Below, one piece after another: positions 1-64,000 of a DNA stretch of 64,000 nucleotides. Source of the stretch: Fodinibius sediminis. Its GTDB lineage: Bacteria > Bacteroidota > Rhodothermia > Balneolales > Balneolaceae. The stretch lies in NCBI RefSeq assembly GCF_900182555.1, contig NZ_FXTH01000006.1, positions 62,001 to 126,000 on the forward strand. The letters are read 5' to 3'. Position 1 is the stretch's first letter; each line of letters starts with the position of its first letter. Both the position numbers and the translations under genes were made by a program. The notes below the pieces were generated by a model, which saw nothing but the letters and a program-made list of their open reading frames with translations, did no database searches and had not been told where the DNA came from.

Positions 1-251
1 ATACGTGAGATCATCCTTGTTTTATAACCTCACGTATGCTGCGGACTCGCCGGGATGTGCTCTCTTGATGAATAGTCAGTTTATCCTGGATGCCCGCTAT
101 TTTTAAAATTCAAACAACATGCTACATAAGGAGCACGTAAATGGATGAAAGGGAAATGATTATATCTATGTGGGGGAAACCCCCAGGCTGGGAAGGCATG
201 GTGCAGGATATCTCTCAGTTCCTAATATTTAAACCAAGCATAGCGTGGACC
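1..251. other. Left-edge intergenic stretch
   Basis: No convincing gene or RNA is visible here. A plus-strand open frame that starts at 141 and runs into the next gene is the antisense shadow of the exchanger gene: its composition is low-complexity and it has no recognisable domain. Confidence 0.6.
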
Positions 252-1283
252 TCACCCCGGGAGGGAGGGGATGGAGTCGAGGATGCCAAAGTTTTCAAGG
301 CCCATCCAGAGCAGGAAGAGCAGGTAGGTTACGATAAGGGCGACGGATTCCCTGCGGCCGAGGATCATATTCGTGCGCATGAAGCTGAACAGGAGCAGGG
401 TGCCGAGGGTGAGGGCCCCCATGAGCGGGGCGGCCACGCTGAAGTTGATGACGGTGGCCCCGGCGATGAGTACGCCCGCAGGGATGCAGACCAGCAGGTC
501 AAAGATATTGCTGCCCAGCACATTGGCCAGCGAGGTGACGGCATCGCCCTTTTGCGCTTTGCGAATACTTACGAAGGCGTCGGGGATGCTGGTCCCGGCG
601 GCGACAACCGAGATACCCCACAGAAAGGAGGGAGTTCCCAGCAGGTCGCCGAATTCAATGGCCGCCTGCACCAGCAGTTCCACGCCGATGAGGATGACGA
701 CCAGGCTGGCGGCCAGCAGGCCCCACTGCTTCAGGGGGTTGACCTGGCTGGCATCCACCTCGGATTTATACTCCATGGTATCCTGGTACTGGATGAAAAT
801 GTAGAAGCCGTAGAGTAGAAGCGGCAGCAGGGCCAGGGTGCGGGTCATCTCGCCCAGGATGATGCCTTCGTCCGCGGAGACGGGGTTGAAAATGGCGGCG
901 AAGGAGAAGGTGATGATCAGGACCGCCACCGAGATCATATAGAACTGGGCTTCCTTGTAGACCAGGTCGCGGTTTGACTGCAGCGGATTTTTGGTGACCA
1001 GGCCGGCCGCCGCGGGGATGACCAGGATGTTGAAGATGGCAGAGCCCACGATGGCGGCCACCCCCAGCTCGAACTCCCCGTGGACCAGGCTGGAGATGAC
1101 GACAGTAGCCAGTTCCGGGAAGCTGGAGCCGACGGCTACCACCAGGGCACCCTGCACGATGTCGGGCAGCTCGTAATAGATGGACAGGCCCTCGCTGGCA
1201 TGTTCCAGCCAGTCGCTTCCTTTCCATATGATGCCCGTGGCGACGAGGGCGATGAACGTCCAGAATAGCAGGGAAAGTATCAT
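252..1283 (-). CDS. Calcium/sodium antiporter-like membrane protein (CaCA family)
   Basis: Inner-membrane cation exchanger of the Ca2+/cation antiporter superfamily, 343 aa. It shows the two inverted alpha repeats of the family: GSSFPELATV with GSAIFNIL in the N-terminal half, and AAGTSIPDAFVS with LGSNIFDLL in the C-terminal half. Hydrophobic helices lie between them. I start at the ATG at 1283 (MILSLLFW). The longer open frame back to 1589 adds about 100 poorly hydrophobic residues and would run into the divergent lipoprotein gene at 1441. The transported ion pair cannot be told from sequence; exchange of Ca2+ or another divalent against Na+ or H+ is the family norm. Confidence 0.82.
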   Translation of the reverse strand: MILSLLFWTFIALVATGIIWKGSDWLEHASEGLSIYYELPDIVQGALVVAVGSSFPELATVVISSLVHGEFELGVAAIVGSAIFNILVIPAAAGLVTKNPLQSNRDLVYKEAQFYMISVAVLIITFSFAAIFNPVSADEGIILGEMTRTLALLPLLLYGFYIFIQYQDTMEYKSEVDASQVNPLKQWGLLAASLVVILIGVELLVQAAIEFGDLLGTPSFLWGISVVAAGTSIPDAFVSIRKAQKGDAVTSLANVLGSNIFDLLVCIPAGVLIAGATVINFSVAAPLMGALTLGTLLLFSFMRTNMILGRRESVALIVTYLLFLLWMGLENFGILDSIPSLPG

Positions 1284-1440
1284 ATCATCATAAGTTCCAT
1301 GTTGTCGATAAACAGAATAGCAATAAAGGAAGTTTTTGACAGTGAACAAAGCAAAAGTGTGGCGCCGGGCTATTTTAATCGTGGTAATAAAAGCGTATAT
1401 ACCAGCGGCCGGCTGTAACCTGCTGCTAACCGCGAATTGA

Positions 1441-2244
1441 ATGTTTATGACCATGAAGCTCAGATTCTTTATACTCTTCCCTTTTCTTGCGGCAATCGTC
1501 ATTTCCTGCGGCTCGCCGGGGACAAAAACCAGCGGGGAGGGTTGGCGGTCCCTCTTCAACGGCCGGAACCTTGACGGCTGGGTCGTCAAGCTGCACCATC
1601 ACGAGGTGGGCGATAACTACGCCAATACGTTCCGGGTCGCCGACGGGGTGATACAGGTGAACTATGACGACTATGACACTTTTGACGAGCGCTATGGCCA
1701 CCTGTTCTACAAGGAGCCCTTTTCGTCCTTTCACCTCAAGTTTGAGTACCGTTTCACCGACCAGTGGCTCAAAGATGCCCCGGAGTACACCTATCGCAAC
1801 AGCGGTGTCATGTTTCATTCCCAGGATCCCGCCACTATTCTGAAAGAACAGGACTGGCCGATTTCTGTGGAATATCAGATGCTGGCGGCCGCGGAGGAGC
1901 GGGAGCCCCGGCCGACCGGAAACATGTGTTCGCCGGGCACCGAGGTCTTCTACGAGGGGGCAATGGACCCGCGGCACTGTATCAGCTCCACCTCGGCTAC
2001 CTATGACTGGGATGAGTGGGTTCGGGCGGAACTCATCGTTCACGGCGATTCCCTGGTGGTTCACAAAGTGAATGGGGAGAAGGTGCTGGAATACACCCGG
2101 CCCCAGATCGGCGGCGGGGTGGTCAACGGCTATGATCCATCGGTCAAGGTGGATGGCAAGGCTCTGCGGGAAGGGTATATCGGGCTGCAGGCCGAGGGAC
2201 AGGGGGTGGAGTTCCGTAATATAAGGATCCGGCTGCTGGACTGA
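1441..2244 (+). CDS. DUF1080 (3-keto-disaccharide hydrolase-like) lipoprotein
   Basis: Exported 267-aa protein with a signal peptide and a lipobox ending in Cys (AIVISCGS), so probably membrane-anchored. The mature part opens with the family hallmark WRSLFNGRNLDGW and continues as a beta-sandwich domain (YRNSGVMFHSQ, ISVEYQML, GYIGLQAEGQGVEFRNIRI), which matches DUF1080 / 3-keto-disaccharide hydrolase (PF06439). Family members bind or cleave oxidised disaccharides and glycosides, and many are exported in Bacteroidota-like organisms. The start could also be the ATG at 1453 (MKLRFF), which gives a cleaner signal peptide. It is convergent with the nucleoside hydrolase gene that follows. Confidence 0.8.
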   Translation: MFMTMKLRFFILFPFLAAIVISCGSPGTKTSGEGWRSLFNGRNLDGWVVKLHHHEVGDNYANTFRVADGVIQVNYDDYDTFDERYGHLFYKEPFSSFHLKFEYRFTDQWLKDAPEYTYRNSGVMFHSQDPATILKEQDWPISVEYQMLAAAEEREPRPTGNMCSPGTEVFYEGAMDPRHCISSTSATYDWDEWVRAELIVHGDSLVVHKVNGEKVLEYTRPQIGGGVVNGYDPSVKVDGKALREGYIGLQAEGQGVEFRNIRIRLLD

Positions 2245-2262
2245 GGCGCTGATCCCGTCCGG

Positions 2263-3345
2263 TTAGCCGCCGGGGAGTACGGGATGTGCCATTGTCTGGA
2301 GGAAATCATGCATGATCCCGTAGATGTGAAAATGTTCCCACAGGGTGATGGTGCGCTCATTGCCGGGGCGGTCCACCCATTCATTATCTATGAGGATGGG
2401 AGCAGGTATTTCTTTGGTCCGGGCCCAGTCCGGGTTCTTAAGGATGGCTACCGCGGCCATGTCAAACAGGGGGCGCGAGGGCGGAGTGCCTCCCATCTCA
2501 TAATGTTCAAACAGGTTAACCGAGTAATCGCCGAAAGTGGTAAAAGTGCCGCCGTGGCGTCCTTCCACGGGGGGATCGACGATCGGGCCCATGCCGGGCA
2601 TCCGCTGAAGAATCTGTGCTTTGGTCACCCTGACGGCATCCGTCCCCGAGGGCTGCCCGTAGCGAACGGTCACCACCTCGAAGGGGAGATCGGAGTTCAG
2701 GATGTAATTCAGCGCCGTAGTATCGGCCTGCTGATTGTGCTCGCCGGGCCGGGGGTAGTTGGAGCCGAGCCAGACAAGGCGCGTGCGGGCGGCGATGGCC
2801 GGTTCTTTTTCCAGGGCAAGGGCGATGTTGGTCAGTTTGCCCACGGCCAGGAGCATCAGTTTTTCCTCCTCTTCGGCGAGGGCCCGGTCGATGATGAACT
2901 GAACGGCTTCTGCCCCGTCAAAATCGGGCTGGTCCAGCTGCTTTCTGATCTCGCTGAAGGTGCCGTTGGCGCCCTTTTTCAGGGGGATCTTCCTGGAAGC
3001 CCGGCAGAGTGCGAGGACTCGTTGGGCCTCGGCGTAATCCAGTTCGACATCCGGTTCCTTGGTTGAATTTACGGTGACGCCCTCCACATCGAAAACATCG
3101 CTGTTAAACAGCAGGTAGGCCAGGGCGTGCTGGTCGTCGATTTCGTTGTTGGTATCGGAATCAAATAGAATACGCATGGTCTGTTGGGTTTGCACATCCC
3201 GGCTGTCTTCCCGGGACGCTCCCGCATCAGAATGACAGCTGGTCAGGGCGAATGAAAAGAGCAATACCGGCAGAAGGAGCATACATGGCTGTGTAAACCG
3301 GTGGCGTCGCAGGCCGTCCCTGCGGGAACGGGGAACAGTGATCAT
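2263..3345 (-). CDS. Nucleoside hydrolase-like lipoprotein (IunH family)
   Basis: A 360-aa protein with an N-terminal hydrophobic segment ending in a Cys (FALTSCHS), so a predicted lipoprotein. The catalytic domain begins with ILFDSDTNNEIDDQHAL, the Asp-rich Ca2+-binding signature of inosine-uridine nucleoside N-ribohydrolases (PF01156). Later it has KLTNIALAL and WLGSNYPR, also typical. Family members hydrolyse the N-glycosidic bond of nucleosides. A lipoprotein form would act on extracellular or periplasmic nucleosides or related glycosides, which is inference. The nearly 40-residue N-terminus contains an internal Met (about residue 22) that is an alternative start. Confidence 0.8.
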   Translation of the reverse strand: MITVPRSRRDGLRRHRFTQPCMLLLPVLLFSFALTSCHSDAGASREDSRDVQTQQTMRILFDSDTNNEIDDQHALAYLLFNSDVFDVEGVTVNSTKEPDVELDYAEAQRVLALCRASRKIPLKKGANGTFSEIRKQLDQPDFDGAEAVQFIIDRALAEEEEKLMLLAVGKLTNIALALEKEPAIAARTRLVWLGSNYPRPGEHNQQADTTALNYILNSDLPFEVVTVRYGQPSGTDAVRVTKAQILQRMPGMGPIVDPPVEGRHGGTFTTFGDYSVNLFEHYEMGGTPPSRPLFDMAAVAILKNPDWARTKEIPAPILIDNEWVDRPGNERTITLWEHFHIYGIMHDFLQTMAHPVLPGG

Positions 3346-3567
3346 AGGCTGAACGTATTTTTTTTGCCGCTGTGTGGCCTGGTCAAAGAGGGACAGGCCC
3401 GGCGACAGGGGATAATATTTTTTATTGTAACTCCATCATGTGCTTACAATTATAAGGATCGGATTGGAATAATCTAAAAATTATTTGGTTTGGTGTATGA
3501 AAAATGATGATATAAATGACTGATTTCCTTATATTTAAAATAACCCAGAACCAAAGCTTAACGGGTT

Positions 3568-3933
3568 ATGAAATGGGCACTGATCATATTGATATTTTTT
3601 CCCGCCGCCTTGCAAGCCCAGGAGTATAAAGTGCGGTCCCGCTGCATGGGAAATGGCACCTATGCCATGGTTGTGGAGCATAACAAGCAATTCTATATTG
3701 TAGAGACGCCGGAGTATTTCCAAAACAACTGGATTATCGAAGACCTGTTGGGGATTTCACTGGGAGGCAACCGTATTCTCTACTACATGAACTCCGTTGG
3801 AGTGACCGATAATATCGAAGTTCGGGTGCTTTCCCGTCTTCAGTGGAAGTATGCGGGCTACTCCGGGGCAAAGGCCATATGCAGGCAGATTACCCAGACT
3901 CGGTTCGGTCCTATTTCCAACTTCCCTCCCTGA
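3568..3933 (+). CDS. Small exported protein of unknown function
   Basis: A 121-aa protein with a clear Sec signal peptide (MKWALIILIFFPAALQAQ) followed by about 100 residues rich in aromatic and beta-forming residues. I do not recognise a family. Two Cys residues (in SRCMG and AICRQ) could form a disulfide after export. It stands alone, divergent from the nucleoside hydrolase-like gene and convergent with the LigD polymerase-like gene. A hydrophobic cleaved signal and a plausible ATG support it being real; function is unknown. Confidence 0.55.
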   Translation: MKWALIILIFFPAALQAQEYKVRSRCMGNGTYAMVVEHNKQFYIVETPEYFQNNWIIEDLLGISLGGNRILYYMNSVGVTDNIEVRVLSRLQWKYAGYSGAKAICRQITQTRFGPISNFPP

Positions 3934-4020
3934 TTTTTGTATTGCCCATGCTTTTTAAGCAAAAGGCTGGTTAGGCCAAGCCGTAGGAACGGCAAGAGGA
4001 CGGAGGCCGCTTTCCGGGCT

Positions 4021-4935
4021 TTAGATGTCTTCAAGCAGGCGCCGGGGCGTGTCAAGGGAACGGGCATGGCGTTTGAATGAGGTCCATGGATCCTTTTTTT
4101 GTCCCATCCGGCGCAGAATGTTCTTCAGGGTATAGGATTGCGCGTGGAGTTTCCCGTTGTTCAGCTCATCCCAGTCAAGAGGCGTAGCCACCGGGGCGCT
4201 CTTCAGGGGCCGGACCGAATAGGGCGCAATGCTGTTCTGCCCGTAGGCATTGTGCAGATAGTCGAGGAACAGCCGGTCCCCGCGCTTGTCTTTTCGAATG
4301 TCAGTGGTGTAGCGATCGGGATACTTCCCGGTGAGCAGGTTGGCAATATCTTTAGCAAAGGTACGGACTGCCTCGAAATTATGGCTTCGGTCCAGCGGCG
4401 TAACAACGTGTAGGCCGCGCGAGCCCGTAGTCATGACAAAGGGAGTTAGCTCCACGCTCTCCAGCAGCCTTTTGAGCTCCCGGGCGGCTTTTCGTACCGG
4501 TTCAAAGTTATCGTCCGGCGGATCCAGGTCAAAGACGAGGCGATCGGGATGATGCAGCTTGTCCCGCCGACTCTGCCAGATATGGAAGGCGATGGTGCCC
4601 TGCCCGACCAGGTAAGCCAGGGTGGCCGCGTCATTGCAGAACAGCTGTTCCTGCTTCTTGTCTTCGCCTTTGAGCATCACGCTGGTTCTCCCTATCCACC
4701 CGGGGAAATGGTCGGATACCTTTTTCTGGTAGAACCCCTCCCCGCCAATGCCGTCCGGGAATCGCTGGAGCGTAAGGGGGCGGTCTTCAAGGTGGGGCAG
4801 CATGACATCGGATATTGCCCGGTAGTAGTCAAGCAGCCGGCCTTTGGTTACCTCGTTACCCGGGAAAAACACCTTGTCAAGGTTATCGATCTCGATGGTA
4901 TGGTCGCCGATCCGGATTTCTTGTGATGGGGACAT
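4021..4935 (-). CDS. LigD-type polymerase/primase (NHEJ DNA ligase POL domain)
   Basis: A 304-aa protein spanning the whole archaeo-eukaryotic primase-like POL domain of bacterial LigD. It opens with the typical VFFPGNEVTKGRLLDYY, has FYQKKVSDHFPGW and VGQGTIAFHIWQSR, then the catalytic metal-binding pair FDLDPPD (Asp136 and Asp138), then TTGSRGLHVVTPLDR with His176. Family members add nucleotides, preferring ribonucleotides, at double-strand breaks during non-homologous end joining. It is a stand-alone domain here and lies 63 bp downstream of the separate phosphoesterase gene. No ATP-dependent ligase domain or Ku gene is visible in the window. Confidence 0.88.
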   Translation of the reverse strand: MSPSQEIRIGDHTIEIDNLDKVFFPGNEVTKGRLLDYYRAISDVMLPHLEDRPLTLQRFPDGIGGEGFYQKKVSDHFPGWIGRTSVMLKGEDKKQEQLFCNDAATLAYLVGQGTIAFHIWQSRRDKLHHPDRLVFDLDPPDDNFEPVRKAARELKRLLESVELTPFVMTTGSRGLHVVTPLDRSHNFEAVRTFAKDIANLLTGKYPDRYTTDIRKDKRGDRLFLDYLHNAYGQNSIAPYSVRPLKSAPVATPLDWDELNNGKLHAQSYTLKNILRRMGQKKDPWTSFKRHARSLDTPRRLLEDI

Positions 4936-4998
4936 CTTCGCTGGGGTTTCTTATTGGTATTGAACCTGCAAAAGCCGGGCCGCGGGTGCTCGGGCAAA

Positions 4999-5586
4999 TC
5001 ATGAGTCTTCCTGGGCAGCGATCTCCTCCATGCTGCGTCCGCTCAGTACGGAGTCGGGTTCGGTATGTACCGGCTTCCTGCGTGCATCCGCCTTGGCGTC
5101 ATCCATTTTGACCAGCAGCCACTGGGGGTCGTCCTCATCCCGGAAGCGGATGAGGGCATAGCCGCCCTGGATTTTCTGTCCTTCCAGCCACACCTCCACC
5201 TGACCCTCCTGGATAGACTGTGCCATGGAGACCGGCTCCTCTTTTTCCTCCTGCAGGTTCCGATAGGTGCCCCGGTCCCATACCATAACAGTGCCGGCTC
5301 CATATTGCCCTTCGGGTATGACCCCCTCGAAGTCAGCATAATCGAGCGGGTGATCTTCGGTCGGCAGGGCCAGCCTTTTCTCGCTGGTGTCGGTTGAGGG
5401 GCCCTTGGGAACGGCCCACGATTTTAACACCCCATTGACTTCGAGGCGAAAATCGTAATGCAGGCGGGAGGCTTGGTGTTTCTGGATAACAAAGAGGGGG
5501 CCGCCCTCCGAAGCTTTTGCTCCTCCCCGGGGTTCGCCGCTTTTTCGGAAGTCGCGTTTTTGCCGGTAGTCTTCGAGTGAACTCAT
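4999..5586 (-). CDS. LigD-type 3'-phosphoesterase
   Basis: A 195-aa protein matching the PE domain of LigD, which trims 3'-phosphates and ribonucleotides at DNA ends. Key residues are in place: His37 and Asp45 within KHQASRLHYDFRLE, and His79 in EDHPLDY, with the spacing of the Pseudomonas LigD residues His42, Asp50 and His84. GVIPEGQYGAGTVMVWDRG is also a family signature. I use the ATG at 5586 (MSSLEDYRQKRDF); the open frame to 5787 adds 67 residues with no family match. It probably forms a two-gene unit with the polymerase gene downstream. Confidence 0.88.
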   Translation of the reverse strand: MSSLEDYRQKRDFRKSGEPRGGAKASEGGPLFVIQKHQASRLHYDFRLEVNGVLKSWAVPKGPSTDTSEKRLALPTEDHPLDYADFEGVIPEGQYGAGTVMVWDRGTYRNLQEEKEEPVSMAQSIQEGQVEVWLEGQKIQGGYALIRFRDEDDPQWLLVKMDDAKADARRKPVHTEPDSVLSGRSMEEIAAQEDS

Positions 5587-5867
5587 GTTTTTTCCGTTGG
5601 GGCCGCGATGATTTAGCTGCAGCACCGTGTCTCCGGCAGCAGGTTCTGGCAGGCCCGGTATAATTGCAATGGCATATATCAAATAAGTTACTTCAGAATA
5701 GAGACAGAGTAAACAGTAAAAAGTTTTATGGCACTGCTGGCGGTCATCTATTTCCCTTGTTGCATAATAATCATACCTTTTATTCAAGAAAATATATTAG
5801 CATTCATCAGCGGGAACAGCCTGGTCCCTGAACATGGGAGGGGGAGGGCATAAAACTGGTATCGACT

Positions 5868-7085
5868 ATGAATATGCTCCTGATTGTCGGACTGCTTGTG
5901 ATCACCGGCTACTTTACGGGGAGGCTGCTGGAGAAAATGACCATACCCAAAATCATTGGCTATATCCTGGTGGGTATCGTGTTCAGTCCGAATTCCATGG
6001 ACTGGATGCCGGCCGAGATTATCACCGGGACCGATGCACTGCTGTCGGTGAGCCTGGCCTTCATCACCTTCGAGATCGGGGGTGAGCTGAAATGGTCAAA
6101 AATCAAGAAACTGGAACGCCAGATTGTCGGTATCACGCTGTTCGAAAGCCTCACCCCGGTGTTTCTTGTTACAGGCGGGCTGTACCTGACCATCTTCCTT
6201 GTTCCGGACCTGCTGCCTTTTGCTTCTTCCGGGGAAGCGCTGCCGTTTGTCATACTTCTGGCTGCTTTGGCCAGCCCGACAGATCCAACGGCCACCCTGG
6301 CTGTGATCCACCAGTTCAAGGCCAGGGGTACACTCAAGGACACCATCCTGGGAGTGGCCGCCCTGGACGACAGCATGGGCATCATCCTGTTTAGTATTTC
6401 CATCGGCCTTTCTTCTTTTTTACTCGGAGTGTCGGGCGATATGCAGGGTGCACTCCTCGTGGCGGGAGTCCACGTGGGCGGAGGGATTGCAGTCGGCGTA
6501 CTGGCCGCGCTGGTGATAAATTTGTTTTTAAGGTACCTGAAGGTGGAAAGTGAGGGACACTGGATTATTATCATATTTTCGCTGATCTCCCTATGTTATG
6601 GTACGGCTTCGGCGCTCGATTTGGATGCCCTGCTGGCCTGTATGGTGATGGGGGTGGTCGTTGTTAATACAAGCAGAAATGCGCAGGTGGTCTTCAGGAT
6701 ACTGGAACGGTATACCGAAGAGCTGATTTTTCTGTTCTTTTTTGTGCTGAGCGGACTTCATCTGAATATTCAGCAGATGCCCCCAGCCGTGGTGCCCATC
6801 ATGCTGTTTGTGATACTGCGTATGATGGGAAAGTATGGGGGCAGTTACCTGGGAGCAAGCCTGGCTGGTGCCTCGGCCCCGGTAAGGAAGAACGTAGGAG
6901 GGGGCCTCATCCCGCAGGGGGGTGTGGTCATCGGGCTGGTTCTGCTGCTCAACCGCTATCCGCAGTTTGACGGTTTTTTTGAGCTTCTGCTGGCGGTGGT
7001 CATGGGTGCCGCTATCATAAATGAACTCATCGGTCCGCTGACAGCCAAATATGCACTGGTCAGGGCTAAAGAGACAGAACTGTAA
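5868..7085 (+). CDS. Cation:proton antiporter
   Basis: A 405-aa integral membrane protein with roughly 11 to 13 hydrophobic segments, of the monovalent cation:proton antiporter superfamily (NhaP/Kef-like fold). Typical sites include GYILVGIVFSP near the N-terminus, LASPTDPTATLAVIHQF in the middle and AALDDSMGIILF, the conserved Asp-containing helix. Such proteins swap Na+ or K+ for H+ and help with pH and salt homeostasis. No C-terminal TrkA or Usp domain is present. It is preceded by about 280 bp of intergenic DNA and followed, after 57 bp, by the CPBP protease gene in the same direction. Confidence 0.83.
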   Translation: MNMLLIVGLLVITGYFTGRLLEKMTIPKIIGYILVGIVFSPNSMDWMPAEIITGTDALLSVSLAFITFEIGGELKWSKIKKLERQIVGITLFESLTPVFLVTGGLYLTIFLVPDLLPFASSGEALPFVILLAALASPTDPTATLAVIHQFKARGTLKDTILGVAALDDSMGIILFSISIGLSSFLLGVSGDMQGALLVAGVHVGGGIAVGVLAALVINLFLRYLKVESEGHWIIIIFSLISLCYGTASALDLDALLACMVMGVVVVNTSRNAQVVFRILERYTEELIFLFFFVLSGLHLNIQQMPPAVVPIMLFVILRMMGKYGGSYLGASLAGASAPVRKNVGGGLIPQGGVVIGLVLLLNRYPQFDGFFELLLAVVMGAAIINELIGPLTAKYALVRAKETEL

Positions 7086-7142
7086 CAGGACCGTGCTGTG
7101 GAAGGATTAGCAATCATCAGCCATTACTAAAACCGGGCATCT

Positions 7143-7754
7143 ATGGAGGAACAGTTGAGCAGAAAGGAGAAACAGGAATCGTTGGCTGCAGCCGGCAGCA
7201 GGCAATGGCTTATGCTCTCCCTGCTCTCGGCGGCGGTTTACGGGCTGCTGGCTTTTCTCGTGTTCTATTTCTTCCGGGATACCGGTCTGCTGTCTGCCTT
7301 CGAGCATGGCTGCCCGCCCTTGGTGCAGCTTGCCATCGGAGGGTTCACCGGAGGTGTTGCTTCGCTGGTCATCTGGCTGGTGGTCATCCGTTCCCCGGTG
7401 CGAAAGGTGCTGGATGATTTTCACCTCATCCAGGCGATTTCCCGGGCTTCCTTTACCCCTTTTGACCGTATCCAGCTCTCTCTCTTTGCGGGGGCGGGCG
7501 AGGAGCTGCTCTTTCGGGGTGCCCTTCAGCCACTGCTGGGTATTGCCGCGACGTCGGTCATCTTCGTGGGACTCCACGGCTATTTCAAATTCAGCTCGCC
7601 GGCACACTTACTTTTTGGCGCGGTGATGTTTGGCCTGAGCGTGGGGCTGGGTTATCTTTTTGAACAGGCAGGACTGCTGGCTGCCATGAGCGCCCATGCC
7701 GTCTATGATATGCTGATGCTGTACGCGATACAGCACAGGCAGTCGGGCGCATGA
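7143..7754 (+). CDS. CPBP-family intramembrane glutamic protease
   Basis: A 203-aa membrane protein with the CPBP (Abi/CAAX-protease-like) motifs. Motif 1 is AGEELLFRGALQP, with the Glu pair at residues 120-121 and Arg125. Motif 2 is FVGLHGYFKF with His145. Motif 3 is MSAHAVYDM with His185. Family members are intramembrane glutamic proteases; bacterial roles include bacteriocin immunity and processing of small membrane substrates, but the substrate here is unknown. Four or more hydrophobic helices flank the motifs. It follows the antiporter gene and is convergent with the PHP-domain gene. Confidence 0.82.
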   Translation: MEEQLSRKEKQESLAAAGSRQWLMLSLLSAAVYGLLAFLVFYFFRDTGLLSAFEHGCPPLVQLAIGGFTGGVASLVIWLVVIRSPVRKVLDDFHLIQAISRASFTPFDRIQLSLFAGAGEELLFRGALQPLLGIAATSVIFVGLHGYFKFSSPAHLLFGAVMFGLSVGLGYLFEQAGLLAAMSAHAVYDMLMLYAIQHRQSGA

Positions 7755-7795
7755 CCGGGGCGGCAGCCGCTCCCTGGGAGGATGCGGTACGGCTT

Positions 7796-8938
7796 TTATT
7801 CATCAATGGAGGCCTCCAGCATAATTTCCGGGTTGGTCTCGGGGGCGGTGACGGCATTATACACTTTGAACGGCAGCTGGATCTGGTCCAGGCGCTTGCC
7901 GGTCCTGATTTGCAGGCTGAGAGAATCGAAGGGTTCCACGGTAACATGCCCGGCATTGCGGTGAAAGGAATAGTCGCTCAGATTCTCCAGCTGATATTTC
8001 TGGCCGGTGCTGTTGCGGATGGTGAGCTGCAGTACCGAGGTCTCATCAATATAGGAACTGTTCTCGACCGTCAGGGAGGACTCGACAAGGGGGACCAGGT
8101 ACTCTTCTCTGCCGATCAGCAGGTCGTCTTTCCATACGACCGTGCGTCCGGCGAAAAGGGCCTCCCTGAGCCCCTCTTTGGTACGTTCTTTGGCAAAGAC
8201 CAGGGTTACCGGGCGGTGGTCGTCGTGCTGGGTCTGGTAATCCCAGTCGATGAGCCCGTGAACATCCGAGGTCCCCATGATGGTCAGGTCGTAGTCCAGT
8301 GCGATCTGCAGGGCTTCGCGGGAGTAGCGGTCCATGTTAACCACCTCGATGCCGTGGAGCATATCACCTTCAATCAATGTTTTGTGCAGCTCAGAGAGCG
8401 GGGGCATGCCGTCGCTGGCCTGTCGCAGCCAGTAGGGGTGGTTCCAGAAAGTGAAGGCCCCCTGCTTTTTGGCTTCCCGAAAAGCCGCTTTGGCATCGTC
8501 GACCAGGAGCTTGTTGGCGTCTTCCACGAAGACGGCGTTGGAGTGCCCGGGCGGCATGGACCGGGTGATTTCGGATCCGTTGATGACAATCAATTCATCC
8601 TCATCGGCCTGTTCGGAGGCGATCTCATAGGAACGATTGCGGTCGGGATGGGGGATGTCGTCGGAATGCGGCTGGTACTCCAGGTGGTCGGTCATGGCGA
8701 TGGCATCCAGGTTGTCTTTCATGGCTTCCTGCACGCGGATGTCGGGCCAGACGCTTCCATCGGAAAAGACGGTATGGATATGCAGATCGGTGGAGAGGGT
8801 TTGGTAGCCGGGGATATCCGGGAAGGTAACCTCCCGGATGGGATGCTGGTGATCGTGGGGATGCTCGTGCTGGGCCTGTACCGCCGCAGCTATGGAAAAT
8901 AATCCGATGAAAACGAGAGTAGAAATTTTTTGAAACAT
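7796..8938 (-). CDS. Exported PHP-domain phosphodiesterase (Sb-PDE-like)
   Basis: A 380-aa protein with a Sec signal peptide (ending AAAVQAQ), then a His-rich stretch, then a PHP metallophosphoesterase domain: STDLHIHTVFSDGSVWPDIR, AMTDHLEYQP, FWNHPYW and TSDVHGLIDW supply the metal-binding His and Asp residues. The layout is like the Sb-PDE subgroup of PHP phosphodiesterases, which carry a C-terminal beta domain (here about residues 290-380). It probably cleaves a phosphodiester in the periplasm; the substrate is unknown. It is a stand-alone gene, convergent with the CPBP gene. Confidence 0.82.
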   Translation of the reverse strand: MFQKISTLVFIGLFSIAAAVQAQHEHPHDHQHPIREVTFPDIPGYQTLSTDLHIHTVFSDGSVWPDIRVQEAMKDNLDAIAMTDHLEYQPHSDDIPHPDRNRSYEIASEQADEDELIVINGSEITRSMPPGHSNAVFVEDANKLLVDDAKAAFREAKKQGAFTFWNHPYWLRQASDGMPPLSELHKTLIEGDMLHGIEVVNMDRYSREALQIALDYDLTIMGTSDVHGLIDWDYQTQHDDHRPVTLVFAKERTKEGLREALFAGRTVVWKDDLLIGREEYLVPLVESSLTVENSSYIDETSVLQLTIRNSTGQKYQLENLSDYSFHRNAGHVTVEPFDSLSLQIRTGKRLDQIQLPFKVYNAVTAPETNPEIMLEASIDE

Positions 8939-9215
8939 AATAAGTCAGCCTGGATTAAAGTCTGTAGAATTACGGGAAAAGTGATTCCGCCCGACCGGGG
9001 CGGGTTCCTGTATATGGGAAACTCAAATAGATTATATACCTATTGCATCGTAAAACTACAAATGATTGCAGAAAGGATAACAGCGGCTTAACAGGCTGCC
9101 GGGATTTCCACTCCGGTACGCCCGCTGCGGAACAAGGGCCCGGTCAAAATATTTTTAATTGACAGGTTATTTTTGTTATATAAAAATGAATAAAATGCTA
9201 ACTAAAGGGATAGTT

Positions 9216-9656
9216 ATGAAAATATATCGTACGATTGTTTTTTCTGTTGTTCTTGTACTGGCAACTTCTGCGTTTAGCTATGCCCAGAGCGGCAGGGGCA
9301 GCCAGCAACTAAAGACATATGTCAACGACGTGGTTCAGAAAGTCGAGGAGGCGGAGACGTCCGATGAGAAAAGGGCCATCCTCAATACCTCTTTCGACAA
9401 GATGATTAAGGCATTTGATCGCGTGAGCTCCATGCCGGGCATCTCGGAGACCGACAAGGAAGGCATTGCCGTGCTCAGAGAAGATATCGAGGAGAAGCGC
9501 AGCGAGCTGAACGGCGCGGACGGTTACGAAAAAGTGCCCGATCGGCAGCTTAATAATTTTGCACAGTATGTTCAGCAGGATATAGAGCAGGCCGACAGCA
9601 TCACCATCGGGGTCACGACGCTCCTGCTTATCATCATCATCCTTCTCCTGATATAG
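9216..9656 (+). CDS. Small exported protein with C-terminal hydrophobic tail, function unknown
   Basis: A 146-aa protein (start MKIYRTIVFS, with an AAAGGGA ribosome-binding site just upstream; the open frame to 9159 is less likely). It has an N-terminal signal peptide ending SYAQ, an alpha-helical charged middle rich in Glu, Asp and Lys, and ends in a short stretch of Leu and Ile that reaches the very C-terminus. This signal plus terminal hydrophobic anchor layout suggests a membrane-tethered periplasmic helix. No family is recognised. It lies 35 bp upstream of the clan CD-like lipoprotein gene, so the two may be co-transcribed. Confidence 0.55.
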   Translation: MKIYRTIVFSVVLVLATSAFSYAQSGRGSQQLKTYVNDVVQKVEEAETSDEKRAILNTSFDKMIKAFDRVSSMPGISETDKEGIAVLREDIEEKRSELNGADGYEKVPDRQLNNFAQYVQQDIEQADSITIGVTTLLLIIIILLLI

Positions 9657-9691
9657 CACGATCATTTAGAACGACTCTTTTTGTGGTGAAA

Positions 9692-10804
9692 ATGGACCGG
9701 CACACGGCAGCGTATGGCAGCATGGCGGCATGGTGCTCGCGTCTGCGTGGCCGATGGGGCCTGTTGATAATGCTGCTGCTTGCGGCCGGCGGATGTACGG
9801 GGCCGCAGGAGATGGCCGGCGGCGGGACTACGGCCCCTGCAGAAGATATGGATTATACGCTGGTGTACCTGCTTCATGCCGACGCCGATTACCTGTATCA
9901 TGACAGGGAGGGGAGCCCGCTTCAGGCAGATGAAAAAATGCTGAAGGAGGCCCGGGCGGTTGCCCGCAAGGCCAGCCGGGGCGAAGTTTTTATCTTTCAC
10001 CAGCGCCCGGAAAAGAACATACTGGGCCTTTTCCCTAAAAAAGATCGCCGGATGTATCACTACCGCGGAGGTACTCTGGTGGCCCGAAAGTCCTATTCGC
10101 CCCGCGGGGAAACTCCCTTCAGGGCCGAAGCAGCGCTGTATCGGAGCCATCGCCGGGAGGGGGATTCCGGAGAACGTTCTAAACGAATCCTGTTATATTA
10201 TGGTCATGAAATCCCCGCCCGTCCCCGCCGGGGCTATTATCAGTCGCGACCGTCGGTCCTTTTTGGCAGCGATAGCTTCAGCGAGGGTATTGCCCGCTTT
10301 CAGGGACCGGGCACGGATCTTTTCGACTTGGTGGTGCTCTCAACCTGTAACAATGGCACCCCGGGGATGATTAGCAATCTTGAGGGCCGGGCGCACCATG
10401 TGCTGGCCTCGCCCCAGAATCTACATTTGTCCCACATCGATACCGACCCCCTCACGGCCCTGGAGGATAATCCTGCCCTACCCCCTGCGGAACTGGCCGA
10501 TCGCATGGCGGATCACACATTCGAGCGAATGGAACCTTGGATGCAGACGGCTGTTACCATTGCACGCTATGACATGCAGGAGGTGGGAGGCTATGTGGGA
10601 GATCTTGCCCGGCGGGTGGAGCACCCCTTCCGGCAAGGCGGACCAAAGACGCAGGGGGTGGATAACATAGATTGCGCCCGGCTGCTGCCCGGGGAGGCGG
10701 TACGATCTGAAGGGGTCAGGGTGTGGTTCAAACCACCGGCCTTTGGACGGCAATCCGACCGTAAAAACCATTCGGGCTGGGGCTGCAGGCCGCCGAACCG
10801 GTAA
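9692..10804 (+). CDS. Lipoprotein resembling clan CD (clostripain-like) cysteine peptidases
   Basis: A 370-aa protein with a basic N-region, a hydrophobic segment and a lipobox (LLAAGGC, Cys35). In the folded part I see a beta-strand then His (RILLYYGHEIP, His172) and, about 47 residues on, a strand followed by Cys (DLVVLSTCNNGTPGMI, Cys219). Then comes AHHVLASPQNLHLSHID, similar to the post-catalytic segment of clostripain (C11) peptidases. The His-Cys pair in this order is the clan CD pattern. The usual His-Gly is His-Glu here, so activity is uncertain. The start is the ATG at 9692; two GTG codons precede it in frame. Confidence 0.5.
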   Translation: MDRHTAAYGSMAAWCSRLRGRWGLLIMLLLAAGGCTGPQEMAGGGTTAPAEDMDYTLVYLLHADADYLYHDREGSPLQADEKMLKEARAVARKASRGEVFIFHQRPEKNILGLFPKKDRRMYHYRGGTLVARKSYSPRGETPFRAEAALYRSHRREGDSGERSKRILLYYGHEIPARPRRGYYQSRPSVLFGSDSFSEGIARFQGPGTDLFDLVVLSTCNNGTPGMISNLEGRAHHVLASPQNLHLSHIDTDPLTALEDNPALPPAELADRMADHTFERMEPWMQTAVTIARYDMQEVGGYVGDLARRVEHPFRQGGPKTQGVDNIDCARLLPGEAVRSEGVRVWFKPPAFGRQSDRKNHSGWGCRPPNR

Positions 10805-11075
10805 TGCTGTTATCCCGGGAGCTGCAGGTTGAATAATCTGACCGTTCATAAATAAGAGCCGTGATGTGCGACAGGCGATGAAGCATCTCTTGCCTGTAAA
10901 CACCAGGACAGGACGGGATCGGGCAATAGCGATGTTTGGTGGATATCGACATGCGCCAGTGCTCAGTGAGCAGCTCAGACAGCCGGCGGGAAAAGTCACT
11001 GAAGTTTTGATAACTTGACGGGGGTATCCACAGCATGGATGTAACCACTTGATACCCGATAATAACCCGGAAGCA

Positions 11076-12053
11076 ATGAAAAATATGAAGAAAATACTGC
11101 TGGCCCTGCTCACAAGCCTGTTGGCGGCATCAGCTTATGCACAGCCTGTGAAAGTAATCCTGGATACCGATATAGATTCCGACGTAGATGATGTGGGGGC
11201 CCTGGCAATGCTGCATACCTTTGCCGATCATGGTGCTGTGGATATTCTGGGCGTCATTGTTACCAGTGACGACAGGCATGCGCCGTTGTGTGCAGATGCC
11301 ATCAATCAGCACTTCGGGCGTCCCGATATTCCGATCGGGGTACAAAGGGGCATAAAGCTCAAATCGTTTTCAAAATATACCAGGAAGATAAGTGAGGAAT
11401 ATGACCACAGCCTGTCCTCCTATGATAAGGCAGAGGCTGCAACCGGGCTGTACCGCAGGCTCCTTGCTTCACAGCCGGATTCCAGCGTCGTTATTATCAC
11501 GATCGGTCATCTCTCGAATATCAGGAATCTTATCGAATCCGGTCCGGATGAATACAGCGATCTGACAGGCAAGGCGTTAATCAAGAAGAAAGTAACGTTC
11601 TGGTCTGCCATGGGCGGGCGGTTTCCCGAAGGCAGGGAGGCTAATTTTTATCGTCCGGATCCGGCCTCAACCGGCATAGCCGTTGAACAATGGCCTGTGG
11701 ACGTTGTATTTGCAGGCTGGGAGATCGGAAATGAGATTATGACGGGTGGCCAGTATTTGAAAAAAACTCTTTCTGAAGAAAATCCGGTATGGAGGGCGTA
11801 TCAGCTCTTTAATAATTTCGAGGGAAGACAAAGTTGGGACCAGGCAGCGGTATTGTACGCGGTTTCTCCGTTTAGAAAGGAGTACTGGAAGGTGAATGCC
11901 GAAGGCCGGGTGCAGGTGAACGACGACGGCAGCAACAGGTGGCTGGCCGGCCAAAAATCCCATCATTCCCATCTGGTGAAAAAAATGGATCCGGATGAGA
12001 TAGCCAAAATTATTGACGCGCTGATGAGCGGCATCTATAGCCGCAGGTTTTAA
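11076..12053 (+). CDS. Exported nucleoside hydrolase-like protein
   Basis: A 325-aa protein with a signal peptide (LLAASAYAQ) followed at once by VILDTDIDSDVDDVGALAML, the Asp-rich Ca2+ site of the nucleoside hydrolase fold (PF01156). The variant DxDxDSDVDD differs from the usual DTDxGxDDA, as in many uncharacterised exported homologues. Start is set at the ATG at 11076 with GGAAG upstream; 11049 and 11085 are alternatives. It is a second, diverged member besides the lipoprotein at 2263-3345, so they are not recent duplicates. Substrate unknown; cleavage of an N-ribosyl bond is expected from the family. Confidence 0.75.
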   Translation: MKNMKKILLALLTSLLAASAYAQPVKVILDTDIDSDVDDVGALAMLHTFADHGAVDILGVIVTSDDRHAPLCADAINQHFGRPDIPIGVQRGIKLKSFSKYTRKISEEYDHSLSSYDKAEAATGLYRRLLASQPDSSVVIITIGHLSNIRNLIESGPDEYSDLTGKALIKKKVTFWSAMGGRFPEGREANFYRPDPASTGIAVEQWPVDVVFAGWEIGNEIMTGGQYLKKTLSEENPVWRAYQLFNNFEGRQSWDQAAVLYAVSPFRKEYWKVNAEGRVQVNDDGSNRWLAGQKSHHSHLVKKMDPDEIAKIIDALMSGIYSRRF

Positions 12054-12160
12054 AGGGCGGGCCGGAAGCAGGCACGTGCAGGCACTGGAACATTACCGCC
12101 TGTTTTACACTACAAGAAAAAGATGCGGGATATTATACCATAATCATAAAATATACGACT

Positions 12161-13072
12161 ATGAGATTTTCAAAAATACTGACACTATTTCTGCTGGTGG
12201 CTTTTACAGGAGCGTTGCTCACCGGCTGCGATACCACGAATATCAGTCCCGATACCAAAGGAGGCGAGGGAAAAGTACAGATTCAGTTCAAGTCCGTTCC
12301 CTCTTCTTCGTCAGCTGAAAAGGCGTCCTCAGGCGCCACGGCCGATGCTGAACATGACTCTCTCGTTATTGAGGGAGCCAATGGAACGCTGCAGATCGAC
12401 GATATCCGTTTTATCGTTGAAAAATTCAAGCTTGAGATGGAAGAGATGGAGAACGACTCCGTGGAATCGGGCGAAGAAGAGCTGGAAGCGGGACCCTTTT
12501 TTGTTGACCTTCCCCTCAATGAAGACATCCTGAGCCTTGCTGCAGATGAAATTCCGGCCGGTTTTTATGAAGAGCTGGAGTTTGAAGTCAATGACCTCGA
12601 CCTGGAGGATGAAAGGGAAGAAGAGGCAGAGGAAGACGAGGAAAGTGATGTTGAGGAATACCAGTCGCTGGAGGAAACCATACGCCTGGACTATCCCGAA
12701 TGGCCAAAAGAGGCAAGCATGGTTGTCATGGGTAGTTATACGCCTGATGGGGGGACGCCTGAGCCGTTTAAGGTCTTCGCCAAGGCTGAGATAGAAATTG
12801 AGATGGAGTTTGATCCCCCGCTGGAAATAACGGAGGATAATATCGAACGCGTTGTTTCTGTTGAGCTAAACCCCGTTCGCTGGCTTGAGGAGGAAGGCGG
12901 AAATGTGGTCGACCTCTCGGTATACGACTGGGAAGAGCACCAGGAGCTGCTTGAGTTCAGCGTCAAATTCAAGGATGGTGTTGAAGACGTCAAGGTCGAA
13001 GATGATGATTTCTACGAAGATGAAGACGGGGATGAAGAAGATGAAGATGAGGAGGAAGAGGAAGAAGATTAA
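12161..13072 (+). CDS. Lipoprotein with very acidic C-terminal tail (DUF4382-like)
   Basis: A 303-aa protein with an N-terminal signal ending in a Cys lipobox (GALLTGC, Cys23). A beta-rich domain follows, with DSLVIEGANGTLQIDDIRF near its start, like the DUF4382-type exported domains of Bacteroidota and relatives. Two stretches are extremely acidic: around residues 145-170 and the last ~30 residues, which are nearly all Asp and Glu. The acidity could reflect a saline habitat or divalent cation binding. An intrinsic terminator follows at 13116. No partner gene is obvious. Confidence 0.6.
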   Translation: MRFSKILTLFLLVAFTGALLTGCDTTNISPDTKGGEGKVQIQFKSVPSSSSAEKASSGATADAEHDSLVIEGANGTLQIDDIRFIVEKFKLEMEEMENDSVESGEEELEAGPFFVDLPLNEDILSLAADEIPAGFYEELEFEVNDLDLEDEREEEAEEDEESDVEEYQSLEETIRLDYPEWPKEASMVVMGSYTPDGGTPEPFKVFAKAEIEIEMEFDPPLEITEDNIERVVSVELNPVRWLEEEGGNVVDLSVYDWEEHQELLEFSVKFKDGVEDVKVEDDDFYEDEDGDEEDEDEEEEEED

Positions 13073-13115
13073 TGCTGTTCCTTCTGTAACATAACCACCA
13101 ATGCGTAGCCTCACA

Positions 13116-13141
13116 GCCCGGGTAGCTCCCGGGCTTTTTTT
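13116..13141 (+). terminator. Rho-independent terminator after the acidic lipoprotein gene
   Basis: A perfect 7-bp GC stem (GCCCGGG / CCCGGGC) with a 5-base loop is followed directly by seven T residues. It separates the acidic lipoprotein gene from the ECF sigma factor gene. Confidence 0.9.
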
Positions 13142-13295
13142 ATGGGTTTATGCTGCTTAAAAGTACGGCTTGTTGTCCTCGGCTATTCATTGCCCCGTTC
13201 GCATGAGAACGATGACGGGCTTCTGAATTCTTTGCATAAATTAGTAGCTCACAATAGTTATACTGTTTCACTGATGTGTAGCTATACTGCAAACC

Positions 13296-13874
13296 ATGGA
13301 TAAGCCGTCGAAAAAGCAAATACGTATTTGGGGTGAGAGAATTCTGGCGTCGGACCGGAAGGCTTTTAACAGCCTATTCAGGTCCTTATACCCCCGTCTT
13401 ATCCGTTATGCAGGCAGTTATAATCGAAACAGGGCGGTAGCCCGCGATATCGTGCAGGATGCTTTTGTAGCACTGTGGGAAAAACGCGATCAGCTCGAAC
13501 CCGATCGCTCCATCACGGGCTATCTTTACAGTATCGTGCGAAACAAATCACTGAATTATATCCGGGATCATTCCAGGGAGGCGGTGGGCCTGCTGGAGGA
13601 TCGTCCGCTGAAAGCGGCGGAGGAGAGCGAGGGACGGCATGAAAAGGAGCGGCTGGTGGCCTTGTTGAAAGGCTGGATCAGTCAGCTGCCGGATCGCCAG
13701 CGCGAGGCTTTTGAACTCAGCCGGTTTGAAGGACTGGAACATGATGAAATTGCCGAAGTAATGGAGGTCTCACCGAATACAGTGAACAACCATATTGTGG
13801 CGGCCCTGAAAACCTTGCGTGATCAATGCGATACCTATAAGATGAAGCAGATGGAGGACCCACGTTATGAATAA
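13296..13874 (+). CDS. ECF-type RNA polymerase sigma factor (FecI-like)
   Basis: A 192-aa extracytoplasmic-function sigma factor. Region 2 (FNSLFRSLYPRLIRYAGSYN ... ARDIVQDAFVALWEKRD) and region 4 (LPDRQREAFELSRFEGLEHDEIAEVMEVSP) are intact, and region 3 is missing as in all ECF factors. It overlaps the FecR-like gene by 8 bp, a sign of translational coupling, and a TonB-dependent receptor follows. The trio matches FecI/FecR/FecA-type cell-surface signalling, in which a ligand-loaded receptor signals through the FecR protein to the sigma factor. Its targets beyond this unit are not visible. Confidence 0.9.
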   Translation: MDKPSKKQIRIWGERILASDRKAFNSLFRSLYPRLIRYAGSYNRNRAVARDIVQDAFVALWEKRDQLEPDRSITGYLYSIVRNKSLNYIRDHSREAVGLLEDRPLKAAEESEGRHEKERLVALLKGWISQLPDRQREAFELSRFEGLEHDEIAEVMEVSPNTVNNHIVAALKTLRDQCDTYKMKQMEDPRYE

Positions 13875-14829
13875 AGTACCGCGAGAAAAAAATGAGGATG
13901 CTTCCAGCCGCGGAGATTTTTTTGCACAGTTTCCGCCGGACGACCGGAATCGTATGAAAGAAATATGGGAGCTGTCGGCCGATGCCGGTCCGCCGGCCCC
14001 GCACAGTTCGGAACAGGAAGTGGAGTCGGCGCTCCTGGAAGTACACGGACGCATTCGTACGGGGGGGCGCCCATTGAAGAGAGCGGGACAGGGCAAAAAA
14101 AATGGATGGACAAAAGTGCGCTGGTGGCTGGCGGCGGCCGTCGTTCTGCTTGTGTTTGGAGCCGGGCTCCTGTTGAAGTCCCAAACGATATCCGTACCGC
14201 GGGGCGAGCTGGCGACGGTGACCTTGCCCGATGGGTCTACGGTGGAGCTGAACAGCGGAAGTCAACTGTGGTATAGCCGATTGTTCGGATACACGAATCG
14301 AACGGTTCACCTGGACGGGGAAGCATTTTTCGAGGTGAAGGAGGGGGGCTCCCCTTTCATTGTCAGTACCCAGCAGTCGGTGGTCCGGGTGACGGGCACG
14401 CAATTCAATATACGTTCCTGGAGCCTGGAGCCGTCCCGGACAACGGAAGTGACGGTAACGGAAGGCCGGGTCCGGTTTTATCCGGAAGATCTGCCCGAAC
14501 ATTCGGTGATGCTCCGGGAAGGAGAATTCAGCAGCTGGTCGGAAAATATGAAGCAACCTCTGGCACCCCGGAGCGTTTCCGTTGATAACCGGCTGGGGTG
14601 GCGCAAGCAGAAATTGATGTTTAATGAACAACCCCTGGTGGTTATTTTCCAGGAGCTGGAACGCCGGTTCGATGTTGATATTGAGCTGACCGCCCCCCAT
14701 ATGGCCGGCGAAACGCTGTCTGCTTTCTATGCCCGTCCCAAGCATGTGGAAACGGTGCTGAAGGATATCTGCCGGGTAAAAGGGCTGCGCTACTCCAGGA
14801 CGGCAAATGGATACCGTGTCTACAAATGA
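13867..14829 (+). CDS. FecR-family anti-sigma / sigma regulator
   Basis: A 320-aa single-pass membrane protein. The cytoplasmic N-terminus (about residues 1-78) precedes one membrane helix (VRWWLAAAVVLLVFGAGLLL). The periplasmic FecR domain follows, with VPRGELATVTLPDGSTVELN, YTNRTVHLDGEAFFEV and VVRVTGTQFNIR. A C-terminal DUF4974-like domain spans about residues 250-320. It is expected to hold or activate the ECF sigma factor encoded just upstream in response to the TonB receptor encoded downstream. Its start overlaps the sigma gene stop by 8 bp. Confidence 0.9.
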   Translation: MNKVPREKNEDASSRGDFFAQFPPDDRNRMKEIWELSADAGPPAPHSSEQEVESALLEVHGRIRTGGRPLKRAGQGKKNGWTKVRWWLAAAVVLLVFGAGLLLKSQTISVPRGELATVTLPDGSTVELNSGSQLWYSRLFGYTNRTVHLDGEAFFEVKEGGSPFIVSTQQSVVRVTGTQFNIRSWSLEPSRTTEVTVTEGRVRFYPEDLPEHSVMLREGEFSSWSENMKQPLAPRSVSVDNRLGWRKQKLMFNEQPLVVIFQELERRFDVDIELTAPHMAGETLSAFYARPKHVETVLKDICRVKGLRYSRTANGYRVYK

Positions 14830-14875
14830 GGTCTGTTATCCAGCATTCCAGTTCAATTCAAAACGATCAGCGAAC

Positions 14876-17653
14876 ATGCATTACCAGGTAGCGCGGCGGA
14901 TCATTTGTTGCCTGTTACTGCTGCTGACGGCGGCCATTGCCGGAGCGCAGGACCGGGGGGACGAGCAGTACTCGTTCACCTTTAGAGGGGATCCTTTATC
15001 CCGGGCGCTGGAGTCCATAGCTGAGCAGACCCAGACGGATATGGTTTACGATCCGCAGATTGTCGAGGGAATAAGTGTGTACGCCCGCATCGAGGAGGAG
15101 GGGGTGCCCGGGATACTGCGGGAGGTGCTGGGAGCTACAGACCTTGATTTTCTTACCCTTTCTTCAGGAACCGTGGTCATTGTTCGAAAGGTTAGTGACG
15201 CCCCGTCCTACGGTTCCTATTCCGGCAAGATTGTGGATAGTTATACGGGCGAGCCGCTGCCGGGGGCTACCGTCATGCTTAAAAATGCTTCGGGAGGAAC
15301 GAGCACGGGTAAAAACGGGCACTTTATGCTGAACAGGATGGTTTCCGGGTCATATAATATTGTCTTTAGTTATATAGGGTACGAAGCGGTGTACAAGACC
15401 ATTGAGATCGAGGCCCGGCAGGATTACCGCGAAATAATTGCGATGAAGCCCCAACCGGTTGACATCGAACCTGTGGTGGTTACGGGACATCTGCCGCAGG
15501 TATCCGCTGCAGGGGACGGCGGTGAGCAGAGCATCAGCCCGAACAGCGCCTGGGCATCGGCAGGCCGCATGCAGGATGCCATCCGCAGCCTGAGCCTCTT
15601 TTCCGGGGTGCAGTACGGTCTGCCGCTGACGGATATGCACCTGCAGGGAGGAAAGCGGGGCGAGCACCGTATTTTGCTCGACGGCGTCCCGGTGTATAAT
15701 CCCTACAGCTTCGGCCGGATGTTCAGCGCTTTCAGTCCCTATGCCATAAGCAATGTGCGGTTGTTCAAGGCCGGCTACGGTACGCCTGAAGGAAGCCAGA
15801 TTGCCGGTCTGATCAACCTGAAGCATGATGTCAAGGATACGGGTGATCCAGAGGTTACCTTCCAGGCAGATCCGCTGAGCTTAAACCTGCGGGGACGTCT
15901 ATCCTTCCCGGCCGGCCGGGATTCTGCTTTCAGTGTGATGGGTGCAGCGCGTTCCAACTACTGGAAGGTGTATCGGGAGCCGACCCTTGACCAGACACTC
16001 AGGCAGTGGGATGATCTGGATCCCCTGCTGACCAACGTCCTTGTGGACAGTGACAATGATGCCACGCTTTACGACCCGCGTGAACATCATTCCGCCGTCC
16101 GCTTCTACGACCTGCACCTGGCTTCAGAATATGAATTCAATCCTTACAAAACGCTGTTCGGCTCGCTGTACCTGGGCGAAAATGAGGTGAGCACGGACCT
16201 GCTCCGCCAGGCCACCAGTCCACAGGGCATTCCGGAATACCTGTATGCCCGGGATGCCTACCACTGGAATAATTTCATGGGGCAGCTTACCTACAGCCAG
16301 CTGCTTTCGCCCCGCCTGGACATGAGCGCGCGGCTTAGTTACAGTTCCAACCAGTTCAATCACCGGTACCTGCTGGGGACCAGCAATAACCCCATTATTC
16401 CCATGATGGCGGGGACGTCTGCAGAGGCCGTATATTCCGATTTCCAGACGGCGATACGGAATGACCTGGTGCCCAACCAGCGCAGCAGGAACAGTATCAG
16501 GCATGCTATTTTCCAAACCGACGGCACCTACAGTTTTACGCCCCGTTTCAGGGTGGAGGGGGGCTTACAGTTCGATTATGTAGCCTCTGAAGTTAACCTG
16601 AGTGACCTTTTCTACCTGCCAACGTTGTCTGATCAGCGTTCCGCTCTTTTCAGCAGTTACCTCAGGGGGAGTCTGAGGAAGGGCGAATACTGGAAATTTA
16701 CGCTTGGCAACCGGTTGACCTATGTCAGCATGGCCAGGCGGCTTTATACTGAACCCCGGGGAAGTATCCAGTATGACCGGCCCGATTCCGGCATCGGCTA
16801 CTGGTCTGTTCGGCTTGCAGGCGGTCTCTACCGGCAGTTCGTCAACCAGTTTGAAATCACGAATCCCGGCCCGACTTCCCTGGTGCCCTCTTTTACGGTT
16901 TGGTCGCATGCCGGGTTGTCGGAGAGGCCCAAAGCGTGGCACCTGAGCAATTCCTTTCATGTTGAGCCAACGGAGCATACGAGGCTGAGCCTGGAGTGGT
17001 TTTACAAGTGGCAGCCTGCCACGTATATGGTCTCCTATGATAATCTGCTGCAGGGAGAGGCGATCAACCGGTCGGACATGGGCGCTTTTGCCGAGTCAAC
17101 GGAGATGACCAATATGGGCATGGGCATGCGATTGCACCAGTCGCTGGCGGATACACGGGCTAAAGTTATATTGGGCTACGACTTCAACTACAACCGAATT
17201 TGCCTGGATCGACAGTTCGGCCGCAGCCTGCCGGCCTCCTGGGCCGAACCCCACCGGTTTCAGCTGCGTACGATGTGGCATCTTTTTCCGGGGGTGACGG
17301 CCGTAGCAAAATGGCAGAGCATCCTTGGCCGGAGCTGGGGCTTTCGGCAGTCCTATTATAATTACCTGCTCTATGAGGGGGAGTATAATTTTGGGGATTT
17401 TGACTTTACCCACCCGGAGAACGACCGCCTGGATCCCTTTCACCAGCTGGACCTCTCCTTCCTTTATCGACCTTCATCTGAAACGCTGGATCTAGAACTT
17501 CGGCTCGACCTGATCAACCTCCTGGACCGGCGCAACACCATCGACTGGAGCCTGCAGCCCATGCATGAAGGAGACGGCGGGGAGACGTATGAAATACGGA
17601 AACGCAGCCTGCCGGGCTTTCATCCCTCATTGAGCATCCGCCTCGATCTTTGA
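14876..17653 (+). CDS. TonB-dependent outer-membrane receptor with STN domain
   Basis: A 925-aa protein with a signal peptide ending AGAQ. The STN (secretin/TonB short N-terminal) signalling domain covers about residues 30-105 (FRGDPLSRALESIAEQT). A carboxypeptidase-regulatory-like beta-sandwich follows (GKIVDSYTGEPLPGATV), then a plug (DMHLQGGKRGEHRILLDGVPVYNP) and a long beta-barrel to the C-terminal aromatic-poor end. The STN domain is the part that talks to the FecR protein. The longer frame from 14807 overlaps fecR, so I use the ATG at 14876. Ligand unknown; siderophores or oligosaccharides are usual for this class. Confidence 0.88.
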   Translation: MHYQVARRIICCLLLLLTAAIAGAQDRGDEQYSFTFRGDPLSRALESIAEQTQTDMVYDPQIVEGISVYARIEEEGVPGILREVLGATDLDFLTLSSGTVVIVRKVSDAPSYGSYSGKIVDSYTGEPLPGATVMLKNASGGTSTGKNGHFMLNRMVSGSYNIVFSYIGYEAVYKTIEIEARQDYREIIAMKPQPVDIEPVVVTGHLPQVSAAGDGGEQSISPNSAWASAGRMQDAIRSLSLFSGVQYGLPLTDMHLQGGKRGEHRILLDGVPVYNPYSFGRMFSAFSPYAISNVRLFKAGYGTPEGSQIAGLINLKHDVKDTGDPEVTFQADPLSLNLRGRLSFPAGRDSAFSVMGAARSNYWKVYREPTLDQTLRQWDDLDPLLTNVLVDSDNDATLYDPREHHSAVRFYDLHLASEYEFNPYKTLFGSLYLGENEVSTDLLRQATSPQGIPEYLYARDAYHWNNFMGQLTYSQLLSPRLDMSARLSYSSNQFNHRYLLGTSNNPIIPMMAGTSAEAVYSDFQTAIRNDLVPNQRSRNSIRHAIFQTDGTYSFTPRFRVEGGLQFDYVASEVNLSDLFYLPTLSDQRSALFSSYLRGSLRKGEYWKFTLGNRLTYVSMARRLYTEPRGSIQYDRPDSGIGYWSVRLAGGLYRQFVNQFEITNPGPTSLVPSFTVWSHAGLSERPKAWHLSNSFHVEPTEHTRLSLEWFYKWQPATYMVSYDNLLQGEAINRSDMGAFAESTEMTNMGMGMRLHQSLADTRAKVILGYDFNYNRICLDRQFGRSLPASWAEPHRFQLRTMWHLFPGVTAVAKWQSILGRSWGFRQSYYNYLLYEGEYNFGDFDFTHPENDRLDPFHQLDLSFLYRPSSETLDLELRLDLINLLDRRNTIDWSLQPMHEGDGGETYEIRKRSLPGFHPSLSIRLDL

Positions 17654-17798
17654 ACCGTGAATGGGAGCGGTAAATATTATTTTTTCTCCCCTACTGTTCC
17701 CACCTACCCAAACGTTCGATCTTTCATTAGGCCGGGGATTTTTTCTTATGAAAGTGATAAAGGAGGTCTGATAATAGAATACATGTTTCCCAACGATA

Positions 17799-17878
17799 TT
17801 TCGAGCCTTGGGGAGAAATCCTTCTGCAACTCGGGCCCTTAGCCTTACGAATAGAAGACCTCTCGCCAAGGCTCGAGA
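17799..17878. repeat. Inverted pair of a GTCATTTCGAGC..GAGAAATCTT-type repeat
   Basis: The left arm (17799-17824, TTTCGAGCCTTGGGGAGAAA...) and the right arm (17853-17878) are near-perfect reverse complements with a 28-base spacer. They would form a long imperfect hairpin. Two further single copies of the same motif lie in direct orientation at 17947-17984 and 18864-18893. Confidence 0.8.
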
Positions 17879-17913
17879 TGACGATGCGGGGGGCAGGTAA
17901 AAAATGGTCGCCC

Positions 17914-18057
17914 TTATAAGGCTACCCGCATCAATCCAGCACCCCCGTCATTTCGAATGGAACACAGTGGAGTGAGAAATCTTCAATTGTCCGGGTACCC
18001 TGCTTTAAGATCAAAAGTTATGGATCAGGGTTTCCCCAGACAGCCGGCCTTGGCTGG
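17914..18057. repeat. First copy of a duplicated intergenic block
   Basis: It starts with TTATAAGGCTACCCGC at 17914-17929, contains a GTCATTTCGA..GAGAAATCTTC motif at 17947-17984, and ends with AGCCGGCCTTGGCTGG at 18042-18057. The same three elements recur in the same order at 18833-18964. Confidence 0.8.
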
Positions 18058-18201
18058 GGAGGCGTGAAAAGCAAGCGATCCCGTGCGCCGAAGCAGGTTC
18101 AGCATGTTTTACGTACCTTTTGACCATTCAAAAGTGCTTATATATAAAAAAGAATTGATTTATATATAGAAGAGAGTGCAACAGGTAATTTATTCGCTGA
18201 T

Positions 18202-18741
18202 CATTTTTTGTCACCAAAGTAATTGTTCCATTTTTTCAGTCATGAATTCCGAATTCTCGGAACCAGCAGAACTGGGAAACCCAAAAAAATGACCGGCTGA
18301 GAAAATTAAGGAATCAGTCTCCGCCGGTACATCGTAAAATAATTTAACTTACTCCGCTGGTCGCGGAGCTTCAGACATAAATTATTTTTGATCCTCTGTA
18401 CCGTCTTCGCCAAAAAAGATCCCTGACTTTTCGTTAGGCCGAAGGGGGGGGCTCCTTAATGAAACGACTTTCTCCAGATGAAACTTATCACGTTCAATAA
18501 GGAGTAACCAGGGGCTTGGGGAAGAGTCGGGAAACATTATTTAGTTCAATTAATCATGTGGAAGAGCTATCCCTGATCGAAAAGTTTTAGCCATTACAAC
18601 ATCTTGCTCTTCCCCAACACTTTTTTCGTCTATTTTTTGGTGACAAAAAATGGACTATAAAACCTTTTTTGGGGGTACAACCAACAATGTAAAGTTAAAT
18701 TCTTCTTGAGTTTTTACAAGCCCAGCTTTGCTGGTTCCGAG
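18202..18741. repeat. Two interleaved inverted repeats
   Basis: A 17-bp arm, CATTTTTTGTCACCAAA at 18202-18218, has a perfect reverse complement at 18636-18652. A 21-bp arm beginning CTCGGAACCAGCA at 18256-18276 has a reverse complement with two or three mismatches at 18721-18741. The pairs are interleaved (A B A' B') rather than nested. Confidence 0.75.
18325..18403. repeat. Nested palindrome able to form a cruciform or RNA hairpin
   Basis: Three arm pairs are nested around one centre: CGGTACA (18325-18331) with TGTACCG (18397-18403), AAAATAATTTA (18336-18346) with TAAATTATTTT (18378-18388), and CTCCGC (18352-18357) with GCGGAG (18363-18368). This is too ordered for chance in a short stretch and resembles a small palindromic mobile unit. 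Confidence 0.75.
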
Positions 18742-18832
18742 ACTTCGGAAGGGTCAAGCCAAAAGATTCTATGTTAAAAAATATTGATCAGAAGAGAGGG
18801 CAACAGTTAATGCATCAGCTGATGTATTTTTT

Positions 18833-18964
18833 TTATAAGGCTACCCGCTATGACCACCTCGAAGTCATTTCGAGCGTCAGCGAGAAATCTTCTACTATTC
18901 GAGCACTCTGTTTTTAGAAAAAAATGTAGTGAGTCAATTCACCCCAATAGCCGGCCTTGGCTGG
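18833..18964. repeat. Second copy of the duplicated intergenic block
   Basis: It carries TTATAAGGCTACCCGC at 18833-18848, the GTCATTTCGAGCG..GAGAAATCTTCT motif at 18864-18893 and AGCCGGCCTTGGCTGG at 18949-18964, parallel to the block at 17914-18057. DNA between the shared elements has diverged. Confidence 0.8.
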
Positions 18965-19104
18965 TGCTACATAAAAAGGAATTGATTAAGATTATAAGAA
19001 GGGGCAATAGGCAATTTACCGACTGTACTCCTTCCACAGTCGGATAACATTCGGTCATTTTATTTGTATCTTACCCTCCAATAAAACCTAACAGCTATGT
19101 TGTC

Positions 19105-19647
19105 ATGAATAACCGATTTGAGCAGACTCCTCGTGTAAATACCGATACCGATAACAAGACCGTTTCCGCCTCCCGGGTTCGCATGAATGAATTGGTGATG
19201 CCCAATGACACTAACCCGCTGGGGAATCTCATGGGCGGTCGCCTCATGCAGTGGATGGATATCTGTTCCGCTATATCGGCCCAGCGGCACTGCAATCGCA
19301 ATGTGGTAACGGTGGCGGCCGACAGTATAGAATTTAAAAATGCCATTCAGCTGGGTGAACTGGTCGTCATCGAGGGGGAAGTGACTCGATCGTTCAACAG
19401 CTCCATGGAAATTGCCATGGAAGTGTGGGCCGAAAATCTACGAACGAGCGAACGCCGGCTTTGTACGACTTCATTTTATACCTTCGTGGCGGTGGATGCG
19501 GACGGAAAGACCGTTCCGGTCCCCAAAATCATCCCCGAGACGGATTTTGAGAAGGAGCGTTACAAGCAGGCGGAAAAACGACGGGAAATGCGCCTGGAGA
19601 TTTCAAAGCAGAACCACTATGCTCATCAGAAGGACAAGTCAAAATAG
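19105..19647 (+). CDS. Acyl-CoA thioesterase (hotdog fold)
   Basis: A 180-aa protein of the cytosolic acyl-CoA hydrolase group (YciA / BACH-like). It has VMPNDTNPLGNLMGGRLMQWMD, where the Asn and Asp of the hotdog active site lie, and VTVAADSIEFKNAIQLGELVVIEG, the second conserved strand-turn. It hydrolyses acyl-CoA to free fatty acid and CoA; chain preference cannot be read from sequence. The charged C-terminal tail of about 30 residues is predicted helical. It follows the repeat-rich gap and is convergent with the VOC gene. Confidence 0.87.
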   Translation: MNNRFEQTPRVNTDTDNKTVSASRVRMNELVMPNDTNPLGNLMGGRLMQWMDICSAISAQRHCNRNVVTVAADSIEFKNAIQLGELVVIEGEVTRSFNSSMEIAMEVWAENLRTSERRLCTTSFYTFVAVDADGKTVPVPKIIPETDFEKERYKQAEKRREMRLEISKQNHYAHQKDKSK

Positions 19648-19658
19648 CTGGACAGAGG

Positions 19659-20084
19659 TTATGAGGGCAGTACATTCCCATCTGCATCGTAGTTCATGAA
19701 CGGGTTATAAGCGATTTCCCAGAGATTGCCTTCAGGATCTTTAATATATCCGCTGTATCCGCCCCAGGAGGTTTTTTCGGGAGGCTTTACGACATGAGCG
19801 CCCCTGGTTTTAAGGGTGTCAAAAAGGTCATCCACTTCCTTTTCCGACTGGAGGTTATGGGCCAGTGAGAATCCCCTGAATCCTTTTCCGCGTGCGCTGA
19901 CGGCGGCATCTTCTGTAAGGTCTTTCCATCCGAAGAGGGCCAGCTGTACCCCATTGAGCTGAAAAAAGACGATCTCCTCATTGCTGCTGTCCAGTGGAGA
20001 CCAGCCAAATACATTTTTATAGAAAGCCCGCATCTTTGCTAAATTCCGGACTCCAAGTGTAATGAGGGTAAGCCGTTGTTCCAT
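19659..20084 (-). CDS. VOC-family (glyoxalase/bleomycin-resistance fold) protein
   Basis: A 141-aa protein with the paired beta-alpha-beta-beta-beta modules of the vicinal oxygen chelate fold: LTLITLGVRNLAKMRAFYKNVFGW at the N-terminus and WGGYSGYIKDPEGNLWEIAYNPF at the C-terminus, with the Glu of the metal site in LWEIA. Members include glyoxalases, dioxygenases and antibiotic-binding proteins; sequence alone does not tell which. It lies alone between the thioesterase gene and the flagellar island. Confidence 0.83.
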   Translation of the reverse strand: MEQRLTLITLGVRNLAKMRAFYKNVFGWSPLDSSNEEIVFFQLNGVQLALFGWKDLTEDAAVSARGKGFRGFSLAHNLQSEKEVDDLFDTLKTRGAHVVKPPEKTSWGGYSGYIKDPEGNLWEIAYNPFMNYDADGNVLPS

Positions 20085-20214
20085 CGGGATGCCTGCCTTT
20101 GAAGGTTAAGGGGGAGTCATCGTGCTGGACTGACAGTTAATCTAGTGCTCTTTAGCCCGGGGAGCAAGTGCTGAAACAGCTGATGAGATTTACACAAAGA
20201 GTGATCAGCACCTG

Positions 20215-21513
20215 TCAGTTAAGCAATGACTGGGCTTTTTCAATTTGCTCATTTTTTATGAGCGTGGAAATCCACCCGTGCAGCAGCCTGTTGTCATCGG
20301 GGTTGTGTGCCACGAGTTCTTCATAGATGTCATTCACAAAAGAATACCAGCCATTGTCTTTAAAAAGGGAGAGCGACTCCAGCAGCCGGGCCGACATGTC
20401 ATCATCCAGGTTGTCGGGAATGTGATCGCCAAAAATTTCATAAAAATACTTGACAGATTTCCGGTAGTTTTCAAGTTCAATGGCGTAAATGAAGAGCTTC
20501 TCCAGGACCGCCTGTCCAATATCACCATTATTGAGGTCATAGAAGGTTTCGTAATGTATAAAGGCCCGGTCGTAATCCCCTTTTTGAAACATGTTTTCAG
20601 CCAGGAGAAAGTGGCATTCCTCTTCAGAAAGATAGACGTCCATATTTGCACGGGAAGTCTCTTGGCAGATCTCCAGGTAGTCGGTCAGCGTTTCATAGCA
20701 TTTTTCCACTTCGCCCGACAGCTGGTAAATTTTAAATAACAGCAGGTAGGGAACACGCTGCTGCTTTTCTTTTTGAAGCGATTGACGGGCGACGAGAGCC
20801 GCAGCCTGTAGTTTATGCTGCTCGGTGAGTGCATGGGCAAGTCCATTCAGTGCTGCCAGGTAATCGTGTTCCAGCAGCTGTTCGTCGCGCAGCAGCCGGC
20901 GAAAATTGTCTTCCGCTCCGGCGTAATGCTGCATTTCGGATTGTAGATGTGCCTTCCAAAAGGTTTTTTTGAGAGCGGTTGCCCACTCCGCCTCCTCTTC
21001 AATGACTTCAGAATCATAAAGGGGGCTGTATTTTTGGATGGGAATAGATTTTTCGGATAGCTTCCAGTTGCCGGCTGTGAAACGGCGGGTCAGGTCCGGA
21101 ATATGAAAACCCTCGAAGAAGGGGGCACTGTCGGGCTGTACCGGGAAAATCCGCAGCTGGTAGTTTTGTTTTGGCTGTTCTTTTTCGGCTTCGGTAATGA
21201 GGGCCCGGTAACAGCTTCGGTCTTCGATCGTTCGGGGAAGATGCTGGAGTTTACAGCGTTCATCCTGCTCAAGGAGCATGGCAAAAGGCGTATCAACCTT
21301 TTTGAGGGCCCTGTTCAAGCCATGCACTTTGCCCTCGGATTCTCCGTAGCATACCTGCTCAGACGTCAGTTCCCGGACCCAGGGGCATGCGGCATGACGG
21401 GCTGTGACCGCTATGATATGGTCAAAATGCTGTTTCAGTTGTCGGCAGTATGCCGGATCCTGCCGCTTGCCTGAGGCGACGTAAAGCAGGCTGATATTCT
21501 GGCTGATACTCAT
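20215..21513 (-). CDS. TPR protein with a degenerate glycosyltransferase-2-like N-terminus
   Basis: A 432-aa protein that starts 18 bp after flgL and is probably the last gene of the flgF-flgL operon. Residues 1-110 look like a GT2 nucleotide-sugar-binding domain: GESEGKVHGLNRALKKVDTPFAMLLEQDE resembles the usual segment before the DxD motif, although the DxD itself appears only as EQDE. Residues ~180-432 are helical TPR-like repeats. TPR-carrying GT2 enzymes of the SunS type are known. Its place behind flgL suggests a role in modifying flagellar proteins, but this is inference; catalysis is uncertain. Confidence 0.55.
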   Translation of the reverse strand: MSISQNISLLYVASGKRQDPAYCRQLKQHFDHIIAVTARHAACPWVRELTSEQVCYGESEGKVHGLNRALKKVDTPFAMLLEQDERCKLQHLPRTIEDRSCYRALITEAEKEQPKQNYQLRIFPVQPDSAPFFEGFHIPDLTRRFTAGNWKLSEKSIPIQKYSPLYDSEVIEEEAEWATALKKTFWKAHLQSEMQHYAGAEDNFRRLLRDEQLLEHDYLAALNGLAHALTEQHKLQAAALVARQSLQKEKQQRVPYLLLFKIYQLSGEVEKCYETLTDYLEICQETSRANMDVYLSEEECHFLLAENMFQKGDYDRAFIHYETFYDLNNGDIGQAVLEKLFIYAIELENYRKSVKYFYEIFGDHIPDNLDDDMSARLLESLSLFKDNGWYSFVNDIYEELVAHNPDDNRLLHGWISTLIKNEQIEKAQSLLN

Positions 21514-21531
21514 ACGGCTGTGAAGCTGTTA

Positions 21532-22425
21532 TTAAATATAGTTAAGCAGCGAAGTCTGTGTTATGCGGGCATGCACATTCAGGGCTGCATTATAGGTGGT
21601 CTCATGTTTCTGGAAATTGCTGATGGCCTCGGCATAATCCGTGTCGGTTAGCTGACTGATCTCAGCTTCCTGATTAATGGATTGAGATTCTATCTGGTTG
21701 GTCACAAACTGCATGCGGTTGATGTTGCTACCGATGCCGGAGGTAAGTCCGATGATATGATCGGTAGCTGTTTCAATGTCTCCCATCGTATTTTTTAAGG
21801 CTGTTGTATCATCATTGCGAAGAGCGTTCTCCACCGATTCAAAGACTTCGAACAGGTCCCCGGCATCAGTATCGCGGAGGTCGGAGCCCGTGATGGAAGT
21901 CTCGATGGTCGCATGAGAGGAAAGCTGGATTTTAAGCGGTTGGCTGGTACTGCTGTCTGCGACTCCGCCGGTCGCGGTGCCGTCGGGTGTAAAGGGGACA
22001 GTGTCTGAATTCGTGCCGGCAAACAGGTAGGTATTATTGTATTTGCTGTTGGCCAGGTCAATCATTTGGTCGCGAAAGCTGGCCACTTCGTCAGCTAAGC
22101 TCAACCGGTCATCTTCGGCAAGGGTGTCGGTGCTCCCGTTGACAGCCACCTTTTGCAGGTCAATCATGATATCGACCATGTCCTGCAGGCTTTGCTGGGT
22201 ACTTCGGGCCTGGCTCAAGCCGGTGCTGATGTTGCTTTTAAATTGTTCATTTTTCCGGAGGACGTTTTCCAGTGACCGGCTTATGCCAAAAGCCACACCG
22301 TCATCGGAGGCCTTGGTGACTCTCTTTCCGGTGGAAAGCTGGTCTTGGAACTCGGCAAGCATTTCGCGGTTGCGGCTGAGTTCTTTTAATAGTCCGTTGA
22401 ACAGAAACTGTTGAGTAATACGCAT
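21532..22425 (-). CDS. flgL: Flagellar hook-filament junction protein FlgL (HAP3)
   Basis: A 297-aa flagellin-like rod protein. The N-terminus (MRITQQFLFNGLLKELSRNREML.. LSTGKRVTKASDDGVAF) and the C-terminus (AISNFQKHETTYNAALNVHARITQTSLLNYI) are the conserved coiled-coil ends that pair in the junction. It follows flgK by 14 bp and precedes the TPR/GT-like gene. It links the hook-side junction protein FlgK to the flagellin filament. Confidence 0.93.
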   Translation of the reverse strand: MRITQQFLFNGLLKELSRNREMLAEFQDQLSTGKRVTKASDDGVAFGISRSLENVLRKNEQFKSNISTGLSQARSTQQSLQDMVDIMIDLQKVAVNGSTDTLAEDDRLSLADEVASFRDQMIDLANSKYNNTYLFAGTNSDTVPFTPDGTATGGVADSSTSQPLKIQLSSHATIETSITGSDLRDTDAGDLFEVFESVENALRNDDTTALKNTMGDIETATDHIIGLTSGIGSNINRMQFVTNQIESQSINQEAEISQLTDTDYAEAISNFQKHETTYNAALNVHARITQTSLLNYI

Positions 22426-22439
22426 AATATAGAGTATGG

Positions 22440-23795
22440 TTAAATGATTCCCAGGAGGGTATCGTACATCTGTTGCCCGGTCTGCAGTACCCGGGCTGAG
22501 GCCTGGTAGGCGTTTTGAAACTTGATCAGGTCGCTGAGTTCCTCATCGATGTTTACGCCCGCCTGGCTCTGCTGCTGATTGACAAGCATCTGTTTGGCCG
22601 ACTCTTTGGATTTAATGCTCTGTTGAAGTTTATTTAATTCAATGCCGGGACGGCTTATCATCTCTATGACATTGTTGTTGAATGTTTTGCCGTCGAGGAT
22701 CTTCTTGTTGCGGAGATCGCTCATCTGCAGGGCAAGGTCATTGTTGCCCGCTTCGCCCGCGGCGGAAGAGGCGGCGATATGCTCTGGGCTTTCCACAAGC
22801 TCCGGGTTGAGGGTGATGGATCCGGCGGTCTTATAGGACGGGTTGAAAAAAGATCTGTTCGTATTGTCTTCCAGGCCGTAGCCGCTGGAATGAATGGCAT
22901 TGACCTCGGTTACGACGGCCGCGGCGATATCATCCAGCCGCTGCTGGGTCTCAGGGAGCACCTCTTCGTACATGTCGATGTCGGCCGCCAGGGATCCCGA
23001 GCCGGGTTCAATCAGTTTGCCGTTATCCAGCCGCAGCCTGAACGCCTCGCTGCCGGGCCCGGTCTCAGCGGTAATGGTCTGATGGTCCGTGCCGTCGAGG
23101 ACAACAATGCCGTCGATGCGGGCCTCTACAGTTCCGTCACTGTTGAAGGTGGTGTCCAGGTCAACCAGTCCGGAAAGCTTCTTGATAAGCTCCATCTGCT
23201 GATCCTTGCCGTTGAGTTCGGGCTGTCCGCTGGCCTCGGCGCGGGCAATGTCTGCGTTAACCTGGGTCAGGCTCTGCAGTATAGAGTTGACGTTTTCCAC
23301 CCGCGACAGGGCCGCATCATGCACGCGGCTTTTAATATTCCCGAGGTCGCTGGCCAGATTCTTGAATGTGGCCACGAGCGACCGGCTTTCTGAAATGACG
23401 ACATTGCGCTGGTTGATATCCTGGGGATTGTTGGCCAGCTCCGAGAAGGTGTTAAAGAAATTATCCAGAGCTACATCAAGGTCACTCCCCCCGCTGGTTA
23501 CCATCGTGGATTCAATCTGCTGGTAAATACGGGTCCGCTCGTTCATATCGCCCAGCTCATGTTCCTTGAGCATGAGCTGTCGGTCGGTAAGGCCTTTCCG
23601 GAGCTGCTCTACCGCTTCGATGCTGACTCCGCGTCCAACGGTGAAGCCATCCTGTTGCAAAGTGGCCGCCGAGAGGTCAGTCCGCTGGCGCGTATAGCCG
23701 GGGGTGTTGGCGTTGGCAATATTGTGCGATACAACAGCCGTTGACTTCTGTGATGCCAGGAGGCCGCTTCGTGCTATTTCAAAAATATTACGCAT
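22440..23795 (-). CDS. flgK: Flagellar hook-associated protein FlgK (HAP1)
   Basis: A 451-aa protein with the rod-type N-terminal signature (FEIARSGLLASQKSTAVVSHNIANANTPGYTRQR) and a C-terminus (LIKFQNAYQASARVLQTGQQMYDTLLGII) typical of hook-axial proteins. It is about 100 residues shorter than the enterobacterial protein, so the variable central domain is reduced. It forms the first layer of the hook-filament junction. It starts 3 bp after flgN, which encodes its probable chaperone. Confidence 0.93.
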   Translation of the reverse strand: MRNIFEIARSGLLASQKSTAVVSHNIANANTPGYTRQRTDLSAATLQQDGFTVGRGVSIEAVEQLRKGLTDRQLMLKEHELGDMNERTRIYQQIESTMVTSGGSDLDVALDNFFNTFSELANNPQDINQRNVVISESRSLVATFKNLASDLGNIKSRVHDAALSRVENVNSILQSLTQVNADIARAEASGQPELNGKDQQMELIKKLSGLVDLDTTFNSDGTVEARIDGIVVLDGTDHQTITAETGPGSEAFRLRLDNGKLIEPGSGSLAADIDMYEEVLPETQQRLDDIAAAVVTEVNAIHSSGYGLEDNTNRSFFNPSYKTAGSITLNPELVESPEHIAASSAAGEAGNNDLALQMSDLRNKKILDGKTFNNNVIEMISRPGIELNKLQQSIKSKESAKQMLVNQQQSQAGVNIDEELSDLIKFQNAYQASARVLQTGQQMYDTLLGII

Positions 23796-23798
23796 GGG

Positions 23799-24317
23799 TT
23801 ATGCCTTTTTATTAACTGCAATGCTATTGATGCTGCGATCCTGTTGCCGGCCTGCAGCATCATACGACTGCGATCCGGGTCTGCCCAGCTGAAAAATTTC
23901 TTGGAAGGTTTCAAGGGTGTGCTGCTGGGCAAAGTGGAGAAGAGTTGCAAGCTGTTCTCCCGCTTTTTGGGTTTTCCGGACCCGGTCCCGGAGTTCGTCC
24001 CGAAGTCCTTCCAGTTCTTCCGCAGCTTCCCCGGTCCTGTCAATGAGGATGCTGAGCGAAAGCTGGTCTTCATTCGGGCAGTGCCGGGCAAAGAGTCTTT
24101 CAAGCTCTTTGCGAAACTGTTCTTCCGCCGTACTCAGCTGTTCATGGTTGCGAAGCTGTCCTTCAACCAGGTCCTCAAGCTCATCCATCGTGTCGTCGAT
24201 CACTGCCTGACGCTGGCACTCAAGCAGCCGGAAGGCTGTTTTATAGCCTTCGATCAGTTTTTTTAGAATCTTTTTCAGGGGCATGGAATTGAATGTCGTA
24301 TCTTGTGGGGGCATCAT
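23799..24317 (-). CDS. flgN: FlgN-like flagellar export chaperone
   Basis: A 172-aa, highly helical, charged protein directly upstream of flgK, the classic place for flgN. The N-terminal half (LKKILKKLIEGYKTAFRLLECQRQAVIDDTMDELEDLVEGQ) resembles the FlgN four-helix fold. FlgN binds the disordered C-termini of FlgK and FlgL and delivers them to the export gate. Three Met codons (24317, 24314, 24284) are possible starts; none has a strong ribosome-binding site. The call rests on context and helical layout more than on sequence identity. Confidence 0.72.
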   Translation of the reverse strand: MMPPQDTTFNSMPLKKILKKLIEGYKTAFRLLECQRQAVIDDTMDELEDLVEGQLRNHEQLSTAEEQFRKELERLFARHCPNEDQLSLSILIDRTGEAAEELEGLRDELRDRVRKTQKAGEQLATLLHFAQQHTLETFQEIFQLGRPGSQSYDAAGRQQDRSINSIAVNKKA

Positions 24318-24360
24318 AAAAGCTGTAGCGGTGTTAGCTGTTGCGAATAAGAGGTTATAT

Positions 24361-24657
24361 CTACTGCTCTTTTTGGTTCAGATATTGTGCAATTTGTTTC
24401 CCGATACCCAAATCCTGGTGCCGGGCCAGTTCCTTCGACAGAGTATCAATGATGTGTTGCCGGTAAAGCCCGCTTCCGGCATTGCCGATCATAGATTGCT
24501 TATCGTCATTCTTAAACAAACCTTTAGTCATTTCCTGTACCAGCTGCCGGGCAAAGAGTTGTTCAAATTTAGCGCCGATCTCCCGGGGAGATTCCCGGCT
24601 GCCGTTTTTTTCTGTGGATAGGTGATTCGGGTATACTGGACTGTTTTCAATAGTCAT
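24361..24657 (-). CDS. flgJ: Rod-binding protein (FlgJ N-terminal domain only)
   Basis: A 98-aa protein whose core (GAKFEQLFARQLVQEMTKGLF ... GSGLYRQHIIDTLSKELAR) matches the rod-binding (rod cap) half of FlgJ. The C-terminal peptidoglycan hydrolase domain of proteobacterial FlgJ is absent, as in many non-proteobacterial lineages, so a separate hydrolase must open the wall. It begins 2 bp after flgI and sits between the P-ring and FlgN genes. Confidence 0.85.
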   Translation of the reverse strand: MTIENSPVYPNHLSTEKNGSRESPREIGAKFEQLFARQLVQEMTKGLFKNDDKQSMIGNAGSGLYRQHIIDTLSKELARHQDLGIGKQIAQYLNQKEQ

Positions 24658-24659
24658 AA

Positions 24660-25796
24660 CTACATAACGATAAGTTTACCTTTGAGGGCTCCGGCCTTGT
24701 CGATGGCCTGGAAGATGGATATGATGTCGCGTGCCGACAGTCCCAGGTCGGTAAGCGACTGGGATAACTCGGTTACCCGTGTATTCGGCTCGATGACCAT
24801 GTTCTGTGCTCGTTCCTCATTGACTTTGACCTGGGCGATCGACCCCTGTACCGTTTCACCGCCGCTCAATGCCGGGGGCTGAGAAACAAAGGGTATCCGC
24901 TGCGTTTCAATCTGGATATTGCCGTGCGAAACGAGCACTTCGCCGATCTCTACATCCCCGCCGGCCACGATAGTGCCTGTCCGTTCGTTGATGACGACGC
25001 GTGCGGGGGTCTCCACTTCTACTTCAAGATCCAGAATGTTGCTGGTAAAAAAGTTGAGGTCCCCGGTGCTCTCAAAACCCTCCGGCCAGGCCACGCGCAC
25101 GTTGCCGGCATTGGAAACAGCCGCAATCTCTTCTTCATACTGTCCGTTGATGGCTTCGGCAATACGGCGGGCATTGGAATAATTCGGTTTTCGCAGCACC
25201 AGTCCCAGCGGCTGGTCGCGGGAGGGGGTGTAAATGTTATTTGCCACCACGGAGGCCCCCGCAGGAACTGTAGCTGTCAGTGACTGATTCCTGGAAACAC
25301 GCGCACCGGGAATGCCCGATTCAAATCCCCCCTGCACCAGCGGGCCCTGTGCATAGGCATATACTTTCTGGGTCTGGGGATTGAGCAGGGGCGTCTGCAT
25401 TAAGACACCGCCGCGCAGGCTGCTGGCATCACCCAGGGAGGATACCGTTATATCCAGCTCGCTGCCGGGTGCATGATAAGGCGTTACTTTAGCGGTAACC
25501 ATGACGGCAGCCACGTTCCGGGTCCGCAGCTGCCCGGGATTGACGCTGACTCCGAATTTATCCAGCATGCTCGCGATGGACTGTACCGTAAAGGCGGAGC
25601 CGCGGCTCCCCATCGTCCGATCGCCGGACCGGTCCAGGCCGGTAACCAGTCCGTAGCCGATCAGTTCGATACGCTGGGCATTCTCAATATTCACCAGTTC
25701 GCTGATCTTCGTCTGGGCCTTACCGTCGGTACCGAGTACAAAAAACAGGATAGACCCAAAAAAGCAGATGGCAAGCTTGTTCATCTTCCGTTGCAT
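24660..25796 (-). CDS. flgI: Flagellar P-ring protein FlgI
   Basis: A 378-aa periplasmic protein with a signal peptide (to about TDGKA). It contains the strongly conserved FlgI segments LIGYGLVTGLDRSGD, MLDKFGVSV, NVAAVMVTAKV, ASSLRGGVLMQTPL and RVVINERTGTIVAGGDVEI. It forms the P-ring around the rod in the peptidoglycan layer. The ATG at 25796 overlaps the flgH stop as TAATG; the ATG at 25784 is a possible alternative. Its presence shows a two-membrane cell with a periplasm-spanning rod. Confidence 0.95.
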   Translation of the reverse strand: MQRKMNKLAICFFGSILFFVLGTDGKAQTKISELVNIENAQRIELIGYGLVTGLDRSGDRTMGSRGSAFTVQSIASMLDKFGVSVNPGQLRTRNVAAVMVTAKVTPYHAPGSELDITVSSLGDASSLRGGVLMQTPLLNPQTQKVYAYAQGPLVQGGFESGIPGARVSRNQSLTATVPAGASVVANNIYTPSRDQPLGLVLRKPNYSNARRIAEAINGQYEEEIAAVSNAGNVRVAWPEGFESTGDLNFFTSNILDLEVEVETPARVVINERTGTIVAGGDVEIGEVLVSHGNIQIETQRIPFVSQPPALSGGETVQGSIAQVKVNEERAQNMVIEPNTRVTELSQSLTDLGLSARDIISIFQAIDKAGALKGKLIVM

Positions 25797-26407
25797 TAGT
25801 TGTTAACCATAATAGCGGCGGCTCCCGTGGCGATACCTACGAGCCCCCAGATAATCTTCCGGCCGATGCCGGTTTTGTTTCGGTGCTGCCTGAGTCCTTC
25901 CTTTTTCAGGTAGGTGATTTCAGCATCGGCGATGCGGTACGACAGCACCTGGTTGGCATCATTGATATCGGTGGGACGGACATAGCCACTGATCGACATT
26001 TCATGCAGCTCGCCGTTGATCTCCGTACGCCGGTTGCCTTCTACCAGCAGGTTGCCGTTCTGATTGACCTCCTGCACCTGCACACTGAAGGATCCCTGCA
26101 GAAGCTGGCTCTGATCGGCGGTAATTCGCTCGTCAGAATTATAGTTGACCTCTGTATCACCCCCGAAGACCGGGTCAAAGGGCAGGAAATTGCTTTTCAT
26201 GCTGCCCTCGGTGCTGCCGTTGGTATTGGACGCCGAACGCGCGTTGGTGGTCGAGGATCCTGAGATATTTTCCGTCAGAATAATCGTGATGACATCGCCC
26301 GGGCGATGTGCCTTGACGTCAGAATAAAGTGATTGCTGGGCCCGGGCCGGCATCGCCAGGCTGTAGCACAGCAGAAGGGTGAGTACGATCGTCAGACAGT
26401 TCTTCAT
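25796..26407 (-). CDS. flgH: Flagellar L-ring protein FlgH
   Basis: A 203-aa outer-membrane ring protein. I set the start at 26407, where ATGA overlaps the flgA stop and gives a clean signal peptide (MKNCLTIVLTLLLCYSLAMPARAQ); the frame to 26422 only adds five residues. Diagnostic parts are YSDVKAHRPGDVITIILTENISGSS and GYVRPTDINDANQVLSYRIADAEITY. Unlike many FlgH proteins the signal ends Ala-X-Ala-Gln rather than in a lipobox Cys, so it may not be lipidated. Confidence 0.93.
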   Translation of the reverse strand: MKNCLTIVLTLLLCYSLAMPARAQQSLYSDVKAHRPGDVITIILTENISGSSTTNARSASNTNGSTEGSMKSNFLPFDPVFGGDTEVNYNSDERITADQSQLLQGSFSVQVQEVNQNGNLLVEGNRRTEINGELHEMSISGYVRPTDINDANQVLSYRIADAEITYLKKEGLRQHRNKTGIGRKIIWGLVGIATGAAAIMVNN

Positions 26408-27111
26408 AAGGTTTTCGTCCATTTTATTTTGGTGTCACTGAGTACTTTGCCCTGGTATATTTTTCGTGTTTCCCTGCTCTGTACCCGGATGAGTTCTCCT
26501 TTGGCTTTTGATTCGCGGGCTTCACACCGCAGGTTGATGGCAACCCCGTCTTTTGTATAGATAAGCTGTACGCGGTCTCCTGCCTGAACGAGAGGCGTCG
26601 GTTGTATCTCCTGTTTAAAAAGGATACTGCCGCCGGCAATAAAGCGGCGGGCCGACTGGCCATGCAGTTCATCAATAGATGCAACCGGGTCTTTTCGCAG
26701 GCTGGTGATGTCGCGCAGCTCCCAGCTCAGGTTTTCAGCTGTTATTACTTCCCCCCGCTCAATAGGCTGCTGAACTACGGGCACCTTCCGGTGAAGCCGG
26801 ATATACAGCTGAACCTGCGTGGAACGTGCCTGCTGATCAGCATCGTGAAAATGTACGACAGCCTTCTGATAACCACGGGGAAGCTCCGGGGCGGTTAACT
26901 GTATACGCTGTATCCGGGAGCTGTCAGCCATGCGGAGCAAGCCGGGTATCCACTTGCCTTCAATGGTGACTTTGCAATCGGGACATCGCTCTTGCATTTG
27001 GACTTTGGCCAGATGCTCAATCCGCTGCACGGCCTGCTCCTGGCCGTGGGCGTCGGACAGGAGCAGCGACCAACAAATAATAACTGGTATCAGAACAGGT
27101 CCCCGTCGCAT
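26404..27111 (-). CDS. flgA: P-ring assembly chaperone FlgA
   Basis: A 235-aa exported protein with a signal peptide (to about SDAHGQ). The C-terminal half is a SAF domain: RGEVITAENLSWELRDI, then AGSILFKQEIQPTPLVQAGDRVQLIYTKDGVAI and GELIRVQSRETRKIYQGKVL. FlgA helps FlgI assemble into the P-ring in the periplasm. It lies between flgG and flgH with a 6-bp gap upstream and a 4-bp overlap downstream. Confidence 0.9.
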   Translation of the reverse strand: MRRGPVLIPVIICWSLLLSDAHGQEQAVQRIEHLAKVQMQERCPDCKVTIEGKWIPGLLRMADSSRIQRIQLTAPELPRGYQKAVVHFHDADQQARSTQVQLYIRLHRKVPVVQQPIERGEVITAENLSWELRDITSLRKDPVASIDELHGQSARRFIAGGSILFKQEIQPTPLVQAGDRVQLIYTKDGVAINLRCEARESKAKGELIRVQSRETRKIYQGKVLSDTKIKWTKTL

Positions 27112-27117
27112 GATGGC

Positions 27118-27918
27118 CTATCGTTTGATGGAGTTGGTCATGGCCATCATATCCTCGGCCGTCTGGACCATCTTGGAGTTGGTTTCGTAGGCCCGCTGAG
27201 CTTCAATGAGACTGACCATCTCGGTTACAATATCCACATTCGACTGTTCGAGGAACCCCTGCTGAAGCCCGCCAAACCCTTCCATGCCCGGGGTACCGTA
27301 GAACGGCATGCCGGAGGTTTCAGTGGTACCGAACAGGTTGTCACCGAGCGCTTCAAGTCCGCCGGGATTGACAAATTTCGCCAGTTCTATTTGACCGAGG
27401 TCAATCGTTCCGCGATCGCCGTCAAGCTTGGCCGTGACTATGCCGTCCTGGGAGATCTGCACCCCCACTGTATCTTCCGGGATATCAATCTGGTCGGCCA
27501 GGGGAAGCCCGGACTGTGTGACCAGGCGACCGTTGGCGTCCATGGTGAAATTGCCATCCCGGGTGTAGCTGATGGAGCCATCCGGCATTTCCACCTGGAA
27601 AAAGCCCGTACCGTTGATTGCGAGATCGAGGGAACCGCCGGTTTCCTGCACCGATCCCTGTGAAAAGTTGCGAACGGTTGCAGCAGGTTTCGCCCCGTGT
27701 CCCATCTGAAGACGGCCGCCCCCCGAACTGCCGTCGGCCATACTCCCGCCGCGTTTGGAAGTGGCAATATTCTGATAGAAGAGGTCCTGGAATGCAATGG
27801 TGGATCGCTTGAATCCGGTGGTGCTTACATTGGCCAGGTTGTTGGCTATGTTGTCGACGGTCTTCTGTTGTGCACTCATTCCGAGTGCCGCGGTACTCAG
27901 TGCTCTGCTAATAGGCAT
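27118..27918 (-). CDS. flgG: Distal rod protein FlgG
   Basis: A 266-aa axial rod protein, the usual size. It has the N-terminal rod signature (ALGMSAQQKTVDNIANNLANVSTTGFKRSTIAFQDLFYQ) with the FlgG-type insertion, a beta-rich middle, and the C-terminus (QGFLEQSNVDIVTEMVSLIEAQRAYETNSKMVQTAEDMM). It forms the distal rod that crosses the periplasm inside the P- and L-rings. Confidence 0.95.
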   Translation of the reverse strand: MPISRALSTAALGMSAQQKTVDNIANNLANVSTTGFKRSTIAFQDLFYQNIATSKRGGSMADGSSGGGRLQMGHGAKPAATVRNFSQGSVQETGGSLDLAINGTGFFQVEMPDGSISYTRDGNFTMDANGRLVTQSGLPLADQIDIPEDTVGVQISQDGIVTAKLDGDRGTIDLGQIELAKFVNPGGLEALGDNLFGTTETSGMPFYGTPGMEGFGGLQQGFLEQSNVDIVTEMVSLIEAQRAYETNSKMVQTAEDMMAMTNSIKR

Positions 27919-27946
27919 AGTAACTACCTTGGTTTTTTATTGGTTT

Positions 27947-28693
27947 TTAAAATCTTCCTAATTTTGTGGTTGTCTGCGACAGCATTTCATCGGAGGTGCG
28001 CATGGCCCGCTGCTGGGATTCAAAAAGACGCATATTGCGGGTCATATCGACCATCTCTGAAAGCGGGTTGACATTTCCCGCTTCATAATATCCCTGCACG
28101 ATCTGGGCGGAGTTTTCTTCATACATCTCCAGCCCCTCGGGTACGGCCAAATACGAATTGGTGCGTCGTTCCAGGCCCGGGAGATCATCCACGTTCACGA
28201 CTTTAATCCGGGCGACTTCCTCCCCTTCGACTTTGACGGTTCCGTCTTTGGCAACCTCAATGGTAACTTCTCTGTCGGCACCCGACCCGGCAAACTGGGG
28301 GAGGTGAATGGCACCGGATACGCCTTCCACCATGCTGTTGTTCGAATCAACGAGATACCCTTCCGGATTGAGCGAAAATCGTCCGTTCCGGGTTAAAAAG
28401 GTTCCTGTTCCATTGGAGACCTGGAAGAAACCCTCTCCTTCAATAGCAAAATCAAGGGGGTTGTTGGTGGCTTCCAGCGTTCCCTGCTGCATGCTGATGC
28501 TTTGCCGGGTCTCTACTCCCTGGACGCTCTCACCGTCCAGCTTTTCCCGGAAAGCACGGTAAAATAACTTGTCACTTTTGAAGCCGGGCGTGTTGATGTT
28601 GGCCAGGTTGTTGGCGGTCACCTCCTGCGAACGCATAAGCATTTGAAGGGCACGCATAGAATGTCTGAGACGGTCGATCATATCATGCTGCAT
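27947..28693 (-). CDS. flgF: Proximal rod protein FlgF
   Basis: A 248-aa rod protein (start MQHDMIDRLRHSMRALQMLM). Signature VTANNLANINTPGFKSDKLFYRAF and C-terminal EAGNVNPLSEMVDMTRNMRLFESQQRAM mark the FlgF/FlgG family, and its position before flgG makes it FlgF. A longer frame from 28786 would put the start upstream of a sigma-54-like promoter at 28718-28733; the promoter supports the shorter form, leaving a leader of roughly 15 bases. It is the first gene of the flgF-flgL operon. Confidence 0.88.
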   Translation of the reverse strand: MQHDMIDRLRHSMRALQMLMRSQEVTANNLANINTPGFKSDKLFYRAFREKLDGESVQGVETRQSISMQQGTLEATNNPLDFAIEGEGFFQVSNGTGTFLTRNGRFSLNPEGYLVDSNNSMVEGVSGAIHLPQFAGSGADREVTIEVAKDGTVKVEGEEVARIKVVNVDDLPGLERRTNSYLAVPEGLEMYEENSAQIVQGYYEAGNVNPLSEMVDMTRNMRLFESQQRAMRTSDEMLSQTTTKLGRF

Positions 28694-29100
28694 ATCGTTA
28701 ATGTTCACTCTTGTAGGTTCAAAAGCCGTGCCAGAAAAATAGTGTGCGGGTTTTGAAGCTTCCAGCAGGGAGGGGGGAATGGGCAACCAGAAGGCCTTTA
28801 TGTGAAGCCTGTGCCTTGTACAGCGTACATCAGGTAATAGGCAGGGATCGGTTGCAGGAGAGGGAGAGGCCCATCGTTCTCATCGGAAAAATTTGCCCCG
28901 GGGCGGAAAAGCCTTCAGCAGGGCAGCAGGTTGAAAGCAACTTTGGCACGTAAGCGATAATAAATAACCGGGCTGCAGAGATGGGAAATCTTTTCCTGAG
29001 AGCGGAAGAAATTGTAGTTCTCACATTGTTCAACGGGGAGCTCTCAGAACACAGCCGAAGAATGGCTGTTTGGTACCCTTTTTGTTCTGTTATACCTGTT
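28694..29100. other. Divergent intergenic region between flgF and flhB
   Basis: About 400 bp with no gene of its own. It carries the sigma-54-like promoter for flgF. Toward flhB I see a perfect -24-like TGGCACG at 28946 that lacks a -12 element and overlaps a weak sigma-28-like box (AGCGATAA at 28953-28960), so the flhB promoter remains uncertain. Confidence 0.5.
28718..28733 (-). promoter_or_regulatory. Sigma-54-like promoter upstream of flgF
   Basis: Reading on the minus strand, TGGCACG then 4 bases then TTGA matches the -24 element of the sigma-54 consensus exactly (TGGCACG-N4-TTGCA) and the -12 element with one change. It lies about 25 bp before the chosen flgF start. A sigma-54 gene is not in the window. 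Confidence 0.6.
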
Positions 29101-30174
29101 ATGCCTGAACAAGACAATCAGAATAAAACGGAAGAGCCCACAGCCCGTAAGCTCAAGAAAGCGAGGGAAGAGGGAAATGTTGCCAAGAGCCAGGAGGTGG
29201 CCTCGGTGATGTTGATGGTCATAGCGATGGTAGTGCTTCTCAACTTTGGTGACTGGATATACGGCCGATATGAGCAGCTTTTTGAGTTTTCTTTTGTTGA
29301 TCATGGACAATCACTGAACAACCAGGCCAGTGCCATGGAATACCTGGGGCAGGCTCTCATGTTTGGTTTTGAGATGATTTCTCCCCTTTTCGCAGGACTG
29401 GTGGTGGTCGCTATCCTGGCTCATGTGGGACAAACAGGCGTGGTCTTCGCTCCCAAGGTGCTGGAGGTCAAGGCTAGCCGCCTTAGCCCGGCCAAAGGAT
29501 TGAAGAAGATATTCTCGATGAGGGGTGTTGTTGAGTTTGTCAAGGGATTCAGCAAAATATTCCTGATAGGGGTCATTATCTATTTTACGCTCAGAACGGA
29601 AATTGGAAATTTTACCTCCTTCCTGGTGATGCCGCTGAAAGAGATCCTGTTGCAGTCGGGTGACTATATCATACTTGTCACCAGCCGCATTCTGGCAGCC
29701 CTGGTGGTTCTTTCTTTGATGGATGCCGCATATACCCAGTACCAGCACCATAAAGATCTGAGGATGACCAAAGAGGAGGTCAAGGATGAACAGAAGCAGA
29801 TGGAGGGGGATCCCCACATGAAGAACAAGCGAAAAGAGAAGGCCATGAGTTTTGTTCGTCAAAAACGGCTCGACCATGCGGTGCTGTCGTCGGACGCGGT
29901 TGTCACAAACCCGACCCACTATGCCGTGGCGCTTAAATACGAACCCAGGGAAGAGGATGCACCTGTTATACAGGTAAAGGGGATGCGGAACAGGGCACTG
30001 AAAATACGCGAACTTGCCCGCGAATACGAGGTGCCGGTGATCGAAAACCCGCCCGTAGCCCGGGCTTTGCATGCCTCAGCAGAAGAAGGCGAATTTGTGC
30101 CCCCGGAATTGTATCAGGCTGTTGCCGAAATTCTGGCTTATGTCTACCAACTGAAACAGCAAGATACTACTTAA
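29101..30174 (+). CDS. flhB: Flagellar export gate switch protein FlhB
   Basis: A 357-aa export-gate protein with four membrane helices and a cytoplasmic C-domain that ends the classical way. The self-cleavage motif NPTH is present at residues 270-273 (VVTNPTHYAVALKY). FlhB cleaves between Asn and Pro and switches substrate specificity from hook to filament proteins. I start at 29101 (MPEQDNQNKTEEPTARKLKKA), the conserved N-terminus; the frame back to 28981 is extra. It is immediately followed by flhA with no gap. Confidence 0.96.
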   Translation: MPEQDNQNKTEEPTARKLKKAREEGNVAKSQEVASVMLMVIAMVVLLNFGDWIYGRYEQLFEFSFVDHGQSLNNQASAMEYLGQALMFGFEMISPLFAGLVVVAILAHVGQTGVVFAPKVLEVKASRLSPAKGLKKIFSMRGVVEFVKGFSKIFLIGVIIYFTLRTEIGNFTSFLVMPLKEILLQSGDYIILVTSRILAALVVLSLMDAAYTQYQHHKDLRMTKEEVKDEQKQMEGDPHMKNKRKEKAMSFVRQKRLDHAVLSSDAVVTNPTHYAVALKYEPREEDAPVIQVKGMRNRALKIRELAREYEVPVIENPPVARALHASAEEGEFVPPELYQAVAEILAYVYQLKQQDTT

Positions 30175-32268
30175 ATGGCTGAGCCCGATTCAAATAAACT
30201 CACAAGCCTGCTAACCCAGCGTACCGATATTCTGGTGGCCTCGAGCATCATTGCTATCCTGATGGTGATGATCCTGCCTATCCCTCCCATGGTACTCGAT
30301 TTCTTTCTGGCGATGAATGTTTCCCTTTCTGTCATCGTATTGCTCGTGGCTTTCTATACCCTGAAGCCACTTGAATTCGCCGTTTTCCCGGGCATGCTCC
30401 TGATCCTGACGCTCTTTCGCCTGTCGCTCAATGTGGCTTCCACGCGGCTCATCCTGAGCGAAGGATATGCGGGCAACCTTATCGAGGCTTTTGGAAGTTA
30501 TGTGGTACAGGGAAACTACGTGATAGGGATTATCATCTTTTCGGTGCTGATCATCATCAACTTTATCGTGATTACCAAGGGCGCCGGGCGGGTGGCCGAG
30601 GTGTCTGCGCGCTTTACCCTCGATGCCATGCCGGGCAAGCAGATGGCTATTGATGCCGACCTGAGTTCAGGCTTGATTACCGACGAGGAGGCGCGCAGGC
30701 GACGGGAGGAGATTTCGCGCGAGAGCGACTTCTACGGGGCCATGGACGGTGCCAGCAAATTTGTCCGGGGCGATGTGATTGCGGGACTGCTGATTACCTT
30801 CATCAATATCGTGGGGGGACTGGTTATCGGTACCATGCAGCAGGGGCTCAGCATTGCCGATGCCGCCGCCAAGTTCACGCTGCTGACCGTGGGAGACGGG
30901 CTGGTGAGCCAGATCCCGGCCCTGCTTATCTCGACAGCCTCTGGTATCATTGTTACGCGGGCGGCCTCGGAGGGGAACCTCAGCTCGGAGATAACCGCCC
31001 AGCTGTTCGGAAGTCCCAAAGTGATCACCATGGGGGGCGGTTTTGTCCTGCTTATGGGCATTTTGCCCGGAATGCCGCTCATCCCATTCTGGCTGATAGC
31101 CGGTATCCTGTTCTACTATGCGTATAAAAAGAACCAAAAGCAGGCCGTTGAAGAGCTGGAGGTTGAGGAGCTCGAAACCGATCAGCCGCCCGAGGAAAAG
31201 GTGGAGGACTACCTGTTGATGGATACTCTGGAGCTGGAAATCGGTTACAGCTTGATTCCGCTTGTGGACCCCGACCAGGGCGGGGATCTGCTTGATCGCA
31301 TGGCCTCACTGCGCAAACAGCTTGCCATTGAGCTGGGAATACTGGTCCCGCCGATCCGTATTCGTGATAATATTCAGCTGGATTCCAATGATTATGTGAT
31401 CAAAATGCGGGGTATAGAACAGGGCCGCGGCGATCTTTTGCCGGAATATCACCTTGCGCTGCTGCCCGCTGATTTTGATATCAAGCTCTCGGGCGTAAAA
31501 ACAACGGATCCCACCTTTGGCATGGATGCGGTCTGGGTGAGCGAACGAAACAAGTACCAGGCGGAAAAGTACGGTCTCTCTGTTATCGAGGCGGGCGCGG
31601 TAATCACCACCCATTTTATGGAAATTATCAAGCGTAATGCTCACAAGCTTCTGGATCGACAGATGGTACAGCGGCTGGTGGACAATCTAAAGGAAACGTC
31701 ACCGGCCGTGGTCGAAGAGCTGGTACCCGAGAAGATGAACCTGGGAGGCGTACAGAAAGTGCTGCGCCGGCTGCTGAAAGAACAGGTTCCCATTCGCGAC
31801 TTGAATACTATACTGGAGACATTGGCCGACTACTACACGCAGACGCAGAATCCGGATGTGCTGACCGAGTATGTCCGTTCGGCCCTGAAGGAGACGATCA
31901 CGGAACAGTACCAGGACAGCGGGGGTGAAGTTACGGTTTGCGTGCTGGATTCTCCGCTCGAATCACACCTCATTGAACGAGCACAGCAGGGACAGCTTAA
32001 TCCCAACACTCTCGGATTCACGGCGGATACGGTCGAGAAGTTGTATGTGAAAAGTTCAAAAGCATTTGAGGAAATGATTGGCAGGGGACAGGATCCTGTT
32101 CTGCTGACGTCACCGGTGCTGCGGCCCGCCCTCTATGATTTTCTGGTGTCGGTGATTCCTGAAATTACGGTCCTGTCATACAACGACCTGACTATTGACA
32201 CCCAGATTAACAAAGCAGGAACCATCAGCCTGCAGAAAATTGAACCTGAGTCTACCCCGGTAAACTAA
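30175..32268 (+). CDS. flhA: Flagellar export gate protein FlhA
   Basis: A 697-aa export-gate protein with about eight N-terminal membrane helices and a large cytoplasmic domain. The FHIPEP signature segment is visible as LFRLSLNVASTRLILSEG near residues 80-97, and the cytoplasmic loop DAMPGKQMAIDADLSSGLI follows. The cytoplasmic domain binds chaperone-substrate complexes and forms the nonameric ring. It starts directly after the flhB stop. Confidence 0.97.
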   Translation: MAEPDSNKLTSLLTQRTDILVASSIIAILMVMILPIPPMVLDFFLAMNVSLSVIVLLVAFYTLKPLEFAVFPGMLLILTLFRLSLNVASTRLILSEGYAGNLIEAFGSYVVQGNYVIGIIIFSVLIIINFIVITKGAGRVAEVSARFTLDAMPGKQMAIDADLSSGLITDEEARRRREEISRESDFYGAMDGASKFVRGDVIAGLLITFINIVGGLVIGTMQQGLSIADAAAKFTLLTVGDGLVSQIPALLISTASGIIVTRAASEGNLSSEITAQLFGSPKVITMGGGFVLLMGILPGMPLIPFWLIAGILFYYAYKKNQKQAVEELEVEELETDQPPEEKVEDYLLMDTLELEIGYSLIPLVDPDQGGDLLDRMASLRKQLAIELGILVPPIRIRDNIQLDSNDYVIKMRGIEQGRGDLLPEYHLALLPADFDIKLSGVKTTDPTFGMDAVWVSERNKYQAEKYGLSVIEAGAVITTHFMEIIKRNAHKLLDRQMVQRLVDNLKETSPAVVEELVPEKMNLGGVQKVLRRLLKEQVPIRDLNTILETLADYYTQTQNPDVLTEYVRSALKETITEQYQDSGGEVTVCVLDSPLESHLIERAQQGQLNPNTLGFTADTVEKLYVKSSKAFEEMIGRGQDPVLLTSPVLRPALYDFLVSVIPEITVLSYNDLTIDTQINKAGTISLQKIEPESTPVN

Positions 32269-32278
32269 ATCTGCTGTT

Positions 32279-33604
32279 ATGATTATCAAAAAATTTCACG
32301 GCGAAAGCATAAAGGACGCCCGACAAAATGCCTATGAGGCGCTGGGTAAGGATTGTGTAGTATTGGAAACGACCGCTGAAGATGCAGACCGGGAGGCCAC
32401 AGTGTCAGTACTCGTCAACGATGAACGGGGGAGCGGTGGTAGGGAAGCCGTGCATGCGGCCCCGGACCAGGAAGAGGGGGATTTTATCCCCCGGTCGATC
32501 CGCAAGGTTAAAAAGTTAATTACAGAAGGAGTGGTTAACCAGTTTAAACCTGAAATTGCCAAGGCAGAAAATTCAGGGCCCCACAATACGGGGCACGAGA
32601 CAACCCCTGCGTCCCCCCAGGAGGGGCCGGCGGCCAAGCTGATGGAGTCTCCCGGGCAGTCAGATGAAACAGGCCTGTCGTTCTTTGAACAGCAGGGACA
32701 TCCCGGACAGATCGACCCTAGGCCGGAAGTCCAGGGCGATGTCAGCACGGCAGCTACCGGGGAAGAAAAAAATCTGCAGCAGCGGCTGGATCGCCTGGAG
32801 GGGATAATCTCGGCCGGTTCGCAGTATATGTCGCACCCGGTCTACCTGCGGCTGACAGAAGCGGGGGTTCCTGCATCAATGACTGGGCTATGGTTCAAGG
32901 AGGTGGCAATGAAAGGAATAGATCCTTTCAGCCAATCCCGATCCTTTGCGAAGGAGCTTGCGGGCATTGTTCGAAATAAACTGAGCAGGGCCCAGCCAGA
33001 GGGGCCGGTCGGGAGTAACCTGTTGTTCATGGGACCCGCGGGTGCAGGGAAGTCAACGTTGATCATGAAACTGGCTTCCAATGCCGGTTTTTCGGACGGG
33101 AACAGGGTGGCCGTGGTGGCAATAGAGCCGCCGGATACTTTTGTGCCCTATTCTATATTGAAATCCTTTGCGATAGATCGGGGACTGTCCTGCTATTCTG
33201 TCAAAACCCGGGTAGACCTGGAACAGCTCCAGGATGAACTGTCAAACTATGACCGGGTTCTTTTTGATACGCCGGCCCTCCCCATGGATCCCGGGGAAGG
33301 CTTGTCGCTATTCAGCGACATCAGGCAGATCATTTCCTCGGTGCATCCGCTGGAAATTCACTTTACGGTGAACGCCACCCTGGAGGGTAGTTTGCTGGGG
33401 GAGGAATATACAGCTGACTACCTGTCGGAGTCAGATTGCCTGGCCCTGACACATATGGATGAGACCCCGCGTCGGGGAGCGGTTGTACCGCTCATGGCAG
33501 GGAGCGGCTGCAAGATTCGTTACATAAGTGAAGGGCGGCAGCCTGAGGCCGGAATCAGGCGGTTCGACGCCGACCGCTTTGCAGAAGAAATATTACCGTT
33601 ATAA
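32279..33604 (+). CDS. flhF: Flagellar SRP-type GTPase FlhF
   Basis: A 441-aa protein. The N-terminal B domain (MIIKKFHGESIKDARQNAYEALG) is the FlhF type. A low-complexity middle leads to an NG GTPase domain with P-loop MGPAGAGKST at about residues 251-260. Two of the later G motifs are altered: DTAGRx becomes DTPALP and TKLD becomes THMD. FlhF normally sets where and how many flagella are built. In this order flhG is expected next, but a small membrane protein gene lies there. GTPase activity is therefore uncertain. Confidence 0.88.
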   Translation: MIIKKFHGESIKDARQNAYEALGKDCVVLETTAEDADREATVSVLVNDERGSGGREAVHAAPDQEEGDFIPRSIRKVKKLITEGVVNQFKPEIAKAENSGPHNTGHETTPASPQEGPAAKLMESPGQSDETGLSFFEQQGHPGQIDPRPEVQGDVSTAATGEEKNLQQRLDRLEGIISAGSQYMSHPVYLRLTEAGVPASMTGLWFKEVAMKGIDPFSQSRSFAKELAGIVRNKLSRAQPEGPVGSNLLFMGPAGAGKSTLIMKLASNAGFSDGNRVAVVAIEPPDTFVPYSILKSFAIDRGLSCYSVKTRVDLEQLQDELSNYDRVLFDTPALPMDPGEGLSLFSDIRQIISSVHPLEIHFTVNATLEGSLLGEEYTADYLSESDCLALTHMDETPRRGAVVPLMAGSGCKIRYISEGRQPEAGIRRFDADRFAEEILPL

Positions 33605-33665
33605 TGATCAGGTCCACCCCGATCGCTCCAGTTGATTTCGTTCGTTTTGTCCGGCTATTTTTAAA

Positions 33666-33938
33666 ATGGGGCAAAAGGCTGCAGTGAAATCCGCGCGATC
33701 GGGAGACAGATTGTTCAACCAAAAATTAGCCTGTATTATGCTTGTTCGGATATTTATAATTATAGCACTTATGGTCTGTGTGGCCCTTATCATCATGGGT
33801 TCGTCGATTGATTCCGCCCTGTTTAAAAGCGGGACAGTATTCATCTGTTTGATTGCAGGCACGCGAACATGCGTGTATCTGTTCGATATCATTGGTGAAA
33901 ACCCGCAAAGGGAGCAAGAATCGCACAGTCACAATTAA
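33666..33938 (+). CDS. Small two-helix membrane protein between flhF and fliA, function unknown
   Basis: A 90-aa open frame (66 aa if the ATG at 33738 is used) with two hydrophobic stretches (RIFIIIALMVCVALIIMGSS and KSGTVFICLIAGTRTCVYLF) and a polar His/Glu-rich C-terminus. It lies on the coding strand of the flhB-fliA unit, 61 bp after flhF and 16 bp before fliA, in the slot where flhG (a MinD-like ATPase) commonly sits. It has no resemblance to FlhG. I do not recognise a family. Confidence 0.5.
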   Translation: MGQKAAVKSARSGDRLFNQKLACIMLVRIFIIIALMVCVALIIMGSSIDSALFKSGTVFICLIAGTRTCVYLFDIIGENPQREQESHSHN

Positions 33939-33954
33939 GAATCCGTCGTGAACC

Positions 33955-34719
33955 ATGGATAAGTCTTTACAAGAGCTTGTTAATGCCTATTGTGATGAAC
34001 CCACACAGGGGTTGCGTCATGCCATCATAACGGAAGCAATACCGTTGGTAAAGAGTATTATCGGTAAAATAAGTCGACCTGATACCCCGCTTTCACAGTA
34101 TGAAGACCTGGAAAGTGCCGGTGTGATGGGATTGCTGCAGGCCCTGGATAACTATGATTGTAGCAAGGATATTCAATTTAATACTTTCGCTTATTATCGC
34201 ATCAGAGGTAACATCATCGACTACTTGCGCTCCATAGACGAGCTTCCCCGGACCGCCCGGAAAACCTATGGAGAAGCCCAGGAAGTGATGAGGAGACTGC
34301 AGCAGGAGCTGGGTCGGCAACCGGAGGATGAGGAAGTGGCCGCGGAGATGGGAATCAGCCTGGAGGAATTTCATAAACTGCTTAGCAGCGTACAGCAGCG
34401 GGCGGTGCTGTCGCTGGATCAGCAGGTTTTTGAAGACAGCGAGGGGTCAACACTGAGCAGTACCATCGAAGATGAACAGGTTGAGCAGCCCGATGCAGAG
34501 CTCAATCGCAAAAGCATGTCGAAGGAGCTGGAGATGGCCATCAAGGAATTGAAAGAACGGGAGCGTCTGATTCTGTCTCTCTACTATTATGAAGACCTCA
34601 CGCTCAATGAGATTGCGGTATTGCTGGGATTGACCGAGGCAAGAATATCCCAGATTGTCGGTAAGCTATTGCTCAGCCTGCGGTCCTCGCTTGTCGGGGA
34701 ATCGGTCAACAGGCCCTGA
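33955..34719 (+). CDS. fliA: Flagellar sigma factor FliA (sigma-28)
   Basis: A 254-aa sigma-70-family protein with regions 2 to 4. Region 2 is visible in EDLESAGVMGLLQALDNYDCSKDIQFNTFAYYRIRGNIIDYLR, region 3 in RRLQQELGRQPEDEEVAAEMGIS, and region 4 in LKERERLILSLYYYEDLTLNEIAVLLGLTEARISQI. It is the last gene of the flhB unit and converges tail to tail with fliR (4 bp apart). At least four sigma-28-like promoters in the window (before motA, the kinase, flagellin and fliS) are probable targets. Confidence 0.95.
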   Translation: MDKSLQELVNAYCDEPTQGLRHAIITEAIPLVKSIIGKISRPDTPLSQYEDLESAGVMGLLQALDNYDCSKDIQFNTFAYYRIRGNIIDYLRSIDELPRTARKTYGEAQEVMRRLQQELGRQPEDEEVAAEMGISLEEFHKLLSSVQQRAVLSLDQQVFEDSEGSTLSSTIEDEQVEQPDAELNRKSMSKELEMAIKELKERERLILSLYYYEDLTLNEIAVLLGLTEARISQIVGKLLLSLRSSLVGESVNRP

Positions 34720-34723
34720 TGCG

Positions 34724-35500
34724 TTAGCTTATGGCATGGATGAGCCTGTCAAGGAAATCCCATAACTTTTGGAAAAACTGATCAAAAGCAGCGGGCGTGT
34801 AGGGCAGGATCAGAATCAGCAGTATGATACCAATGCCGAGTTTGAGTGGCAGGGCGATGAAGAAGATATTGGCCTGGGGCATGATGCGCGCAAAGATGGC
34901 AAAGGAGAGGTCCAGCAGGAAAAGGACAATCATAAAGGGGGCGGCCATCTGTACACCCACCACAAAAAGATAGGTGGCCATCTGAATAAACGATGGACCG
35001 GCCATGGCAATATGTCCTCCCCCGATGGGTACGATGTCAAAGCTGCGAGCAAGTGCCTGTATGTACAAAGTGTCGCCCCCGATACCGATGAAAACAAGGA
35101 TCCCGAGCAGACCGAACAGCTGGCTGATGATGGAGCCCTGGGACTGATTGACCGGGTCGACGACACTTGCAAAGCTTAGGCCGACATTGACACTCATCAG
35201 TTCCCCACCCATCTGCAGTCCCGCAAATATGATCTGTCCCACCAGTCCCATGGCGGTACCTACCAGCAGCTCTTTGATGATAAGAATAACAAGCTCCAGG
35301 GTAGAGACATCGACGGGGACGCCGGCCCCCTGGATCGGTACAATGGGGTACAGCATGACGGTCAGTACGATGGCGAAAAATATTTTGACCCGTACGGGGA
35401 TGGACCCATTGCTGAAAAAGGGGGCACTGCCCACCAGGGCGCTGACCCTGACAAAGATGAGAAAACCCGTCAGTATCATCTCCACGCTGAATAGGGTCAT
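34724..35500 (-). CDS. fliR: Flagellar export gate protein FliR
   Basis: A 258-aa inner-membrane protein with about six hydrophobic segments and the conserved SAPFFSNGSIPVRVKIFFAI, KELLVGTAMGLVGQIIFAGLQMGGELM and FVVGVQMAAPFMIVLFLLDLSFAIFARIMPQ. It is part of the FliPQR export gate core. It is the last gene of the long minus-strand operon. Confidence 0.95.
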   Translation of the reverse strand: MTLFSVEMILTGFLIFVRVSALVGSAPFFSNGSIPVRVKIFFAIVLTVMLYPIVPIQGAGVPVDVSTLELVILIIKELLVGTAMGLVGQIIFAGLQMGGELMSVNVGLSFASVVDPVNQSQGSIISQLFGLLGILVFIGIGGDTLYIQALARSFDIVPIGGGHIAMAGPSFIQMATYLFVVGVQMAAPFMIVLFLLDLSFAIFARIMPQANIFFIALPLKLGIGIILLILILPYTPAAFDQFFQKLWDFLDRLIHAIS

Positions 35501-35513
35501 GGCATCCGGTCAG

Positions 35514-35783
35514 CTACTGGTTGACGGTTGCTATGAACGCAAAAATGCGTTCGGTAAAATCAATGGCGTATTCGAGCATAAAGCCGGACAGGAAAAAAAG
35601 GATGACCGCCACCACCACCATCTTGGGGATGTAGGTAAGGGTCATCTCCTGGATGGTTGTAACGGCCTGGAAGACGGCTATAATCAATCCCACAATGAGT
35701 GCTCCCAGCAAAAGGGGGCCTGCCAGGGCAACAATAGCCGTGAGTGCCTGCTGTATCCAGTAAAGTCCGACTTCTGTATTCAT
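35514..35783 (-). CDS. fliQ: Flagellar export gate protein FliQ
   Basis: An 89-aa protein with two membrane helices, the family size, containing LLGALIVGLIIAVFQAVTTIQEMTLTYIPKM, the strongly conserved FliQ core. Four copies sit with FliP and FliR in the export gate. It lies between fliP and fliR. Confidence 0.94.
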   Translation of the reverse strand: MNTEVGLYWIQQALTAIVALAGPLLLGALIVGLIIAVFQAVTTIQEMTLTYIPKMVVVAVILFFLSGFMLEYAIDFTERIFAFIATVNQ

Positions 35784-35795
35784 AAGAGGGTATTG

Positions 35796-36590
35796 TTAGT
35801 TGAAACTTTGTACCATCGATTCCACCAGCAGGTACCATCCGTCGCTGAGTACGAATACTAAAATTTTAAAGGGCAGTGACACCAGTACCGGGGGCAGAAA
35901 CATGATTCCCATGGAAAGCAACACCGAAGCCACAACCAGGTCTATCACCATGAAGGGCAGGTAGATCATAAATCCAATTTGAAATGCGATGCGCAGTTCG
36001 CTTATCACAAAAGAGGGAATCAGCACATATATAGGCAGCTCCTCGATACTGCCGACGCTGTCGATATCTCCCATATCCATGAAGAGCAACAGATCCTTCT
36101 CCCGCGTTTGTTTGACCATGAACTCCTTGAGCGGCGTACTGGCCAGTGAGAGGGCCTCGGTTTGGGTAACCTCTTCATCCAGATAGGGCTGGATCGCTTC
36201 ATTGTTGATCTGGTTAAAGGTTGGGGCCATGATAAAGATGGTAATAAACATGGCCAGCCCCAGCAGTACCTGATTGGGCGGCGACTGCTGGGTTCCCAGG
36301 CCCATACGCAGAAAGAAAAAGACAACAATCAGGCGGGTAAAGCTGGTCATCATGGTTACTATGGCCGGACCGAAGGAGAGGATCGTCAGGATGATCAGCG
36401 TCTGAATGGCCAGGGAAAATTCCTCCCCTTCATCCCCGCTGTTAAAATTCAGGCTGATCCCCGGTCCCTGCTGGGACTGACCGCTTGTTTGAGCGGAGGC
36501 AAACTCAGCAGGGATCAGAAGCAGCATTCCCAGAACAGCTGCTGTGATGCCAGCTTTTTGTAACATTGCAAGAGAGTTCCTGAGGGTCAT
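35796..36590 (-). CDS. fliP: Flagellar export gate protein FliP
   Basis: A 264-aa protein with a cleavable signal ([20 protein letters not shown]...ASAQ) and four membrane helices. Diagnostic parts are [36 protein letters not shown] and [36 protein letters not shown]-like FliP C-terminal core (here ending SMGIM). Start at 36590 overlaps the fliO stop as ATGA; the longer frame from 36689 lies inside fliO. Confidence 0.95.
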   Translation of the reverse strand: [264 protein letters not shown]

Positions 36591-37210
36591 ACGGAAGAGG
36601 GATCCTTTTGTTGCTCTTTCTTGAGAAGACGGGCAAACAACGCCTGGTTGGCCGGCGGGGAAGCAGCGGGATGGTCGGGGCCGTCCCACTGTTCCTCCGT
36701 AAACCGATGAAGCAGCGAAAGATCATTCATTCCGCTGCTTAAAACCCAATATTCGCTGTTAATACGAATAACAATAAGCTGCTGGCCGTTGGAAAGCTCC
36801 TGGGTAGCTATTTCTGTGAAAAGGGAAGAGGAGGCGGCCGATGAAGGATCTGCATCCCGCACTTTGATCCATATCCAGAGGCCGGTGACGGCGGCCAGGA
36901 GCAGTAAAAAAGTGGGCAGGGAATCCAGAAACAGCGAGTCGCCGCTCTTGCTTTCAGCAGTGGGCTGCGACTGGAGGTCGGAAGGGGATGCCCTCAGGGA
37001 ATCTGCCGGAGAAACCCGGGCCGAATCCATATACAGGCCGTCCAGCCGGCCGGAGGCGTCATCGGACACCCGCTGACCGCCCGGGCTATCGGTCTGAATG
37101 ACAACCAGCACCCATAAGAGCAGAAAACAGAGAGCAATGGCCAGTACGTAGCCGAGCATCCTGGAGGGCCTGGCCTGCACCTGTCTTTTAAAAGCTTCCC
37201 AGTCTATCAT
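36587..37210 (-). CDS. fliO: FliO-like export gate assembly protein
   Basis: A 207-aa protein with an N-terminal membrane helix (MLGYVLAIALCFLLLWVLVV), a long polar linker, a second helix (DSLPTFLLLLAAVTGLWIWIKV) and a short cytoplasmic beta part (NGQQLIVIRINSEYWVLSSGMNDLSLLHRF) as in FliO/FliZ. Position between fliN and fliP, with 4-bp overlaps on both sides, fixes the identity. It is longer than typical FliO because of the linker. FliO helps FliP assemble. Confidence 0.8.
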   Translation of the reverse strand: MIDWEAFKRQVQARPSRMLGYVLAIALCFLLLWVLVVIQTDSPGGQRVSDDASGRLDGLYMDSARVSPADSLRASPSDLQSQPTAESKSGDSLFLDSLPTFLLLLAAVTGLWIWIKVRDADPSSAASSSLFTEIATQELSNGQQLIVIRINSEYWVLSSGMNDLSLLHRFTEEQWDGPDHPAASPPANQALFARLLKKEQQKDPSSV

Positions 37211-38196
37211 CCCAAATCCTTCATATGTTCCTGGGTTGCCAGCAGCTCGGAGATGCGCACGCCAAAATGTTCGTCGATGACAACGACGTCGCCGCGTGCT
37301 ATTTGGTGACCGTTAATCAGTATTTCCACCGGTTCTCCGGATAGTTTTTCAAGCTCTACGACTGATCCCTTGACCAGTTGTAAGACCTCTCCGAGTGGGA
37401 TCTTCCGACGACCGAGTTCTACGGAAAGGTTCATTTCAATATTCTTGAGAATATCAATATTACGGACCTCTTGTCCGGTTTCAGCGTTCTCGCTTTTTTT
37501 AAAATCTTCGAATTCCACTTTCTTATTGCGGTTGGTAAGGTTGATGTTATTCTGTTTTGGTTCACGGGCCTTGCTTGTCTCTTCCCTCCATGGGAGAGCT
37601 ACTTCTGTCATATGCCGGGCTATACGGGAGGGATATCCCTCATCTCCAAATAGGTTGAGGATCTCAGGACCAATGTCTTGCGTGTTGGGCCGGGCCAGTG
37701 CAACCATCAGTTTCAGAGGGTTTTCCTCGTTTTGATCGGCTTCAGCAGGGAATCCTATTTCCAGTTCCGCCGTAAAGTAGTGATCGTGAGACAGGCTGCC
37801 CGGGCGTTCCTCATCAGTGAGTTCCCGGACGGCTGCAACGTCGATCCCGGTACCCATTTTATGCCATGCTTGCTGGAGTATCGTTAAAAAACGCCCGGTC
37901 AATTCCAGGAGATTTCTGTTCTCTCTTTGCTGTTGCCGATCTTCTTTCTCTTCCGCAGGAAACAGCATCCCCCCTGGTGTTCCTGCATAAGCAAAGAATA
38001 GTTCTGTCTCAAGGTCTGCCAGAGGCGCCTTTATACAGATGTCGGCTTCCTGCAACTGGGTAAGCGTTTCTGCCTTGTTCTCCTCATCAGCTTCATTCAG
38101 CTTAATGCGGCAATCAGTTGCAAGGGCCTTTGCAAGGAAAGACTCCAGAGCAGAAGCGTGGATTCGGACTCCTTTTTCCCATTCGTTGATGGTCAT
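37207..38196 (-). CDS. fliN: Motor switch protein FliN (long, FliY-like)
   Basis: A 329-aa protein. The last ~85 residues are the SpoA/FliN domain (IDILKNIEMNLSVELGRRKIPLGEVLQLVKGSVVELEKLSGEPVEILINGHQIARGDVVVIDEHFGVRI). The first ~240 form an extra domain, as in FliY of Firmicutes and spirochaetes, where it is a CheC-like phosphatase. I do not see a clear CheC active site, and no EIDALL-type CheY-binding motif lies at the N-terminus. It follows fliM by 9 bp. Confidence 0.9.
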   Translation of the reverse strand: MTINEWEKGVRIHASALESFLAKALATDCRIKLNEADEENKAETLTQLQEADICIKAPLADLETELFFAYAGTPGGMLFPAEEKEDRQQQRENRNLLELTGRFLTILQQAWHKMGTGIDVAAVRELTDEERPGSLSHDHYFTAELEIGFPAEADQNEENPLKLMVALARPNTQDIGPEILNLFGDEGYPSRIARHMTEVALPWREETSKAREPKQNNINLTNRNKKVEFEDFKKSENAETGQEVRNIDILKNIEMNLSVELGRRKIPLGEVLQLVKGSVVELEKLSGEPVEILINGHQIARGDVVVIDEHFGVRISELLATQEHMKDLG

Positions 38197-38205
38197 GACG
38201 ATTTT

Positions 38206-39159
38206 TTAATCCGTGTTAACAGGCGTGAGAATATCAAATATCTTAACCGCCCTGTTCCCGTTATAGTTACCGGGGTATCCGTTCATCTTTTGGGTACCGT
38301 TAATGAGCACGGGCAGCGGTTTATCAATCGGCTGGCCGAGTTTGATGACATCTCCCTCAGTAAGATTGAGTAACTCTTTCATGGTGATGTTCGCCTGTCC
38401 CAATATGACCTGAAGCGGTACATCCACCTGCTTCATATAGGTTTCAAATTGATGCTGTTCCTTCGAATCGAGGGCTCTCTGCCGATAGGGTGTGTTGGGA
38501 TTTTGCAGGGAATTGTCCATCTGGTCCTTGAGCATGGCATAGGGATAGCAAATCCTGATCGGCATGGTGATGTCGCCGGTCTTTACCTTGAAGGTGACGA
38601 TGATGCCCGGAACGTGGCTGGATATGGTGCGAACGTTAGCAGGCTTGCTTTCGTAGACGTAGTCCTCGAAGGTTATATTCATATACGGAGACCAGGCGTG
38701 GCTTAGCTCCGCTGATACCTTTTTGATGATACGTGAAATGATACGCTCTTCGATCCTGCTCAGTGCCTTGGGGGGCTTTACTTTGGCAGTTCGGCTGCCG
38801 CCCTGGCGTTCAATACAGTATAGGCAGAAAGAGGGGGGGATTTCTATGAGGGTCCAGTTGCTCAGTTCCTTGATGTTGAAGAGGAAAAGAGCTTCCGGGG
38901 CCTCAAGGACATTCAGAAATTCAGAAAAAATCCTCTCATCGATATCTTCAAGTGATACCTCCACTTTTTGATTTATGGAGTCGGTAAAAATCCTGGTCAA
39001 ACTTCGGGATACCAGGTCGTGGATATTCTGCAGCCCTTTCATGATCCCTTTGCTGACGAGTTTGGGCTGCTTGAAATCGTATGGTTCTACCGACACATTG
39101 CGGGGAGAGGCGCTGGATTTTGAGGCAAAAATTTTCGGTGAGGAAACCGATTCTTCCAT
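38206..39159 (-). CDS. fliM: Motor switch protein FliM
   Basis: A 317-aa C-ring protein with the middle domain (NIHDLVSRSLTRIFTDSINQKVEVSLEDIDERIFSEFLNVL through ...NITFEDYVYESKPANVRTISSHVPGIIVTFKVK) and a C-terminal SpoA domain (MKELLNLTEGDVIKLGQPIDKPLPVLING). The N-terminus (MEESVSSPKIFASKSSA) lacks the usual LSQxEIDALL peptide that binds phospho-CheY. No upstream in-frame start restores it, because fliL ends 15 bp before. Torque transfer should be normal, but switching may use another route. Confidence 0.9.
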   Translation of the reverse strand: MEESVSSPKIFASKSSASPRNVSVEPYDFKQPKLVSKGIMKGLQNIHDLVSRSLTRIFTDSINQKVEVSLEDIDERIFSEFLNVLEAPEALFLFNIKELSNWTLIEIPPSFCLYCIERQGGSRTAKVKPPKALSRIEERIISRIIKKVSAELSHAWSPYMNITFEDYVYESKPANVRTISSHVPGIIVTFKVKTGDITMPIRICYPYAMLKDQMDNSLQNPNTPYRQRALDSKEQHQFETYMKQVDVPLQVILGQANITMKELLNLTEGDVIKLGQPIDKPLPVLINGTQKMNGYPGNYNGNRAVKIFDILTPVNTD

Positions 39160-39174
39160 GGAATTGTTTGTTCA

Positions 39175-39678
39175 TTACTGTAGCACGTACTTAGTAAAGA
39201 ACAAATTCCGTACCGATTTTTTTTCCAGCAGGTTATTAATCATAGAGCCAATCTGCTGTTTCAGTTTTTCCCGGTTCTCGAGATTGGCAAGTTCCTTGAC
39301 CGTACGGCGGGTCAATATGGTATTTATTCGATCAACGATTTCCGCCTGACGGTTTTCCAGGAGGCGTGCATCGTCGCCTGAACCCACCTCAACCACTACA
39401 GAGAGTAAAAGATAGCGTTCCCCTGCAGATCCCTGGGGATTAATAATGATATTTTCGAAGCTGTGGTAGGCTTCTTCCTTGGGATTGATTGCTTCCATCC
39501 AGTCCGAAATATCCTCATAGTAGGTATTAACAAGGAAATAAGCCGCACTGCACTGAACAATTAGAATGATGGCAATGAGGAAAAATTTTCCATACCTGCT
39601 AAAGAAATTGCCGTTTTCTTCTTTGGAGGTGTTCTTCTCTGCAGTCTCCTGTTGCTCATGATTTATGTCTTCTGGCAT
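39175..39678 (-). CDS. fliL: Flagellar basal body-associated protein FliL
   Basis: A 167-aa protein with a polar N-terminal tail, one membrane helix (FLIAIILIVQCSAAYFLVN) and a periplasmic stomatin-like domain (YHSFENIIINPQGSAGERYLLLSVVVEVG). FliL surrounds stator units and supports torque at high load. It is located between motB and fliM, 1 bp after the motB stop. Confidence 0.92.
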   Translation of the reverse strand: MPEDINHEQQETAEKNTSKEENGNFFSRYGKFFLIAIILIVQCSAAYFLVNTYYEDISDWMEAINPKEEAYHSFENIIINPQGSAGERYLLLSVVVEVGSGDDARLLENRQAEIVDRINTILTRRTVKELANLENREKLKQQIGSMINNLLEKKSVRNLFFTKYVLQ

Positions 39679-39679
39679 C

Positions 39680-40423
39680 TTAGTTCTCGTATTTCATGGA
39701 TTTAATTTTCTGTCCGGACAGGGGGTCAAAATCTGCCTGGCCGTCCTGCTGGTATTTTACATGAATTTCCACGCGCCTGTTCTTCCGCCGGGCGGTTTCA
39801 GAGTCGTTGGGGACCCGCGGTCGATACTCCCCGTACGTACTGGCTTTGAAATAATGGGGGGATACGTTAATATTGTCGACGAGATAATTCAGGACCGTAG
39901 TGGCACGGGCTGAACCCAGCTCCCAGTTGCTTCGGTAGCGGGTAGCATTGCTTCTTATGGGTTTATTATCGGTATGTCCCCCGATCTCGATCAGTTTTAG
40001 ATCTTCAGCCGTATAGTCCCGAATATTGTCTCCCACTTTGACAAGCAGTTCTTTTGCGGCTTTTTTAAGCTCGGCAGAATAGGTATCAAAGGTTACTGCT
40101 TCGCCCAGGGTGATTCGAATGCCGTCCTGCATCAGGTCGAGCTGCACCTGTTCCGACAGACCTTGGTCATCAATGTACTGCTGGAGTTCTTCCCAGCTTT
40201 TGGCGCGTTCAATGTCTGCACTGACAGGATTTCTTTCCTTAGCTACAGACCGGTATTCAAGGACGCCGCGGTTCTTTTGAAAAACGCCGACGATAGCTTC
40301 GAACTTATCTTTTTGCACTCCGGGGGTGAGTGTATACAGCATCACGAAGAAGATCAGCATCAGCGTGATGAAATCTGCATACGTCATTAACCAGTTTCCA
40401 GAGCTGTCAGTAGATTTTCCCAT
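39680..40423 (-). CDS. motB: Stator protein MotB
   Basis: A 247-aa protein with a short cytoplasmic start, one membrane helix with the essential Asp (WLMTYADFITLMLIFFVMLYTL) and a periplasmic OmpA-like peptidoglycan-binding domain (IEIGGHTDNKPIRSNATRYRSNWELGSARATTVLNYL). Its start lies 37 bp inside the end of motA, so the two are translationally coupled. Whether the motor runs on H+ or Na+ is not decided by this sequence; a saline habitat would make Na+ plausible. Confidence 0.95.
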   Translation of the reverse strand: MGKSTDSSGNWLMTYADFITLMLIFFVMLYTLTPGVQKDKFEAIVGVFQKNRGVLEYRSVAKERNPVSADIERAKSWEELQQYIDDQGLSEQVQLDLMQDGIRITLGEAVTFDTYSAELKKAAKELLVKVGDNIRDYTAEDLKLIEIGGHTDNKPIRSNATRYRSNWELGSARATTVLNYLVDNINVSPHYFKASTYGEYRPRVPNDSETARRKNRRVEIHVKYQQDGQADFDPLSGQKIKSMKYEN

Positions 40424-41262
40424 GAATTATGTTGGTGTTGAATCCAATTTTCGTACAGTTGTTGTTCCCGCTCTTTGTTGAAGGTCCTGTTGCTGAAATA
40501 GGAGCGGTATTCAGCCCGCTCTTTCGGGGATACGTAGTTGAGCATCTTGTTTTCCATCAGGCGGGGATTCTCTTCATCAACAATGGAGATAAGGGCAGAC
40601 TTGAACATCTGGTTGCGTATGATCTGCTTATCCCCGAGATGCTCCAGCTTTCCGGCCAGCGGATTCAGGATCAGGTTTGCACAGACGGTGCCGTAGAGGG
40701 TCGTCAGCAGGGCTACCGCCATGCCCTGTCCCAGCGACTGGGGGTCCTGCATGTTCTGAAGCATCAGGATAAGGCCGATAATGGTCCCAATCATGCCAAA
40801 AGCGGGGGCATAACCGCCCATGCTCAGGAGAACATCCACACTCTTGTTGAGATTGCGCCTGGAGCTTTCAATCTGATCCTGCATAATCGTTATCATGGTA
40901 TTTTTCTCCGTGCGGTCAATGGCAAGCTGCAGTCCGTTCTTTAAAAAATCATTTTCAATCTCCGCTACGTCCTGTTCGAGATTGAGCAGGCCGTCGCGCC
41001 TGGCCTTGCGGGCAAACATATTCATCAGTTCGATGTCTGTTCTGAGGTCGTGCTGGTGAGAACTTAGCGTGCGGAACAGCAGCGCAAAGGTACCCAACAC
41101 CCCTTCGATACTGAAGTTGATGAAAGATGAACAGATGATGCCGCCCATAACGATGATAAAGGCGGATAAACTCAGGAATAGTGATATGGATCCTTGTATG
41201 GTAATCGCTCCTATAATAAGCAGGATGCCCCCCAGGAGACCAATAGTGCTTGATTTATCCAA
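40387..41262 (-). CDS. motA: Stator protein MotA
   Basis: A 291-aa stator protein with four membrane helices (IGLLGGILLIIGAI at the start, GGYAPAFGMIGTIIGLILMLQNM in helix 3). The latter is close to the PomA/MotP type. The cytoplasmic loop has LRTDIELMNMFARKARRDGLLNLE, as usual. The start codon appears to be TTG (41260-41262), since no in-frame ATG lies upstream before a rise in unlikely residues. A sigma-28-like promoter lies 58 bp upstream. Confidence 0.93.
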   Translation of the reverse strand: MDKSSTIGLLGGILLIIGAITIQGSISLFLSLSAFIIVMGGIICSSFINFSIEGVLGTFALLFRTLSSHQHDLRTDIELMNMFARKARRDGLLNLEQDVAEIENDFLKNGLQLAIDRTEKNTMITIMQDQIESSRRNLNKSVDVLLSMGGYAPAFGMIGTIIGLILMLQNMQDPQSLGQGMAVALLTTLYGTVCANLILNPLAGKLEHLGDKQIIRNQMFKSALISIVDEENPRLMENKMLNYVSPKERAEYRSYFSNRTFNKEREQQLYENWIQHQHNSWENLLTALETG

Positions 41263-41294
41263 AATGGCAGAAAGATATACTTTTGTTAAACAGA

Positions 41295-41340
41295 AAAGGA
41301 CTTTTGCTCCTCAATAGTATTATCGGAACAAAAGCCCTTT
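41295..41340 (-). terminator. Hairpin after flgE, overlapping the motAB promoter
   Basis: The arms 41295-41310 and 41325-41340 pair over 16 positions with a 14-base loop. Two pairs are A/C mismatches on the plus strand but become G-U wobbles in RNA made from the minus strand, so the hairpin is complete only in the flgE direction. U-rich sequence (UUUUCUGUUU) follows. It probably ends the flgB-flgE transcript, at least in part. Confidence 0.65.
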
Positions 41341-41346
41341 CCTTAA
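41320..41346 (-). promoter_or_regulatory. Sigma-28-like promoter upstream of motAB
   Basis: On the minus strand TTAA, 15 bases, then TCCGATAA, close to the TAAA-N15-GCCGATAA consensus. The -10 element falls in the loop and right arm of the hairpin that follows flgE. Confidence 0.7.
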
Positions 41347-41385
41347 ATGATAATTTGCTGTTTCTAAGGTTTGCGCCTGACTGCT

Positions 41386-43005
41386 TTACCGTTTCAGGTT
41401 CACCGCTTCGGTAAGCAGTTCGTCAGCGGTAGTGATGACACGGGCATTCGACTGGTAGGCTCGTTGCGCCGTGATCATATCGGTAAACTCATTGGCCAAA
41501 TCAACATTGGACCCCTCCAGGACCCCGGAGTTAAGGTTGGTTTCCGCAAGGTTGGGAGCGGTATTCATGCTGATTTTCCCGGAGGTTACGGTCTCCTTGA
41601 ACAGGCCGTTGCCGGCTGTTTCGAGCCCGTCGTAGTTTGAGACATCGCCAATGGCCACCTGGGCGAGGTTTACATTCCGACCATTGTTGTAGATGCCGGT
41701 GACATAGCCGTCGCCGTCAATGTTGAAGTCTACCAGGTTTCCCTGGGCGTACCCATCCTGGGAGGTAAACTGGACAGAAGAGGAGCCCGAAAATTGTGTC
41801 AGCCGGGATCCCTTGTCCTTGTTTCCGAGGTTTACCGTAAAGTTAACTTCGTCGGCGCCTCCGCCGGGGTCAAAGGCCATCGCTATGGTGCTGTCGCTGG
41901 AAAGATTGCCCGACTGGTCGAAGCTGATGGTCCCTGTTCCGCCGGAAGTGACCTCTTCACCATCCAGGAAACTGGCTTCATATTCCCAGCTGTTGGTGTC
42001 GGTCTGGGTCATGTTCATGGTCAGGGTATGGCCCTTGCCCACGGCGTCGTATACCGTAGTGCTGACCGTCTGGCTGTTGGTCTGTCCGGCCTGTGTGGTT
42101 TGAAAACCTGGAAAGTTGATACTCCCGGTTCCCGTGGTGGTGACGCTGTTGACATCCAGCTCACTGCTGCCCAGGTTTTCGGATCGCATGACGAGCAGCC
42201 CGTCGACCAGGCTCACTGTTGCTTCTCCGGCCGGGAGGTCATTATTGACGGTGGTGATGAGATCGCTCACGGTATCGCCGGCATTGAACGTATGCGAAAT
42301 GGTCTGCGTGCTGCCGTCATTGAGCGTTACATCAAAATCGATGGTATCGTTGTTGACAAAATCAGTATCCGTCTGGGCGAGATCGTTGAGGGCGGTGCTT
42401 CCGGTTGCAATGCTGCCGGAGTCAGTCGTCAACGTAGACTGAGACTGTACAATCTGAGGCTTGCTTGTCTCTGCGTTGAGGTTGCCGGCGGCATAGACAT
42501 TCTGGGTTGCCTGCGGATCATCAACGCTGTTAAAATCGACGCGGATGGCATCCGTTGTGCCGCTGGGCAGCACATCACCGGCCGCATTGGCGTTGAATCC
42601 CTGCACGTTGCGTCCCGACTGGTCGACCAGGAAGCCGTCCCTGTTGAATGAAAAGTTCCCGGCCCGGCTCAGGAACTGCTGACCGCCCTCTGAGAGGATG
42701 AAGAAGCCGTTGCCCTCGATGGCAAGGTCGGTTTCACGACCGGTCGACTGCAATCCCCCCTGGTTGAAGTCACGTTGGATATTGGAGATGCGTACCCCGA
42801 GTCCAACCTGGTTGCTTGAAGAGGGCGCTGATTCAGCTCCTCCGCCCGATCCTATTTGCTGATTGAGCATTTCTGAAAAAGAAACACTTGATGATTTGAA
42901 TCCATAAGTTTCAACATTGGAGATATTGTTTCCAATGACATCCATCTTCGTCTGGAAGGCTTTCAGCCCACTGACTCCGGAATTGAGAGATTTCATTAAT
43001 GACAT
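41386..43005 (-). CDS. flgE: Flagellar hook protein FlgE
   Basis: A 539-aa hook protein. It has the N-terminal signature (SLNSGVSGLKAFQTKMDVIGNNISNVETYGFKSSSVSFSEML) and C-terminal EGSNVDLANEFTDMITAQRAYQSNARVITTADELL. It is longer than the roughly 400-residue enterobacterial protein, with Thr/Ser/Gly-rich extra D2-type domains in the middle. It is preceded by the TIGR02530 gene and followed by a hairpin. Confidence 0.95.
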   Translation of the reverse strand: MSLMKSLNSGVSGLKAFQTKMDVIGNNISNVETYGFKSSSVSFSEMLNQQIGSGGGAESAPSSSNQVGLGVRISNIQRDFNQGGLQSTGRETDLAIEGNGFFILSEGGQQFLSRAGNFSFNRDGFLVDQSGRNVQGFNANAAGDVLPSGTTDAIRVDFNSVDDPQATQNVYAAGNLNAETSKPQIVQSQSTLTTDSGSIATGSTALNDLAQTDTDFVNNDTIDFDVTLNDGSTQTISHTFNAGDTVSDLITTVNNDLPAGEATVSLVDGLLVMRSENLGSSELDVNSVTTTGTGSINFPGFQTTQAGQTNSQTVSTTVYDAVGKGHTLTMNMTQTDTNSWEYEASFLDGEEVTSGGTGTISFDQSGNLSSDSTIAMAFDPGGGADEVNFTVNLGNKDKGSRLTQFSGSSSVQFTSQDGYAQGNLVDFNIDGDGYVTGIYNNGRNVNLAQVAIGDVSNYDGLETAGNGLFKETVTSGKISMNTAPNLAETNLNSGVLEGSNVDLANEFTDMITAQRAYQSNARVITTADELLTEAVNLKR

Positions 43006-43100
43006 AATTATTACCTCGTGTGTTTAGTGGACAGTCGCTGTCGGTTGACTGCCTGAGGGCTCCCCGTAGAGGGTCCGGCCCATTATTTGATTGTTATTGT

Positions 43101-43481
43101 TTAGTATTCTTTTGTGAAAACGGTGCTGTCGATATTGGTGAACACCCGCTCCCTGAGTTCCATCATATCCACCGCGGTTACCACGGTTTTGTTGGGGATG
43201 TTGACCAGATAAGCCTGGTCGCCATCCAGGATCAGGGAATCCTTGCTTCCTTTCTGTTCGGCGCGTGCCACGGCTTCCTGCAGGCGCTGCATGCCGGCCT
43301 TGTCGACGGAGATCGAACGATCTTCCAGCCGCTGCATCGCGTGTCCCGAGAATTCCAGTTCGGTGACCTCCTGCAGGATTTCCCTGAATGAGGGAGCATC
43401 GGCCGAGGGGTGATGGGGGGCCTGCTGCCTGCCCCGAAAAGCATCGGGAGCGGTTCTTCCTGTTAAATGTCGTATATCCAT
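43101..43481 (-). CDS. Flagellar operon protein (TIGR02530 family)
   Basis: A 126-aa protein with FSGHAMQRLEDRSISVDKAGMQRLQEAVARAEQKGSKDSLIL and ITVTAV-like NKTVVTAVDMMELRERVFTNIDSTV, the segments shared by the TIGR02530 flagellar operon family of Firmicutes and spirochaetes. In those groups it also lies between flgD and flgE. Its role is not established; a part in hook assembly is suggested by position. It ends about 95 bp before flgE. Confidence 0.85.
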   Translation of the reverse strand: MDIRHLTGRTAPDAFRGRQQAPHHPSADAPSFREILQEVTELEFSGHAMQRLEDRSISVDKAGMQRLQEAVARAEQKGSKDSLILDGDQAYLVNIPNKTVVTAVDMMELRERVFTNIDSTVFTKEY

Positions 43482-43516
43482 AGTGGCAATTTGAATTAGG
43501 AGTGAAAGGGCACTGC

Positions 43517-44191
43517 TCAGATGCCGATTTCCTCAACGTCGCCCAGGGGAACGTATACGCCGTTGACCATCAGCTCCACCCCGTCGCTGGTGTAGTGCAC
43601 TTTTTCTGCCGTCCCCTCGATAAAACTAAGGGACGTTACAGCTCCCTCCGGGTTTTCGGCTTTAATGTCTACAGTATAGGTGCCATTCGGGACCCTGGCG
43701 CCTGAATCCGAGGCGCCGTCCCAGCTCCAGCTGTGATCACCGCTGCTGCGCCCTCCCAGTTCTTCCGAACGCACGATATTTCCCGCTGAATCAGTAATTG
43801 TAAGGGTGGTTTTGCTGGCCGCCCCGTTTAGTTGAAACTGGATCTCCGTATCCTGACCCTGCATCACGCCAACACGGCTGCTCATAGCACGTACTGACTT
43901 CCCTGTCAGCGAGGCTGCCATGGTATTGTTCAACCCGCTGTTCATCATTTGCTGACTTTTGGACAGTCGCTGGATTCCGTCATTGAGATTGATAAGTTGT
44001 TCAACGGAGTTAAACTGGGCCAGCTGTGAAGCAAACTTTGTGCCGTCCATGGGATTAATGGGATCCTGGTTTTTCATCTGTGCCACCAGAAGTTTGAGGA
44101 ATTCATCCTTCCCCATTTCCTGGTTGCCCAGCTGTTGTGGGCCCCCGGTCGTCTGCTGTTGTGTTTGAGCTGCAATAGGTGAAATATTCAT
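43517..44191 (-). CDS. flgD: Hook cap / assembly protein FlgD
   Basis: A 224-aa protein with the FlgD N-terminus (LGNQEMGKDEFLKLLVAQMKNQDPINPMDGTKFASQLAQFNSVEQL) and a C-terminal FlgD Ig-like/Tudor part (GDHSWSWDGASDSGARVPNGTYTVDIKA). It caps the growing hook. It follows fliK by 12 bp. Confidence 0.95.
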   Translation of the reverse strand: MNISPIAAQTQQQTTGGPQQLGNQEMGKDEFLKLLVAQMKNQDPINPMDGTKFASQLAQFNSVEQLINLNDGIQRLSKSQQMMNSGLNNTMAASLTGKSVRAMSSRVGVMQGQDTEIQFQLNGAASKTTLTITDSAGNIVRSEELGGRSSGDHSWSWDGASDSGARVPNGTYTVDIKAENPEGAVTSLSFIEGTAEKVHYTSDGVELMVNGVYVPLGDVEEIGI

Positions 44192-44203
44192 AATTTTTTT
44201 TGG

Positions 44204-45910
44204 TTAGGCGGTCCATTCGTTATGGTTAAATCCGAGGTAGCGAGTGGGGTTTATTGACGAGCCGGATGCAGAGGATTGCTCTGTTTTTGACGGTCCGGAC
44301 GATGGCCCGTAGTCGCTGCTGCTGAAAGCGGAAGATTCCCCGGATTGCTGTTGAGCCTGCTGATCGTCGAACTGTTGGAAATGCAGGTCTACTTCAATGT
44401 TAAGCTGTTCTTTGAGATGCTGACGAATTTCATTGATATGTTGCTGTATGACTTTGTTCAGTTCTGTATTTCCACTGCTCAGCTGAAGGTGAAGAGCTCC
44501 TTCGATATTCCGTGCAGCTACATTCAGCGATTGTCCGTCTTCCAGGACAAATCGATGATGTTGCCAGCTGCCGGTCTGTTCACCTTTGGACTGCTGCTGT
44601 AGCTGGCGTACCAGCTGGGTACTGAATTCTCGCCGGCCGGTAACATTCTTGAGCTGAAGGATGGTATTGCTACTCCCGGTTTTAAGCAGTGTTTTACTGT
44701 CATCCGGTGCCTCCCCGTCTTTGTTCCCTCCGGTCTGCAGTTCCATTTCCAGGGAAAGCTCTTGGTCCATGATGTCTTTCATCTTTAGGCCGGCAGAATC
44801 CGGCTGTGCCGCCGGGCTTTGGAACTCAAGATGTTTAACGCCAGGTTGCTGCGTCTGTATCGAAGGTTGGGGGGTGTTTGGCAATCTTCTGTTTTCTCCC
44901 GGCACGGGCGTTTTCTGTTGTTGGGGATGATGGTTTGCCTTTCCGGTATCGGCATCTGTACGGTTCAAGGAAAATAGGCGGTCGCTTTTTGCATCGGCGG
45001 CCGGCCGCAGCGGTGAACCGGAGGGTCGGCGAGCGGTGGCATCAGCCTGCTGTTTGCCTCGACTTACGGCTGATGACCGGGCTTCACCCTCCTGTGATGC
45101 TGTTTTCTGCTGCTGATTGGAAACGTTTTTCTGCCATGCAGGACGATCCGAATCAGCCCGGGTCTTCCCGCTGTTCATTGGTGCAGGGTTTTTGACGCTG
45201 GTGTTCTGTCGCGTCGTTTCGGGGGCGGGCGATCCCTTCTGTGAAGATGAATCCAGGACAGGGGATGTCATCACCTTGCCGCCGGTCCGACTATTGCTGC
45301 TGCCTGCCTTCCGGGTGGTGACTGTGTCAGTATTTCCGTTTTGAGGTTGCCCCGCGCCTTCTCCCGGTGTGGATGGGACGGCTCCGGGCCGTTGGGAGGG
45401 AGTGCCCGTGGTAGCCTCTCGCTTGTCGGTATCGACGGGGAGGCGGGTATCTGCGGCGGCCCCGGCTGTCTTTTGCAGCGAATCTTCAGTTTTTTCGGCT
45501 TGCGGCCGGCTGGTGGAGGGAGGGGCTTGGTCAGCCGGCCTCTCATCCCCGGAAGTATCGGTCTGTCCTTTCCCTGGTACCGATGCCGCGGTTTCTGAAG
45601 ATTGCTTACCGCCCTCCTCATGGCCGGTGATGTTGCCTCCCGGAACGGAGAGGGGAGATGCGGCATCAGGATGCTGTTTTCCCTGCCGGGGCATGGGGTT
45701 CAGCGAAAATTCTTTGTCCGCCTCCGGCGGCTGAAGTGCGGAAGCAACCTCAGTTGTTTGTGAGGCTCCCATGCCCAGAAACCGCATCAGGAATTTGGAA
45801 AAGGAATTCGATTTTTCACCCGGCAGCTTCTGCATCGATGAGTTGCCCGCGCCGGTAGCAGTACCGGGGGATGATGTGTGCGCGGATATAAGAGTCGATA
45901 GTAGATTCAT
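44204..45910 (-). CDS. fliK: Hook-length control protein FliK
   Basis: A 568-aa protein. Residues ~1-420 are low-complexity and rich in Ser, Thr, Pro, Gln and Gly, as expected for the unfolded molecular ruler. The C-terminal Flg_hook domain is at about 430-520 (FVLEDGQSLNVAARNIEGALHLQLSSGNTELNKVIQQHINEIRQHLKEQLN), which contacts FlhB to switch export. It is longer than the enterobacterial protein. It sits between ylxF and flgD. Confidence 0.9.
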   Translation of the reverse strand: MNLLSTLISAHTSSPGTATGAGNSSMQKLPGEKSNSFSKFLMRFLGMGASQTTEVASALQPPEADKEFSLNPMPRQGKQHPDAASPLSVPGGNITGHEEGGKQSSETAASVPGKGQTDTSGDERPADQAPPSTSRPQAEKTEDSLQKTAGAAADTRLPVDTDKREATTGTPSQRPGAVPSTPGEGAGQPQNGNTDTVTTRKAGSSNSRTGGKVMTSPVLDSSSQKGSPAPETTRQNTSVKNPAPMNSGKTRADSDRPAWQKNVSNQQQKTASQEGEARSSAVSRGKQQADATARRPSGSPLRPAADAKSDRLFSLNRTDADTGKANHHPQQQKTPVPGENRRLPNTPQPSIQTQQPGVKHLEFQSPAAQPDSAGLKMKDIMDQELSLEMELQTGGNKDGEAPDDSKTLLKTGSSNTILQLKNVTGRREFSTQLVRQLQQQSKGEQTGSWQHHRFVLEDGQSLNVAARNIEGALHLQLSSGNTELNKVIQQHINEIRQHLKEQLNIEVDLHFQQFDDQQAQQQSGESSAFSSSDYGPSSGPSKTEQSSASGSSINPTRYLGFNHNEWTA

Positions 45911-45912
45911 GG

Positions 45913-46437
45913 CTACATGATTTGTTTCAGGATATTGGCCGCCTTTTCCGGTTCCAGCGAGCGGAGTAGTTTAGACCGTTGCATGCGGCTGGCCGAGTTA
46001 TACAGGCTTATCAGCTGATCATCTTTCAGGATATTAACGATCGGGGTTAACTGATCCTCATCCAGCGTCAACAGTGATTTGGATACTTCCTCTATATTTT
46101 CTGCGGCGACACGGGGAATGCGGGCCTTAAGTGTATCATTTTGTTCTTCACTTGAAGCAAGGCGGCTGTTCAGCGAGTCGATGATTCCCTGGTATTCTGT
46201 TTCTTCTTTTCTATAAGTTTCAATGACCTGCCGGAGGCTGTCTGTCATGTTTTGCAAGCTGTCGACGGCAGAAATATTCCGCTCAATAGGGGTGAAGGTC
46301 TGCTGGAAATTGTTGTTTTCAGCAGACTTTCCCTTTTCGGGATTGATGTAGGGCATCAGAAAATAAACCGCCACCATAATCACCAGAAAAGAAACAAAAA
46401 CACCGAAGCTGGTATAAAGTGTGCTCTTTAAATTCAT
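45913..46437 (-). CDS. ylxF: YlxF/MotE-like flagellar membrane protein with MgtE-N-type C-terminus
   Basis: A 174-aa protein with one N-terminal membrane helix (SFGVFVSFLVIMVAVYFLM), a coiled coil around residues 55-105 and a C-terminal repeat (LLTLDEDQLTPIVNILKDDQLISLYNSASRMQRSKLLRSLEPEKAANILKQIM) like the MgtE N-domain. The fliJ-ylxF-fliK order is that of Bacillus. The related MotE is a periplasmic chaperone in some groups. I start at 46437 (MNLKSTLYTS); the longer frame overlaps fliJ. Confidence 0.78.
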   Translation of the reverse strand: MNLKSTLYTSFGVFVSFLVIMVAVYFLMPYINPEKGKSAENNNFQQTFTPIERNISAVDSLQNMTDSLRQVIETYRKEETEYQGIIDSLNSRLASSEEQNDTLKARIPRVAAENIEEVSKSLLTLDEDQLTPIVNILKDDQLISLYNSASRMQRSKLLRSLEPEKAANILKQIM

Positions 46438-46441
46438 GTTA

Positions 46442-46870
46442 CTACCTGCGGTTATACATTTGTGTTGCAATCTCGTTCTGCTGCAGCTGCTCGATATGCT
46501 GCTGGTGTTCAATAAACTTGATTCGCTCGCGCTGTTTCAGTTTTTCCAAAATCATGCTTTCCCTGTTGGCTTCGACAAGTCTTTTGCGTTGTTTTGAAAC
46601 TTCCTTTTCCAGTTTGTCACGCTTGTTCCTCAACTGCCAAAGCTGTTTCTGAAGCTGATGCCGCTGCTCGTAGTCTTGCCGGACTTCATGCACGGAGACC
46701 GATTCTGATTCAGGATTGCGAGAGGAGGCCGCGCCCTGTTCTCGCAGCTCCCGGTAGCGCTTGCGGATGACGTTTCTCTGCTGAATGCAGGCTGCCAGTC
46801 GCTGCTGTTCTTTTTTCTTGCGAAACTGACGGACTGAGAGTACAGACTCATATCTAAATTCAAACTTCAT
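46442..46870 (-). CDS. fliJ: Flagellar export protein FliJ
   Basis: A 142-aa, highly charged, all-helical coiled-coil protein (FRYESVLSVRQFRKKKEQQRLAACIQQRN at the start) of the size and charge of FliJ. It is encoded right after fliI with the start and stop overlapping as ATGA. FliJ is the stalk-like part of the FliHIJ ATPase complex. Identity rests on coiled coil, N-terminus and place. Confidence 0.88.
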   Translation of the reverse strand: MKFEFRYESVLSVRQFRKKKEQQRLAACIQQRNVIRKRYRELREQGAASSRNPESESVSVHEVRQDYEQRHQLQKQLWQLRNKRDKLEKEVSKQRKRLVEANRESMILEKLKQRERIKFIEHQQHIEQLQQNEIATQMYNRR

Positions 46871-48207
46871 CTATGCGTCCCCATTTGATTAGCTGAAGGT
46901 TGCACAATCTGACGGAGCCGCGGCCAGATGTCTTCTCCAAAGTCCGATTCTTCCATGCCCTGGGTCAAAAAGTTGTTGAGGGCCTCAATCGTGTTTACCG
47001 CACGGTCGATCTGCTGATTTGATCCCTGTTCATAGGCGCCAATATTGATCAGGTCCTCAGCCTCCTTGTAGGTGGCGAGCAATTCCCGTGCCTGCCGCGA
47101 CAGCTGCTGCCGGTCTTTGTCGACGATGCTGTTCATAATGCGCGAGACACTGGAGAGCACATCCACGGCCGGGTAATGATTTTTGTGAGCCAGATCCCGT
47201 GAAAGCACAATGTGCCCATCCAGGATGGAGCGGGCGGCATCTGCAATGGGCTCATTCATGTCGTCATTGTCGACCAGGACAGTATAGAGGCCGGTAATAC
47301 TCCCCCCGGCTGTGCGTCCGGCTCGCTCCAAAAGTTTGGGAAGCATGGCAAAAACACTGGGTGTGTACCCCTTTGTTGTAGGGGGTTCACCGGAAGCAAG
47401 ACCAATCTCACGCTGGGCCATGGCTACCCGTGTCACGGAGTCCATCATCAAAAGGACATCCCGGCCCTCATCACGGAAATATTCAGCGATGGCTGTGGCC
47501 GTATATGCTGCTTTTACCCTGCTCATGGCTGCTTTGTCGGATGTTGTTGCTACGACTACCGATCGGCCAAGTCCCCTGGGCCCAAGGACATCCTCAATAA
47601 ATTCTTTAACCTCGCGGCCGCGTTCACCGATAAGCGCAATAACATTGATGTCGGCCGAAGAGTGCCGGGCGATCATGCCCATAAGTGTACTTTTCCCGAC
47701 CCCGGAACCGGCAAAGATGCCCATGCGCTGTCCCTTTCCGAGGGCAAGGAAAGCGTCGATGCTGCGTATTCCGGTATATAGGACCTCATCGATGGTTTCC
47801 CGCTGCAGAGGGCCGGGCGGATTATTATGGACGGAATAGCTCTTGCAGTTGGCAAGGGGACTTTTTTGGTCAATGGGCTTTCCATTGGCATCAATGACGC
47901 GGCCGAGCAGTCCCGGGCCCACTTTGATACTCATTGACCGGGGAGTGGCTTCGACCAAACAACCGCATTTGATGCCCTCCACGCGATCCAGCGGCATCAG
48001 GAGGGTCCGTTCATTTTTCAGGCCCACGACCTCTGCCTGGATGGTCTTTCCATGATCAGTACGGATAGCATGCAGCTCCCCGACTGAGGCATTCAGCCCG
48101 GTGGCCTCGATGACGGTCCCGATTACCGAGGAGACTTTGCCGAAGCGTTTGGGCGTGTTGTCAAGCCCATCCAGCTGGGATGATATTTCTCTGAGGTAAT
48201 CAGTCAT
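46867..48207 (-). CDS. fliI: Flagellum-specific ATPase FliI
   Basis: A 446-aa F1-beta-like ATPase. Walker A is GSGVGKST at residues 167-174, then IALIGERGREVKEFIEDVLG and DVLLMMDSVTRVAMAQREIGLASGEPPTTKGYTPSVF, the canonical FliI blocks. It energises export. I use the ATG at 48207 (MTDYLREISS), one base after the fliH stop; the longer frame to 48273 lies inside fliH. Confidence 0.97.
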   Translation of the reverse strand: MTDYLREISSQLDGLDNTPKRFGKVSSVIGTVIEATGLNASVGELHAIRTDHGKTIQAEVVGLKNERTLLMPLDRVEGIKCGCLVEATPRSMSIKVGPGLLGRVIDANGKPIDQKSPLANCKSYSVHNNPPGPLQRETIDEVLYTGIRSIDAFLALGKGQRMGIFAGSGVGKSTLMGMIARHSSADINVIALIGERGREVKEFIEDVLGPRGLGRSVVVATTSDKAAMSRVKAAYTATAIAEYFRDEGRDVLLMMDSVTRVAMAQREIGLASGEPPTTKGYTPSVFAMLPKLLERAGRTAGGSITGLYTVLVDNDDMNEPIADAARSILDGHIVLSRDLAHKNHYPAVDVLSSVSRIMNSIVDKDRQQLSRQARELLATYKEAEDLINIGAYEQGSNQQIDRAVNTIEALNNFLTQGMEESDFGEDIWPRLRQIVQPSANQMGTHR

Positions 48208-48208
48208 C

Positions 48209-48931
48209 TCAGCAGTCCCGGCTGTCGATTGATAAATCATCTTTTTCCAGCGCCACTTTTTCCCTGAAATCACGCAGCATCTTTTTGAAATTCTTGACTA
48301 TGGACTCCTTTTCCGTATCAATGGTGTATTCACCCGTTTTTAGCTTGTCAGATCCGCTGATCTGCAGGTAATTCGAGTGGGGGACATCCTTCATCTTGCG
48401 CACAACATAACCGTAATCCTTTTCTGAGACTGTTATCTTGATCATGATCTCGCGGTCTATGGCACTGAGTGTATTCCTGATTTCTGCCGACACTTTTTCC
48501 CGCAGCTCTTTATCATCCAGGGGGATATCCAGAATCTTCTCTGCTATGTCGAAAGTCATGGTGGCCATATACGGCTTGAGTTCCTCGATCAGACTGTTGA
48601 TCTCTTGATCCATAGCGCCCATGGCCTCCTGGAGAGGGGCAAGGTGCTGCTCCATTGAGGAGAGAGCTTCCTCCCGTCCGGCTTGCTGTCCTTCTTCCCA
48701 TCCCTTTTGGTAGGCTTCTTCCTGTGCGACTGCTATTTTCTGCTTCCATTTGTCCTGCAGCTCTTGTAGCTCCTTGCGGGAAATGGCCCCATCGTTTGAT
48801 CCCGTCCCTGCCCGGACACTGTCGGGGCTGCTGTTTTGGGGTTGTTCCTCGAACAGCAGGTCGTAGGAGAGGCGATGCTGGCCATGTTGCCCGCCTGTAA
48901 AATCTGATGCGTCAATAATATTACTTTCCAT
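48209..48931 (-). CDS. fliH: Flagellar assembly protein FliH
   Basis: A 240-aa protein with a long central helical and coiled-coil part (AVAQEEAYQKGWEEGQQAGREEAL) and a C-terminal domain (EIRNTLSAIDREIMIKITVSEKDYGYVVRKM) like the V-type ATPase subunit E fold of FliH. FliH dimerises and regulates FliI and tethers it to the C-ring. It follows fliG by 12 bp. Confidence 0.9.
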   Translation of the reverse strand: MESNIIDASDFTGGQHGQHRLSYDLLFEEQPQNSSPDSVRAGTGSNDGAISRKELQELQDKWKQKIAVAQEEAYQKGWEEGQQAGREEALSSMEQHLAPLQEAMGAMDQEINSLIEELKPYMATMTFDIAEKILDIPLDDKELREKVSAEIRNTLSAIDREIMIKITVSEKDYGYVVRKMKDVPHSNYLQISGSDKLKTGEYTIDTEKESIVKNFKKMLRDFREKVALEKDDLSIDSRDC

Positions 48932-48943
48932 AATCCTGTGGTG

Positions 48944-49975
48944 TTATTCGATGAATTCTTCTGCATTTGACTTCCGGGTGGAAACCTGTCCTTCTTCTTC
49001 CAGCTCTTTTATTTTGCTTACGATGCGCTGCTGGGCTTCTTCAACCTGATTGCGGTGGACCTGTCCTGCAGCTTCTATATCCTCAATTAGCATCTGCTTG
49101 GCCCGGGAGGACATGTTGTCCATGAATTTTTGTACCAGTTCATCCTCGACCCCTTTGAGTCCCATGACAAGGTCATTCCGGTCGATGTTGGCTATGATGA
49201 TCTGTACATAGCGATCAGCCAGCTCAATGATATCTTCAAAGAGGAACATCTGGCTTTTGATGTCATGAGCAAGTTCCTCATCCATTTTTTCAATATTGCC
49301 GATGACCGATCGTTCGGTCGAAATATCCACTTCGTTCAGGATGTTGGCGACCGCGAGAGTTCCTCTGCGCAGGTTTGCTGACTGCGTGAGCGTGGTGCCC
49401 ATCTGGTCGCGAATCACCTTTTCTATTTCTTCAATGACCTCCGACGAAATATTGCCCATGGTAGCCATGCGCATGCTTATTTCGGTCTGATACCCGGGGG
49501 GCAGTTCGCCCAGTATTTCACCTGCCCGGCGGACATTCAGGTGGGCCAGGATAACGGCGGCAATCTGCGGGTGTTCATCCTGGAGGAACTGTACGATATG
49601 AGAAGTCTCGGCCGATTGGAACAGCCCAAATGTATCGGTCCCCGTCTTGCTTTCCAGCCGCTTCATGATGCCCTGTACCTCATCCTCCTCTTTGGCCTCC
49701 TTAAGAACATTTCGGGCATAATCCATGCCGCCTTCCAGCACGTAGCGTTCACTGCGGATGAGGCCGTGGAACTCCTGAATCACTGCCTCAACCACATCCG
49801 GGCTGATGTTGCTCATGGTGGCAATTTCCAGGGTGATGGCCTCCACCTCGTCATCCCTGAGTTCTTTGAGGATGCTTGAAGCTTTTTCCACGCCCAGGGA
49901 AATCAGCAGTACAGCCACTTTCTGTGTTCCGTTGAGATCCGATACATCATCAATTAGTTGTTCCTGTTTTGGCAT
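48944..49975 (-). CDS. fliG: Motor switch protein FliG
   Basis: A 343-aa C-ring rotor protein. The EHPQ motif is present at residues 134-137 (FLQDEHPQIAAVILAHL), and the C-terminal charged torque helix segment is seen as VLMGLKGVEDELVQKFMDNMSSRAKQMLIEDIE-like FliG core. It is preceded by N- and middle-domain repeats. It binds FliF above and FliM below. Start and spacing to fliF (11 bp) are normal. Confidence 0.96.
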   Translation of the reverse strand: MPKQEQLIDDVSDLNGTQKVAVLLISLGVEKASSILKELRDDEVEAITLEIATMSNISPDVVEAVIQEFHGLIRSERYVLEGGMDYARNVLKEAKEEDEVQGIMKRLESKTGTDTFGLFQSAETSHIVQFLQDEHPQIAAVILAHLNVRRAGEILGELPPGYQTEISMRMATMGNISSEVIEEIEKVIRDQMGTTLTQSANLRRGTLAVANILNEVDISTERSVIGNIEKMDEELAHDIKSQMFLFEDIIELADRYVQIIIANIDRNDLVMGLKGVEDELVQKFMDNMSSRAKQMLIEDIEAAGQVHRNQVEEAQQRIVSKIKELEEEGQVSTRKSNAEEFIE

Positions 49976-49986
49976 GATCCTTCCCT

Positions 49987-51612
49987 CTATGTTTCCGATT
50001 TTAATACGCCGCGCATCATGCTGCGCACGTAGCTCGCAGCCTCCCCGGTATTGGTATCGATAAATTCCTTGATTTCATCGGTGGCCTGGCTGGTGTCTGC
50101 AAGGGCTTTGGCTTCCTGACTCATTTTCTTCTTGTAGATATCTTCGGTTTCCCGGCTCTCCCCCTCCAGGTATTTCTCCTGCTCCTCGCCGGAAAGCCGG
50201 TTCTGTTCTTTTTTGGTCAGGAGGGAGTCAAGGGGCATGTCGGCATTTTGCGTTATACGATAGGCCAGGCCGGCAATTACTAAAATGATGACTGCGACAA
50301 TGGCCCAGCGGATCAGTTCAAACCAGTTGTAAGGCTGGTTGAAGAGGTTGTTTTCATAGCTCATATTTTCATAGGGATCCTGGAATTTAACCTGGGTCAG
50401 CGTCAGCATATCCCCGCGATCCTGCTGGATGCCAAGGGCGCTTGCCATCGTATTTCGCAGCTGGTCGAGTTCGTCCTGGGTCCGGGGCTCATAGGAGGTT
50501 ACCTGTTCGCCCTCCTCGTTGGTTGTCGTTGTTTTTTTATAGTTGAGCAGGATGGAGGCGCTGATGCGTTCAATTTCTCCCACCGAATTTTGAAGCGTTT
50601 CCCTGGTTTTGCTTACTTCATAATTTCGAAGCTGTACGCTCGATTCATCCATCTCTTCACTGGTGGGAACCATCGCATTATCGCCGGGCATTTGCCGGGG
50701 ATTGGGCTGCTGGCTCATACTGTTGTTGGTTTCCGACTGTTTCTCTTCCGAAATGATGACCCGGCTTTCCGGATCGACGGAATTTGATTCCCGTACAACT
50801 TTGTTGAAATTGTGCTCGGTAGACACGCGGACGATGCTGTTGCCGGTGCCCAGCACGCGGTCAAGCATGCTTTGCCCCTTGTTGGTCAAATAGTTTTCAG
50901 TGGTCTCTTTAAGTCGCATATGACCGGATCCCGCCATGGCTTCTTCCGTCATCAGCACGTCTTCTGATATGCGATTGCCCAGCTGGTCGAGAATGGTTAT
51001 ATCTTCAATGGTCAGACCTTCCACGCTTCCTGCAATAAGCGCACCAATGCCTTGTATCTGTTCTTTATCGAGCTGCTGACCTTTCCTGAGATTCAGAATG
51101 GCTGATGCGGAAGGTTCAACGGTGGCTTCCTGAAAGGGCGAGCGTTCGGGCATGACAATGTGAATACGCGAAGATTCAATCTGACGGAGATTGCTGATGG
51201 TTCGGGCCAGTTCGCCTTCCAGGGCTCTTTTCTTGTTGACCTGCTGCATAAAGTCTGTCATGCCCAGTGTATTCTGGTCAAAGAGCTCATAACCGAGATA
51301 GTCAGAGCCGGAAGCTCCTTCAGAGGCGAATTGCAGACGCAGGTCATAGACCTTGTCGCGGGGCACCATAATGGCCTGTCCGTTATCCCGGAGCTCGTAC
51401 GAGATCCCCATGGATTGCAGTTCCTCCACAATTTCCTGGGCCGATTCGGAAGACAGCGAGCCGAACAGTATAGAATAGCTGGGTTGCAGGGCCCAGTAAA
51501 AGAGCATGCTGGTCAGCGAGAGGATCCCAACACTGAGTAGAACAAACAGCGTTTTCTGGGCTCCGCTCAGCGGCCGGAAAAAATTTTTAAAAGCATCAAT
51601 GTATTGTGCCAT
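49987..51612 (-). CDS. fliF: MS-ring protein FliF
   Basis: A 541-aa protein with an N-terminal membrane helix (LFVLLSVGILSLTSMLFYWAL), ring-building YscJ/FliF domains (LQSMGISYELRDNGQAIMVPRDKVYDLRLQFASEG and ALEGELARTISNLRQIESSRIHIVMP), a second helix (WAIVAVIILVIAGLAYRI) and a C-terminal acidic tail that should bind FliG. It forms the inner-membrane MS-ring. Confidence 0.96.
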   Translation of the reverse strand: MAQYIDAFKNFFRPLSGAQKTLFVLLSVGILSLTSMLFYWALQPSYSILFGSLSSESAQEIVEELQSMGISYELRDNGQAIMVPRDKVYDLRLQFASEGASGSDYLGYELFDQNTLGMTDFMQQVNKKRALEGELARTISNLRQIESSRIHIVMPERSPFQEATVEPSASAILNLRKGQQLDKEQIQGIGALIAGSVEGLTIEDITILDQLGNRISEDVLMTEEAMAGSGHMRLKETTENYLTNKGQSMLDRVLGTGNSIVRVSTEHNFNKVVRESNSVDPESRVIISEEKQSETNNSMSQQPNPRQMPGDNAMVPTSEEMDESSVQLRNYEVSKTRETLQNSVGEIERISASILLNYKKTTTTNEEGEQVTSYEPRTQDELDQLRNTMASALGIQQDRGDMLTLTQVKFQDPYENMSYENNLFNQPYNWFELIRWAIVAVIILVIAGLAYRITQNADMPLDSLLTKKEQNRLSGEEQEKYLEGESRETEDIYKKKMSQEAKALADTSQATDEIKEFIDTNTGEAASYVRSMMRGVLKSET

Positions 51613-51628
51613 GTGGGTCCGTCCTGTA

Positions 51629-51943
51629 CTATATCTGCATTCTGCTTAATTCCTTGTAGGTATCCACCGCTTTGTTGCGAATTTCCACCATCAGCTGAAA
51701 GCTGAGCTGTGCCTTTTCCATGGCGATCATGACTTCATGGACATTGTCGGAGTTGCCCATGATCAGGTCCTGGGTTTTCTGGTCCGATATTTTCTGAGCT
51801 TCGTCCACTGAGTTGATGGCATCCTGAATCATATCCGAAAATGTCTGCTGCTCTTCGGTTTCTGTGTTCAGTTCACGACTGCGGCTGAGGCCTTCGGAGC
51901 CGGCGCGCTGCTGTAATTGACTGAGTACGGGTGTAATTTCCAT
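51629..51943 (-). CDS. fliE: Hook-basal body complex protein FliE
   Basis: A 104-aa protein with the FliE core (FSDMIQDAINSVDEAQKISDQKTQDLIMGNSDNVHEVMIAMEKAQLSFQLMVEIRNKAVDTYKELSRMQ). It joins the MS-ring to the rod. It follows the small gene at 51961 by 17 bp and precedes fliF. Confidence 0.94.
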   Translation of the reverse strand: MEITPVLSQLQQRAGSEGLSRSRELNTETEEQQTFSDMIQDAINSVDEAQKISDQKTQDLIMGNSDNVHEVMIAMEKAQLSFQLMVEIRNKAVDTYKELSRMQI

Positions 51944-51960
51944 GGTCGAGAAATTCGTAA

Positions 51961-52182
51961 TTAAACGGTGATATCAATATTTCTTCCCCGGGCATCGGGC
52001 TGCTCGGTCCGCAGGCTGCCGGATCCTTCATACAGGTTCAGGGTAATAGTACGCCTTTTAGAAAGTTCCGGGGTCCTTCTATCGGTTTTCGAAGACGGGG
52101 TATGGCCGTGCGGTTTTCGGGCTGATGGTTCGGGACCTTTTTCCCGGGTCGGTACAAATGATCCTAATCCTCTTGTCTCCAT
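51961..52182 (-). CDS. Small basic protein between flgC and fliE, function unknown
   Basis: A 73-aa open frame on the operon strand, 18 bp after flgC and 17 bp before fliE, with an ATG start. It is rich in Arg, Lys, Pro and Thr and has no hydrophobic segment. I do not know a family. Spacing like its neighbours argues that it is real, but an overlapping plus-strand frame of the same length exists and the ribosome-binding site is weak. Confidence 0.45.
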   Translation of the reverse strand: METRGLGSFVPTREKGPEPSARKPHGHTPSSKTDRRTPELSKRRTITLNLYEGSGSLRTEQPDARGRNIDITV

Positions 52183-52200
52183 GCGGTAACGCTTCGTAAA

Positions 52201-52698
52201 TTATATTTCCAGTGCACTTTTGATGATTGATTTTTCGGCTTGGATGACGCTCAGGTTGGCTTCATAGAGCCGGTTGGCGCTGACCATCCTCGTCATCTCT
52301 TCTACCATGTCCACATCGGGATACTTTACCATGCCGTTCTCATCGGCATCGGGGTGACCAGGATCATACTCGAATCGAAACTGTTCTTGTTCAACGACTT
52401 CGGTCTGCGGACCGAGATCCACAGGAGCACCGGAAGAGGAAGCGGGCTGTGGTCCTGACCGGTGGCTGCTGTTTGTGCGCTCCATATCCAGGATTGATGC
52501 TTTCAGGGTTCGCCTGAAACGATCTTCTCCGCCGGTGGAAGCCTGCAGGTACTTGGGCCTGTAGGGGCCTTTACCATCGGCCCGTTGAGTCGTCTGGGCA
52601 TTGGCAATGTTCTCGGAGGCGATGGAAAGTTGTTTCCGCTGGGCGGCCAGGCCTCTTCCGGCAGTTTTGAATACTGAAAAAAAACGATCAATCGGCAT
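52201..52698 (-). CDS. flgC: Proximal rod protein FlgC
   Basis: A 165-aa rod protein with the N-terminal signature (FKTAGRGLAAQRKQLSIASENIANAQTTQ) and the C-terminus (YPDVDMVEEMTRMVSANRLYEANLSVIQAEKSIIKSALEI) typical of FlgC. It follows flgB by 18 bp. Confidence 0.94.
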   Translation of the reverse strand: MPIDRFFSVFKTAGRGLAAQRKQLSIASENIANAQTTQRADGKGPYRPKYLQASTGGEDRFRRTLKASILDMERTNSSHRSGPQPASSSGAPVDLGPQTEVVEQEQFRFEYDPGHPDADENGMVKYPDVDMVEEMTRMVSANRLYEANLSVIQAEKSIIKSALEI

Positions 52699-52716
52699 AG
52701 GTGCTGGGGGTTGATA

Positions 52717-53064
52717 TTATCGGTTTCTTCCGGTAATTCCGGTTCTCATTATCTCGTAATTATGCCGCAGGGCACGGGTCACAAGCTGCACACGCATCTG
52801 GGTGTCGGACATCTCAAGAAGTTCATCCTCGAGAATGGGCTTTTCATCATGTTCCGTTACCGTGGGATTGACGGAGCTGAGTTCCCTTGAATCAATCGAA
52901 AGCTCTTCCACACGTTGCAGCTCTTCTTCAAAAGAAACAGAAGCCCGGTTGTATCCCGGCGTGTCAATGTTTGCAATATTCGAAGCGGTCATCTTTTGCC
53001 GCAGAGAATAAACATCCATGGCCTTGGCCAGCAGACGGGTATGTTGATTGTCAATCAGTTTCAT
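52717..53064 (-). CDS. flgB: Proximal rod protein FlgB
   Basis: A 115-aa rod protein (start MKLIDNQHTRLLAKAMDVY). Signature LRQKMTASNIANIDTPGYNRASVSFEEEL, C-terminal MRVQLVTRALRHNYEIMRTGI. The open frame reaches back to 53106 only via a GTG and adds residues unlike FlgB. First gene of the long flagellar operon; a sigma-54-like promoter lies 53 bp upstream. Confidence 0.94.
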   Translation of the reverse strand: MKLIDNQHTRLLAKAMDVYSLRQKMTASNIANIDTPGYNRASVSFEEELQRVEELSIDSRELSSVNPTVTEHDEKPILEDELLEMSDTQMRVQLVTRALRHNYEIMRTGITGRNR

Positions 53065-53116
53065 GATGCTGATAAAGTGATGAAATATCGTTCGTTCAAT
53101 TGGCACTCTCTATGAG

Positions 53117-53132
53117 AGCAAGTGTCATGCCG
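53117..53132 (-). promoter_or_regulatory. Sigma-54-like promoter upstream of flgB
   Basis: On the minus strand CGGCATG, 4 bases, TTGCT gives the invariant GG-N10-GC of sigma-54 promoters with two changes from TGGCACG-N4-TTGCA. The transcript would begin about 40 bases before flgB. Confidence 0.6.
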
Positions 53133-53310
53133 TATTTAATAATCCCGGTAATTGCGGCCTGTGAAGAATGATCTTTGCAGGCGCACCGGGAGGGAGAGGT
53201 AATTTTTTCCATAGAGCGGAAAAGCTGTCCTGTTTGACAGGGTGATTTCAGCTTCGGCCTGGCTCTGGAGGACAGCCGGGGGCGGGATTTACTAAATCCC
53301 AAAAAAAAAT

Positions 53311-53337
53311 TAAAGTTTTCAGTTTTTTTGCTGATAA
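53311..53337 (+). promoter_or_regulatory. Sigma-28-like promoter upstream of the histidine kinase
   Basis: TAAA, exactly 15 bases, then GCTGATAA: a single change from the TAAA-N15-GCCGATAA consensus. It lies about 145 bp before the kinase start codon. Confidence 0.75.
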
Positions 53338-53480
53338 CCAATAAAAGGCGGAACAATGGGACACAGTTCATGTTAAAGTTGTCTGCTCAATCTCTTGTTA
53401 AACAGCCGCATCTGGATTAAGAGGGCTGTACGGAGATCAGCATAGTTAACGCAGATGCATATTCTCCAAAATCAGGTTAT

Positions 53481-54416
53481 ATGGAAAAAGCAATAGAATC
53501 AGTACTCGAGGGCTCTCGGGAAGCAACCATCTTAAGCAATGCTGCCACAGGCGATATTGTCAGGTGCAACAGCGCAGCCCGGGAAAAGCTGGGGAGGTCA
53601 GACACCCAGTTGCGAGGGACAAGAGTGGATGATTATTTTCAAAATCAGCGGGTCATTGGCCATAATACCATCTGGCAATGTGACCATCAGCATTTCGAGG
53701 TTGAGGAAGAAGAAGTGGTGGTTTCGGGCCGACCCTATATAAAGTCGAGTTTTAAACCCATTGACAGGGATCATTACCTGGCTTTGCTGGAGATGCAGAA
53801 GCGCATGAACAAACTGATGGTTCATCGATTAAGCTCGCCGGTGAACGGAATTGCCGGTTACCTGGAACTTTTGCAGGGCCTGGATCTTTCGGATCGCCAG
53901 CGCAGGTATGCCGCCGAGATGGAAAAAGGAGTTGATGATTTGAAAAAGGTGCTGGACCAGCTCGAGGGACTGGCAAAGGATGTGAAAGCCCATTACTCCA
54001 TGATCGATCTAGAGGATTTTACAGTTGAATTGCTTTCGGCCTACCCTCGCAGGGAGCGAAAGCGGATAGAGGTCACGCTGGACGAAAATATAGATCAGTT
54101 CAGGAGTGACAGGGCACTGCTGGGCACCATGGTACGGGAACTGCTCGATAATGCCCTTGAATTTAGCACTTCGCCCGGTGATACTGTCGATCTTCAGTTT
54201 TCAAGTGACTACCGCATTTCAATAACAAACAGCGGCATACCCATTGCCGGATCTGAAATAGACCAAATTTTTTATCCCTTCTACTCGACGAAAGCCAGGG
54301 GCGTTGGGCTGGGACTTCCCCAATGCATGCTGTACGCCCGGGAAATGGGATATGACCTCGTCCTTTCCCGGAATTCCGCCATCCGTGGCATTACCTTTGA
54401 ATTGCGCATGGGGTAA
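53481..54416 (+). CDS. PAS-domain sensor histidine kinase in the flagellar island
   Basis: A 311-aa soluble kinase without membrane helices. A PAS-like domain spans about residues 1-95. The H-box is LMVHRLSSPVNGIAGYLELL (His115), the N-box ELLDNALEF (Asn224), and the ATP-lid glycines are RGVGLGLPQ. This is the layout of FlrB/AtoS-type kinases that pair with sigma-54-dependent regulators, but no response regulator lies nearby. It has a good sigma-28-type promoter, so it may be made late, together with flagellin. Partner unknown. Confidence 0.8.
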   Translation: MEKAIESVLEGSREATILSNAATGDIVRCNSAAREKLGRSDTQLRGTRVDDYFQNQRVIGHNTIWQCDHQHFEVEEEEVVVSGRPYIKSSFKPIDRDHYLALLEMQKRMNKLMVHRLSSPVNGIAGYLELLQGLDLSDRQRRYAAEMEKGVDDLKKVLDQLEGLAKDVKAHYSMIDLEDFTVELLSAYPRRERKRIEVTLDENIDQFRSDRALLGTMVRELLDNALEFSTSPGDTVDLQFSSDYRISITNSGIPIAGSEIDQIFYPFYSTKARGVGLGLPQCMLYAREMGYDLVLSRNSAIRGITFELRMG

Positions 54417-54840
54417 CCCTTGCGGATACGCTGAATGAACGAACATCCTAATAGGGCATGCGACGGCCCCGCATTGCCGTAGGCAGCGTATATTCTGCTG
54501 TTAATGGTATTTATTTATACACATCTATTCTTCTCCTGGCTCAACCTGGCTTTTCTTGTTAGTTAAACAGCTGTTTGCCGGGTGGACCCGCGACTGCTTG
54601 GGGCGCTTCCCGATCTTCCCTGAAATCATCGCAGCAACCGTCTTTCCATATTTGCCAGAGTGATACAGCAGTTCACTGCTTCACAGCATGATCCCCACTT
54701 TTTTTATTTGTCGATCAGCCTTGTTCAGGACCGGCAGGAAGAAAAAAAATAAAAAAAATTTAAGCTCCCCTGAGATTGCATCGATAAGTAATTCAAGAGC
54801 GTGAAACTCATGCTAATTTTTAACAAAAAAGGAGAATACT
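54417..54840. other. Intergenic region upstream of flagellin
   Basis: About 420 bp with no gene visible. Only the sigma-28-like promoter near its end and an AGGAG ribosome-binding site before 54841 can be recognised. I see no clear terminator for the kinase gene. Confidence 0.6.
54761..54787 (+). promoter_or_regulatory. Sigma-28-like promoter of the flagellin gene
   Basis: TAAG, exactly 15 bases, then ATCGATAA, close to TAAA-N15-GCCGATAA. It gives a leader of about 45 bases with an AGGAG ribosome-binding site. Confidence 0.75.
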
Positions 54841-55665
54841 ATGTCTTTTGGAGATATAAACAGAGTAAATACGAATATACAGGCGCTCAATGCCCGGTAT
54901 TCATTAAATAAAATCAACAGCCAGCTGGGCGACAATCAGCTCAAGCTGTCAACCGGCCTGCGCATTAACAAGGCCGAGGATGATGCGGCCGGCTTTTCCA
55001 TCGCTTCCAAGCTTTCAAGCCGTCTGGAGGGTATGGAGCAGGCGCAGCGGAATATCGGGGATGCCAAGGCCATGCTTGATGTTGCGGAGTCCGGCATGAA
55101 CTCAATTATGGATACGTTGATAGACATGAAATCCAAGGCGGTACAGGGTGCTTCCGACACGGTGGGCTCCGAAGAGCGAGGCTACATCCAGGATCAGATC
55201 AATCAGCTGGCGGCCGAAATTGACAAAATTGCAAACGGTACGGAGTTCCAGGGCAAGACGCTGCTGGATGGTACATTTGCAACTACGGGCCTTTCGTTCC
55301 AGGTTGGAGAAGGCAATGGCGATACCATGGAAGTTACAATTGCATCGCAAACCGGGGCTCCTACGTTGGGCGGCGCTACCCAGGGAGACTTCTCTTCGGC
55401 CATTACCGCAATTGATTCGGCAATTTCAAGCCTGGCGGGCGAGTTCAACCAAATTGGTATTGACCAGAATTCCCTGTCCATCAAACAGGATAACCTGGCG
55501 CAGCAGATCAATAGTAATGAATCGGCCCGAAGCCGCATTCAGGATGCTGACTTTGCCAAGCTGCAAAGCGAATCCGTCAAGCTGCAGATTATGCAGCAGA
55601 CGGCCACATCTGCATTTGCGCAGGCCAATGCCGGTCCCCAGACTGTGCTCAATTTCCTGGGCTAA
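54841..55665 (+). CDS. fliC: Flagellin
   Basis: A 274-aa filament protein made almost only of the conserved D0/D1 ends. The N-terminus has VNTNIQALNARYSLNKINSQLGDNQLKLSTGLRINKAEDDAAGFSIA and the C-terminus has ADFAKLQSESVKLQIMQQTATSAFAQANAGPQTVLNFLG. The central part is only about 60 residues and has several Ser/Thr that could be glycosylated. It has its own sigma-28-like promoter and a strong terminator. It is the only flagellin gene in the window. Confidence 0.96.
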   Translation: MSFGDINRVNTNIQALNARYSLNKINSQLGDNQLKLSTGLRINKAEDDAAGFSIASKLSSRLEGMEQAQRNIGDAKAMLDVAESGMNSIMDTLIDMKSKAVQGASDTVGSEERGYIQDQINQLAAEIDKIANGTEFQGKTLLDGTFATTGLSFQVGEGNGDTMEVTIASQTGAPTLGGATQGDFSSAITAIDSAISSLAGEFNQIGIDQNSLSIKQDNLAQQINSNESARSRIQDADFAKLQSESVKLQIMQQTATSAFAQANAGPQTVLNFLG

Positions 55666-55696
55666 ATCGTGTGATGCGTTATCTTTTAAGGGCGGT

Positions 55697-55730
55697 AAAA
55701 AGGGAGGCAACGAGAGTTGCCTCCCTTTTT
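55697..55730 (+). terminator. Rho-independent terminator after flagellin
   Basis: A 15-bp perfect stem (AAAAAGGGAGGCAAC / GTTGCCTCCCTTTTT) with a GAGA loop; the stem runs into a T run. Strong, and it separates flagellin from the fliS unit. Confidence 0.92.
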
Positions 55731-55791
55731 CATTTTCAGGTTATCCCAGGACGGTGGCAGACACTGCCAGCAGAATGGCCTGAAAAAATAT

Positions 55792-55818
55792 TTAAGTCTT
55801 CCATTTCAGTGCCGATAA
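55792..55818 (+). promoter_or_regulatory. Sigma-28-like promoter upstream of fliS
   Basis: TTAA, 15 bases, then GCCGATAA, a perfect -10 match to the sigma-28 consensus. It probably drives fliS-fliD-fliT-flgM. Confidence 0.78.
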
Positions 55819-55851
55819 CAGAAAAAAAGAGATGGAAACCAATGGAATAAC

Positions 55852-56196
55852 ATGATGGAAAATCCACAGATAAAATACCAGCGACAGGCCATAAAAAACG
55901 CTTCTCCAACGGAGCTTATAAGCAAGTTGTATGATTTTGCCATTCAGGCGTGTTATCAGGAAGACGGCGAGCGGCTTAACCGAGTGCTGGAAACGCTTAT
56001 CCAGTCGCTGAATTATGACTATGAAATTGCAGGTGAACTATACGGCCTTTACGAATACTGCCAGCGACTGGCCCGTCAGAAAGAATTTGACGAAGTACGG
56101 GAGCTGCTGGAGCCTATCCGTGAGGCCTGGGAGGAAAGTGTTGTAAAGGATAAACAGGAAACGGTTAACCAGGGGGGAAGAGGCTTTGTGGTATGA
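55852..56196 (+). CDS. fliS: Flagellin chaperone FliS
   Basis: A 114-aa helical protein with the FliS N-terminus (YQRQAIKNASPTELISKLYDFAIQAC) and following helices (LIQSLNYDYEIAGELYGLYEYCQRL). FliS binds the flagellin C-terminus to stop early polymerisation. Its stop overlaps the fliD start as ATGA. Confidence 0.92.
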   Translation: MMENPQIKYQRQAIKNASPTELISKLYDFAIQACYQEDGERLNRVLETLIQSLNYDYEIAGELYGLYEYCQRLARQKEFDEVRELLEPIREAWEESVVKDKQETVNQGGRGFVV

Positions 56197-57563
56197 TTTC
56201 AACGAATACGCTTTTTCAAAATCCTTATGAAAGCTCTATCCAGCAGCTGCTGCGGATAGAGGGCATGAAGAAGGAGCAGCTGCTGGATCAGCAGGACTTC
56301 CTGCAGGACCAGATGACCGCTATTTCTGGTATCGACAGCAAGCTGTCGTCGCTGAATTCGGTACTGGAATCCTTTATCACTTCCCCCGGCGAGCAAGTGG
56401 CTCCGCTTGCCGGTCGTTCAACCAATCCGGATGCCATCGATATTGTATCCACCTCCGGGATGAGTGGTCCCGGTAATTTTACCGTGAACGTAAATCAGCT
56501 GGCCAAGCGAGATATCATGCTTTCCGATGAGGTATCTGCGACCGGTACGGATTACAATACCGGGGGCAGCGGATCCTTTGATATTGCAACCGCCAGTGGG
56601 CAGAGTGCCACCATTTCGGTAGATACCACGGGACTGAACAATCAGGAAGTCATGGAGGCTGTTGCAGCGGAGGTCAACAACCAGCTTGGTGATTTTATAA
56701 GCGCTTCCGTTATAAAGCCCCAGAGCGGGACGGCGCGTCTCTCTTTTAAAAGTGCAGAGACCGGAAAAGCCCACCGTATCAGTATCTCGAATCAGCAGGG
56801 GGATCTCGCGGCCATGAGCTTCGCCAATCATTATACAGCCGATGAGCTGAATGCCAAATTTACCATGGACGGGGTCAATTTTGAGCGGTCATCCAATCTA
56901 ATCGATGATGCGGTGGAGGGATTAACCTTTGAACTGCAGAAAGAAACGGCTGCGACGGAATCTATTGAAGTTACCCGTGATACTGAAGGCGCAAAAGAAA
57001 ATATTGAGGACTTCATTGATAAATTCAACCAGGTGAACAGCCTGATCCGTGAAAAAACGTTCCTGGATGGAGAATCGGGCAACCGGGGGCTGTTACAGGG
57101 TGAGCGGGGAATTCGGAACCTGAGCCTGACGTTGCGCAGAGAGGCTATTCTTCCGGTCAATAGCATGGACGGCTCTTCCCTTCAAAGCCTCAACGACATC
57201 GGCATCGAATTGGCACAGGACGGCACGATGTCGATAGAGGACAGCGATAAACTGACCGAGGCCCTGAACAATAATTCCGGTGAGGTCGCGCAGCTCTTCT
57301 CAGCCGATGATGGAATTGCAGCCTCATTGAAACAGCAGATCGATCGCCATGTCGAGATTGATGGGAATATTTTTGACAGTATCACAGACAGCATGGATCG
57401 CAAGATCGACCGCCTGGATGAGCGTATCCAGCGGGAAGAGGATTATCTCGTTCGCAAGGAAGAGCAGCTGCGAGCGGAATTCAATGAGCTGAACCAGGTT
57501 ATCAATCAGGGGCAGAACCAGTTTAACAGTATCTTGAATTTTCGGTCGGGCATGAGCTTTTAG
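56193..57563 (+). CDS. fliD: Filament cap protein FliD (HAP2)
   Basis: A 456-aa protein with the FliD N-terminal domain (YESSIQQLLRIEGMKKEQLLDQQDFLQDQMTAISGIDSKLSSL, GPGNFTVNVNQLAKRDIMLSDE) and a C-terminal coiled-coil domain (DRKIDRLDERIQREEDYLVRKEEQLRAEFNELNQVINQGQNQFNSIL). It caps the filament and folds flagellin into place. Confidence 0.94.
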   Translation: MISTNTLFQNPYESSIQQLLRIEGMKKEQLLDQQDFLQDQMTAISGIDSKLSSLNSVLESFITSPGEQVAPLAGRSTNPDAIDIVSTSGMSGPGNFTVNVNQLAKRDIMLSDEVSATGTDYNTGGSGSFDIATASGQSATISVDTTGLNNQEVMEAVAAEVNNQLGDFISASVIKPQSGTARLSFKSAETGKAHRISISNQQGDLAAMSFANHYTADELNAKFTMDGVNFERSSNLIDDAVEGLTFELQKETAATESIEVTRDTEGAKENIEDFIDKFNQVNSLIREKTFLDGESGNRGLLQGERGIRNLSLTLRREAILPVNSMDGSSLQSLNDIGIELAQDGTMSIEDSDKLTEALNNNSGEVAQLFSADDGIAASLKQQIDRHVEIDGNIFDSITDSMDRKIDRLDERIQREEDYLVRKEEQLRAEFNELNQVINQGQNQFNSILNFRSGMSF

Positions 57564-57608
57564 GTGAGTGTATTGTGAAGAAACGGAAGAATTTGTACTA
57601 TAAATGAT

Positions 57609-57980
57609 ATGCAGAAAAGATGCAGGAAGATTCTGGATCTGGGACAGGCAATTTTAGAGGAAGTGCAATGCCCGGATCCTTCTATTGAAGCCGTACGCAG
57701 CTTGTATGACGATCGCGGCCGTGAAATAGCGGCACTGGAAGCTGATATGCCGCATGCAGCAGATGAAATTTCCGAGAAAGAGCGGAACGCCTGCCGTGTA
57801 CTTTTCGATCGGATGGCCCGACTGGAAAAAAGACTGAATGAGAAGCTCGGACAGTGGAAAGAGCAGAAAAGGCAGGACCTGGAGTCATTGCATGATCACC
57901 AGGAGGCCGCCTCCCGCTATTCGGATCATGCTGATTATGAGGGTGGCCGACGTAATATTATTGATTTTAAATTAGGCTGA
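57609..57980 (+). CDS. fliT: FliT-like flagellar chaperone
   Basis: A 123-aa, strongly helical, charged protein directly after fliD, where fliT usually lies. Helices such as IEAVRSLYDDRGREIAALEADM and ARLEKRLNEKLGQWKEQKRQDLESLHDHQEAASRY resemble the FliT fold, in which the helices bind FliD. Sequence identity to known FliT is low, so position carries the call. It is followed 4 bp later by the FlgM-like gene. Confidence 0.6.
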   Translation: MQKRCRKILDLGQAILEEVQCPDPSIEAVRSLYDDRGREIAALEADMPHAADEISEKERNACRVLFDRMARLEKRLNEKLGQWKEQKRQDLESLHDHQEAASRYSDHADYEGGRRNIIDFKLG

Positions 57981-57984
57981 TCAG

Positions 57985-58455
57985 ATGACGATTAATAAGA
58001 TCAACGGAAATAACATTCCTGAAAAAAATATCGGCAAATCCCGGCAGTCCGGAGGTGCGAAGGAAAGTGCTTTTGAAGGGGCTCCCAAAGCCGGCGCGCA
58101 CCGCCGGTCGATCAGTGACAAGTTTACCCTTTCGGAGATCGATTTCAAGGGGGATGCAGCTTTTGCCAAAAAGGAACTTGAAAAATTGGACAACCGCTCC
58201 TTTGAGGCTTTGCGCAAGATCAAGGCCCGGATAGAGAGGGGGGAGTACAACAGCAGCGAGGTCCATAAGAAGATAGGAGCACTTGTTGAACAAGATTTGA
58301 ACGCTATAGAACATGTGCTGGCCACTCCTTCAGAAGCCGGGACGGCAGCGGAGGAGACTTCCCTTTCTGAAGGCTACCGGCGCTACCTGATTGAAAATCC
58401 CAAGGTGATCAGCCGGGTAGCTGAGCAGATTGCCGCTGATTTAAAACGGCTGTAA
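57985..58455 (+). CDS. flgM: FlgM-like anti-sigma-28 factor
   Basis: A 156-aa protein with the FlgM-type start (MTINKINGNNIPEKN), a serine-marked segment (DKFTLSEIDFKGD) and then RSFEALRKIKARIERGEYNSSEVHKKIGALVEQDL, like the conserved RxEKVxxLKxxIxxGxY..D..KIA..L of FlgM. FlgM binds sigma-28 until the hook is complete and then is exported. It is about 60 residues longer than enterobacterial FlgM at the C-terminus. It sits last in the sigma-28-driven fliS unit. Confidence 0.7.
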   Translation: MTINKINGNNIPEKNIGKSRQSGGAKESAFEGAPKAGAHRRSISDKFTLSEIDFKGDAAFAKKELEKLDNRSFEALRKIKARIERGEYNSSEVHKKIGALVEQDLNAIEHVLATPSEAGTAAEETSLSEGYRRYLIENPKVISRVAEQIAADLKRL

Positions 58456-58590
58456 GTGACCCTGGTAAGTAACGATGGGGATCAGGTTTTTGCCTTTTTC
58501 AGGTGAGGAAAATCGGAAAAATGTTCGCTGTTTGAGGGCAGAGTAGGCGTTTGGCTCCCTTCTTTTCAAGATGAATGCCACCTGTTTCAA

Positions 58591-59586
58591 CTACCTATTC
58601 TCCACCATCTTCTTGAGAAGGGCATCCATGACCAGTGCTTCAAATTTTTCTATTGTCTCATTATCCGGCACCCGGTAGACATCCCGGACTGCGACCTTGC
58701 CGCTATCAAAGGCAGGTAAGTCGGATTGCCGTTGTACTTCAGCATGATCCTGCAGAAAATTGATACCATATGCTTCTTTAAGCCAATACAGATCCTCCAG
58801 GTGGTTGCTGTAGATAACGGACTGTACCCATTCCCGGAGTTGGGGAGCATGAGTGAAAGAGGGACGCATCTGCTGAATAAGCCCCAGGTGATTCTTAAAC
58901 CGGTCCTCATACTCCTGATAAAGGTGATGCTGAATTTTTTCCAGCAGCAGCATTTGTTCTATGGAGAGCGAGCTATTGCTGTCTCCGTCCGGCTTGTTTA
59001 GCCGATGATAATTCAGGCCTATTGCTTCGCATAGTGTTTGACATGAATCCATCTCTTTCTGGTACGCTATGACTTCCACCTCAAAAAAAGTTTTCCATGC
59101 CTCAATGACCGTTCTAAACTTGTTTTTCCAGCTTACGGGGTTGCAAACAAAAGATCGCGCCTTAATCATCTGTTGCTGAATGGATTTAAAATAATCAGCT
59201 GGATTTCGAATGAATACATAAACCCTGATATCAGAAAAAAAGGTGCTCAGATAAGTGTAGATATTTTCAATGTACTGTTTATTATCGATAAACAGGTATT
59301 CGGTTGAAAAAATCTGTTTGCTATAGTTGGAGGTCAGGTCTTTCTCAAGGGTGTTAAAATAAATTGTGTTTCTTCTTTTCAGCAGGCTTTTATCGACATG
59401 TTTGAACTGCCTTGGCCAATCTTCCTCATTGCTTTTGGTGGCGAAGAAAAAATGATGATGGTTTGATAAATTTCCCGGATAGATAAATCCCTGCCGGGCC
59501 AGGTTCTTGCGATTGGCGTGGAATGTGTTCTGAATAGAGGTGGTCCCTGTTTTGTAAGATCCGATATGCAGGTACAGTGTTTTCAT
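58591..59586 (-). CDS. Sulfotransferase-family protein
   Basis: A 331-aa soluble protein with the 5'-phosphosulfate-binding loop LYLHIGSYKTGTTSIQN at the N-terminus and a 3'-phosphate-binding-like segment YVFIRNPADYFKSIQQQM around residue 130. These are the two PAPS sites of the sulfotransferase superfamily. It transfers sulfate from PAPS to a carbohydrate or protein acceptor; the acceptor is unknown. It starts 30 bp after the giant TPR/OGT/FkbM gene, on the same strand, so the two probably form one unit. Converges with flgM. Confidence 0.82.
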   Translation of the reverse strand: MKTLYLHIGSYKTGTTSIQNTFHANRKNLARQGFIYPGNLSNHHHFFFATKSNEEDWPRQFKHVDKSLLKRRNTIYFNTLEKDLTSNYSKQIFSTEYLFIDNKQYIENIYTYLSTFFSDIRVYVFIRNPADYFKSIQQQMIKARSFVCNPVSWKNKFRTVIEAWKTFFEVEVIAYQKEMDSCQTLCEAIGLNYHRLNKPDGDSNSSLSIEQMLLLEKIQHHLYQEYEDRFKNHLGLIQQMRPSFTHAPQLREWVQSVIYSNHLEDLYWLKEAYGINFLQDHAEVQRQSDLPAFDSGKVAVRDVYRVPDNETIEKFEALVMDALLKKMVENR

Positions 59587-59616
59587 ATAGGGCTCCCGGT
59601 ATGCTATTCTTGTAAT

Positions 59617-62600
59617 TCAGGACGTTAACAGTTTTTTATTTACATACTTGACTGTCCCAATGCCCCAGAGTTTCTGTACGTCTGCTGCATAAAGCTGAAA
59701 TCCGGATAATAGCCGGTCAATCTCTCGCCTCTCATCTTCTGAATGGTATTCAAGCATAACCACCTTTGTAGCTGCCAACAGATCCTTGAGGCCTCTGAGG
59801 ATAGCAACTTCTGCTCCTTCCGTATCGATTTTCAGTACATCTATATGAGTGACTCCTTTTTCTAAAACGGCTGCTCCTGAATGTCTTACACTTACATCAA
59901 CCTTGCTCCCACCCTTGATTGGATGTGAAGTACTGCTCTGCCCGGTATTGATGGGGTGCTGGGATAATGCTATCGTTCCGTCACTGTCACCCAGGGCTAT
60001 ATAATTCCTGGTAACATTATGAAGGTCCTGTGTGTTGAGTTCCAGCAGGGGAGTTACTTGTGGATTAGGTTCAAAACAATGGATAACGGCATTTTTATTC
60101 CACTGGCTGGCGTAGATTGCAAAGGCTCCGACATTTGCCCCTATATCAATGATGACTCCATTATCTTTAATACTGAGTCCTTCCGGTAGGGCGTACTCGT
60201 CATCTTCAAAAATGTTTTTGAGCCGGAATACTTCTTTTTCAGGAATCCTGATAGTAACGGAAGCGGTATCCCCGCCATTGTTAAAGTTTACCTTGACATT
60301 TATAATTTCAGAGGGAACACGATAATCGCTGTTGGCTGTTGCTGAATCAGCGGTTTTTTCTTTCAATGGATCCCAGAACCAGCGATTATGATCCGTATCC
60401 AGGGCCGGGTCGTTCAGATTGTTCTTCCTCAGCCGGATTGTTGCCCGGGTGATTGTCAACGTTTCCGGGTTGTCCTCGAGGGCCTCAAGCATTTGAAGGG
60501 TTTGCTTTCCACCCAGGTAGCCGGTCGGCTCTCTCAGCAGAACCCACGCCTCGGCAATGCGCACTGTCAGCCACTGGGAGAATGTGGTTTCTATTTCTGC
60601 CTGGTCCTGGTCTGGCAGTGGAAGGAAAAAGGGCAGATGGACATCCAGCAGTGTGCTGTCCTCGGTATCCATCCTTTCCATCAGGTCGTCCATTATTTCA
60701 ACGGCCTGATTTCGTTTGCCCAGTTGCGCCATGACCCGGGCCAGGGTTAGTGCCACAGCCGGGGTTGTGTTACCTTCGTTGTAGAGCTTGACAAGCTTAC
60801 GCGCCGCGGCAAGCATGAGGCTCCCTTTCTGTGAGGCGGCGGTCGGCCTGGTCTCGCTGTCGATCTCAATCTGCTCGGCAGTACTAAGCAGGTTCAAAGC
60901 ATGTGCATATTCCCCCTGTTGATTGGGGGCAAGTTGCTGCTCCCAGTGATCAAGCAGTCCGGTAGTCCATGGGAATGCGCCCAGCAACTCTTTCCAGGAC
61001 GTTTCTACGGCTTCTTCGCCTGGGGTATCTTTCTTATAAATCCAGCCCTCCTGCTCAAGCTGTTGCCTCTTTTCCAAAGGTACTGCGACAAGATTCATCA
61101 GGTAGGGATCCACCTTCTCTCCCGCTTCATGATCAGCAAGCAGGGATAACCCCGGGATATATTCGAAGAGTTCATAGTTGAGGGAATGAATGCTCTGATG
61201 GAGGTCTCTGAGACTTTCAGCTCCCTGTCCCAGCGAAAGCAGAAGGAGGGGGCGGTCGGCTTCCAGCAGCTGTTGGCCGCCCTGCAGGGCTTCGGTTTCC
61301 ATGCCGTTAATATCCAGTTTGACAAGATCCACCGCCGGCTGGCCTGCAAAGGTCCACCAGGCATCGAGGGTTGTCAGGGACACCCCTTCGTCTCCTTCTT
61401 CGTCAATGGCATTCAGCTCGGGCGTGTGTGCATGGTGCAGCATCGCCGGGCCGGTTTCTGCACCAAGTCCTCGCCTGTTTACCTCCAGCTGGTCAAAGTT
61501 ATTTACCAGTTTGCTTTTTTCGAGGTAAGAAGCCGTTTCGGAAGCCGGTTCAAAGGCGTAGACGGCTCCTGTGTCGCCTGCAATTTTTGCCATCGGGAGG
61601 GCATAGGCTCCAAATCCCGCACCGGCATCCACTACCCGCATGCCGGGCTGCAGGTAATCCCGGATGAAATCCAGTTCCGGCTCGAACCACTGCTCCTGTT
61701 CCAGCAGTACGTATGGAGTCAACAGTTCAAGGTCTGGTGGTGTACAAACCGTCACACCATCCTTGGTTTCTATCTTAAACACTTCAGGCCGATCATCATT
61801 ATCTTCCTTGTTGGGAGTAATGCTATTTTTGATTCCTTGATCTGTTGATATCGAATTCATGTTACTGTTCCAAGCTTTTGTTTCGTGATCTGTTGTGATT
61901 TGCTGCTGTTTCACCACATCGGCCTCCACAGACTTGTCACTTTCCTTATGTTCGGTTTTATTCGTCGCTTCCTCTACTTTAGTCAGTGCTGCGTATTCAT
62001 TAATTTCTTGCTCCGACAGTGTTTCTACATCAATGTGGGCCTGCCAATTCTCGATATTATTTTCATATCCATCGACCCACTGTCTCCACATTTCCCGTAA
62101 TGCAATGGAAAGGTGAGCTCCGAATCGCCGGCCGTTGCAAAGAGGTGCGTTCTCAACTTGCTCTCGCATCGACTGGCGAAGCCTTGTCAAATGTTTTTGG
62201 TCCTTTGCCAAATTAACGGCAGTTTCGACATACTCATCCCAGGAATCCGTAACCCAATCAGCGAAACCCGCATTCGTCAAATGGGTGGCGGAGTGGCGTC
62301 CCGCAAAGGTGGGCCCCGGTTTGGTTACCACCGGCACTCCCATATACAGGGCCTCACAGGTCGTAAGTCCCCCGGAATAGGGCCAGGGATCAAGGGCGAT
62401 ATCAACCTGGTTGTAGTGGGACAGATGATCCTTGTGATTCGATTCTCCCCGGAAGGTCACCCGGTCTGCAGCTATGCCCGCCGATTCCAGGGGTTTGATA
62501 ATTCTTTCCCGGAGTGTCTTGGTTTCGTACTGCTTGCTTTTTAGCAGCAGTCGGCTGCGGGGCACGCTTTTCATGATGCTTGCCCAGCGCCCCAGGATAT

Positions 62601-64000
62601 CAGGGTTTACCTTGGATGGATTGTTAAAACATCCGAATGTTATAAAGTCGTTTTCCAGCGCGGGCAGGGGTTCTATCTTCGGGACATAATCCGGGGGGAG
62701 ATAGCAGATATAGTCATCCGGCATGCGCACCAGCTTCTCGGTATAAAAAGCTTCCTCGCCGGCCGGGCTTTCATACTGGTCGGTGATAAGGTAGTCCACC
62801 GCCTGCAGGCCGGTGGTATTGAACAGCCCGCCCACCCACTTCACTATGACCGGGGCGGGCTCCATGGCTATGGTCCGGAGCCGGTTGTCGGCCGCATGGC
62901 CAGACAGTTCAACCAGGATATCAATCTCATCATCGCGGATCATGCCGGCAATAATTTCATCATTATAACCGATGACCGATTGCCATTTATCGGCCCGGCG
63001 GTGGAGCCGCTGTGTTATCCAGTCGAATTTGTTGTTCGTGGTATAGCAGTATATTTCGAATTGGTCGGCCGGGAGATTTTCAAGTCCAGGGGTTATCATC
63101 CATCCAACGGGATGCATCTTAAGCCCTCCTGAAATCAAGCCAATCCGTATTTTTTTATCAGGATCTATATTTTGGGGTATCGGTCTTTTGGGTTGGTTTT
63201 CGGGAGCAAAATGCTGATCCCAAAGTTTGTGGGCATTAAAAATTTCCTTCCGGCTCCGCTCAGGGTTATAATGAATGCACATCAGATAGCTGGAAAGACA
63301 CTGGTATTGATCCGGTTCATCCTGCAGGGCCTGTAGATAATGACGTTCGGCTTCATCAAGCTGTCCCACTTCCTGAAGACACAGGGCATAGTTCTGCCGT
63401 ACATTGGCGTTGCCGGGGTGTTCCTCCAGCAGATCTCGGCAAAGCTTCAGTGCTTTGGGGTAATCCCCTTTCTGCCGGTACAAATCAGCAAAAGTTGATT
63501 GCGCAGGGATGCTCTCCGGCTTCTCTGCAATGATGAGTTCAAGGTGCTCTTCTGCTTCGCCGAAGCGTTTTTTTTCAATTAGCAGCTGCGCAATGGCCGC
63601 CCTGCTAATATGGTTGTCCGGATGCTGTTCAATGCTGTATTGAAACAGTTCAAGGGCTTTATCCAGCTGTCCCTGATCGCGGTATATTTCTGCGATCTTG
63701 TGAGCCAGTTCTACATTGTTCGGTTCGATGTTAACAGCTTCCTGATAGCATGTCAGTGCTTCCCGCAATTTCGCCTGGGCCCGGTATACCGACCCCAGAT
63801 GCACCCATGCCTTGTAAAGATCTTCGTTCTCCAGGGCCCTCCTGGAATAGGTTTCTGCTTCTTCGAAGGACCTCAGGTTGTAATGGCATATTGATATGGC
63901 ATGATAAATTCTGGCTTTGTCGCTGCTTTCGCAGAGCGCTTTCTGAAGCCATCGCAAGGCTGTTTTGAATGCTCGTTTATGTATGTAGGCGATGCCGATG
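59617..64000 (-). CDS. Giant TPR / O-GlcNAc-transferase-like / double FkbM methyltransferase fusion (5'-truncated)
   Basis: At least 1460 residues; the frame runs open off the right edge, so the start is missing. Counting from the internal TTG at 63957: residues 1-225 are TPRs (for example WVHLGSVYRAQAKLREALTCYQEA). Residues ~268-630 are a SPINDLY/O-GlcNAc-transferase catalytic region (VELSGHAADNRL, TFGCFNNPSKVNPDILGRWA, IALDPWPYSGGLTTCEALYMG). Residues ~730-960 are one FkbM methyltransferase (RVVDAGAGFGAYALPMA, VDLVKLDINGMETEAL). A helical linker follows, then a second FkbM domain at ~1219-1446 (VIIDIGANVGAFAIY, IDVLKIDTEGAEVAIL). Place beside flagellin suggests flagellin glycan synthesis and O-methylation. 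Confidence 0.85.
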   Translation of the reverse strand, partial: IGIAYIHKRAFKTALRWLQKALCESSDKARIYHAISICHYNLRSFEEAETYSRRALENEDLYKAWVHLGSVYRAQAKLREALTCYQEAVNIEPNNVELAHKIAEIYRDQGQLDKALELFQYSIEQHPDNHISRAAIAQLLIEKKRFGEAEEHLELIIAEKPESIPAQSTFADLYRQKGDYPKALKLCRDLLEEHPGNANVRQNYALCLQEVGQLDEAERHYLQALQDEPDQYQCLSSYLMCIHYNPERSRKEIFNAHKLWDQHFAPENQPKRPIPQNIDPDKKIRIGLISGGLKMHPVGWMITPGLENLPADQFEIYCYTTNNKFDWITQRLHRRADKWQSVIGYNDEIIAGMIRDDEIDILVELSGHAADNRLRTIAMEPAPVIVKWVGGLFNTTGLQAVDYLITDQYESPAGEEAFYTEKLVRMPDDYICYLPPDYVPKIEPLPALENDFITFGCFNNPSKVNPDILGRWASIMKSVPRSRLLLKSKQYETKTLRERIIKPLESAGIAADRVTFRGESNHKDHLSHYNQVDIALDPWPYSGGLTTCEALYMGVPVVTKPGPTFAGRHSATHLTNAGFADWVTDSWDEYVETAVNLAKDQKHLTRLRQSMREQVENAPLCNGRRFGAHLSIALREMWRQWVDGYENNIENWQAHIDVETLSEQEINEYAALTKVEEATNKTEHKESDKSVEADVVKQQQITTDHETKAWNSNMNSISTDQGIKNSITPNKEDNDDRPEVFKIETKDGVTVCTPPDLELLTPYVLLEQEQWFEPELDFIRDYLQPGMRVVDAGAGFGAYALPMAKIAGDTGAVYAFEPASETASYLEKSKLVNNFDQLEVNRRGLGAETGPAMLHHAHTPELNAIDEEGDEGVSLTTLDAWWTFAGQPAVDLVKLDINGMETEALQGGQQLLEADRPLLLLSLGQGAESLRDLHQSIHSLNYELFEYIPGLSLLADHEAGEKVDPYLMNLVAVPLEKRQQLEQEGWIYKKDTPGEEAVETSWKELLGAFPWTTGLLDHWEQQLAPNQQGEYAHALNLLSTAEQIEIDSETRPTAASQKGSLMLAAARKLVKLYNEGNTTPAVALTLARVMAQLGKRNQAVEIMDDLMERMDTEDSTLLDVHLPFFLPLPDQDQAEIETTFSQWLTVRIAEAWVLLREPTGYLGGKQTLQMLEALEDNPETLTITRATIRLRKNNLNDPALDTDHNRWFWDPLKEKTADSATANSDYRVPSEIINVKVNFNNGGDTASVTIRIPEKEVFRLKNIFEDDEYALPEGLSIKDNGVIIDIGANVGAFAIYASQWNKNAVIHCFEPNPQVTPLLELNTQDLHNVTRNYIALGDSDGTIALSQHPINTGQSSTSHPIKGGSKVDVSVRHSGAAVLEKGVTHIDVLKIDTEGAEVAILRGLKDLLAATKVVMLEYHSEDERREIDRLLSGFQLYAADVQKLWGIGTVKYVNKKLLTS

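Follow-up and report, generated by a model that had tools for sequence, protein, structure and literature searches.

The large gene at one end of the analysed DNA of Fodinibius sediminis encodes a protein of 1,502 residues that is best read as an enzyme that O-glycosylates flagellin in the cytoplasm and carries its tailoring enzymes as fused domains, a reading to which we assign a probability of roughly 0.7. The protein joins TPR repeats, a GT41 glycosyltransferase domain and two FkbM-type methyltransferase domains, and relatives have repeatedly acquired other enzymes, for sugar tailoring or sugar addition, in place of the C-terminal module beyond residue ~1240. The whole stretch of DNA, here called the window, spans 64 kb (G000:C6:62001-126000) and comes from the salt-loving Balneolota. 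Domains were placed by Pfam and NCBIfam profile searches, and the features concerned are:

54841..55665, plus strand: flagellin of 274 aa, the presumed acceptor (PF00669, PF00700)
55852..57563, plus strand: fliS and fliD; relatives of both are divergent from the orthologue of the large gene in other genomes
58591..59586, minus strand: gene of a putative sulfotransferase, immediately downstream of the large gene (motifs; weak Sulfotransfer_4)
59617..64000, minus strand: the large gene, which encodes the 1,502-aa multidomain protein; it starts at G000:C6:126125, so that the first 42 residues fall outside the window
63283..64000, minus strand: TPR region, residues ~17-281 (Pfam TPR_19, TPR_2, TPR_16 and other TPR models)
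62116..63171, minus strand: GT41 catalytic domain, residues ~320-670, with H338, K505 and Y583 (PF13844; SPINDLY 7y4i, TtOGT 5djs)
61831..62013, minus strand: low-complexity polar linker, residues ~705-765 (from sequence)
61171..61629, minus strand: FkbM1 methyltransferase domain, residues ~830-985 (PF05050 E 4.8e-13; motif I VVDAGAGFG; DINGME replacing DxEGxE)
60406..61128, minus strand: helical TPR-like tail of FkbM1 (weak TPR_19 match; helical in a low-confidence model)
60398..60403, minus strand: drop in GC3 at codon ~1242, the border between shared front and exchanged module
59734..60147, minus strand: FkbM2 methyltransferase domain, the exchanged module, residues ~1324-1464 (PF05050 E 5.9e-16; VIIDIGANVG, DTEGAE)

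Within the window the gene forms an open frame of 1,460 aa on the minus strand, unbroken from 59617 to the window edge, and the flanking DNA completes it to 1,502 residues from a TTG start with zero stops (L003:9618-14126). An assembly or frame error joining separate genes, which an earlier note on this DNA had named as what would refute its reading, has next to no likelihood: stops are absent, coding composition extends along the entire length, and the identical colinear fusion occurs in five independent relatives (L039, L040, L044, L058 and L060; identity ~40-49%), so that the 1,502-aa frame is no assembly artefact. The TPR-GT41 part finds matches at 41-54% identity across several families of the order. 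The continuous frame with TPRs, an OGT/SPINDLY region and two FkbM domains described in the earlier note was thus borne out, and the three families for which it had proposed a domain search (PF13844, PF05050, TPR) all matched in the full-length protein.

The GT41 match (PF13844, E 7e-42) is split over two stretches of the protein. The FkbM match (PF05050, E 5e-29) likewise covers two stretches, each of which alone passes the cut-off in a search of the genome (60.4 and 51.0 bits; cut-off 22.7), and the GT41 and FkbM domains of the 1,502-aa protein are the only ones of the whole genome. The two FkbM domains are 27% identical, too distant to stem from a recent duplication. C-terminal to FkbM1 lies a helical stretch of ~240 residues with a weak TPR match (TPR_19, E 1.7e-4); AlphaFold2 modelling of FkbM1 and this tail from a four-sequence alignment gave a mean pLDDT of 48, too low to support a fold search, the tail being helical in this low-confidence model. 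Two Burkholderiales genomes (L064, L065) encode a stand-alone 489-aa protein consisting of FkbM1 and tail (identity 28-29%), indicating that the two form one unit.

The closest solved structures to the GT41 part are SPINDLY (7y4i, E 1.6e-87) and TtOGT (5djs, E 1.5e-84), with human OGT behind; the 7y4i alignment spans residues 5-398 of 411, so that the domain is near full length. H338 and K505, corresponding to H498 and K842 of OGT and H495 and K665 of SPINDLY, are invariant in 23/23 sequences. Tyr583 occupies the position of OGT C917 and SPINDLY Y744 and is Tyr in 22 of the 23. The residue at this site has been proposed to restrict donor size, UDP-GlcNAc being a poor fit when it is Tyr (PMC9715652). 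Since the protein here shares Tyr with SPINDLY, as opposed to Cys in human OGT, the nucleotide-sugar donor should stay undecided and GlcNAc should not be presumed; the label 'O-GlcNAc-transferase-like' given earlier holds for the fold and not for the donor.

Each FkbM domain carries its own SAM-binding glycine motif, as had been claimed (VVDAGAGFG at 831; VIIDIGANVG at 1324). FkbM2 possesses both motif I (DIGANVG) and the DxEGxE motif (DTEGAE). FkbM1 has DAGAGFG together with D-x-N-G-x-E, with Asn in 18/20 aligned sequences where FkbM2 has Glu. With no acidic residue at this site, unlike FkbM2, FkbM1 may be altered or non-catalytic.

The genomic setting links the protein to the flagellum. The flagellin gene ends at 55665, leaving a gap of 3.95 kb to the large gene, in agreement with the earlier estimate of about 4 kb, and encodes the sole filament flagellin detected in the genome, a second PF00669 match being FlgL-like. 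In relatives from several families the orthologue is divergent from fliS-fliD and near a fleQ-like regulator gene, with the flagellins usually on the opposite side; in the window this order is rearranged, with flagellin, fliS and fliD first and the large gene pointing toward them, back to back with the fleQ-like gene. Between orthologue and flagellin, relatives carry genes for DegT aminotransferase, WbqC, hexapeptide transferase, nucleotidyltransferase, methyltransferase and sulfotransferase. The gene set around the orthologues in relatives is that of a flagellin glycosylation island, in that linkage to flagellin, fliS or fliD and sugar-tailoring genes are both found. Within the window the sole sugar-tailoring neighbour is the putative sulfotransferase at 58591-59586. 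A Pfam search of its product gave zero matches at the cut-off and the assignment comes from motifs: those of HIGSYKTGTTSIQ type and RxPxDYxxS type are kept in four homologues, all of which adjoin orthologues of the large gene.

Across the order, flagellin (PF00669) was detected in 52 of 129 genomes. The orthologue is present in 38 of the 52 flagellin-positive genomes versus none of the 77 flagellin-negative ones (Fisher p 2.5e-21, with genomes treated as unrelated), leaving 14 flagellin-positive genomes without it; the one further hit, a TPR-GT41 protein of 652 residues in G016 (32% identity), was excluded from the orthologue count. Gene order, the joint occurrence with flagellin and the conservation of active-site residues together favour flagellin glycosylation. 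The gene is, however, close to fliD and fliS as well as to flagellin, and the acceptor could instead be a cell-surface polymer or a flagellar protein other than flagellin; we consider this improbable given the strict absence from flagellin-negative genomes, the nature of GT41 enzymes as protein glycosyltransferases and the precedent of Caulobacter FlmG, which binds flagellins through its TPR part and uses its GT part to glycosylate them in the cytoplasm (PMC7591256). The nearby gene for a sigma-54-type (fleQ-like) regulator, found here and in related genomes, would fit a GmaR-like bifunctional regulator of flagellar genes for which glycosylation is secondary. This is very doubtful, as neither a DNA-binding domain nor a MogR-type partner was seen, the GT active-site residues are retained and the extra enzyme modules are ill-suited to a regulator.

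Glycosylation of flagellin with fused tailoring, which the earlier note had proposed, thus remains the best reading, with corrections concerning the donor, the variable C-terminus and the novelty of the fusion. The TPR superhelix would, as in FlmG, bind flagellin ahead of export, and the GT41 domain, judged by its fold and conserved residues, would attach the first sugar to surface Ser/Thr of flagellin. By analogy, the C-terminal domains may modify this sugar or the following ones with the product still held. In Fodinibius sediminis this would be methylation by FkbM2 and possibly FkbM1, with the glycan as the predicted target of O-methylation, perhaps followed by sulfation through the neighbouring putative sulfotransferase. 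The filament would then display a glycan with a common inner part and an outer end that varies by strain.

This last expectation stems from a comparison of the orthologues. TPR, GT41 and, in most, FkbM1 with its tail are conserved across the order; the front up to residue ~1230/1240 is common to relatives, and the residues beyond differ. The following modules occupy this position:

FkbM2: L003 (F. sediminis), L039, L040, L044, L058, L060
GT2 + GT1-like: L041, L046, L047
GT2 + unassigned: L051
GT1-like: L043, L052, L055
GT2 + class I methyltransferase: L042, L045
APH-like kinase: L057
Methyltransferase + kinase-like: L059
Weak kinase-like: L056
GT56: L050

The fusion to two FkbM domains, which the earlier note had described, is accordingly present in F. 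sediminis and the five colinear relatives as one version of a variable architecture. In L053, FkbM2 is fused straight to GT41, FkbM1 and its tail are missing, and a neighbouring gene encodes a 561-residue TPR-GT56 protein, the GT56 domain being fused in L050. The L054 line has TPR-GT41 alone.

Mapped on the TPR-GT41 tree, module type requires at least 13 changes, a figure that rests on fine-grained labels and does not equal the number of independent transfers. Strongly supported tree neighbours carry unlike modules (L050/L053; L055/L057; L040 vs L042 and L045). In 18 of 19 proteins the module has a lower GC3 than TPR-GT41 (means 0.34 vs 0.49; Wilcoxon p 2.7e-5, only indicative because the compared proteins are related), and the strongest GC3 break in the F. 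sediminis gene falls at codon 1242, an equally strong one arising in 1 of 500 permutations. Between FkbM2 carriers, FkbM2 identity tracks core identity, which points to inheritance and not swapping in close pairs; exchange is thus rare at short time scales. The protein may be a polymorphic flagellin-decorating megaenzyme, with a vertically inherited TPR-GT41-FkbM front and horizontally acquired in-frame cassettes (methyltransferase, sugar transferases, kinase-like) joined at one boundary, by which one gene would diversify the outer glycan much as O-antigen loci and polymorphic toxins vary; we give this extended interpretation about even odds.

The exchange also bears on what the FkbM domains act on. 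With GT41 glycosylating flagellin, FkbM1 could be a non-catalytic scaffold and FkbM2 could use a protein residue or a free sugar nucleotide, and not the flagellin glycan, as its methyl acceptor; the near-invariant Asn of FkbM1 at DxEG, the absence of FkbM1 and tail in L053 and the bare TPR-GT41 proteins of the L054 line would all agree with this. We regard it as unlikely, since FkbM1 keeps motif I as well as the Asp and final Glu of DxNGxE and is present in most orthologues, and since other tailoring enzymes occupy the place of FkbM2. Such replacement in situ suggests that the module acts on the same product.

Fusions of this kind are already known. According to a study of Enterobacteriaceae, nearly all flagellin glycosylation islands bearing GT41 combine it with methyltransferase domains (PMC4875605). 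These islands are alike in that a SPINDLY-type GT41 is fused to a SAM methyltransferase beside flagellin, with variable tailoring genes around; they belong to Gammaproteobacteria, their methyltransferase is of the AdoMet_MTases type (cd02440), and the sections consulted report neither two FkbM domains nor C-terminal exchange. The claim that such a fusion is novel therefore falls for GT41-methyltransferase fusions as such and, as far as the literature shows, stands for the two FkbM domains. FlmG shares N-terminal TPRs (here recognised from sequence, in FlmG shown to bind flagellin) and a C-terminal GT-B transferase as a soluble flagellin O-glycosyltransferase, but has 596 aa, lacks fused tailoring domains and transfers pseudaminic acid (PMC7591256). 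The type B GT2 of C. difficile (CDR20291_0242), proposed to methylate rhamnose on flagellin, likewise combines a flagellin glycosyltransferase and a methyltransferase in one protein, but as a PF00535 GT and a PF08241 MT without TPR or GT41 (PMC5207246). Arabidopsis SPINDLY (7y4i) and Thermobaculum TtOGT (5djs) share the TPR and GT41 fold, Tyr at the donor-size site and, for SPINDLY, the catalytic Lys; unlike the protein here they lack a methyltransferase and are non-flagellar. Chlorovirus A064R is a demonstrated assembly of sugar transferases and a sugar O-methyltransferase in one polypeptide, acting in sequence on one glycan, although its domains are unrelated and the glycan is an N-glycan of a viral capsid protein (PMC9614988).

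Searches for the full architecture outside the order covered 395 genomes of the phylum and returned TPR-GT41 matches only. A scan of named genomes gave only F. roseus, whose strain DSM 21986 has the GT2 + GT1-like module, and the two stand-alone FkbM1-tail proteins of Burkholderiales, and a plasmid search gave only TPR-GT41 among the best matches. In the open-access literature no report of flagellar glycosylation in Balneola or Fodinibius was found. As far as this literature shows, three features are new: that the protein occurs throughout flagellated Balneolota, that it has two FkbM domains, and that its C-terminal module is exchanged at a fixed boundary.

Described Fodinibius species are reported to be non-motile, and their set of flagellar genes seems incomplete (PMC9909488), so that filament production is unproven; that the order as a whole has kept the gene together with flagellin argues for function, short of proof. 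If the proposed reading is true, it bears on the claim of a decaying, non-functional flagellar system in Fodinibius, and one gene would encode the greater part of the pathway for a flagellin glycan, in a phylum for which the searched literature describes no flagellar glycosylation. Its C-terminus would vary by in-frame cassette exchange, with the rule that the C-terminal module predicts the outer sugar, and the orthologues would form a natural collection of working enzyme fusions useful for glycoengineering. Through exchanged rear ends each strain would probably possess its own flagellar coat, a likely route of surface variation against phages or grazers.

At two loci, the relative of the large gene is adjoined by a second gene in which an FkbM1-type domain with its tail is fused to a GT1-like module, and this pairing shows that the FkbM1-tail unit also moves separately. 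In F. roseus, the tail of the large protein consists of GT2 and GT1-like modules, and a broken FkbM2 remnant was present elsewhere in the genome, on a contig other than that of the large gene.

L041:3808-6552, second gene (FkbM1-type, tail, GT1-like)
L046:3277-6021, second gene (FkbM1-type, tail, GT1-like)
L062:181-540 (G011:C37:199-864), FkbM2 remnant

In f26, another family of the phylum, tandem TPR-GT41 units occurred within single frames of 2,700-3,500 aa, with 6-8 GT41 stretches per frame in the two scanned. The TPR-GT41 gene of one relative, G113, contains an in-frame TAA; this copy may be decaying, or the stop codon may be an error of the assembly.

L078:350-10900, tandem frame
L080:3779-12412, tandem frame
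L079:3-8165, tandem frame
G113:C175:14968-16983, TPR-GT41 gene with TAA

Within the window, a small PAS-histidine kinase gene, divergent from flgB, is located between flgB and flagellin. Sulfotransferase genes recurred next to the large gene in several genomes, suggesting that the flagellin glycans are sulfated.

Window 53481-54416, PAS-histidine kinase gene
Window 58591-59586, putative sulfotransferase gene
L047:909-3844, sulfotransferase
L042:13356-14048, sulfotransferase
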